Translations under genes and position numbers: made by a program
Source: Acidobacteriota bacterium
Lineage (GTDB): Bacteria; Acidobacteriota; UBA6911; RPQK01; JAJDTT01
Reading direction: 5' to 3'
Length of the DNA stretch: 33,339 nucleotides
NCBI GenBank assembly: GCA_028874215.1
Contig: JAPPLF010000082.1
Span: forward strand, 1-33,339
Notes under the pieces: generated by a model
Told to the model about the DNA's origin: nothing
The model's database searches: none
What the model saw: only the letters and a program-made list of their open reading frames with translations
Shown: one piece after another, positions 1 to 33,339 of the stretch
How the letters are laid out: each line of letters opens with the position of its first letter
How positions within the stretch are numbered: the first letter of the stretch is position 1

Positions 1-2
1 AT

Positions 3-17
3 CTGATTTATAATCAG
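3..17. other. small inverted repeat downstream of the transketolase gene
   Basis: The arms CTGATT and AATCAG flank a 3-base spacer. It lies about 35 bases beyond the transketolase stop codon on the minus strand. It is AT-rich and has no clear T-run inside the window, so a terminator role is only possible. Confidence 0.25.
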
Positions 18-50
18 TGAATTACGTCGATTCCATTCTGGAAGTTCAGG

Positions 51-1931
51 CTAGGAGACCAGATCCCGCACCGCCTCCACGATGGCGCGGGCTCCGATGC
101 CGTGGCCGTCCATCAGCTCGGCCGAGGGTCCGGACCGGGGCAGGTCGGTCACGGCCAGCTTCCGGTAGCGGTACTGCCGTCCGGCCAGGGCGTCCACGAC
201 GGCGTCTCCCAGACCTCCGTCGGCGTAGTGGTCCTCCACGGTGACGATGGCTCCGGTCTCCCGCGCCGCCCGCGCCAGAGACTCGCCATCGACCGGCTTG
301 ACGGAGTACAGGTCGATGACGCGGATGTCGATGCCCTCGTCCTGCAGTTGCCCATGCGCCTTGAGGGCTTCGTGAAGGGTGATTCCGGCGCCTACGACCG
401 TGGCTTGGTCGGAGGGGCTGGTTCGAACGGTCTTGGACCCGCCGCGGACGAAGGTCTCCGCCGCATCGTAGAGGCAGGCGGTCTTGGGACGGGTGGTTCG
501 GATGTAGACGATGCCGGGTGTCTGGGAGGCCACCTCGACCAGGCGCTCCGTGGCGACGGCGTCGCTGGGATAGAGGACCGTGGACCCTTGAATGGCCCGC
601 ATCATGGCCAGATCCTCCAGACCCATTTGTGAGGGGCCGTCCTCTCCGATGGAGACGCCGGCATGGGAGCCGCAGAGCTTGAGGTTGCTCTGGGAGATGG
701 CCGCCATCCGAATCAGGTCGTAGGCGCGGGTCATGAAGGCGGCGAAGGTGGAGGCGAATGGAATCTTGCCCACGGCGCCCATGCCCACGGCCGCTCCGAC
801 CATGGCCTGCTCCGCGATGAAGCACTCGAAGAAGCGGTCCGGGTGTTGCTCCATGAACCGCAGCGAGTAGGTTGAGTTCTTGGTGTCGCCGTCCAGGGCC
901 ACGACCCGGGGATTGGCGTTTCCCAACTTCCGCAGTCCGGTCCCGTACGCGACGCGGGTGGCCACCCGGTCCTGATCGGTGTAGGCGGGCGGCTCCATCT
1001 TCGCACTCCCGCCGGAATCCGCGGCGCCGGAGTCGCCGTTTTCGGCCGGCAGCGCCACGCGCAGGGATGGATCGGCCGGCGCCTCCGGACCCAGCTCCTC
1101 CAGCGCCCGCTCCAGGTCTGCTCCACGGGGAATCGGTTTTCCGTGCCAGCCGTCCCGGTTCTCCATGAAGGAGACTCCCTTGCCCTTGAGGGTGCGGGCG
1201 ACGATGACCGAGGGCTTGCCGGTCTGGTCGCATGCGTCCTGGAGTGCGGCCGAGATCTCCCCCACGTCGTGGCCGTCCACGGCAGCCGCGTGCCAGCCGA
1301 AGGCGCGAAAACGGTCGCAGTAGCCGTCCAGGTCGTGGTCGTACATGGTGTTCTGGCTCTGGCCGTACCCGTTCACGTCCACCACACCGATGAGATTGTC
1401 CAGACCGTAGAATCCGGCCAGGGCGGCCGCTTCCCAAACCGCACCCTCGGCGGTTTCTCCGTCCCCCATGAGGACATAGACCCGGTTTCCCGAAGGACGG
1501 TTCCTGAGGGCCAGCGCCATTCCCACGCCGATGGCCAGTCCCTGGCCCAGGGACCCCGTGCCGACGTCGACCCAGCGGCTTCGGGGTGTGGGATGCCCCT
1601 CCAACTCGCTGTCGATCCGCCGCAGAGTGAGGAGCCTTTCCACCGGAAAGGCTCCTCCTTCGGCCAAGGCCGCGTAAAGAACCGGTGCGGCATGTCCCTT
1701 GGAGAGCACGAAGCGGTCATTTGCCGGATGATCCGGCCGGGTGAGGTCGAAGCGCAGGAATTGGAAGAAGATGGTGGAGACCAGGTCGGCACAGGAGAAG
1801 CAGGAGGTCGGATGTCCCGAACCGGCCTCGGTGGTGGCGACCAGCGAGTGGCGCCGCAAACGGTTGGCCATTCCCTGGAGGGATCGGATTCGGTCGGGGG
1901 TGACCACGGTAGAATCTGGATTTGATGTCAT
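51..1931 (-). CDS. tkt: transketolase, single-chain
   Basis: Thiamine-diphosphate enzyme of the cytoplasm that moves two-carbon ketol units between sugar phosphates in the non-oxidative pentose phosphate pathway. The 626 residues contain both halves of the enzyme on one chain. The N-terminal pyrophosphate domain has GSGHPTS (catalytic-type His at 40), KGH (His 80) and the ThDP motif starting GDGE at about 156 and ending in VVDVN near 187. The C-terminal pyrimidine and transketolase-C domains include EDGPSQMG followed by a LYPSDA-type stretch. The length of about 620 matches the shorter transketolase class (animal-like and many bacterial) rather than the roughly 660-residue E. coli type. An AGGA sequence lies about 10 bases before the ATG. 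It is the last gene of a minus-strand run and follows moaA after a 160-base gap, so it may have its own promoter. The family assignment is firm; exact sugar preference cannot be read. Confidence 0.95.
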   Translation of the reverse strand: MTSNPDSTVVTPDRIRSLQGMANRLRRHSLVATTEAGSGHPTSCFSCADLVSTIFFQFLRFDLTRPDHPANDRFVLSKGHAAPVLYAALAEGGAFPVERLLTLRRIDSELEGHPTPRSRWVDVGTGSLGQGLAIGVGMALALRNRPSGNRVYVLMGDGETAEGAVWEAAALAGFYGLDNLIGVVDVNGYGQSQNTMYDHDLDGYCDRFRAFGWHAAAVDGHDVGEISAALQDACDQTGKPSVIVARTLKGKGVSFMENRDGWHGKPIPRGADLERALEELGPEAPADPSLRVALPAENGDSGAADSGGSAKMEPPAYTDQDRVATRVAYGTGLRKLGNANPRVVALDGDTKNSTYSLRFMEQHPDRFFECFIAEQAMVGAAVGMGAVGKIPFASTFAAFMTRAYDLIRMAAISQSNLKLCGSHAGVSIGEDGPSQMGLEDLAMMRAIQGSTVLYPSDAVATERLVEVASQTPGIVYIRTTRPKTACLYDAAETFVRGGSKTVRTSPSDQATVVGAGITLHEALKAHGQLQDEGIDIRVIDLYSVKPVDGESLARAARETGAIVTVEDHYADGGLGDAVVDALAGRQYRYRKLAVTDLPRSGPSAELMDGHGIGARAIVEAVRDLVS

Positions 1932-1971
1932 GGCTGTCCTGTGATGTCTGATTATTGGAAACTACGGATTT

Positions 1972-1990
1972 GCCGTCCGCCCCGGACGGC
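1972..1990 (-). other. GC-rich hairpin in the moaA-tkt intergenic region
   Basis: GCCGTCCG and CGGACGGC form a perfect 8-bp stem around a 3-base loop. It lies 41 bases upstream of the transketolase ATG and about 100 bases after the moaA stop. No T-run follows on the minus strand, so it could be a 5'-leader structure or a weak terminator for moaA. Confidence 0.4.
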
Positions 1991-2093
1991 AACAGTATCG
2001 CCCCGGGGGGTGACGCCAGTTTAACCCCCGCTCTCGGACCGGACCAGAAAACGGAACCAATTTGACCGAATCTTCACGACCCGGCACGGAACC

Positions 2094-3116
2094 TTACCCA
2101 CCGAGGGTGATCATCTCGATCTTCCGGTGATCTTTCCGATGGTAGCCGTCGGTGCGAATCTGTTGCCAACGGCGATCGGAGAACCGATCCTCCCGGACCG
2201 ACCAGACCCGCTCCAGGAAGGAACGGATCTCCACGTCGGAACTTCCGCCTCGCAGCAGGCGCTTCAGATCGTGGCCCCCGGAGGCGAACAGGCAGGTGAC
2301 CATCTGGCCGTCGGCTGTCAATCGGACCCGGCTACAGGTGGAACAGAACGGTTCGGTCACCGATCCGATGATTCCGATCTGTCCGGCCCCGTCCAGGAAG
2401 CGGTAGTTGACGGCGGGCGCGCGGCTCTCCTCCCGTCCCACGGCCTCCAGGGGATACCGGGATCGGATCCGGTCCAGGATCTCCTGTTTGGTGACGGTTC
2501 TCTCGAGACTCCAGTCGTTGGCGTTTCCCACGTCCATGTATTCGATGAACCTGGCCTGCAGACCGTGCTCTCGCGAGTACTCCACCAAGTCCATGATCTC
2601 GTCGTCGTTGATGCCCCTGATCACGACGGTGTTGATCTTGATGGGAGCCATTCCGGTGTCCCGGGCCGCCAGGATCCCCTCCAGCACGTCTTCCAGCCGT
2701 CCCCGTTTGGTGATGGCGCTGAACTTGTCCGGATCCAACGTGTCCAGGCTGACGTTGATCCGGCGCAGGCCTGCCCGCCTCAACGCGGGAGCCAATCGGG
2801 CCAGGAACGAGCCGTTGGTCGTGAGGCTCAGGTCCTTCAAGCCTCCGATTTTGGAGAGGTCCCCAAGCAGACGGTGCAGGTCGCGCCGGACCAGGGGCTC
2901 GCCGCCCGTAATTCGGATCCTCCCGACGCCCAGGTCGACGAAGAGTCGGGCCAGGCGGACGATCTCTTCGAAGGTCAGCAGCTCCCGCTTCTCGATCCAG
3001 ACGTACTGGTCCAGCGGCATGCAGTACCGGCAACGGTAGTTGCAGCGATCCGTCACCGAGACTCGCAGATCCTTCATGGGTCTGCGGAATACGTCGGTCG
3101 TCTCCATGCCGCTCAT
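2094..3116 (-). CDS. moaA: GTP 3',8-cyclase MoaA, molybdenum cofactor biosynthesis
   Basis: Radical-SAM enzyme that starts molybdenum cofactor synthesis by cyclising GTP to (8S)-3',8-cyclo-7,8-dihydro-GTP, the substrate of MoaC. The 340 residues show the N-terminal radical-SAM cluster site CNYRCRYC (Cys 25, 29, 32), the SAM-binding ITGGEPL at 69-75, and the second MoaA-specific cluster ligands at Cys 258, 261 and 275 in CSTCSR...TCLF. The protein ends in the Gly-Gly tail that MoaA needs for activity. The alternative start at Met 4 is equally close to the conserved region. It lies 94 bases downstream of the A-type iron-sulfur carrier gene on the same strand, which makes sense for an enzyme with two [4Fe-4S] clusters. 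No other moa or moe gene is present in the window. Confidence 0.96.
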   Translation of the reverse strand: MSGMETTDVFRRPMKDLRVSVTDRCNYRCRYCMPLDQYVWIEKRELLTFEEIVRLARLFVDLGVGRIRITGGEPLVRRDLHRLLGDLSKIGGLKDLSLTTNGSFLARLAPALRRAGLRRINVSLDTLDPDKFSAITKRGRLEDVLEGILAARDTGMAPIKINTVVIRGINDDEIMDLVEYSREHGLQARFIEYMDVGNANDWSLERTVTKQEILDRIRSRYPLEAVGREESRAPAVNYRFLDGAGQIGIIGSVTEPFCSTCSRVRLTADGQMVTCLFASGGHDLKRLLRGGSSDVEIRSFLERVWSVREDRFSDRRWQQIRTDGYHRKDHRKIEMITLGG

Positions 3117-3210
3117 TATCTCGTTCAGGACGGAGGCGCTTCAAGGAAGGGCCGACCCGCCGTTGCAGAATTCGGACGGCGGATCGAAAAAGCGTGGAGC
3201 GGAAACGGGT

Positions 3211-3534
3211 TCAGACGTGAAATGACTCGCCGCAGCCGCAGGAGCCGGACACGTTGGGATTCTTGAATTGAAACCCGGCGGCTTGAGTCGTCTCGATGTA
3301 GTCGATCTCGGTCCCGTCCAGGTAGAGCATGCTCTGAGGATCCACGAAGACCTTGAAGCCGTCGATCTCCAAGACGTCATCGCCCTCGCGGCCCTGCCGC
3401 TCCAGGTTCATGGTGTACTGGAAGCCGGAGCAGCCCCCACCCACCACCGCCACGCGGACACCGGAAAACGCCTGGGCCTGTTGCGAGATGACCTTCTGGA
3501 CCTGGTTCACTGCGTCGTTCGTCAGGGTAATCAT
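3211..3534 (-). CDS. erpA: A-type iron-sulfur cluster carrier (IscA/ErpA/SufA family)
   Basis: Small cytoplasmic carrier that passes assembled iron-sulfur clusters to target enzymes. The 107-residue protein has the full HesB-like domain with the three cluster ligands at Cys 35 (GGGCSGFQY) and Cys 99 and 101 (SCGCGESF), the usual spacing for the family. An AGGAGA sequence lies about 9 bases before the ATG. The gene is followed by moaA on the same strand, which suggests that cluster delivery to MoaA and others is expressed together. ErpA, IscA and SufA cannot be told apart with certainty by motif alone; isolated genes such as this are usually named erpA. No suf or isc operon genes are nearby. 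Confidence 0.93.
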   Translation of the reverse strand: MITLTNDAVNQVQKVISQQAQAFSGVRVAVVGGGCSGFQYTMNLERQGREGDDVLEIDGFKVFVDPQSMLYLDGTEIDYIETTQAAGFQFKNPNVSGSCGCGESFHV

Positions 3535-3590
3535 GAGATTTTGTCTCCTGATTTGTGATTTTACGCGGGAGAGCTTTCGACTTCAAACGA

Positions 3591-3643
3591 AGGGGGGCGA
3601 CTATCGTCCCCCTGACCCCCCTGTCGGCGGTTGGAAACCGCCG
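3591..3643 (-). other. two adjacent hairpins between the UPF0182 gene and erpA
   Basis: The first stem pairs a GGGGG run plus GAC with GTCCCCC around a TATC loop (about 3593-3613, one bulged C). The second is a perfect 8-bp stem CGGCGGTT/AACCGCCG with a 3-base loop (3625-3643). They occupy the gap between the UPF0182 stop and the erpA start on the minus strand. There is no T-run, so they may act as a factor-dependent terminator or mRNA stabiliser, or be an intergenic repeat. Confidence 0.45.
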
Positions 3644-3660
3644 CTCCTGTCGCCGTTCCT

Positions 3661-6360
3661 CTAATTCCTGGACTGCCGGACCAATTGTTCCAGGACCTGT
3701 TTCAAACGCTCCTGTTCCTCTCCGTAGGCGGCCCAGTTTCCCTCTCGCAGGTGTTTCTGACTCTGATTGAAGTGCTGCAGAGCCCGGACCATCAGGGGGC
3801 TGCCGCGTCCCAGTTCAACCTCGGTATCGACGGAAATCCCCGGCGCGGCCGCGGCCCGGAATTCTCCAGGCGCCTCGTCGGGCCAGATGGCGGCTGCCAA
3901 AGCTTCGTCCAGCGTCTCTCCAAGGGCCACGCGGTTATCGAACACAACGATGATCCGGGTCAACTCGGGGATCATGCTCTTTTCCGCCTGCAGGTAGAGC
4001 GGCTCGACGTAGAGCAGGGTGTCCTCAATGGGGATCACCAGTAGGTTGCCGCGAATCACCTCCGAACCTTGCTGACTCCAGAGTGTCAGCAGGGGAGAAA
4101 TGGTCGGGTCCTGATCGATGCGGGCTTCGATCTGAAGCGGGCCGTAACGCAGCTCCTGCTTGGGGAACTGGTAGAGAACCAGGGTCCCGTAGTGTTCCCC
4201 GTCCGACCGGGCGGCCAACCAGGAGATCATGTTGTTCTTGTTGCGGGGGGTGTAGGGGACCAGAAGAATGAATTCCTCCTCCTGAGACCCGGGCAGGTTC
4301 ATGATCACGTAGTAGCTCTCCATGACCTGTTCCTGGTCCCGGTAGATCTCGGTGGGGATGTCCCACACGTCCTCCTTGTTGTAGAAGACGCTGGTGTCCC
4401 GCATGTGATAGGTGCGGAACATCTCCCGCTGGACGTTGAAGAGGACTTCCGGATACCGCAGGTGCAGCCGCAGGCCTTCGGGCATCTCTCCCAAGGGGCG
4501 AAACGTGGAGGGAAAGATGGCGGAGTAGACCTGAATCAGGGGGTCGTCCGGATCGGAGACGTAGAAGGTCACATCTCCCAGATAGGCGTCGACCACCACC
4601 TTCAGTGAATTCCGGATGTAGTTGAACCCGCCGCGGGTCGGCTCCGAATAGGGATAGCGGCTGGTGGAGGTGTAGCCGTCCTGAATCCAGAAGAGGCGCC
4701 CCTCGTGGATCACCAGGTAGGGGTCCGGATCGAAATCCAGCCCAAGCGGAGCGATCTTGGGCACGCGGTCCTGGATGCGCCGGTGCAGCAGAACGCGGCT
4801 CTCGGACGTGAAGTCGTCGGCGAACAGGATCTTGTAGTTTTTCAGTTCCCAGGCGAAGAGCAGCTTTCGTACGAAGGAGCCGATGCCGAGACCTTTCTCG
4901 GCCTGGTACGTGGTGAAGGCGTTCCGGTCGCCGATGGGATAGTCGAACTCCTCCTGAGCGGTCTTGACGAAGACCGGATTGTCGGTCTTCTCGCCAAAGT
5001 AGATCTCGGGACGGGTGATCTCGAAGCTCCCGTTGCTTTGGGGCGGGATGTCCTTGATGAAGAACTCGGGAAGTCCCTCCGGCGTGACCTCGTTGACCGG
5101 GCTCAGGCAGAGTCCGTAGCCGTGGGTGTAGACGAAATACTCGTTGATCCAGGTCTGGGCCTGCTCCGAGATTTTGCTGAAGTCCAGTTCCCGGGCCGAC
5201 AGCATCACCTGCCGGTATTTCCCGTCGATGACGTAGCGGTCCAGGTCGACCCCCTGGAACTCGTAGTAGGAGCGGATCGATTGAAGCTGGTTGTAGGAGT
5301 CCATCAGGGGCCGCCAGCCCCAGAGGCGGATGTTCCCGATGGTGGTCTCGTTGGCGGCCATGTCCTCCCGGGAGAGGTCGCCGCTCCCGGAGAAGTCGTG
5401 CACTTCGATCTTGTCCAGGTTGTACGCCTTGCGGGTGAGGCCGATGTTGTGCGCCAGGTAAGGCGTCTCCATCTGCAGCTCGTTGGGTTCCACGATGAAG
5501 GTCTGAATCACCATGGGGTAGAGATTCAGGGCCAGGTACGCGATGCCGAAGAAGACTCCCGAATAGACGGCCGTTCGAAGGTTCTTCCCGAAGATGGAGA
5601 CGGCGAAGGCGATGGCGGTCAGGACGGAGACGCCGGCCAGGATCATGGTGCAGGGAAGGCGGGCGTAGACATCCGTGTACCCGGCGCCGAAGATGACCCC
5701 CTCCCGGCTATAGAGAATCTCGTAACAATTGAGCCAGAACCGTCCGGCCAGCAGCAGGAATCCCGCCACGGCCAGAATCGTCAGGTGCACTCGCGCCTCC
5801 TGGCTCAGTTGCAGGCGCTGCAGGTAGGCCAGGTGGCCATGGGTCACGTAGGTGATGGCGGCGGCGAGCACGGAAAGGACGACCAGAACCAGTCCCAGAT
5901 GGACCAGGAAGCTCAGGACCGGCAGGGAGAATATAAAAAACGAGATGTCCTGGGAGAAGACGGGATCCTGTGATCCCGTCGGCACCTGGTTCCAGAACTG
6001 GAGGAAGGTCAGCCACTGGCTCTGGACCACCATTCCCATCAGAACCGACAGGACCAGAATGGCGACCCAGAAGACGAATTGCGTGCCCTTCCGGGCTGTC
6101 GCCTGGAGTTCGGGACTCATCCAGTAGATGCCGTGGTGACGCCGTCCGGCCAGATAGAGGTTGGAGCCCAGGATCAGAAAACTGACGCCGAACCCGGCCA
6201 GCCAGAACAGGAACTTGGAGGCGAGTGTGGTCTGGAAGACTTCCAGGTAGCCGACGGCATCGAACCAGAGATAGTCGATGTAGAGGCTGATCCCTCCGGC
6301 GAGCGCACCCCAGACCGTCAGAATCAGCAGCAGGGGGATCATCGTGCGTATTCTTCCCAT
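3661..6360 (-). CDS. UPF0182 family large membrane protein
   Basis: The 899-residue protein belongs to the UPF0182 (COG1615) family, whose function is not established. The N-terminal third holds seven hydrophobic segments, at about residues 6-27, 45-70, 92-115, 140-175, 190-210, 238-258 and 268-290. The rest is a long hydrophilic region, presumably outside the membrane, with family-typical stretches such as the Tyr/Trp-rich segment near residues 375-420 (a NEYFVYTHGYG type sequence). The C-terminus is a charged, probably helical tail rich in Gln and Glu. The length is normal for the family (about 900). No strong ribosome site is visible before the ATG at 6360. It stands alone in its transcription direction between a binding lipoprotein and erpA, which gives no functional clue. 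Confidence 0.9.
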   Translation of the reverse strand: MGRIRTMIPLLLILTVWGALAGGISLYIDYLWFDAVGYLEVFQTTLASKFLFWLAGFGVSFLILGSNLYLAGRRHHGIYWMSPELQATARKGTQFVFWVAILVLSVLMGMVVQSQWLTFLQFWNQVPTGSQDPVFSQDISFFIFSLPVLSFLVHLGLVLVVLSVLAAAITYVTHGHLAYLQRLQLSQEARVHLTILAVAGFLLLAGRFWLNCYEILYSREGVIFGAGYTDVYARLPCTMILAGVSVLTAIAFAVSIFGKNLRTAVYSGVFFGIAYLALNLYPMVIQTFIVEPNELQMETPYLAHNIGLTRKAYNLDKIEVHDFSGSGDLSREDMAANETTIGNIRLWGWRPLMDSYNQLQSIRSYYEFQGVDLDRYVIDGKYRQVMLSARELDFSKISEQAQTWINEYFVYTHGYGLCLSPVNEVTPEGLPEFFIKDIPPQSNGSFEITRPEIYFGEKTDNPVFVKTAQEEFDYPIGDRNAFTTYQAEKGLGIGSFVRKLLFAWELKNYKILFADDFTSESRVLLHRRIQDRVPKIAPLGLDFDPDPYLVIHEGRLFWIQDGYTSTSRYPYSEPTRGGFNYIRNSLKVVVDAYLGDVTFYVSDPDDPLIQVYSAIFPSTFRPLGEMPEGLRLHLRYPEVLFNVQREMFRTYHMRDTSVFYNKEDVWDIPTEIYRDQEQVMESYYVIMNLPGSQEEEFILLVPYTPRNKNNMISWLAARSDGEHYGTLVLYQFPKQELRYGPLQIEARIDQDPTISPLLTLWSQQGSEVIRGNLLVIPIEDTLLYVEPLYLQAEKSMIPELTRIIVVFDNRVALGETLDEALAAAIWPDEAPGEFRAAAAPGISVDTEVELGRGSPLMVRALQHFNQSQKHLREGNWAAYGEEQERLKQVLEQLVRQSRN

Positions 6361-6498
6361 GGTGTCGCCACTTTACCCCAAAGGGGTGCCGGGCAGAAGG
6401 CGTTGGGCTGTCAACGCCGGACGACGCGGTTCCGGCGCGGAGAATCCGGCGTCATCCTGACGGCAACAGGCCGATTGAGTGGCGCGAGTGGACCGGGG

Positions 6499-7407
6499 CT
6501 ACCAGGGCTCAATCCGGGTCACCGGTATGTTGCGGTAACCCAACTCCCGGTAGAGGGCCTGGACCTCGGGGCTCAATAGGTAGTTCAGATAGCGTTCGGC
6601 CCAGGGACTGCTCTCCCTCATCAGGGCGACGCCGTACCGGATCGGGACGCCCTTGAGCTCGGCCATGGAATCGGGAACCTTGCCGGTGACCCGGAGAGTC
6701 GCCTGCGAGTAGGACGCGCCATAAAGGGTTTCACCCAGAGCGATTTGGGGAGGCAGGTCGAGAAAGGCCAACCCGGTCTGGAGCGCCGTGGACCGGTAGA
6801 GAAAAGCCAGATCCAGGGCATCGGCCCGAAGCAGCGCCGCCAGCTCGCCCGACTCGGAGCAGATCCAGCGCGAATCCAGCCCATTCAGGAGCCTCCGGTA
6901 GAGGCCGGGGCGTTCGTAGTGCATCTCCGCCAGCTTCCACACCATGTGGGCGCAGTATCCGGTCGGGTCCCGGTCGGGATCGGCGATGCCGTAGGAGTAG
7001 TCCCGCTCCAGAAGGATCTCGTACCAGCGGCGATGGGACCGCCCGGAGAGCCGGGTCGCGCTCAGGAATTCGGGATCCCGGGTGGCCAGCACCATGTCGT
7101 TCCCCAGGAATTCGAACGCCCGGTTCACGCTGCCGGAATCCAGGAGGCGCTCCAGCAGGCGCCGGTCCGAAACCGCCAGCAGATCCGGACCCGGCGTCCG
7201 GCCCGGCAACTTGCGAATGATGTCCAGGCCGGCCCCGGACTCGCGCACCACCGCGACACCGGGATGCATGCCCTCGAACCGCTTGGAGACGGTCTCGACC
7301 AGGGGCGACAGGCTCGCGGTGTGGAAAAAGGTGATGGTCTCGGTCGCAGGTTGGCACGAGGCCAGGAGTGCGGTCAGGACGAGGGTCGAAATCCGGGAGA
7401 CGAACAT
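6499..7407 (-). CDS. molybdate/tungstate-type substrate-binding lipoprotein (WtpA/ModA-like)
   Basis: Periplasmic binding protein, probably for an oxyanion. From the ATG at 7407 it is 302 residues long. The start gives a lipoprotein signal peptide with lipobox LLASC (Cys 18); a longer frame upstream has no signal character, so this start is preferred. Family signs are FFHTASLSPLVE (the ligand-binding Ser region), FEGMHPGV, a GPDLLAVSD segment and GIADPDRDPTGY, which resembles the DP-x-DP-x-GY stretch of WtpA-type tungstate/molybdate binding proteins. No ABC permease or ATPase gene accompanies it, which is unusual. The presence of moaA 3 kb further along the same strand makes molybdate a reasonable ligand, but this is inference; other anions are possible. 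Confidence 0.72.
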   Translation of the reverse strand: MFVSRISTLVLTALLASCQPATETITFFHTASLSPLVETVSKRFEGMHPGVAVVRESGAGLDIIRKLPGRTPGPDLLAVSDRRLLERLLDSGSVNRAFEFLGNDMVLATRDPEFLSATRLSGRSHRRWYEILLERDYSYGIADPDRDPTGYCAHMVWKLAEMHYERPGLYRRLLNGLDSRWICSESGELAALLRADALDLAFLYRSTALQTGLAFLDLPPQIALGETLYGASYSQATLRVTGKVPDSMAELKGVPIRYGVALMRESSPWAERYLNYLLSPEVQALYRELGYRNIPVTRIEPW

Positions 7408-7447
7408 GAAAAGTGGGGAAGTATCGGCAGCTTCCGGAATTCGATCA

Positions 7448-7573
7448 TTACAGTCCGCGGCGAAAGTCATGCGAGCACGGAAACCGGGGCCGCGCTCGCC
7501 GGACAACGCGCGTTGAGGGAGTATACCGGGAGTATGTGACCGAGTCGCAACGCAGTCCGCCGGACTGATTCCA
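7448..7573 (+). repeat. copy A of a dispersed intergenic repeat (shortened MITE-like element)
   Basis: Bases 7451-7560 align without gaps to the reverse complement of 15631-15740, with 88 of 110 positions identical by eye. The conserved core includes CCGGACAA and the small palindromic stretch ATACCGGGAGTAT. The part following 7560 is shorter than in copy B and may be a truncated terminal repeat (CCGCCGGACTG). It fills the gap between the LRR gene end and the binding-lipoprotein start. No protein is encoded. Confidence 0.7.
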
Positions 7574-7602
7574 CTCTGGCCGCGTTGGCCATTCCCGCCA
7601 GG

Positions 7603-10600
7603 TCATTGCCGGAACGGCACCAAGGGCAAGGTCGTGAAGATGCGGTTTTCGGTGTCCATTTCTACGGCAATTCCACCAAACCTCCAGTAGTTGGGTACGG
7701 TACAGCGCACCGACCCCTCAAAATCGGAGGTAACGCTCTCAGGGAACAACTCGTCGACTAACCGGGTGGTCTGTCCGTTGCTCGCCAAAGGAACTTTTTT
7801 CTCTTCCAGCACTATGCCGTCTTGCATCAGCTGGCATGTGACTTGTGTCTTTTTCTCCTTCAGGTTGCGGATTGCCGTTCCGGTACGGATTCCTCCCGCT
7901 TGGTGCCGAGCTGGAAAGATGGCAGCTTGGACAGCCTGACTGGCACCGACCCCAGTGACTCCGATCTCGGGATTGTCGAATCGTAGAAATCCACCGATGG
8001 GACCATCGGCAATGACTCTCACCGACCCGGTGACCAGATCCCCGCGCCCGTGGGTGGAGATCGTAAGTTCTCCCAGCGGGACCAGGTCTGCGCGAATGGT
8101 CAGGGCTCCGTCAACGCGGACTTGAAGATCTTCTCCGACATCCACCACCGATTCCGGGTCAGTGAGGCGGCCTGCGCCATCGTAGAAATAGATAGTTGGA
8201 CGAATCGGCCCTGCGGCCACGTTCATTAACACCAAGTCGGAAGTGATGGAGGAACCATTGGCGAAATGGGGGAAGTGCAGTTGGGTGTAGTCCTGTGTTC
8301 GCCTCGACGGAATAGGGACCACCGGCAGGGTAGTGAATACCCGGTTTTGGAAGTCCATCTCCAGGGCCACGCCCGTGAACAACTCATCTCGAGGAGTAGT
8401 ACAGCGCACCGACCCCACAAAGCTCGATGTCTCGGTTGCAGAGAACATCTCATCAATGAACCAGGCTGATTGACCGTTGGCGGCCAGCAGAACCGCCGTT
8501 TCTTCCAGCATCTCTCCGTCTTGCATCAGTTGGCAGTTCACAATTGTGGGATGCCGTTCCAGGCTATGGATCGCTGCTCCGGTATTGACACCTGATGGTT
8601 GGCGGCGCACGGGGAAGACGATGTCTTGTAAGGCCGGGCTGGACCCGACTCCGGCGACGCCGATATCCGGTCCGTCAAAGCGCAACACCCCGCCCATGGG
8701 ACCGGCGGCTACAACCCTTACCGATCCCGTGACCAACTCCCCTCTCCCATGGGTGGAGATTGTAATCTCTCCCTGGGAAGGGATGGCTGTCCACACGCTC
8801 AAGCCTCCGTCGGACCGGATATAGAGATTGTTCCGGACGTCCACCACCGATGACGGGACAATGAGGTGTCCCGCCTTGTCGTAAAAAAAGATTGCGGGAA
8901 GAAGCGGAAGTGAGCCCACGTTCACCAGCACGAGTTCGGATCGGATCGACGTTCCGTTCCCAAAATGTGCAAAGGTCAGTTCAAAATCCGTGTCAACTCC
9001 AGGTTCCAAAACGACCAGCGGCAAATCGGGGGACATGACGGGTTCAAGGCCTGGAAGATAGGGGTAGGAATAGGATTGGTGGTTCCGGCGATAGCTGTCG
9101 ATATCCACTGAAACGGCAGAGGATGTTCTTGGGTGGCGGGAAACCGAGACCACAGAGCTTTCCATGCTGCCAGGAGGAATGGTGATGCTGTTGGAACCAC
9201 CGTTGATCACACCGTTGACGACAGAAACGGTCAAGACGGTATTCCGGGGGGCTCCCGTGTGAGCCTTGGCCTTGAACTGACCTCTTCCTACCCGTTCCAG
9301 TGAAACCCGAATGGCCAATGGATCGGCGCGGGGTTCTGCGCGCACATCTCCTAAATTGGAAAGACCGGAAAAAATTCCCGCTGGCAAATGCGTCAACTGA
9401 TTGCGACCCAAAAAGAGCGTTCTAAGCGCGAATAGACCTGAGAAGAGCTCCGCAGGCAAATCAGCCAACTGGTTATCGAATAGGTCGAGCAGGTTCAGCG
9501 CAGAGAGGCCGGCGAAGGTCCCAGCGCGCAGTTCGACGAGTTGATTGTGACGTAACGAGAGCCTTTCAAGCGAGAAGAGGCCGGCAAAGACGGCAATCGG
9601 TAGACGAGTCAATTGATTGGTCGACAAGGAGAGCGTCTTGAGTGTGGCAAGACCCGAAAAGACCCCAACGGGTAAACGTGTCAGTTGATTGAAACTCAGC
9701 TTGAGTTCTTCAAGTGAGGAGAGACCGGAGAAGGCCCCATCCGGAAGATGGTCCAGCCGATTACCTTGCACGGAAAGCGATGTGAGTGATGAGAGTCCAG
9801 TGAAAGCCCCCCTTGACAAGGTGCTCAACAGATTGTGGTTCAGCTTGAGCCGTTCCAGTAGTGAAAGACTAGAGAAGACGTTGACTGGGAGACTGGTCAG
9901 ATCGTTTTTATTCAGATCGAGCTCCTTCAACGAGGCAAGGTCGAGAAAGATCCCCTGCGGCAATTCGTCCAAATGATTGTTAGTCAGGATAAGACGTTCC
10001 AGTGAGGAGAGACCGGTGAAAACCCCCTCCGGTAGGCTGGCAGGTTGGTTGTTGGCCAAGTGGAGTTCTTCCAGCGAGGAGAGCCCAGCAAAAATCTTCT
10101 CCGGCAGGATGCTCAACTGATTCTGGAATAGATAGAGCCCTTTCAACGAGGAGAGGCCGGAAAAAACCCCTTCCGGCAAGATCCTTAACTGGCTCTGGAA
10201 CAGATTGAGATATCTCAGTGAAGAGAGCCCGGCGAAGACCCCAACCGGTAGCGTGCTCAATTGAGTGCGCTCTAGGTGGAGCTCTTTCAGCGAGGAGAGC
10301 CCGGCGAAGACTCCAACCGGCAAACTGGCTAAAGGCGTACGATCCAAGTAAAGAACTTCCAGCGAGGAGAGCCCGGAAAAATCGCCGGCTCTCAACTCTT
10401 CTACCTGTGGAGGGGCCGCCCGCACGGGGAAGGGGCCGCCAGCCCAATCGCCCAAAATATAATTCCAGCCGCCGTGAAAAAACTCGCCTTCGATCGCAGC
10501 CAGATGGGCCTCGGTCACATCGGCGCAATCACTGACTTCCGGCACGAGCTTCACGATCTCGTCGCGAACCTCCGGGGTTCGGTCGCAGACGGCGACGATC

Positions 10601-10716
10601 TGCGCTCCGGCTTGCTCTGGGGTGGCTAGCAGGGCCAAGCTCAAGGTGAGGGTCAGCAGCGAGCCTGTGAATCGCTGCCGGCAGTGATGCGTGATCTTGG
10701 GAAAGTCGACTGACAT
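7603..10716 (-). CDS. secreted leucine-rich-repeat protein with duplicated C-terminal domain
   Basis: The start at 10716 (1037 residues) is chosen because GAGGAA lies about 9 bases upstream and it begins a good signal peptide (hydrophobic core LTLSLALLAT, cleavage after AGA/AQ). A longer frame to 10860 adds 48 residues without signal character. After about 75 residues of unknown sequence come 14 complete 24-residue leucine-rich repeats and a final partial one (residues 113-457), with consensus F-x-GLSSL-x-x-L-x-L-x-x-NQL-x-x-LP-x-G-V, as in surface-exposed bacterial LRRs. A short beta-rich linker follows, then two copies of a roughly 223-residue domain (580-802 and 813-1035) that share LVLxNV, TISTHGRGxLVTGSVRV, NCQLMQDG-type and GSVRCT motifs. 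The C-terminal domains are not a family I can name. It probably acts in binding outside the cell; ligand unknown. It appears monocistronic. Confidence 0.88.
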   Translation of the reverse strand: MSVDFPKITHHCRQRFTGSLLTLTLSLALLATPEQAGAQIVAVCDRTPEVRDEIVKLVPEVSDCADVTEAHLAAIEGEFFHGGWNYILGDWAGGPFPVRAAPPQVEELRAGDFSGLSSLEVLYLDRTPLASLPVGVFAGLSSLKELHLERTQLSTLPVGVFAGLSSLRYLNLFQSQLRILPEGVFSGLSSLKGLYLFQNQLSILPEKIFAGLSSLEELHLANNQPASLPEGVFTGLSSLERLILTNNHLDELPQGIFLDLASLKELDLNKNDLTSLPVNVFSSLSLLERLKLNHNLLSTLSRGAFTGLSSLTSLSVQGNRLDHLPDGAFSGLSSLEELKLSFNQLTRLPVGVFSGLATLKTLSLSTNQLTRLPIAVFAGLFSLERLSLRHNQLVELRAGTFAGLSALNLLDLFDNQLADLPAELFSGLFALRTLFLGRNQLTHLPAGIFSGLSNLGDVRAEPRADPLAIRVSLERVGRGQFKAKAHTGAPRNTVLTVSVVNGVINGGSNSITIPPGSMESSVVSVSRHPRTSSAVSVDIDSYRRNHQSYSYPYLPGLEPVMSPDLPLVVLEPGVDTDFELTFAHFGNGTSIRSELVLVNVGSLPLLPAIFFYDKAGHLIVPSSVVDVRNNLYIRSDGGLSVWTAIPSQGEITISTHGRGELVTGSVRVVAAGPMGGVLRFDGPDIGVAGVGSSPALQDIVFPVRRQPSGVNTGAAIHSLERHPTIVNCQLMQDGEMLEETAVLLAANGQSAWFIDEMFSATETSSFVGSVRCTTPRDELFTGVALEMDFQNRVFTTLPVVPIPSRRTQDYTQLHFPHFANGSSITSDLVLMNVAAGPIRPTIYFYDGAGRLTDPESVVDVGEDLQVRVDGALTIRADLVPLGELTISTHGRGDLVTGSVRVIADGPIGGFLRFDNPEIGVTGVGASQAVQAAIFPARHQAGGIRTGTAIRNLKEKKTQVTCQLMQDGIVLEEKKVPLASNGQTTRLVDELFPESVTSDFEGSVRCTVPNYWRFGGIAVEMDTENRIFTTLPLVPFRQ
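7612..8979 (-). repeat. tandem coding duplication of the LRR protein's C-terminal domain
   Basis: Two units, 8311-8979 and 7612-8280, encode homologous domains offset by exactly 233 codons. They share many identical stretches (STHGRG, LVTGSVRV, LMQDG, GSVRCT, FTTLP) but differ at about half the residues, so this is an old internal duplication, not a recent one. Confidence 0.85.
9346..10380 (-). repeat. 72-bp-period tandem array encoding leucine-rich repeats
   Basis: Fourteen full units and one partial unit of exactly 24 codons each occur with no insertions or deletions between them. The best conserved part encodes F-(S/A/T)-GLSSL. The strict 72-base period suggests expansion by unequal exchange. 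Confidence 0.9.
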
Positions 10717-10756
10717 CTGAATGGTTCCTCGAGTTTGACGGTAGCGCCGGCAACAG

Positions 10757-11147
10757 TAATCAGGGATGCAGAGGGGCTCCTGCTGGCCGAATTCTCGACC
10801 GGACCATCGTCGAATCGTCGGTCCCGTTCCCACTGGAACCTCCTCACGGAGTTCAGGCAACGGTCGATCGATGGGCGGACTGGTCCGAAGTCGTCTTTCT
10901 CGCTGTCAGTGTCGACACGAACGACGACAAAGTCCGCAGTTTCATGAAGGAGAGCGAATATGAATTTCCGGTCGTCTGAAACCGGCTGGTCAGCGCTGAT
11001 TTCGGCGTGTCCGGATACCCGACGATCATAATTATCGGGAAGGAGGGCCGGGTTCAATACCGCCATGTGGGTTTCGAACCGGACCTGGACCTGACGCAGA
11101 AGCTGAGTGACAAGACCGGTTTTCTGTTGCAGGAGATAGTGTCTTGA
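10757..11147 (+). pseudogene. remnant of a thioredoxin-fold (TlpA/redoxin-like) protein gene
   Basis: Two overlapping plus-strand frames read as pieces of a TlpA-type redoxin. The first (about 10757-10860) gives LLLAEFSTG and HWNLLTEFRQR, placed like the strand and helix around the CxxC site, but the cysteines are missing. A frame change near 10860 leads into a frame reading WSEVVFLAVSVDTNDDKV and YEFPVV, then an in-frame TGA at 10977-10979. It continues with FGVSGYPTIIIIGKEG and YRHVGFEPDL to a stop at 11145-11147. The cis-Pro motif GYPT and the following strand are diagnostic of the fold. With no active-site cysteines, a shift and a stop it cannot be functional. The rest of the gap to 11393 shows nothing recognisable. 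Confidence 0.62.
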
Positions 11148-11393
11148 AGTGGGGGTCGCGTTCGAGAGTTGGTGCAGTACGAACGACGGAGGAAAACGTC
11201 GAATCGTCGGCACTCGGGCTCGGAAGGCCCCGGCCGTCGCACTAGCGTCCGGCCTGATTCACGTTACGGACGAAGACCGGGGTCAGGGCATTGCGTGAAT
11301 GTCGGCCACGCGGCCCGCTTCGGAGGCGCCGGAGCTTCAGCGCGGACTGCTATGCTTTCCGGAACGGGCACAACTCGGGGAATTGGGAATCCG

Positions 11394-11936
11394 ATGGGGA
11401 CGGAAGCGGTGGATCGTTGGATGGAGGTCGCCTTGGAGGAGGCCCGGCAGGCCGCCCGTGAAGGAGAGGTGCCGGTAGGAGCCGTGCTGGTGCGCCATGG
11501 GGAGCTTCTTGCGCGGGACCACAACCGGAGCATCCAGAAATCCGACCCCACGGCCCATGCGGAGATCCTGGTCTTGCGAAGAGCGGGCGAGCTTCTGTCC
11601 AACTATCGATTGACCGGCTCGGACCTCTACGTGACGCTGGAGCCCTGCGCCATGTGCGCCGGCGCCCTGGTCTGGGCCCGGGTGGAGCGGCTGTTTTACG
11701 GCGCCCCGGACCTGAAGGCGGGAGCCGTATCCTCCCGAGTCGGCCTGTTGAAGCCGGGTCTGTTCAATCACGCCCCTGAGGTGGTGCCGGGCGTCCGGGA
11801 AGCGGAAGCGCGCCGGTTGCTGCAGGACTTCTTTTCCCGCCTCAGGACGAATCGCCGCGCCGGGGAGGGAGTCTCCCCCAGGAGAGCCGGAAGCCCCTTT
11901 ACGGGACGGAAATCGGAGGATATTCGTGCGGGTTGA
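11394..11936 (+). CDS. tadA: tRNA-specific adenosine deaminase TadA
   Basis: Zinc enzyme that converts the wobble adenosine of tRNA-Arg(ACG) to inosine so that CGU, CGC and CGA can be read. From the ATG at 11394 it has 180 residues. The active site is complete: the HAE motif (His 55, catalytic Glu 57) in a TAHAE context and PCAMC (Cys 85 and 88) as the remaining zinc ligands. The core ends near residue 155 (DFFSRLR), and a polar Arg/Gly-rich tail of about 25 residues follows, which is longer than usual. That tail overlaps the start of the next gene by 11 bases. A further in-frame ATG at 11352 is possible, but the chosen start gives the normal family N-terminus. No strong ribosome site was seen. 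Confidence 0.93.
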   Translation: MGTEAVDRWMEVALEEARQAAREGEVPVGAVLVRHGELLARDHNRSIQKSDPTAHAEILVLRRAGELLSNYRLTGSDLYVTLEPCAMCAGALVWARVERLFYGAPDLKAGAVSSRVGLLKPGLFNHAPEVVPGVREAEARRLLQDFFSRLRTNRRAGEGVSPRRAGSPFTGRKSEDIRAG

Positions 11937-13200
11937 GCTGGCGTACGGCAAGAACGGTCTTGAGGTGGAGCTTCCCGCGGAGGGGACGACGGTTCTGGAG
12001 CCCTCGTATCTCCCTGGAGTCCCGTGCGAAGAGGAGGCGCTCCGGCAAGCCTTCCGAAGTCCCATGGGCACACTCCCCCTGAGAGAGTTGGCGCAATCCG
12101 GCCAGACCGTCGCCATCTCGGTATGCGACATCACGCGCCCCATGCCCAGTTCCCGGGTTCTTCCCGTGCTGCTGGCCGAGTTGGAGCACGTGCCCAGGGA
12201 TCAGGTCACCATCCTGGTGGCCACCGGCACCCACCGTTCCAACACCGTCGAGGAATTGGAGGGCATGTTGGGAGCGGAAGTGGTCCGCAACTACAGGGTC
12301 GTCAATCACCAGTCCTTCCGTCCCGAAACGCTCAGCTACCGGGGCGCCCTTCCCTCCGGGATTCCGGTTTGGCTCAACTCGATCTGGCTCGAGTCCGACG
12401 TGCGGATCACCACCGGCTTCGTAGAGCCCCATTTCTTCGCCGGGTTCAGCGGCGGACCGAAACTGGTGGCTCCGGGCCTGGCCGGGTTCGACACCATCAT
12501 GGAACTCCACAGCGCTCCCCTGATCGCCCATCCGAGAGCCACCTGGGGGATCACCCGCGGCAATCCCATTCACGACGCCATCCGCGAAGCTGCCGCGCTC
12601 TCCGGCGTGGACTTCAGTCTGGACGTCACCTTGAATCGGGATCATGAGATCAGCAGCGTGCATGCCGGCGAGATCTTCCGGGCCCACGGGTCCGCATGCC
12701 GCTTTGCCAGGCAAACGGCCATGCAGCCGGTGGCCCGGCCCTTCGACGTGGTCGTCACCACCAACAGCGGTTATCCCCTGGACCTGAATCTCTATCAGTC
12801 GGTGAAGGGGATGTCGGCGGCGTCGCGAATCGTCCGCCGGGGAGGCGCCATCGTCTGTGCCGCGGAGTGCTCCGACGGGATCCCGGAACATGGCGAGTAC
12901 CGCAAGCTTCTGGCCTCGACCACGGATCCCGCCAGTTTTCTGGATCGGATCCGCTGCGAAGACGTCACCACGCACGACCAGTGGCAGGTCCAGATCCAGA
13001 GCCAGATCCAGCTCAAGGCCCGCGTCCTGCTGAAATCGGACGGGTTGACCCCCCACCAGGTTCGGAGCGCGCACCTGGAACCGGTTCGGGATCTGGAGGC
13101 CACCGTGCTGGAGTTGCTGGACGAAGCCGGTCCGGATGCCCGCCTCGGAGTCCTGCCCCAGGGCCCGCAGACCATTCCCTACCTGAGCCCGCCAGGCTGA
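11926..13200 (+). CDS. LarA-family nickel-pincer racemase/epimerase (DUF2088)
   Basis: Homologue of lactate racemase LarA, which interconverts D- and L-lactate with a nickel-pincer nucleotide; related proteins act on other 2-hydroxy acids. The 424-residue protein keeps the key positions of the L. plantarum enzyme: D-x-x-R in DITRP (Asp 68, Arg 71), His 103 in GTHR, His 169, the cofactor-linked Lys 179 ten residues later (PHFFAGFSGGPK), His 195 sixteen after that, Lys 294 (SVKG) and Trp 353. The GTG start has GGAGG seven bases upstream and overlaps the end of tadA, so the two are translationally linked. The genes for making the cofactor (larB, larC, larE) are not in the window. The exact substrate is not known; lactate is only the founding example. 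Confidence 0.88.
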   Translation: MRVELAYGKNGLEVELPAEGTTVLEPSYLPGVPCEEEALRQAFRSPMGTLPLRELAQSGQTVAISVCDITRPMPSSRVLPVLLAELEHVPRDQVTILVATGTHRSNTVEELEGMLGAEVVRNYRVVNHQSFRPETLSYRGALPSGIPVWLNSIWLESDVRITTGFVEPHFFAGFSGGPKLVAPGLAGFDTIMELHSAPLIAHPRATWGITRGNPIHDAIREAAALSGVDFSLDVTLNRDHEISSVHAGEIFRAHGSACRFARQTAMQPVARPFDVVVTTNSGYPLDLNLYQSVKGMSAASRIVRRGGAIVCAAECSDGIPEHGEYRKLLASTTDPASFLDRIRCEDVTTHDQWQVQIQSQIQLKARVLLKSDGLTPHQVRSAHLEPVRDLEATVLELLDEAGPDARLGVLPQGPQTIPYLSPPG

Positions 13201-13227
13201 TTCGGGTGGAATCGGCCGGATGCCCGA

Positions 13228-14799
13228 TCAGCGGACGAACTGGAGGGCAAAGAGCTTCGTGTCCCTCATCACCAGGCGCAGGCGCACCGGCTGCCCGGCC
13301 AGGGAGGAAACGTCGGGGGAGCCTTTCCAGGAGGCCAGGTGGCGGACGCTGTTGCCGTTGACGCGGTGCGATTCGGCCAAGGTGAAGCCGGGGATCGGAG
13401 CGCCGGCGGGATCCAGGATCTCGGTGCGGATGAAACCGCCGCCGCCGGTCTTGGCGTTGTACTGGAGCCTGGAACCGGTGAAGGTGAGGAGCGGCGTCGT
13501 AAGCTCTCCTCCCTCGTAGGCCGCGTCGGCCGAGACGAAACCGTCGAGGCGGAAGATGGCCCGGGCGGTCACGCAGGTCCAGTCGGCAGACTTGTCCATG
13601 GTCATATGCTCGCTGGGTAGACCGTTGTAGTAGAAGAAGAGCTGATCGCCGCTCTCGACCAGTCCGGCCCCATAGATCTGATGCTCCCAGGCCGACCCTG
13701 GCGAACCCAGGGAGATCAGGGGCTGCCGGAAGGGCCGCTGCCAAACGATACCGTCCCTCGAAAAGGTGAATTGGATCTCCAGAGTGTCAGTGGCTCCCGG
13801 GTCGACGCGATCGAAGTCGTCCGGGCGCCTGGAATACCACATGCTGGGAAACGCCACGTAGGCGTTCTGAGCCGGGTAGTTGTAAGCGTAGATGGTGTAG
13901 ACCTGCATGCCGTCGGGGTCCTGGAGATCCGGCTTGAGCACCACCGGAAGTTCGTCCAGCAGGCCGGTGACCGGAGATCCGGTCTGTCGCCCGAGCCGGC
14001 GGCGGGCCGGCGACATGAGGTCCAGGTCGAAGGCTTCACCGAGCCCGTGTTTGCCGGCGGTGGTCCGGCTGAAGACCCGCACCCGGTTGCGGGGAAGATA
14101 GGCCCGGGGGTAGATGGCCCAGACGCCGGTGTCTTCGTCCCAGAAGACCGAGGTGGGCGCGCCCACGTAAAAGGGCATCACCGGCTCCGGGTCTCGCTGC
14201 CAGTAGACGCCATCGCCCGAGTACAGCAGGTAGACGCTCTGGGGATCGGCGTCCCGGGCCGGGGGCCAGGAAAACGAACTCGTATCGGGGGAGTCGTCCT
14301 GCATGATCCGATCGCGCTCTCCCCGTGCCCGCCCGACACGCGAGTAGAGCTTGTATCGCCGGTCCGGCGTGTCGAAAAGATCGATGAAGGGGCTGCCGAA
14401 GACGTCCAGGCCGATGATGTTCGTATCGAACCTCCCGGCGTACGGGACCAGGCCGAGATTCGGCTTGGTCCAGTGAACGCCGTCGTGGGAGACGGCCAGA
14501 CAGAAATAACGGAGCCGGTAGGAGCGGTCGAAGCTGTTGTAGTACATGCGGTACAGGGCGCCGTCCCGAAGAACATGTGCGTACCCGCCCGCCCGCCCCT
14601 GTTCCCAGGGACGGTCCTTGAGGATGAGATTCTCCCGAGGTTGTTCGGGAAGGTTCAGCACCAGCTCCACGTTCCGGCTCGACTGGATCAGCCGCTGGTC
14701 CAGGAAGAGTTGTTTCTCGGAACCGATGGAAAGGGGAGCGGACTGGCCCGCCAGCGGCAGGGTGAGCAGGAAACCGATCAGGACAGTTGCGAGAATCAT
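13228..14799 (-). CDS. secreted five-bladed beta-propeller protein, glycosidase-like (GH32/43 superfamily fold)
   Basis: From the ATG at 14799 the 523-residue product begins with a signal peptide (MILATVLIGFLLTLPLAG), which is why this start is preferred over the longer frame to 14901. The mature part has repeated blade motifs of the kind AVSHDGVHWTKPNLG, LYSGDGVYWQRDPEPV and FSRDGIVWQRP, typical of proteins annotated as glycosyl hydrolase family 32/43-like in Planctomycetes and Acidobacteria. A C-terminal beta-sandwich follows (about 410-523), with GGGGFIRTEILD and GNSVRHLASW. It is presumably exported to act on a carbohydrate, but catalytic acids are not assignable by eye. It starts 23 bases after the PhyH gene stop, so the two are probably co-transcribed. 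Confidence 0.72.
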   Translation of the reverse strand: MILATVLIGFLLTLPLAGQSAPLSIGSEKQLFLDQRLIQSSRNVELVLNLPEQPRENLILKDRPWEQGRAGGYAHVLRDGALYRMYYNSFDRSYRLRYFCLAVSHDGVHWTKPNLGLVPYAGRFDTNIIGLDVFGSPFIDLFDTPDRRYKLYSRVGRARGERDRIMQDDSPDTSSFSWPPARDADPQSVYLLYSGDGVYWQRDPEPVMPFYVGAPTSVFWDEDTGVWAIYPRAYLPRNRVRVFSRTTAGKHGLGEAFDLDLMSPARRRLGRQTGSPVTGLLDELPVVLKPDLQDPDGMQVYTIYAYNYPAQNAYVAFPSMWYSRRPDDFDRVDPGATDTLEIQFTFSRDGIVWQRPFRQPLISLGSPGSAWEHQIYGAGLVESGDQLFFYYNGLPSEHMTMDKSADWTCVTARAIFRLDGFVSADAAYEGGELTTPLLTFTGSRLQYNAKTGGGGFIRTEILDPAGAPIPGFTLAESHRVNGNSVRHLASWKGSPDVSSLAGQPVRLRLVMRDTKLFALQFVR

Positions 14800-14822
14800 C
14801 CGGCAGAAGCCCGGCAACCGGT

Positions 14823-15569
14823 TCAGGCCATTCCGGCCTCTTGATGCTGTCTTCGAAGGTTGTCCCGGTAACGGCGGGCCGCGTCCTCGTCCATGCGGCA
14901 ACTGACCCCTTTGTAGACCACTGCGAACGCGGGACGGTGCCGGTGATTGGAACGGTTGGGATCCGCACTGTGGATCATCATCCCGTGGTGGGCGGCCAGA
15001 TCGCCGGGTTGCAGCACCACCCGGTGTTCACGGAGACGGTCCCGGGGGCCGTAGTCGGTGATTCCCTGGGAGAAGCCGATGACTTCCGTCGGGTTGTGCG
15101 GGCGGTAGCCTTCCAGGTGGGAGCCCGTGACGTATCGCAGGCAACCGTTTTCTTCGTCCACCGGCTGCAGCGGAAGCCAGAGGGTCACGACGTTGCAGGG
15201 GATCAGGCAGAAGTAGTAGTTGTCCTGGTGAGGGGGCGTCGGGTGCCGGGTGTTGGGTGGCTTATTGAACCATTCCGTATTTCCTCTGACCGGCTCACCC
15301 ACCAGCGTCTCGGCGAGAGAGACCAGCTTCGGATGACCGAGGAAATCCCGGAAGAAGGGGTCTTCCTCCATGTCCTGGAGCTGTTTCAGGGTCTCGGGCT
15401 TTTCGGGGTCCTGGTAAAACGCCTTGCTGGGGGGCAATCCCGGCACGACGTCCCGGATGAAGCGGTCGACGTTGTCGGAAAGTTCCTGGAACTCGTCCTC
15501 TGTCAAGAACTGCCGGATGACGAGATGGCCATCCCGCTTGTAGTCCGCCCTGTATTCCTGGTAACTCAT
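14823..15569 (-). CDS. phytanoyl-CoA dioxygenase (PhyH) family protein
   Basis: Fe(II)/2-oxoglutarate-dependent oxygenase, 248 residues. The iron ligands are visible as H-x-D in PPHQDN (His 114, Asp 116) and a distal His 200 in MIHSADPN. The 2-oxoglutarate-binding Arg is probably Arg 212 in the following HRHRPAF. Length and motif spacing are normal for the PhyH family, which hydroxylates many unrelated small molecules; the substrate is not predictable. AGGAGGGTCC stands directly before the ATG as a strong ribosome site. It is followed closely by the beta-propeller gene, and the MDR dehydrogenase starts about 250 bases away in the opposite direction with a MITE-like repeat between. Confidence 0.88.
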   Translation of the reverse strand: MSYQEYRADYKRDGHLVIRQFLTEDEFQELSDNVDRFIRDVVPGLPPSKAFYQDPEKPETLKQLQDMEEDPFFRDFLGHPKLVSLAETLVGEPVRGNTEWFNKPPNTRHPTPPHQDNYYFCLIPCNVVTLWLPLQPVDEENGCLRYVTGSHLEGYRPHNPTEVIGFSQGITDYGPRDRLREHRVVLQPGDLAAHHGMMIHSADPNRSNHRHRPAFAVVYKGVSCRMDEDAARRYRDNLRRQHQEAGMA

Positions 15570-15580
15570 GGACCCTCCTT

Positions 15581-15742
15581 AACAGCCCGCGGCAAAAGTC
15601 GTCACGGCATTCGACCGTCCCTGCACAGGCGCGGACTACGTTGCGATTCGGGCACATACTCCCGGTATGCGCGCCGTAAGCGCCTTGTCCGGCGGGCGCA
15701 GGAACAGTCTCGGTGCTCGCGGGACTTTCGCCACGGACTGTT
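15581..15742 (-). mobile_element. MITE-like element, copy B, with 20-bp terminal inverted repeats
   Basis: The left end (15581-15600) and the reverse complement of the right end (15723-15742) match at 17 of 20 positions, with shared form AACAG-C-CCG-GGC-AAAGTC. The 110 inner bases 15631-15740 are about 80 percent identical, without gaps, to copy A at 7451-7560. It has no coding capacity and lies exactly in the divergent gap between the PhyH and MDR genes. No transposase is present in the window. A target duplication is not clear. Confidence 0.65.
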
Positions 15743-15815
15743 GAAACCGCACCCGTCGTATGGCAAAAGGCAAATTTCATTATAGTGTGCTGCGTTGGGA
15801 AAGGCGCAAGCTCGA

Positions 15816-16814
15816 ATGTCCAAGCGACTCATCGTCACCGGTCCCCGAAACTCCCGGTTCCAGGAGGTTCCCGATCCTGACTGTCCGGCCGGCGGCCTGC
15901 TGGTCCGGGCGCGGATGACCGCCATCAGCACGGGGACCGAACTTCGCGTCTATCGCGGGATTCCCGTGGACCGGGAGAGGAAGTACCTGTATCCGGGTTT
16001 TCCGCTGCAGTTTCCGGTGGAGAACGGATATTCCATGGTGGGAGAAGTCGTGGAAGCGGGATCCGGCGTCTCCGGTTTCCGGCCCGGCGACCGGGTCTTC
16101 GTTCCGCAGACCCACAAGCAGGCGGCAGTGTCGCCAGCCGACTCGGCCACTCGGCTTCCGGACGCCGTGCCGGACCATCTCGGAGTTTTCCTGAGCATCG
16201 TGGAAGTGGCTCACATCGCCCTGCGGCGAGGTGACGTCATGCCCGGAGAGAATGTGGCCATCATCGGATCGGGGCTCATCGGCCTCTCGGCGTTGGCCTA
16301 CTGCCGCGTCTTCGGTTGCCGGACGGCGGTGGTGGACCTGGACCGGAGCCGTCTGAGGGTGGCCCGAACCATGGGAGCCGATTGGACCGGAAGCCCGGTC
16401 GAGGAGGGCTTCACCCATGGAATCATGGAATTTTTCGGAGGAGAAGGAGCCGACCTCGTGGTGGAGGCGGCCTCCACCTGGAAGGCCGTCGAGACGGGTT
16501 TGGACATCGCCCGTCCCGGGGGCAGGGTCGTCGTGGTGGCCCGCCACACCGACCAGCCCCATTTCAGTCCGGTGAACTATCCCTATTTGCGCAAGAACCT
16601 CTCCTTGAAGACCTCCTACGGACACCCGCCGGCAGGGCAACGCTGGGACCGCCGGCGGTCCATTGCTTTGACTCTGGATTACCTCTCCCGCGGACTTCTG
16701 CAATTTTCTCCCATGATCACCCACCAGTTCGAATGGGAGGAATTGCCGGACGTCTATGCCAGGATGGACGCGGGAGAGGCGGAAATGATCGGCGTCTGCA
16801 TCAACTGGACCTGA
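15816..16814 (+). CDS. zinc-free-type MDR dehydrogenase (alcohol dehydrogenase-like)
   Basis: Medium-chain dehydrogenase/reductase of 332 residues from the ATG at 15816; a TTG at 15795 would add seven residues but is less likely. The GroES-like N-terminal domain has ISTGTELRVYRG, where ordinary zinc alcohol dehydrogenases carry a catalytic Cys, so the catalytic zinc site appears absent. The Rossmann domain has GSGLIG at 151-156 with an acidic residue (Asp 174) at the end of the second strand, which favours NAD over NADP. The STGTEL motif is shared with MDR enzymes acting on sugar- or pigment-like substrates; the substrate here is unknown. It is divergent from the PhyH-propeller pair, and a common metabolic role is possible but unproven. 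Confidence 0.82.
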   Translation: MSKRLIVTGPRNSRFQEVPDPDCPAGGLLVRARMTAISTGTELRVYRGIPVDRERKYLYPGFPLQFPVENGYSMVGEVVEAGSGVSGFRPGDRVFVPQTHKQAAVSPADSATRLPDAVPDHLGVFLSIVEVAHIALRRGDVMPGENVAIIGSGLIGLSALAYCRVFGCRTAVVDLDRSRLRVARTMGADWTGSPVEEGFTHGIMEFFGGEGADLVVEAASTWKAVETGLDIARPGGRVVVVARHTDQPHFSPVNYPYLRKNLSLKTSYGHPPAGQRWDRRRSIALTLDYLSRGLLQFSPMITHQFEWEELPDVYARMDAGEAEMIGVCINWT

Positions 16815-16873
16815 TCACGCGGCGGTATTCCGTGAGACATGAAGTCGTCGGGCTTTTTGGCTCTCTTGGGGTA

Positions 16874-16901
16874 TTTACATTGGAAACCTCGTCTGTATAA
16901 T
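16874..16901 (+). promoter_or_regulatory. sigma-70-type promoter of the OmpA-domain lipoprotein gene
   Basis: A -35 box TTTACA (16874-16879) and a perfect -10 box TATAAT (16896-16901) are separated by 16 bases. Transcription would start near 16908, giving a leader of about 40 bases. GGGGGGAA just before the ATG serves as the ribosome site. Confidence 0.8.
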
Positions 16902-16948
16902 GCCGACTGAGCATAGTTCTTCGAATTCATCCACAGGGGGGAAATGTC

Positions 16949-18202
16949 ATGGCTTGGAGAAAACGGTTCCTGGCGGTATCAGTGCTGGGTCTTGCGGTTC
17001 TGGTAGCGACGGGTTGTGTGAATCGTCCGCCCCAGATTGACTGCGGTGCCGGCACAGCTTCGGTAGTCGCGGGCAGTTCCGTGCAATTGACGGTTCAGGC
17101 CTCCGATCCCGACCGTTTCGGTTTCGGTGGAGACAGCGACAAGTTGACGCTTACGTGGTCCGCCACGCAGGGAAGGGTGTCGGGAGGCTCGTTGGACCAG
17201 GATGCCAACACACCGGTTTCGGTTTCCGCCACCTTCGACGCGACCGGCTTGGAGCCGGGCAAGGTCCAGGTCACGGCTGAGCTCGACGACCGGAAGCTGC
17301 AGGAGACCTGCTCCATCGACGTTACAGTCGAGAAGAACAAGCAGAAGCCCACCATCGCCTGCAACCCCAGCTCGGTGAGTGTGACCGAGGGGAAGAGCAT
17401 TACGCTGAAGGCCAGCGCATCCGATGCCAACAACGATCCTCTGACCTACTCCTGGGCAGTTGACGGGAGTTCGGTGAGCGGCAACATGGCCAGCTTCCAG
17501 TTCGGGACCACCGGCCGTTCCGTCGGAGCCCACCGGGCCACGGTGACGGTCAAGGACTCGGACAACATGACGGCCAGTTGCACCTTCAACGTGACCGTCG
17601 CGCGCAGGCCCAATACCGATCCCAAGGTGACCCTGAGCCTCGACAAGTCGGAGGTCATGATGGGTGAGGCGGTCAAGGCCATGGCCAAGGCCAGCGATGC
17701 CGAAGGAGATCCCATCACCTACGCCTGGGCGGTGAACGGACGCAGCATGTCCGGTTCCGGCAGCAACTACACGGTCAACACCAGCGGAATGGGCGGCGGC
17801 TCTCACGCGGTTTCGGTCACGGCCAGCGACGATCGGGGCGGAAAGGGAATGGCCACGGCCTCCTTCAAGGTCCGCGAGAATATCGTCATTCAGGTCAACG
17901 GCCGACTGAACAACGTGGCCAAGGCCAAGCTGGACGAAATCGCCCTCAAGCTGCAGCAGAACCCGAGCCTGATGGCCACCATCACGGGCCACACCGACTC
18001 CGTGGGCAGCGAGAAGGGCAACATGAGGGCCGGAACCAAGCGCGCCGAGCGAGCGAAGGCCTATCTGACCACTCAGCACAGTGTCGGAGATTCCAGGATC
18101 GCCACCAAGAGCGCCGGCGAATCCATGCCCATCGCCGACAACAAGACGCGCGAGGGACGCAAGGAGAATCGCCGGGTGGAAGTGGAACTCTACGTTCCGT
18201 AA
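16949..18202 (+). CDS. outer-membrane lipoprotein with Ig/PKD-like repeats and C-terminal OmpA domain
   Basis: The 417-residue protein starts with a lipoprotein signal (lipobox VATGC, Cys 23). It then carries three Ig- or PKD-like modules: roughly 24-125; 133-215 with LTYSWAVDG; and 223-308 with ITYAWAVNG. It ends in an OmpA-type peptidoglycan-binding domain (about 312-417) with GHTDSVGS, a RAERAKAYL helix and the closing ENRRVEVEL. It is expected to sit in the outer membrane and hold peptidoglycan, as Pal-like proteins do. The second and third modules are clearly duplicates of each other. A strong promoter and a factor-independent terminator frame the gene, so it is expressed alone, probably at a high level. 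It is not Pal itself, because Pal lacks the Ig-like modules. Confidence 0.9.
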   Translation: MAWRKRFLAVSVLGLAVLVATGCVNRPPQIDCGAGTASVVAGSSVQLTVQASDPDRFGFGGDSDKLTLTWSATQGRVSGGSLDQDANTPVSVSATFDATGLEPGKVQVTAELDDRKLQETCSIDVTVEKNKQKPTIACNPSSVSVTEGKSITLKASASDANNDPLTYSWAVDGSSVSGNMASFQFGTTGRSVGAHRATVTVKDSDNMTASCTFNVTVARRPNTDPKVTLSLDKSEVMMGEAVKAMAKASDAEGDPITYAWAVNGRSMSGSGSNYTVNTSGMGGGSHAVSVTASDDRGGKGMATASFKVRENIVIQVNGRLNNVAKAKLDEIALKLQQNPSLMATITGHTDSVGSEKGNMRAGTKRAERAKAYLTTQHSVGDSRIATKSAGESMPIADNKTREGRKENRRVEVELYVP

Positions 18203-18260
18203 ACCCCAGACTCACGGGCTGGATGGAGTCCCGTCCGGTCCATGATCATAAAGTGACGAA

Positions 18261-18298
18261 AATGCCTGCACCGCCTCCGGGTGGTGCAGGCATTTTTT
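18261..18298 (+). terminator. factor-independent terminator after the OmpA-domain gene
   Basis: AATGCCTGCACC and GGTGCAGGCATT form a perfect 12-bp stem with a 10-base loop, followed by a run of six T (18293-18298). It ends the transcript that starts near 16908. The complementary A-run lets it work weakly for recR on the other strand as well. Confidence 0.92.
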
Positions 18299-18378
18299 AT
18301 TTGAGATTCAGCCTCTTTACCGGTTTCCCGGGGGTATGAGGAACAAGGAGTCTTCGCCGGTCGGCGGCGAGAGGGCGG

Positions 18379-18981
18379 TCAGAGGTCCTGGCGCCCGGAC
18401 AAAGCCCGGGTCAGGGTCAACTGGTCGGTGTATTCCAGGTCGCTCCCGATGGGGATGCCCAGCGCGATCCGGGAAACGCGAATCTCAAGGGGCTTGATGA
18501 GCTTGGAAAGATAGAGCGCCGTGGCCTCTCCTTCGGTGGTGGGATTGGTGGCCACGATCACTTCCTTGACCTCGCCGTCGCGAAAGCGCTCGAAGAGGTT
18601 CCGCAACTTGAGATCCTCGGGGCCGATTCCGTTGATGGGAGAGATGGCTCCGTGGAGGACGTGGTAGAGGCCCCGGTACTGGCCCGTCTTCTCGATGGAG
18701 AGCACGTTGAAGGGCTCCTCCACGACACAGATGGTCTCCCGGTCTCGATTGACCTGCTTGCAGATGGAGCAGGGATCGGTTCCGCCGATGTGATTGCACA
18801 CCGCGCAGAACACCAGGCTGCGTTTGAGTTCTCCGATGGCCTGGGCGAGCCGGTTGCATTCGCTGTCGGGCTGACGGATCAGGTGGAAGACCAGCCGTTG
18901 CGCCGATTTGGGGCCGATGCCGGGGAGGCGCTTCAACTCGTCGACGAGTCTGTTGATCGGGTCCGGGCGGTGTGTGTCCAT
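18379..18981 (-). CDS. recR: recombination mediator protein RecR
   Basis: Cytoplasmic protein that, with RecO, loads RecA on SSB-coated single-stranded DNA at gaps. From the ATG at 18981 it is 200 residues, the usual length; this start has GGGAGGAG a few bases upstream and is preferred over a frame nine codons longer. It shows the helix-hairpin-helix LKRLPGIGPKSAQR (residues 16-29), the four-cysteine zinc finger (Cys 59, 62, 71, 74), the Toprim domain opening with VVEE near 88, and the C-terminal Walker-B-like region. It is the third gene of the dnaX-ybaB-recR operon, 23 bases after ybaB. Confidence 0.97.
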   Translation of the reverse strand: MDTHRPDPINRLVDELKRLPGIGPKSAQRLVFHLIRQPDSECNRLAQAIGELKRSLVFCAVCNHIGGTDPCSICKQVNRDRETICVVEEPFNVLSIEKTGQYRGLYHVLHGAISPINGIGPEDLKLRNLFERFRDGEVKEVIVATNPTTEGEATALYLSKLIKPLEIRVSRIALGIPIGSDLEYTDQLTLTRALSGRQDL

Positions 18982-19004
18982 GACTCCTCCCAGTGAGATG
19001 CGGG

Positions 19005-19304
19005 TCAAAAAATTCCGCCGGTCAGATTGCTGACCCGGGAACTCATCATCTCATCGACCTTGCGTCCCGCTTCGTTGACGGCAGCCAGGACCAGGTCCTG
19101 GAGCATCTCCACGTCTTCCGGATCCACGGCGTCGGGATCGATTACGATGGAATGCATCTTCTTGGATCCGTCCATAACGACATGGACGGCCCCGCCGCCG
19201 CTGGTGGCCTCCACGCGGCTCTCGTGCATCTGGCGTTGCAACTGCTCTTGCATGATCTGAGCCTGCCTCATGAGGCCCTTGATGTTCTTTTTTCGCATCT
19301 TCAT
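19005..19304 (-). CDS. ybaB: YbaB/EbfC family nucleoid-associated protein
   Basis: Small DNA-binding protein of 99 residues. The N-terminal helix is rich in Met, Gln and Lys (LMRQAQIMQEQLQRQM). A beta-sheet with GGGAVHVVMDG and IDPDAVDPED follows, and the C-terminal helix carries NEAGRKVDEMM, all typical of the family. It probably forms dimers shaped like tweezers that bind DNA. It lies between dnaX and recR, the conserved position in most bacteria, and has GGAGTAAACGCGC before its ATG as a ribosome site. Confidence 0.95.
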   Translation of the reverse strand: MKMRKKNIKGLMRQAQIMQEQLQRQMHESRVEATSGGGAVHVVMDGSKKMHSIVIDPDAVDPEDVEMLQDLVLAAVNEAGRKVDEMMSSRVSNLTGGIF

Positions 19305-19374
19305 GCGCGTTTACTCCTGTGAGCGTGTGGATCGAAACGCCATGGAATCGGCTGGACGCGTACCGTGAAGAGGG

Positions 19375-21015
19375 CTACGGGTTGCGTTCCACAATCACCT
19401 TGCTCGGAAACCGCTTCAGAAATGCCTTGACCTTCGGGTGCTCCGCAAGGTCCTCTTCCTCATCCTTCCCCGACGGCTCCGCTTCCTGGAACCGGATCTG
19501 AAGCTTACAGGGGGATCCTGTCAACTGTCCCGACAGTTCGGCGAGGTGCTGCGCCTTTTCCTGAACCAAGCCGGCGTGGACCTGCTCGGAGGCGGGGAAG
19601 ACGACGATCAGATCTCCGTCCTGAACCTGGCTGTCGGAGGAGTGCAGCAACGAATTATAGAGTCCCGCTTGATCCTGGACGGCGGCCAGGAGCCGTTCCC
19701 GAAAACCCTGTGCCTGTTGGACAGGCTCGGACCGGGCCGGTTCGGGGGGGGCGGGAGAGGCGGCCGGGGCGGGCGCGGCAGTCGTCTTGGCCGCTGGGGC
19801 CGGTCCGCTTGGAGCGGGTCGGCTCCCGAACAGATCCCGGCTCTCCGGAGGATTTTCGGGTGTCCGTGCGGTTCCTTGGAAACGACCGGATTCGAGTTGT
19901 TCCAGGACGCTCTCCAAGCGGGGAAGTCCGGCCAGCTCGATAAGCTTCATGAAGGCCATTTCCAGGTGAAGGCCCGGATTGGGGTGCCACCGCATCTCTC
20001 CCCCGCACCGGGTGAGCACGTCGAAGAACCGGATCAGATCGGGCGTCGAAAACGCCTCCGCCTGCCGCGTCACCACCTCTTTCTGGCTGTCGGGAAGTTG
20101 GAGCAATCGTTCTTCCCAACCGCTGACCTGAAAGACCATGAGGTTGCGGACATGGGCCAGCATCCGGCCCGCCAGGTTCAACGGATCGACCCCGGACTCG
20201 ACGGCATCCTGCATCCGCTGCAGCAGGGCCTGGGCGTCCCGCTCCTGAATGCAGTCCACGAGTCCGGCCACAAGTTTCTCGTCCACCACGCCCAGCAGTA
20301 CGCGGACGTCCTCGTCGGAGACCTGCTTACCCGAAAGCGAAGTGATCTGCTCCAGAATCGACTGGCCGTCCCGCATGCTCCCCTTGGCGGCCGAGGAGAT
20401 GGCCCTCAGGCCGTAATCGCTGATCTCGATCTCCTCGCTGGCGCAGATCCGTTTCAGGTGCTCCAGAATCAGCACGAAGGGGATCGGTTTGAGGTCGTAT
20501 TCCTGGCAGCGGGAGGTGATGGTGACGGGGATCTTGGCGTGTTCCGTCGTGGCCAGGATGAACTTCACGTGAGGCGGAGGCTCTTCAAGGGTCTTGAGCA
20601 ACGCGTTGAAGGCCGCGTTGGAGAGCATGTGGACCTCATCGATGATGTAGATCTTGAAGCGGTCGCGCGCCGGCGTGTAGCGGGCGCTCTCGCGAAGCTC
20701 CCGGATGTTGTCTACGCCGGTGTTGGAAGCGGCGTCGATCTCCAGGACGTCCAGGCTGTTGGCGGCGGCGATCTCGGTGCAGGAGACGCATCGGGAGCAA
20801 GGCTCCTCGGTCGGCCCCTTCTCGCAGTTCAGGGCCTTGGCCAGAATCCGGGCCGTGGTGGTCTTGCCCACTCCCCGGACGCCCGAAAAGAGGAAGGCAT
20901 GGGCGATGCGTCCGCTGCGGAGGGCGTTCCGCAGAGCCCGGGTGACGGTCTCCTGGCCCGCGACCTCATCGAAGGTCTGAGGGCGCCATTTCCGTGCCAG
21001 AACCACGTAGCTCAT
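19375..21015 (-). CDS. dnaX: DNA polymerase III subunit gamma/tau
   Basis: AAA+ ATPase that forms the clamp loader and links it to the polymerase and helicase. The 546 residues show Walker A GVRGVGKTT (45-53), a zinc site of four cysteines (64, 73, 76, 79), Walker B IIDEVH (124-129), sensor 1 LATTE, and the SRC arginine-finger motif at 168-170. Domain III follows to about 370, then a Pro/Ala-rich linker (about 400-440) and a C-terminal tau-like domain. No A- or T-rich slippery site was noticed, so a separate gamma form from frameshifting is not indicated. It heads the operon; the gap to ybaB is 70 bases. Confidence 0.96.
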   Translation of the reverse strand: MSYVVLARKWRPQTFDEVAGQETVTRALRNALRSGRIAHAFLFSGVRGVGKTTTARILAKALNCEKGPTEEPCSRCVSCTEIAAANSLDVLEIDAASNTGVDNIRELRESARYTPARDRFKIYIIDEVHMLSNAAFNALLKTLEEPPPHVKFILATTEHAKIPVTITSRCQEYDLKPIPFVLILEHLKRICASEEIEISDYGLRAISSAAKGSMRDGQSILEQITSLSGKQVSDEDVRVLLGVVDEKLVAGLVDCIQERDAQALLQRMQDAVESGVDPLNLAGRMLAHVRNLMVFQVSGWEERLLQLPDSQKEVVTRQAEAFSTPDLIRFFDVLTRCGGEMRWHPNPGLHLEMAFMKLIELAGLPRLESVLEQLESGRFQGTARTPENPPESRDLFGSRPAPSGPAPAAKTTAAPAPAASPAPPEPARSEPVQQAQGFRERLLAAVQDQAGLYNSLLHSSDSQVQDGDLIVVFPASEQVHAGLVQEKAQHLAELSGQLTGSPCKLQIRFQEAEPSGKDEEEDLAEHPKVKAFLKRFPSKVIVERNP

Positions 21016-21174
21016 GGATGAACCCGCCGTCTCGGAGAGGAGGCCGGAGTCCCGTTGCGAGGGCCGGAATCCGGGTCGATCCGGTCGTCGAGGGACTTTC
21101 GAAGCTCCATACTATACCACTCCCAAACCGTGACGGGAGCGGGCCGGAGGGCTGCCCGGAGCGGGCTCCGTTCC

Positions 21175-21204
21175 TTGACTTGGAACCGGCAGATTGGCTC
21201 TAAT
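21175..21204 (+). promoter_or_regulatory. promoter of the tRNA-Ser(CGA) gene
   Basis: TTGACT (21175-21180) and TCTAAT (21199-21204) are separated by 18 bases and end seven bases before the mature tRNA, the expected position. Confidence 0.65.
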
Positions 21205-21211
21205 GATCGTC

Positions 21212-21307
21212 GGAGGAGTACCGAAGTGGACGTACCGGGCCCGACTCGAAATCGGGTTGTCCGGTGATGAGCCGGGCACGTGGGTTCGAATCCCACCTCC
21301 TCCGCCA
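21212..21307 (+). tRNA. tRNA-Ser (anticodon CGA)
   Basis: The acceptor stem GGAGGAG/CTCCTCC, an anticodon loop CTCGAAA on the stem CCCGA/TCGGG, a long variable arm and the T-loop GTTCGAATC identify a type II tRNA for serine codon UCG. The discriminator is G and CCA is encoded (21305-21307). The last 15 bases are repeated at 25486-25500. Confidence 0.96.
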
Positions 21308-21358
21308 CGCCTATTACTGATATTTGGCAGATCGAAGAATGGTTTGGGTGCATAAGCT

Positions 21359-24142
21359 GTGTCTTTCGTAACCCTCAAGAGGTTCGCGCTACGACTGCTG
21401 ACCGTAGTGGCCATCGCTATTTTTCCTGCTCTATCTCCGATCCTGGAGAACGCCTCGGCCGCTCCCGGGAGTGACTTGACTCGAGCCGGACGTGCCTATG
21501 AACTCCGACTCGCCCGGGCACACGAACGTATGGAGAACACCATGTACGCATCCACCCCGGATCGTACGGGCGTCGACTCCATGTGTCCTGTATTGAGCGA
21601 CGGCCGGATCGGGACACCGATTTTGCTGGACTTGCGCGGAGCGTTGCTGAAGTCCGACACCAGGAGGTATGCCGTAACGGCAGATGAAACGGAGTCGGAG
21701 GCGGAATCGGCACTGGACTTTTTTCAGAATCACATTTCCGCACCGATCGTGCAGGCGAAGTGCGTCAACTGCCATGTCGAAGGGGGCGTGTCGGGCCACA
21801 CCCGGCTGATTCTCCATCCGTCTTCCAACGCCGACCATGCGACCCTCAACCTGGCCGTTTTCGAGAATTTTCTGGCTGACGTCGAGGACGGCGGCAATCT
21901 GATCCTGAACAAGATCCAAGGGGTGGGCCACGGCGGCGGGATTCAGGTGCCGGCCGGATCGGACGACTTCGCCAACATGGAAACCTTCCTTAGCCTGCTG
22001 GGCTACGGTGGCGATTCCGGTTCCGGCCTGTCCCCGGACACATTGTTCGACACGGTCACGATGGCGTCGCCGGGGAAAACGTTGTGGCGCGCTGCGTTGA
22101 TCTTCGGCGGAACGATCCCGACCCGGGAGGAACGTGAAGCTGTTGAGAACGGCACCGAGGAGGACCTGCGGACGGCGATCCGGAATCGGATGACGGGTCC
22201 GGGATTTCACGAATTCCTGATTCGGGCGAGCAATGATCGGTTGCTCACGGATCGGCACTTGGGCGAGAACGTGATTTGGTATTTGGATCATCGATTCGTC
22301 GATTTGGTGAATCTGCATTGGACGAAGGCCATGGAAGCGCGCGAAAGAGGATTCTATGACAGGTGGTACGATGCAGAATATAAGCGGTGGTGGGAGTCAC
22401 TCCAATACGGCATCGCGCGCGCCCCGCTGGAGTTGATCGCACATGTGGTGGAGAAGGATCTTCCCTACACGGAAGTTCTGACCGCCGACTACATCATGGC
22501 GAATCCGATGGCGTCGGAGGCGTACGGCGCGTCCACGGAATTCAAGGATGTGAATGACTGGCTCGAATTTGCACCATCGGAAATCGTCAGCTATTACCGG
22601 GACGATGGTTCGATGGTTTTTGAAAGCGACCCGGAGATCGGTTCCCGTGTCGTCGATCCCGGAAACCTGATTACCGACTATCCTCACGCAGGGATTCTCA
22701 ATACGACCGTGTTCTTGCTGCGTTACCCCACGACCCCTACGAACCGCAACCGCGCCCGTTCGCGTTGGACGTACTACCACTTTCTGGATGTGGATATCGA
22801 GAAGTCGGCGTCGCGAACGACGGATCCCGTCGCTCTCGCCGATACCAATAACCCCACGATGAACAATTCCGCATGCACGGTGTGCCACACCGTCATGGAT
22901 CCGGTTGCCGGCACGTATCAGAACTACGGGGAAGACGGCCAATACCGAGACGAAAGGGGAGGTCTGGACTCGCTGGACGAATTCTACAAGGAACCTCCGG
23001 ATGGCGGGTACACGCCCTATCGAAAGGGTGACAGTTGGTATCGCGATATGCGTGGACCCGGCTTCAACGGACTGATCGCACCGGACGCGGAAAACAGTGT
23101 GCAATGGTTGGCCGAGCAAATCGTGGCTGACGACCGTTTCGCCGAAGCGACTGTGAAGTTCTGGTGGCCGGCGATCATGGGTGTCGAGGTCACGGTGCCG
23201 CCGGAGGACGAAAACGACAGCGGGTTCGAAGGGATGCTGCTGGCCGCCAACGCCCAATCCGGCGAGGTGGAGCGACTCGCCGAAGCGTTCCGGACGGGTA
23301 TCGAGGGTGGGGACCCTTACAATCTGAAAGATCTTCTCGTGGAGATCGTGCTTTCGCCCTGGTTTCGTGCGGAATCGGTTTCCGACGACGATCCGGTGCG
23401 GACGGTGGCGTTGCAAAACGCCGGCGTCGAGAGGCTGTTGACGCCCGAAGAGTTGGCATGGAAGACTCAAGCCATCACCGGATACAGTTGGGGGCGGCAG
23501 CCCACAAGACGGTGGAACCTCGTTTATGGAAAATCTGTCAATTCGTGGACCGATTCTGAGGGCTACCGTCTGCTTTACGGCGGGATCAACTCGGATGCGG
23601 TCACGGAACGGTCGTACGACTTGACGCCGACGATGGCGGCGGTCGCCCAGAGCCATGCCCTTGAATCCAGTTGTCCCATTGTTCAACGCGAGTTCTTGCT
23701 CTGGCCGGATGAGAACCGGCGTCTATTTGGTGGGATTGACCAGAAAATGTTGCCGAATTCAAACCGCGGCGCCAGAAAAATTCGTGAAAAGCTGGTCGAA
23801 CTGCACGAGAAGCTCCTTGGTGTGACGGTATCGGTCGATTCCCCCGATGTGCAGGCCGCGTTTCAGTTGTTTGTGGAGACGTGGGAACATAGACGTAACA
23901 CGAGGGAACGGCGGAGTGCAATGACTGCCTGTGATATTCGCGATGATTTTTTCTTCGAAGGAATCGCTGACGATGTTCTGCAAACAAACGAGGACGGAGA
24001 GTTGGAATACGATGGGGAACGCGCGCACGAAATATTGGACGATGCTGACTTGTGGGACCGAGGCCGGCGAGATCCTATAATCCAGACGTGGGTCGTCGTG
24101 CTTGCGTATTTGATGACGGATTACCGGTACCTCTTTTTCTAG
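21359..24142 (+). CDS. exported protein with two CxxCH motifs, partner of a DUF1501-type protein
   Basis: The GTG start at 21359 gives 927 residues with a plausible signal peptide (hydrophobic LLTVVAIAIFPAL, cleavage near ASAA at 32-35). The next in-frame ATG would lose it. There are two heme-c-like sites: CVNCH at 135-139 inside a stretch resembling planctomycete cytochrome modules, and CTVCH at 506-510 followed by MDP, as in the DUF1588/DUF1592 region of large Planctomycete and Myxococcus cytochrome-like proteins. The middle and end carry long acidic segments with many Trp and Tyr. I cannot assign a reaction. It starts 52 bases after the tRNA-Ser gene and ends 9 bases before the DUF1501-type gene, so the two form an operon in the cassette. 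Confidence 0.7.
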   Translation: MSFVTLKRFALRLLTVVAIAIFPALSPILENASAAPGSDLTRAGRAYELRLARAHERMENTMYASTPDRTGVDSMCPVLSDGRIGTPILLDLRGALLKSDTRRYAVTADETESEAESALDFFQNHISAPIVQAKCVNCHVEGGVSGHTRLILHPSSNADHATLNLAVFENFLADVEDGGNLILNKIQGVGHGGGIQVPAGSDDFANMETFLSLLGYGGDSGSGLSPDTLFDTVTMASPGKTLWRAALIFGGTIPTREEREAVENGTEEDLRTAIRNRMTGPGFHEFLIRASNDRLLTDRHLGENVIWYLDHRFVDLVNLHWTKAMEARERGFYDRWYDAEYKRWWESLQYGIARAPLELIAHVVEKDLPYTEVLTADYIMANPMASEAYGASTEFKDVNDWLEFAPSEIVSYYRDDGSMVFESDPEIGSRVVDPGNLITDYPHAGILNTTVFLLRYPTTPTNRNRARSRWTYYHFLDVDIEKSASRTTDPVALADTNNPTMNNSACTVCHTVMDPVAGTYQNYGEDGQYRDERGGLDSLDEFYKEPPDGGYTPYRKGDSWYRDMRGPGFNGLIAPDAENSVQWLAEQIVADDRFAEATVKFWWPAIMGVEVTVPPEDENDSGFEGMLLAANAQSGEVERLAEAFRTGIEGGDPYNLKDLLVEIVLSPWFRAESVSDDDPVRTVALQNAGVERLLTPEELAWKTQAITGYSWGRQPTRRWNLVYGKSVNSWTDSEGYRLLYGGINSDAVTERSYDLTPTMAAVAQSHALESSCPIVQREFLLWPDENRRLFGGIDQKMLPNSNRGARKIREKLVELHEKLLGVTVSVDSPDVQAAFQLFVETWEHRRNTRERRSAMTACDIRDDFFFEGIADDVLQTNEDGELEYDGERAHEILDDADLWDRGRRDPIIQTWVVVLAYLMTDYRYLFF

Positions 24143-24151
24143 GGGGGTGAA

Positions 24152-25453
24152 GTGAAGCGGCGGACCTTTTTCAGAAGTCTGTTGGCCCCGGCGGTCGGTG
24201 CAGCGTCGGGATTTCACCTGCCACTGGCGAACGCGGCCGACTACGACGGCAAGCTGTTCATCTTCGTGCAGGCGAAGGGGGGTTGGGACCCGACGAGTTT
24301 CTGCGATCCGAAGACCAATACGCCCGGCGAGAAGGTCATCAACCACTGGGCCGAGAACGGAGAGACTCAGCAGGCGGGCAATCTCTTCTACGCGGACTTC
24401 GCCAACAACACGGCGTTTTTCGAAAAGTACTACGACCGGATGTTGGTCATCAACGGGGTCGACGCACAGACGAATTCTCACACGACGGGGGTCATCCATA
24501 ACTGGAGTGGCCGGGTGTCTGAAGGGTATCCCAGCATGACCGCGTTGCTCGCGGCCCAATATGGACCGGAGTTGTCGCTTGCCTACCTCACTTTTGGGGG
24601 GTTTTCCGATCCGGCCGGGTTGATAACGTACACCCGCATGGATCGTCCGGAACTGATTAGCAATGTTGCGGTCCCGAATCGCCCTCGGTGGTCGGATTCG
24701 GGCCGGTTTCTTCACTCGGCAGACTGGGAACGGTTCCAGACATTTCGGGCGGCGAATATCGCTCGGTTGGCCGGGGATCCCCATCTGTTGCCCAGAGCAG
24801 CCCGCAACCGCGGGCTTTATGCAAGGGCGCTCTCATCGGAAGCGACCGAGGGGTTGAGAGCGTATGCTTCCCTCATTCCACCGCGCGATGAATTGGATCA
24901 ACTGGAAGGGTTCCAAGGCGAATTCAACAGCATCGAGAACCAATTGCGGCGTCAAGCGCTGTTTACGATCCTTGCGTTCAAGGCGAAGGTAGCCGTCAGT
25001 GCCGATTTGTTAAAGGGTGGTTTCGACACGCACTTCAATCACGATCTGCAGTACACCAGCCTGTTGGGAAACTTGACCGATTCCGTGGACTTTCTGTGGG
25101 ATTTCGCAGAGACGCATGAAGTCGCCGACCGGCTGGTCGTGGTGATGGGATCGGATTTCGGCCGCACCAACCACTACAATGTGGATAACGGAAAGGATCA
25201 CTGGCCTATCGGCAGCTTCATCGTGATGGAAAAGAATCAGACCTGGACCAACCAAGTGGTCGGCGAAACCGACGCACTGCACTTTGCTCACAAGATCCAT
25301 CCGGAAACACTGCAGCGCGACGACGCCAACGGAACCATCATCCACCCGAAACACGTTCACAAAGCGTTGCGCCGATATTTTCGAATCGAGGACTCGCTGG
25401 GAGCTCAGAAATTCCCCTTCCGCAACACCGAGGACTTCGCGTTCTTCGAATAA
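24152..25453 (+). CDS. Tat-exported DUF1501 (alkaline-phosphatase-superfamily-like) protein
   Basis: GTG start with GGGGGG upstream; 433 residues. The N-terminus MKRRTFFRSLL followed by a hydrophobic stretch and ANA-A is a twin-arginine signal. The mature part has FVQAKGGWDPT, INGVDAQTNSH, GGFDTHFNHD and VVVMGSDFGRTNHYN, followed by KDHWPIGSF. These are characteristic DUF1501 landmarks, with His/Asp residues placed as metal ligands in the alkaline phosphatase/sulfatase superfamily. The function of DUF1501 proteins is not established, and no formylglycine-type Cys/Ser site is seen. Export by Tat suggests that a folded protein, possibly with bound metal, is transported. It is co-transcribed with the di-CxxCH protein, a pairing known from Planctomycetes and relatives. 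Confidence 0.78.
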   Translation: MKRRTFFRSLLAPAVGAASGFHLPLANAADYDGKLFIFVQAKGGWDPTSFCDPKTNTPGEKVINHWAENGETQQAGNLFYADFANNTAFFEKYYDRMLVINGVDAQTNSHTTGVIHNWSGRVSEGYPSMTALLAAQYGPELSLAYLTFGGFSDPAGLITYTRMDRPELISNVAVPNRPRWSDSGRFLHSADWERFQTFRAANIARLAGDPHLLPRAARNRGLYARALSSEATEGLRAYASLIPPRDELDQLEGFQGEFNSIENQLRRQALFTILAFKAKVAVSADLLKGGFDTHFNHDLQYTSLLGNLTDSVDFLWDFAETHEVADRLVVVMGSDFGRTNHYNVDNGKDHWPIGSFIVMEKNQTWTNQVVGETDALHFAHKIHPETLQRDDANGTIIHPKHVHKALRRYFRIEDSLGAQKFPFRNTEDFAFFE

Positions 25454-25485
25454 GTCACCAGGGAAAGGTGCTTGGTGGGACGGAA

Positions 25486-25500
25486 CCATCTCCTCCGCCA
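25486..25500 (+). other. attR-like copy of the tRNA-Ser(CGA) 3' end
   Basis: CCATCTCCTCCGCCA matches the tRNA 3' end at 14 of 15 bases. It begins 33 bases after the stop of the DUF1501-type gene, in otherwise featureless sequence. Confidence 0.5.
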
Positions 25501-25620
25501 GATCTTTACCGCACTTGTCGTCTCAAGCGCGCTCTGAAGGCGATAATTCTGCACGATCATCGCGCCCTCTGGGTGAGGAATAGGGATTAGAGTCCCGGTG
25601 TATCAGTGTCGGTAAGAATC

Positions 25621-26337
25621 ATGCTGTCGAACTACGATGAGTTCGCCGCGGTCTACAACAGGCACTGGGGCGGGGACTCCCTGAACTGGTTCCCGGAAGT
25701 GGACCGGCTGGTTCTGGACCATCTCCATCCCCACAGCAACGTTCTTGATGTTTGCTGCGGGACCGGACAGGTCGCAGAGAAACTGACTCGACAGGGTTTC
25801 AGGACGGTTGGTGTCGATGCGTCGTTGGGGATGCTCCGCCATGCGGCCGTCAATGCGCCCGGGTGTCGGTTCGTCTGCGCGGACGTCCGGCGCTTCGGTC
25901 TGTCTCGCAAGTTTGATGCCGCTATTTCCCTTTTCGACAGCCTCAATCATCTGCTGACTCTGGAAGATTTCGAGTCGGCTCTTCTCAACGTGGCAAGGTG
26001 CCTCGCTTCAGGAGGCGTGTTTGCCTTCGATCTCAACACGGAGATCAAGTATCTGACGTCTTGGTCGGGCACGTGGACAGTCGATGATCCGGGGACGACC
26101 ATGGAGGTCACGACCACTTATCGCGAGGACACTCGCTTGGCGGAGTTCCACGCGACGATTCCATCCCGGGACAGGGGCCGTCCCGTCGAGGTTCGGCTTT
26201 TCCAGACATGGTATTCCGTCTCCACGGTCGTCCAGGCGCTCGAACGCAGCCGCTTTACGGACATCTCCTGTATTGCCCTTGGCCGCAATCGCCGGGTCGA
26301 AGAAACGAACCGTGTGCTCTTCGTCGCCCGGAAGTGA
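25621..26337 (+). CDS. class I SAM-dependent methyltransferase
   Basis: The ATG at 25621 gives 238 residues; a GTG at 25606 would add five and has no better ribosome site. The Rossmann fold opens with VLDVCCGTGQ (motif I, about 41-50), the acidic end of strand 2 is GVDAS, and a FDSLNHL segment follows strand 4. The C-terminal part, about 150-238, has a beta-rich insert with WYSVSTVVQALE, as seen in small-molecule methyltransferases. The substrate is unknown. It lies just outside the tRNA-Ser(CGA) cassette and shares no operon with its neighbours. Confidence 0.85.
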   Translation: MLSNYDEFAAVYNRHWGGDSLNWFPEVDRLVLDHLHPHSNVLDVCCGTGQVAEKLTRQGFRTVGVDASLGMLRHAAVNAPGCRFVCADVRRFGLSRKFDAAISLFDSLNHLLTLEDFESALLNVARCLASGGVFAFDLNTEIKYLTSWSGTWTVDDPGTTMEVTTTYREDTRLAEFHATIPSRDRGRPVEVRLFQTWYSVSTVVQALERSRFTDISCIALGRNRRVEETNRVLFVARK

Positions 26338-26377
26338 ATTTCCGGTGAGATTTTGCAGATACAGTAGGATGTGCGCC

Positions 26378-26407
26378 TTGACGGCGGCCAGCGGCCGCCA
26401 TGACAAT
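26378..26407 (+). promoter_or_regulatory. candidate promoter with an internal palindrome before the Asp-box gene
   Basis: TTGACG (26378-26383) and GACAAT (26402-26407) have an 18-base spacer. Inside the spacer GGCGGCC-AGC-GGCCGCC (26383-26399) is a perfect 7-bp inverted repeat, placed where a repressor would block polymerase. The -10 match is weak, so this is tentative. Confidence 0.35.
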
Positions 26408-26515
26408 GGACCAACGTTCTGGGCCTCGGATGTCACTCTACGGCGTGGAAGTCGCTCAGTTCGGGTAGCTTCCGTCGCCGCTACCACCATGTTCGCTCCG
26501 GGAGGACGAAAACCC

Positions 26516-27799
26516 ATGAATCGAATCCCAATCTGGCTGACGCTGTTCTTGCTGATCTTTCCTGCCTGCCAGCAGGCGTCGCAGGAAGCAGAGCAAGAAA
26601 AGATGGATCACCGCGTGACGGTGAAGATCGACCGGCTGGTGACCATCGTCCCCGCAGGCGCGTCCAAACGGGCCATGATGGCCATGGCGCGGCATCCCGA
26701 CGGGACCATCTACCTGGCGCTTCAGACCGATCCGCCTGCCCTCTATTCGAGTGCGGACGATGGCGAGAACTGGAACTCCTCGCCGGTGGACCTCGGCCGG
26801 CCCCACCAGGTGGTGCAGGGAATGGGCGTGAACCGGAAGGGGAGGATCTTCCTGGTCCACCAGACCAGCGGGGAGCACCCGCCGAACCAAAAGGAGCTGC
26901 GTCTCTACGGCCAGGACCTGTTCGTCTCGTACTCGGACGACGGCGGGAAAACCTGGACCGGGTCGGAGACCGACTTCACCAGGTTCGGGCCGGGGACGCC
27001 CAACATCAAATTCCATGAGGATGGAAATCGGGCCGTCATCGAACAGCCGGACGGCACCCTTCTGTTCAACACCACTGTCGTTTCCAGTGAAGAGTACAAG
27101 AAGAAACATCCACCCACCGATCCGGTGGGTCCACCCAACTTCTTGTATGGAGGCACGCCGGACGACTTTTTCGGGGACGTGGTCTTGCGTTCCACCGACG
27201 GCGGCGTCACCTGGGGGGAACCGGCCCGGGTCAACACCGACCTGAACGCCCACGAGTCGACGCTGGCCATCGGTCCCGGAGACCCGGACCACGTCTTTGT
27301 CATGACCCGGATCCAGCGCCTGGGCCGGCCCGGGGAGGACGGCGCCAAGATGATGATGGAGACCGGGAACCCCATGCACTACTACAAGCAGGGGGCGCTC
27401 TTCGAATCGAAGGACGCCGGCCGGACCTTCCAGTTGGCGCCCGGTGGAATGACCGAATGGTACGGTCACCGGGGGACGGTCGATTGGACCCCCAGCAACG
27501 TCGTCGTGGTGACCCATGCCTGGGGGCACGCCGGAAATACCCGCAGAGCGGCGCGAATCAGCCTGGACGGCGGACAGACCTGGGTCGACGGTACCCGCTC
27601 CGGGACCCCGCTCATGAACCGGTCCAAGAAGTTCCTGCTGGCTCCCGTGGCCGGCTTCACGACCCCGACCGTCGAGATCTCCCCGGGGCGCTTCATCACG
27701 GCTATTTACCACTACTCACACATCGAGTCGGTCCCGGACGATCTCAAAGGGGTCGTCGCGGGCGTCTTCTGGACTCTGGAGAAGATGGGCGGGGAATGA
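26516..27799 (+). CDS. Asp-box (BNR repeat) lipoprotein, sialidase-like beta-propeller
   Basis: From the ATG at 26516 (GGGAGGA upstream) the product has 427 residues. It begins with a lipoprotein signal (LLIFPAC, Cys 18) and carries at least five Asp-box motifs of the S-x-D-x-G-x-x-W/F type: SADDGENW, SDDGGKTW, STDGGVTW, SKDAGRTF and SLDGGQTW. These mark the bladed fold of sialidases and of many unrelated propeller proteins. The Arg triad of true sialidases could not be confirmed, so sialidase activity is not claimed. A longer frame upstream lacks a signal peptide and was not used. It is followed 43 bases later by an amidohydrolase, so the pair may be one transcript acting on exported and then imported substrate. 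Confidence 0.82.
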   Translation: MNRIPIWLTLFLLIFPACQQASQEAEQEKMDHRVTVKIDRLVTIVPAGASKRAMMAMARHPDGTIYLALQTDPPALYSSADDGENWNSSPVDLGRPHQVVQGMGVNRKGRIFLVHQTSGEHPPNQKELRLYGQDLFVSYSDDGGKTWTGSETDFTRFGPGTPNIKFHEDGNRAVIEQPDGTLLFNTTVVSSEEYKKKHPPTDPVGPPNFLYGGTPDDFFGDVVLRSTDGGVTWGEPARVNTDLNAHESTLAIGPGDPDHVFVMTRIQRLGRPGEDGAKMMMETGNPMHYYKQGALFESKDAGRTFQLAPGGMTEWYGHRGTVDWTPSNVVVVTHAWGHAGNTRRAARISLDGGQTWVDGTRSGTPLMNRSKKFLLAPVAGFTTPTVEISPGRFITAIYHYSHIESVPDDLKGVVAGVFWTLEKMGGE

Positions 27800-27842
27800 G
27801 GCAGCGGACGCGCCCATTCCATCCCGTCTGCGGGAACGAAGA

Positions 27843-28679
27843 ATGATCGTAGATGCGCACCTCCACGTCTGGCGTTCGGCTCCCGACCACCCCAATCCCG
27901 GCGCCACCATCGTCAGTCCGACGTCGGACGTCCCGGTGGAGCTGCTCCGGCAGTACATGGATGAGCACGGTGTGGACCGGGCCGTCGTGGTGCAGCCTCT
28001 TTACCCGGGCGAGGACAATTCCTACGTGGCCGACTGCGCCGCCGCGGAACCGGACCGCTTGGCGGCGGTGTGCTACGTGGACCCGCGGCGGGAGGGCGCG
28101 GACCGGCGCCTTCGCTACTGGGTCGAGGAACGGGGTTGCCGGGGCCTGAGAATTCGCCCCAACGTTCCCGGCGAGGATGTGACCTTCGGCCGGCCCGCTT
28201 CGTATCCGGTCTGGGAAGCCGCCCAGGACCTGGGAATCGCGGTCAACCTGCTCATGAGGATGGACCATGTTCCGGCCCTGGCCGGGTTGGCGGAGCGGTT
28301 TCCCCAGGTTCCCCTCCTCATCGATCACATGGCCTATCCCGACGTGACGGCCGGAACGGGCGATCCGGCATTCCAGGCCCTGCTGGCGCTCAGCCGGTAT
28401 CCTCAGGTATCGGTGAAGGTCAGCGGCTACTACTACCACTCCCGCCAGGCGTGGCCGAACCGGGACTGCCATCCGTTCTTCAGGGCCTTTTGCGAGGCCT
28501 TCGGCGCGGATCGGCTGATCTGGGGAAGCGACTTCCCCCACGTTCTGCTCAAGTGCAGCTACGCCAGTGCTTTGGGGCTCCAGGAGCGCTTCTACACGGA
28601 ACTGGAACCTGCAGAAATGGCCGCCGTCATGGGAGGGAACGCCGCCTCCGCGTACTGGCCGGATTCCGGTTCGGGGTAA
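27843..28679 (+). CDS. amidohydrolase family 2 (lactonase-like TIM-barrel) protein
   Basis: The 278-residue protein has H-x-H at residues 6-8 (DAHLHVW), His 162 in DHMAYPD, and Asp 230 in the closing WGSDFPH motif. This is the metal- and base-binding pattern of the amidohydrolase-2 family, which includes sugar lactonases (fuconolactone and rhamnonolactone type) and decarboxylases. Absence of a signal peptide points to a cytoplasmic enzyme. It lies directly after the Asp-box lipoprotein gene, with GGGAACGAAGA before the ATG. The substrate is not determined. Confidence 0.88.
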
Positions 28680-28763
28680 GGTCCAGCCTGGGTTTCGACC
28701 GGGTCGCGGGCTTGTTCCGGAACCACCCAGGAAGTAAAATTCACGGCTTGAATTTTCCGGGCA

Positions 28764-28853
<90 letters not shown>

Positions 28854-28859
28854 TTTCTT

Positions 28860-28899
28860 CATCCAAAGACATCCAAAACAGTCCAATATAGTCCATATA
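28860..28899 (+). repeat. four 10-bp direct repeats next to the tRNA-Ser(GGA) end
   Basis: The units CATCCAAAGA, CATCCAAAAC, AGTCCAATAT and AGTCCATATA follow each other without gaps. Consensus is (C/A)(A/G)TCCAAANN. The 10-base step puts the TCC on one face of DNA. They begin six bases after the tRNA, where integrase core sites of tRNA-targeted elements would lie. Confidence 0.6.
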
Positions 28900-28948
28900 A
28901 TGAGTTACTTACGCTGATTTCTTGTCCAGATCCGTCCGATAATATCTC

Positions 28949-28987
28949 TTGACATCCGGGGGCATCTGGGGGCAATAATTGGGGGCA
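28949..28987 (+). promoter_or_regulatory. GGGGGCA triplet and possible integrase promoter
   Basis: The heptamer GGGGGCA occurs at 28958-28964, 28968-28974 and 28981-28987. A TTGACA box (28949-28954) and an AATAAT (28974-28979) 19 bases apart could be the integrase promoter. The repeats fall within it and could be arm-type integrase sites that also make the gene self-regulated. Confidence 0.45.
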
Positions 28988-29018
28988 GGTTAAATTACAC
29001 CAAAAGGAGTTGCCCCAT

Positions 29019-30242
29019 ATGCCTCTCACCGACATTGCTATTCGTCACGCTAGACCCCCCGAAAAGGCCAGAAAACTGTTCGACGGAGGTGGCCTGTATT
29101 TGGAATTATCCCCCCGCGGCAACAAGTGGTGGCGGCTGAAGTACCGCTTCGCCGGCAAGGAGAAACGCATCTCTCTGGGCGTCTATCCTGCAGTGTCTCT
29201 GAAGGAGGCGCGGCGACGGCGCGCTCAGGCCCGCGAACTCTTGGCCCGAGAAATCGATCCCAGCGAGCACCGCAAGGCGCAAGAAGCCGCGAAGAAGCAG
29301 CAGTCGGCGAACAGTTTCGAAGCTGTGGCTCGGGAATGGTTCACCAAGCACACTCCCAACTGGGCGGTCAGTCATGCTAACCGGGTCCTGGGCCAACTGA
29401 AGCGAGATATCTTCCCGTGGATGGGTCGCCAGCCGATTGTCGGCATTACCGCCCCTGAGTTGTTGGCCGTTGTTCGTCGGATCGAGCAAAGGGGAGCTCT
29501 GGAAAGTGCCCACCGGGCGCTTCGGATCTGTGGCCAGGTGTTTCGCTATGCGGTGGCCACCGGAAAGGCGAAGCGTGACCCGTCCGGTGACTTGCGGGGC
29601 GCGTTGCCGCCGGTTAAGAGAACCCACTTCGCCGCCCTTACGGAACCGAAGCAGGTCGGCCCCTTGCTGCGAGTCCTGGACGGCTACCAAGGGACGCTGA
29701 TCGTGCGTTGCGCCCTGCGCATCGCTCCCTTGGTCTTCGTGCGGCCCGGGGAGCTACGCCACGCCCAGTGGTCGGATATCGACCTGGAGGCCGCTGAGTG
29801 GCGTTACACCGTCAGCAAGACCGACATCCCGCACATCGTTCCCCTTTCTCGACAAGCGGTCGAGATTCTCCAGGCGCTACATCCTGTGACGGGCCATGGA
29901 CGTTATGTGTTCCCAAGTGCTCGCACTCCCAACGGAGCCCGGCCAATGAGCGAGAATGCCATTCTGGCCGCCCTGCGGCGTATGGGTATCGGCAAGGAGG
30001 AGATGACGGGCCACGGGTTTCGGGCGATGGCGAGAACGATCCTGGATGAAGTATTGGGATTCCGTCCCGATTTTATCGAGCATCAATTGGCCCACGCGGT
30101 GCGGGACCCCAACGGCCGGGCCTACAATCGCACGGCCTATCTCCCGGAACGGCGAAAGATGATGCAGGAGTGGGCCGACTACCTCGATCAACTGAAGGCT
30201 GATGTCGTTCCGATGCATCCAAAGCGACTGGATCAAAACTGA
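29019..30242 (+). CDS. P4-type tyrosine integrase (DUF4102 N-terminal domain)
   Basis: The ATG at 29019 has AAAAGGAG nine bases upstream; an alternative TTG at 29010 is less likely. The 407 residues open with the DUF4102 arm-binding domain (LTDIAIRHARPPEKA, then FDGGGLYLEL and WWRLKYRFAGKEKRISLGVYP), followed by a core-binding domain (about 98-195) and the catalytic domain. The active residues are Arg 242 (RPGELR), Lys 267, His 332 and Arg 335 (GHGFRAMART), His 359 (QLAH) and nucleophile Tyr 369 (AYNRTAY). Such enzymes insert islands into the 3' end of tRNA genes, here most likely the adjacent tRNA-Ser(GGA). All catalytic residues are intact, so it may be active. Confidence 0.93.
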   Translation: MPLTDIAIRHARPPEKARKLFDGGGLYLELSPRGNKWWRLKYRFAGKEKRISLGVYPAVSLKEARRRRAQARELLAREIDPSEHRKAQEAAKKQQSANSFEAVAREWFTKHTPNWAVSHANRVLGQLKRDIFPWMGRQPIVGITAPELLAVVRRIEQRGALESAHRALRICGQVFRYAVATGKAKRDPSGDLRGALPPVKRTHFAALTEPKQVGPLLRVLDGYQGTLIVRCALRIAPLVFVRPGELRHAQWSDIDLEAAEWRYTVSKTDIPHIVPLSRQAVEILQALHPVTGHGRYVFPSARTPNGARPMSENAILAALRRMGIGKEEMTGHGFRAMARTILDEVLGFRPDFIEHQLAHAVRDPNGRAYNRTAYLPERRKMMQEWADYLDQLKADVVPMHPKRLDQN

Positions 30243-30662
30243 GGAATCCACCTGAGCGGTGGTCTCTAATGCCAGCTTGTTTCCCGTCGAATAAACCGGT
30301 AACGGTTCCTTCCTTTCCATTAGAGAAGCGGTTGATGCTTCGGAAACCGGTTTTGAGGGACCCCTCATTCCCTGCAATCTCTTTGCTGGCCAAGCTCCAC
30401 AGCACACTCTGTAGTCCCTTCCTACGGCGCCGCAATCGCCCTTTCCCGCCAGTTCGTTCAACACGCTGGTGATGGTCTCGTTTTCGCCTTCGGCGGAGTA
30501 AGTAGTCGGAGCGGGGAACCTGTTCAAAACCTGAAGCGGGAAGAAATCCGGACCTCACCTACCGCCGCGAGGTCCCACCCAAGACATCCAGAGATCGCCT
30601 GAAAGGGAAGGGAACCGGCTTTCAATCTCCTGGGCGGCCTGTGGCGAGCGGCTTTCAAAGAG
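30243..30662. other. gene-free region after the integrase
   Basis: No convincing protein or RNA gene is visible. A weak hairpin CCACC/GGTGG lies at 30248-30262, just after the integrase stop. AAGACATCCA at 30581-30590 repeats 28866-28875 near the tRNA-Ser(GGA) end and could be a chance match or a partial core site. Confidence 0.5.
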
Positions 30663-30749
30663 TGCCCGGGGTGGGAGTCGAACCCACATGGAGGCAGTAC
30701 CTCCACAGGATTTTAAGTCCTGCGCGTCTGCCGGTTTCGCCACCCGGGC
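30663..30749 (-). tRNA. tRNA-Leu (anticodon TAA)
   Basis: On the minus strand GCCCGGG pairs with CCCGGGC as acceptor stem. The anticodon loop CTTAAAA on the stem CAGGA/TCCTG gives anticodon TAA, and there is a long variable arm and GTTCGACTC. The discriminator is A, and no CCA is encoded (the next bases are CT), unlike both serine tRNAs here. Confidence 0.93.
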
Positions 30750-30808
30750 TCTTTGATCCGTCGCACGATTGTGGCCACAGACGACCACAGAAGATATCAC
30801 CGTGGTAT

Positions 30809-31126
30809 CTACGGAGAGCCGACGCGTTTGGGCTGGGTCGCACTTGGCATATATTGGCGGCTGCTTGCTTCGTTGACGACAGGCAGCGGGTCTAAACAAC
30901 CGTCTGGTGCAGCTTCACCACACCCATTAAAGACGCGGTAGACCTTCCCGGTCTTTGTATTGTGAAGCCATGCGAAGCTAGCGTTCTGGGAGGACGTCAG
31001 TTGCCACTCCCCGGGCGGCGCTTGTGCTGCGACGGGGTGCATGCACGGTGGGAAGATACCGCCAACCAGCCACCCGACCAATAGACATCCAGCGCCGAAA
31101 AAAACACTCACTCTAGGTTTCTTCAT
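30809..31126 (-). CDS. small exported protein of unknown function
   Basis: The 105-residue protein starts at an ATG with GGAGAAGGA upstream on the minus strand. A single hydrophobic segment (about 8-27) precedes a Pro/Ala-rich linker. A short globular core contains WQLTSSQNASFAWLHNTKTGKVYRVF, a form in which a Trp/Leu strand pairs with a KTGKVYR turn, and two cysteines close together (GCGEAAPDGCL) that may bridge outside the membrane. The C-terminal 25 residues are polar and look disordered. I do not recognise the family. It lies between tRNA-Leu and the ArdC-like gene, both in the part assumed to belong to the integrative element. Confidence 0.55.
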   Translation of the reverse strand: MKKPRVSVFFGAGCLLVGWLVGGIFPPCMHPVAAQAPPGEWQLTSSQNASFAWLHNTKTGKVYRVFNGCGEAAPDGCLDPLPVVNEASSRQYMPSATQPKRVGSP

Positions 31127-31272
31127 CTTGTCCTTCTCCTTTTTCCACTTACGGCCGACGAATCCGTCTCCAGCCGCCAGAGAAGATCCCGGCGAGGGTT
31201 TTCTCCGGAGTGTATTCTCAACCCACGAGATCCTGATTCCGGACCCGCACTCCCGGAAGAGGTGCGATCCTC

Positions 31273-33222
31273 ATGCTCTGGCGTCGCCGAGTCCCACCCC
31301 CCGAACCCCGGACGGTCCTGGAGACCTTCGTCCGGCGGATTCTCGGCCAACTCCGCAACCGCCGGTCCCCCTGGCAACAACACCAGCCGTCCGAGGACCG
31401 GATCTGGCCCGAGCATTTCCCTTCCTGCCAACCCTACACCGGGGTCCAGGGACTTCACATTCTCTGCCGGGCCGCCGAGCGGGGATACTCGGACCCCCGC
31501 TGGGGCACCCGGGACCGGATCGAAGCCGCCGGGGGCCGGATTTCCAAGAACCAGACGGGCGTCCTCCCCCTCCCGGCCGGGGACCTTGATTCCCCGCCGG
31601 TGGAGGACGGCTCCGAAGAGGGCTCGGCCGCTCTTTTCAACGTCGAGCAGACCGAGGGCCTGTTCCTCCCGCCGCGCGACGACCGGGACCCGCCTTCCTG
31701 GGAGGTATACGAACGGGTCGAGCGCCTTCTCGAAGCCAGCGGCGTCAGCCGCCACCACGAACCCGGCGACCAGGCCGGCTACCACCTGGGAGAGGACCGG
31801 ATCGTCCTCCCGCCGCCCTCCCAATTCGTCGGCGCCCAGCGCTATTACCAGACCCTTCTTCACGAACTCGGCCACGGGACCGGCCACCCGGACCGGTTGA
31901 ACCGACCGGGCCTCGCCGCCGCCCTTCGGGACGGGACCGCCTTGCCTGCTGCCGCCCGCGAGGAGCTCCGGGCCGAGATCGCGGCCCTGATGACCGGCGT
32001 CCGGATCGGCCTCGGCCACCGGCCCCGCAATGGGGAGTTCTACACCAAGCACTGGATCCAACTCCTGGAGTCCGATCCCCGGGAACTGGTCCGGGCCGCT
32101 GCCGACGCCTGGCGCATGAGCGAGGCCCTGCTCTCCGGCGCCCGCGAGATCAAGGAGCGGACCACCGAGCCGTCCTCGGTCCGTTCCGACGTCCGGGAGG
32201 CGCCACGGATCCGTCTCCGCCAGATTGCCCCGGTGCTCGCCTCCCCTCCGCTCCCCGCTCTGGAACCGCCCCGTCCGGCGCCGGGCTCCGACGTGCTGGA
32301 GCGCTTCGGCTGGCACGGACCCGAGGCCGAATGGATCGCCCTGGTCTGCCGCCACGGCGGCTGGTTCACCCGCGCCCAGTTCTGCGCCCATTTCCGCTGC
32401 CGGAGAAACCGCGCCCTGCGCTTCGTCCGCCTCCTCCTCAGACGCCGCCACGGTGTCGAGGAGGACCTCGACGGACTGCCCACCACCACGCGACTCGTCC
32501 GCATCGCCGCCAAGGCCCTGTACCGGGCGCTGGGACTGGAGCGCGTCCCCCACCCCGGGTCTTCCGCCTGGGTCCGGCTCCGCCGGCTGCTCTCGCTCGA
32601 TTACGTCCTCGATCACCCCCAGCGGCAGTGGCTTCCCACCGGGCGGGAGAAGGCCTGGGCGCTCGAAGCGCTGGGCCTTTCCCGGCGGCTGTTCCCTTGC
32701 CGGCACTATGCCGGCCATGCCCAGGGGCGGAGCCGCTACTTCCCCCGCAAGCTCCCACTGGCCCTGGAGGAGGACCGGGCAACCTTCGTCTACGTCGATC
32801 CCGGCCGGGACACCGACTCGGAGATGCTCTCATGGGGGGCGGAGCACGCCCGGCTCTGGGCCGCGCTGCGCGCAAAAGACCACCCGGTGCACGTCGTCGC
32901 GGTGGCCCGCGACGGCCTCCGGCAGGAGCGGGCCGGGAAGGTCCTGCGGCGCTGGTCCCCCCCGGGTCCCGAGGCCGAGTTCGAGCCTCTGTCCCCGGAG
33001 CAGGAGCAGACCATCCGCCGCATCGGGCAGGCCGTCGGTGCCAACGACCAGGAATACCTCGCCCACTACGGCGGCTTTGTGAAAGCCATGGACCACCGAC
33101 AGGCGTTGCTGGAGCGGGCCACCGCGCCCATGCGCCAAGACCGCATCCGCATCGACCGGGGCCGGACCTGGCTCTCGGCCCGGATTCCAGCGGATACCGG
33201 GGGAGTGTTGTGGATCGCCTAA
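31273..33222 (+). CDS. ArdC-like ssDNA-binding/zincin protein fused to a winged-helix replication-relaxation-like half
   Basis: The 649 residues divide in two. Residues 15-290 match the ArdC/antirestriction design of plasmids and integrative elements: an N-terminal domain opening with a PWQQ stretch and a polyvalent metallopeptidase domain with HELGH (197-201), downstream TGH, and a Glu (about 235) in EELRAEIAALM as third ligand. After a Pro-rich linker (about 315-340) comes a winged-helix segment (HGGWFTRAQFCAHF, 361-374) and an alpha/beta part (about 500-550) with VYVDPGRDTDSE and HVVAVARD, resembling plasmid replication-relaxation proteins. A single-chain union of the two is uncommon in my experience. 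The role is presumably protection or processing of the element's transferred DNA. The start is the first ATG; a weak GAGGTG lies upstream. Confidence 0.7.
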   Translation: MLWRRRVPPPEPRTVLETFVRRILGQLRNRRSPWQQHQPSEDRIWPEHFPSCQPYTGVQGLHILCRAAERGYSDPRWGTRDRIEAAGGRISKNQTGVLPLPAGDLDSPPVEDGSEEGSAALFNVEQTEGLFLPPRDDRDPPSWEVYERVERLLEASGVSRHHEPGDQAGYHLGEDRIVLPPPSQFVGAQRYYQTLLHELGHGTGHPDRLNRPGLAAALRDGTALPAAAREELRAEIAALMTGVRIGLGHRPRNGEFYTKHWIQLLESDPRELVRAAADAWRMSEALLSGAREIKERTTEPSSVRSDVREAPRIRLRQIAPVLASPPLPALEPPRPAPGSDVLERFGWHGPEAEWIALVCRHGGWFTRAQFCAHFRCRRNRALRFVRLLLRRRHGVEEDLDGLPTTTRLVRIAAKALYRALGLERVPHPGSSAWVRLRRLLSLDYVLDHPQRQWLPTGREKAWALEALGLSRRLFPCRHYAGHAQGRSRYFPRKLPLALEEDRATFVYVDPGRDTDSEMLSWGAEHARLWAALRAKDHPVHVVAVARDGLRQERAGKVLRRWSPPGPEAEFEPLSPEQEQTIRRIGQAVGANDQEYLAHYGGFVKAMDHRQALLERATAPMRQDRIRIDRGRTWLSARIPADTGGVLWIA

Positions 33223-33339
33223 GGGGCCGCGCGCGCCCGGTCCCGGGTGGAACCTGTGCACGTCGTGGACCCACGGGCTGCGAAGAGCACGGAAAGTCCC
33301 ATTGACGGCAATGTGGCGGACCGCTCCCGGGCCGTGTTC

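Follow-up and report, generated by a model that had tools for sequence, protein, structure and literature searches.

We describe a two-gene operon that sits in a tRNA-Ser(CGA) gene site of an uncultured acidobacterial genus, bounded by the intact tRNA gene at one end and by a displaced tRNA 3′ half at the other. The insertion is real, and the kind of element is already known. It is old, lies in a tRNA gene and carries no integrase. Our best reading, to which we give a probability of about 0.6, is that it is a stripped CIME-like remnant; it looks like a fixed old remnant rather than an active traveller. The window, by which we mean the whole stretch of DNA analysed (33,339 nucleotides), is an entire contig (C82) of one genome (G000; 113 contigs, 5.7 Mb), which we compared with three other genomes of the genus (G001, G002 and G003), two of which match public Acidobacteriota MAGs. 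The features of the locus are as follows.

19375–21015 (−): dnaX (DNA polymerase III gamma/tau), the conserved left neighbour of tRNA-Ser(CGA) (Pfam/NCBIfam)
21212–21307 (+): tRNA-Ser(CGA), the integration target (ARAGORN, Rfam RF00005)
21308–21358 (+): left inner end of the insert, 51 nt (alignment and motif count)
21359–24142 (+): gene 1, PSCyt3/DUF1588 (Pfam)
24152–25453 (+): gene 2, DUF1501 (Pfam)
25454–25500 (+): decayed, displaced 3′ half of tRNA-Ser(CGA), the right attachment remnant, best kept at 25486–25500
25501–25605 (+): right flank, beyond the insert; its homologue in G001 follows tRNA-Ser(CGA) directly

A preliminary description of this DNA had reported that the 3′ end of tRNA-Ser(CGA) recurs downstream, in the geometry of a site-specific insertion. 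The search of the window confirms the repeat: the terminal 15-mer of the tRNA, CCACCTCCTCCGCCA, has one further match at ≤1 mismatch, at 25486–25500 on the plus strand (14/15; 0.02 matches expected by shuffling, and 0 of 100 shuffles gave two). Taken alone, the 15-mer is only moderately significant, because 14/15 words are common genome-wide (14 places for the 15-mer versus 18 for a reversed control). Aligned with the tRNA 3′ half, the G000 sequence that follows the DUF1501 stop codon scores 31, a value reached by 1 of 2,000 shuffles. In G002 the site is also filled; the operon is present and its far end carries, at the same place, a 58-nt, 90%-identical copy of tRNA positions 38–95 (C25:117131–117188; score 92 versus a shuffled mean of 17.6, reached by 0 of 2,000 shuffles). 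This copy starts at the DUF1501 stop codon and continues into the same flank as in G001. G001 itself has the empty site that the preliminary description had proposed to look for: a 100% identical tRNA-Ser(CGA) (C120:2953–3048) leads straight into a homologue of the part of the window that lies right of the repeat, as seen by alignment of 25501–25605 and by blastn from 25620 onward. The G003 contig ends inside the tRNA, at nucleotide 92, so its site state is unreadable, which leaves three informative genomes of the four in the genus; G003 also yielded no operon.

Outside the genus, 12 loci of the order served as outgroups, and dnaX adjoins tRNA-Ser(CGA) at 11 of them. tRNA-Ser(GGA) follows tRNA-Ser(CGA) after 6–88 nt in six outgroups, with no operon between them, and in a seventh the start of tRNA-Ser(GGA) is visible before a run of N. 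As the outgroups have the two tRNA genes in succession without the operon, the operon-free state is ancestral. Within the genus, the two tRNA-Ser genes are also separated by a methyltransferase–BNR–amidohydrolase block; a search of the 14 other genomes of the order with its BNR gene gave no match at E ≤ 1e-40. Together, the cassette and this genus-specific block indicate that the interval grew more than once. The block was considered as an earlier island of the same kind and rejected, as a displaced CGA fragment before tRNA-Ser(GGA) does not rise above shuffled sequences (best case reached by 194 of 2,000). The methyltransferase gene (25606–26334), which lies beside the decayed repeat, has a dS of about 0.73–0.75 to G001 as well as to G002; these values, far higher than those of the genes around it, suggest that it was locally replaced in G000.

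The comparison with G002 refines the boundaries of the insert, which extends from the anticodon loop (~21249) to ~25453, with 25454–25500 being the displaced, decayed tRNA 3′ half. Because the displaced copy in G002 starts at tRNA position 38, we place the putative crossover in the anticodon loop, at about 21246–21252. The insert is ~4.2 kb long and its only genes are the open reading frames 21359–24142 and 24152–25453, in keeping with the earlier view of an interval filled by a single two-gene operon. That view also holds for the lack of an integrase: open reading frames and Pfam searches revealed only the PSCyt3 and DUF1501 genes, and no integrase, recombinase or integrase remnant, between tRNA-Ser(CGA) and the repeat. 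The gene pair is tightly bounded, with 51 nt on the left and 0 nt to the right of the stop codon. In G002 the left inner end is about 45 nt longer and contains TTGAC/GTCAA four times; no sigma-70-like promoter was found in the left inner end of the window copy (21308–21358).

We compared the two filled sites with each other and with their surroundings. In the protein tree, the copies at the tRNA site in G000 and G002 form a sister pair (92/92, moderate support), and the copy at G001:C3 branches next. The dS between the two tRNA-site copies (0.30 for gene 1 and 0.22 for gene 2) resembles that of most neighbouring genes (0.24–0.42 for ompA, recR, dnaX, BNR and amidohydrolase), which fits vertical descent from the ancestor that G000 and G002 share and gives no support to a recent transfer of the operon. 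The dN/dS values of the two genes (0.32 and 0.42) indicate constraint on both proteins. Base composition, a further check raised in the preliminary description, is not diagnostic of recent arrival: GC3 is indeed lower in the insert (0.69–0.72) than in dnaX and recR (0.80–0.84), but it is nearly as low (0.72–0.74) in a G000 paralogue on contig C48 that is distant from any tRNA, so that low GC3 reflects the gene family and not the insertion. Recombination has also acted at the locus, because relationships differ on its two sides (in the upstream block G001 falls with G000 and G003; in the downstream block it is no closer to G000 than G002 is). The gain and loss history of G001 is therefore not certain, and this genome may carry a never-filled allele.

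The product of gene 1 (927 amino acids) is a predicted exported di-haem protein with CxxCH motifs at residues 135–139 and 506–510, all of which are invariant across the alignment of its homologues; its PSCyt3 match barely exceeds the Pfam cut-off (27.3 bits versus 27). Gene 2 encodes a DUF1501 protein of 433 amino acids (65.4 bits versus a cut-off of 27) with a Tat-like N terminus, KRRTFFRSLL, of which R3 and R4 are invariant in the corresponding alignment. A CxxCH-containing PSCyt3 domain thus adjoins DUF1501, as in PSCyt/DUF1501 gene pairs, and the N-terminal sequences of both proteins predict export. Their job is probably the periplasmic redox or hydrolytic processing of a substrate such as carbohydrate; PSCyt proteins have been tied to carbohydrate metabolism through their carbohydrate-binding domains (PMC5615132), and one gene 1 homologue carries CBM60. 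The papers found contain no established function for the gene pair and none names both DUF1501 and DUF1588, and no relatives with a solved structure were found. A structure prediction for gene 2 reached a pLDDT of 49.8 and was left unused.

Further copies of the operon occur in G000 (one) and in G001 (six), and most have extra sequence inside gene 1. The operon is thus amplified in G001 (loci L073, on contig C244, L071 and L081), with at least two copies in tandem, at L073. We found no tRNA gene beside any of the seven other copies on the contig stretches examined, which are short, and therefore rejected these tandem and dispersed copies as further tRNA insertions. Close relatives outside the genus were found only in Gammaproteobacteria MAGs, one of which shares the bin series jk18x1bz with G001; the jk18 prefix also appears in a study of the sponge (Ircinia) microbiome (PMC9531527), which suggests, without proving, a sponge habitat. 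The genus also contains several dispersed sequences. A segment of ~157 nt upstream of the operon at G001:C3 recurs elsewhere in the genus. A repeat of ~84 nt (L150:285–533, on G000:C101) is found at over 40 other places, often in tandem and with REP-like palindromes (GGCGGTTAGGAAACCGCC); it folds better than 199 of 200 shuffles and has no credible Rfam match. A sequence of ~360 nt (L071:5371–5729; query 344–702) is dispersed in all four genomes and is possibly a non-autonomous mobile element.

In the history that we propose, the ~4.2-kb two-gene insert would have entered tRNA-Ser(CGA) once, before the G000 and G002 lineages split, through recombination of the tyrosine-integrase type within the anticodon loop. 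The insert would have brought a tRNA 3′ half of its own and so restored the tRNA, and the original half would have been pushed to the far end, where it is now in decay. Because the duplicated part starts in the anticodon loop, an anticodon-centred class of recombinase is indicated. We infer that the integrase gene most likely belonged to the element itself, which would have been larger at first, and that a deletion removed it; given that the displaced half begins right at the DUF1501 stop codon in G000 as in G002, there is no room for deleted genes on the right, and the loss would have occurred on the left or inside. What is left would be an att-flanked, integrase-less, CIME-like remnant that has been vertically inherited and may have been retained because, on the dN/dS values, purifying selection acts on both of its proteins. 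Several points speak against a stripped island: the lack of an integrase remnant, the position of the displaced half directly at the DUF1501 stop codon, the recombination at the locus and the small number of informative genomes, three of the four in the genus. The preliminary description had offered two origins, a satellite moved by another enzyme or an old, stripped island; the latter fits better and the former less, because dS is like that of the neighbours, the repeat has decayed in G000, no other tRNA-associated copy was found and the resident integrase uses another part of the tRNA.

That resident integrase (29019–30239, P4-type) is the only one found in the window and lies beside tRNA-Ser(GGA), at which a separate integrase-bearing island (28764–30239) starts, with TCCAA arm-like repeats after the tRNA. 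The far end of this island, located through a flank conserved in G003, is at approximately G000:C72:8821–8838 (TTCCCGCCCTCTCCGCCA) and contains only the last ~18 bp of the tRNA; in G001–G003, tRNA-Ser(GGA) is followed by tRNA-Lys(TTT) instead of the integrase island. In the cassette, about 58 nt are duplicated from the anticodon loop onward and there are no TCCAA repeats at the left end, which sets it apart from the resident P4-type family. As that family uses an ~18-bp site at the 3′ end, it is not a natural candidate for the cassette, and we rejected the resident integrase as the mover in the simple case. A tRNA-Leu(TAA) gene (30662–30749, minus strand) lies just behind the integrase of the window, and a 96.6% identical twin (L103:1270–1357) lies behind a related integrase that has an in-frame stop and sits at an apparent tmRNA 3′ end in G000:C86; with twins behind both integrases, this tRNA seems to be island cargo. 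Another related integrase, 79% identical over the part present, is behind tRNA-Ser(GCT) in G001 (L100, on contig C187). Integrases at tRNA-Ser(GGA), tRNA-Ser(GCT) and the apparent tmRNA indicate that one family appears to use several tRNA and tmRNA targets in the genus.

Movement in trans is an unlikely origin for the insert. The gene pair and a tRNA 3′ half would have formed a circle, and another locus would have supplied the integrase that inserted it and may excise it, as happens with satellites and mobilisable elements. The boundaries do hug the gene pair, G000 has many P4-type integrase genes and fragments (17 matches), and the four TTGAC/GTCAA words at the left end in G002 could be arm sites. 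However, the nearest resident integrase recombines in the last ~18 bp of tRNA-Ser(GGA) and not in an anticodon loop, 0 of 7 other operon copies in G000 and G001 have a tRNA gene on the stretches examined, neither the operon nor the tRNA half was found in viral contigs, and dS is like that of the neighbours. The strictest version, a minimal two-gene metabolic cassette bounded exactly by the tRNA 3′ half and the last stop codon and moved solely in trans by the anticodon-loop integrase of another element, is very doubtful. We regard it as quite improbable that illegitimate recombination placed a resident operon copy beside the tRNA through microhomology and duplicated the tRNA 3′ half without the help of an integrase. 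Operon paralogues are present elsewhere in the genus and in tandem in G001, the word CGAA is common to the anticodon loop and the end of gene 2, and there are 3 extra nucleotides at the stop codon; but the duplicated block begins in the anticodon loop, extends past the tRNA 3′ end and passes into the original flank, the pattern left by an integrase, the tRNA was restored perfectly, and the closest paralogue, G001:C3, is by no means a recent copy, with a dS of about 0.55. A chance origin of the repeat, with the 15-mer as a random word beside an operon that was always there, is hardly credible despite the frequency of 14/15 words genome-wide, and we reject it because it is contradicted by the empty site in G001, the 58-nt copy in G002 and the adjacency of the two tRNA-Ser genes in outgroups.

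At one tRNA-Ser site in this genus, then, a cargo operon was gained and was kept after any recombination machinery had gone, and empty, filled and outgroup states are all documented for the site. This provides a defined locus at which the movement of integrase-less cargo in trans could be tested.

Islands of tyrosine integrases in tRNA genes have been mapped by an intact tRNA and a same-orientation displaced 3′ fragment downstream, and anticodon-centred sites are one of two classes recognized by Islander (2,083 of 3,919; PMC4383910). The cassette resembles such ‘A’ class islands in its intact tRNA end, its displaced 3′ fragment that reaches the tRNA end in the same orientation, its length within 2–200 kb and, as for tDNA islands in general, the empty sites in relatives (G001:C120 and outgroups). 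It differs in having no integrase inside or overlapping it, in comprising only about 4.2 kb and two genes and in the decay of the fragment in the window; scans that require an integrase, such as Islander, would reject it. A CIME (PMC5704250) similarly has att-like repeats flanking cargo without recombination or transfer genes; here, attL and attR are both kept, attR being clear in G002 and degenerate in G000. The site region also has further insertions, as in that case (the block between the tRNA-Ser genes and the integrase island at tRNA-Ser(GGA)), whereas no parent ICE or IME of the cassette was found. The ssrA-specific vcrABC islands of Dehalococcoides (PMC3146451) are likewise specific to a tDNA and have a small metabolic operon as their cargo, but, as described, they keep an integration module (the serine recombinase DsiB) and target ssrA. 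Finally, as in planctomycete-type pairs of PSCyt3/DUF1588 and DUF1501 (compare PMC5615132), a PSCyt3-domain gene adjoins a gene of an uncharacterised family, and some gene 1 homologues carry CBM60; in contrast to those pairs, the genes described here are from Acidobacteriota, the only other close relatives found were in Gammaproteobacteria MAGs, and one copy lies in a tRNA gene.
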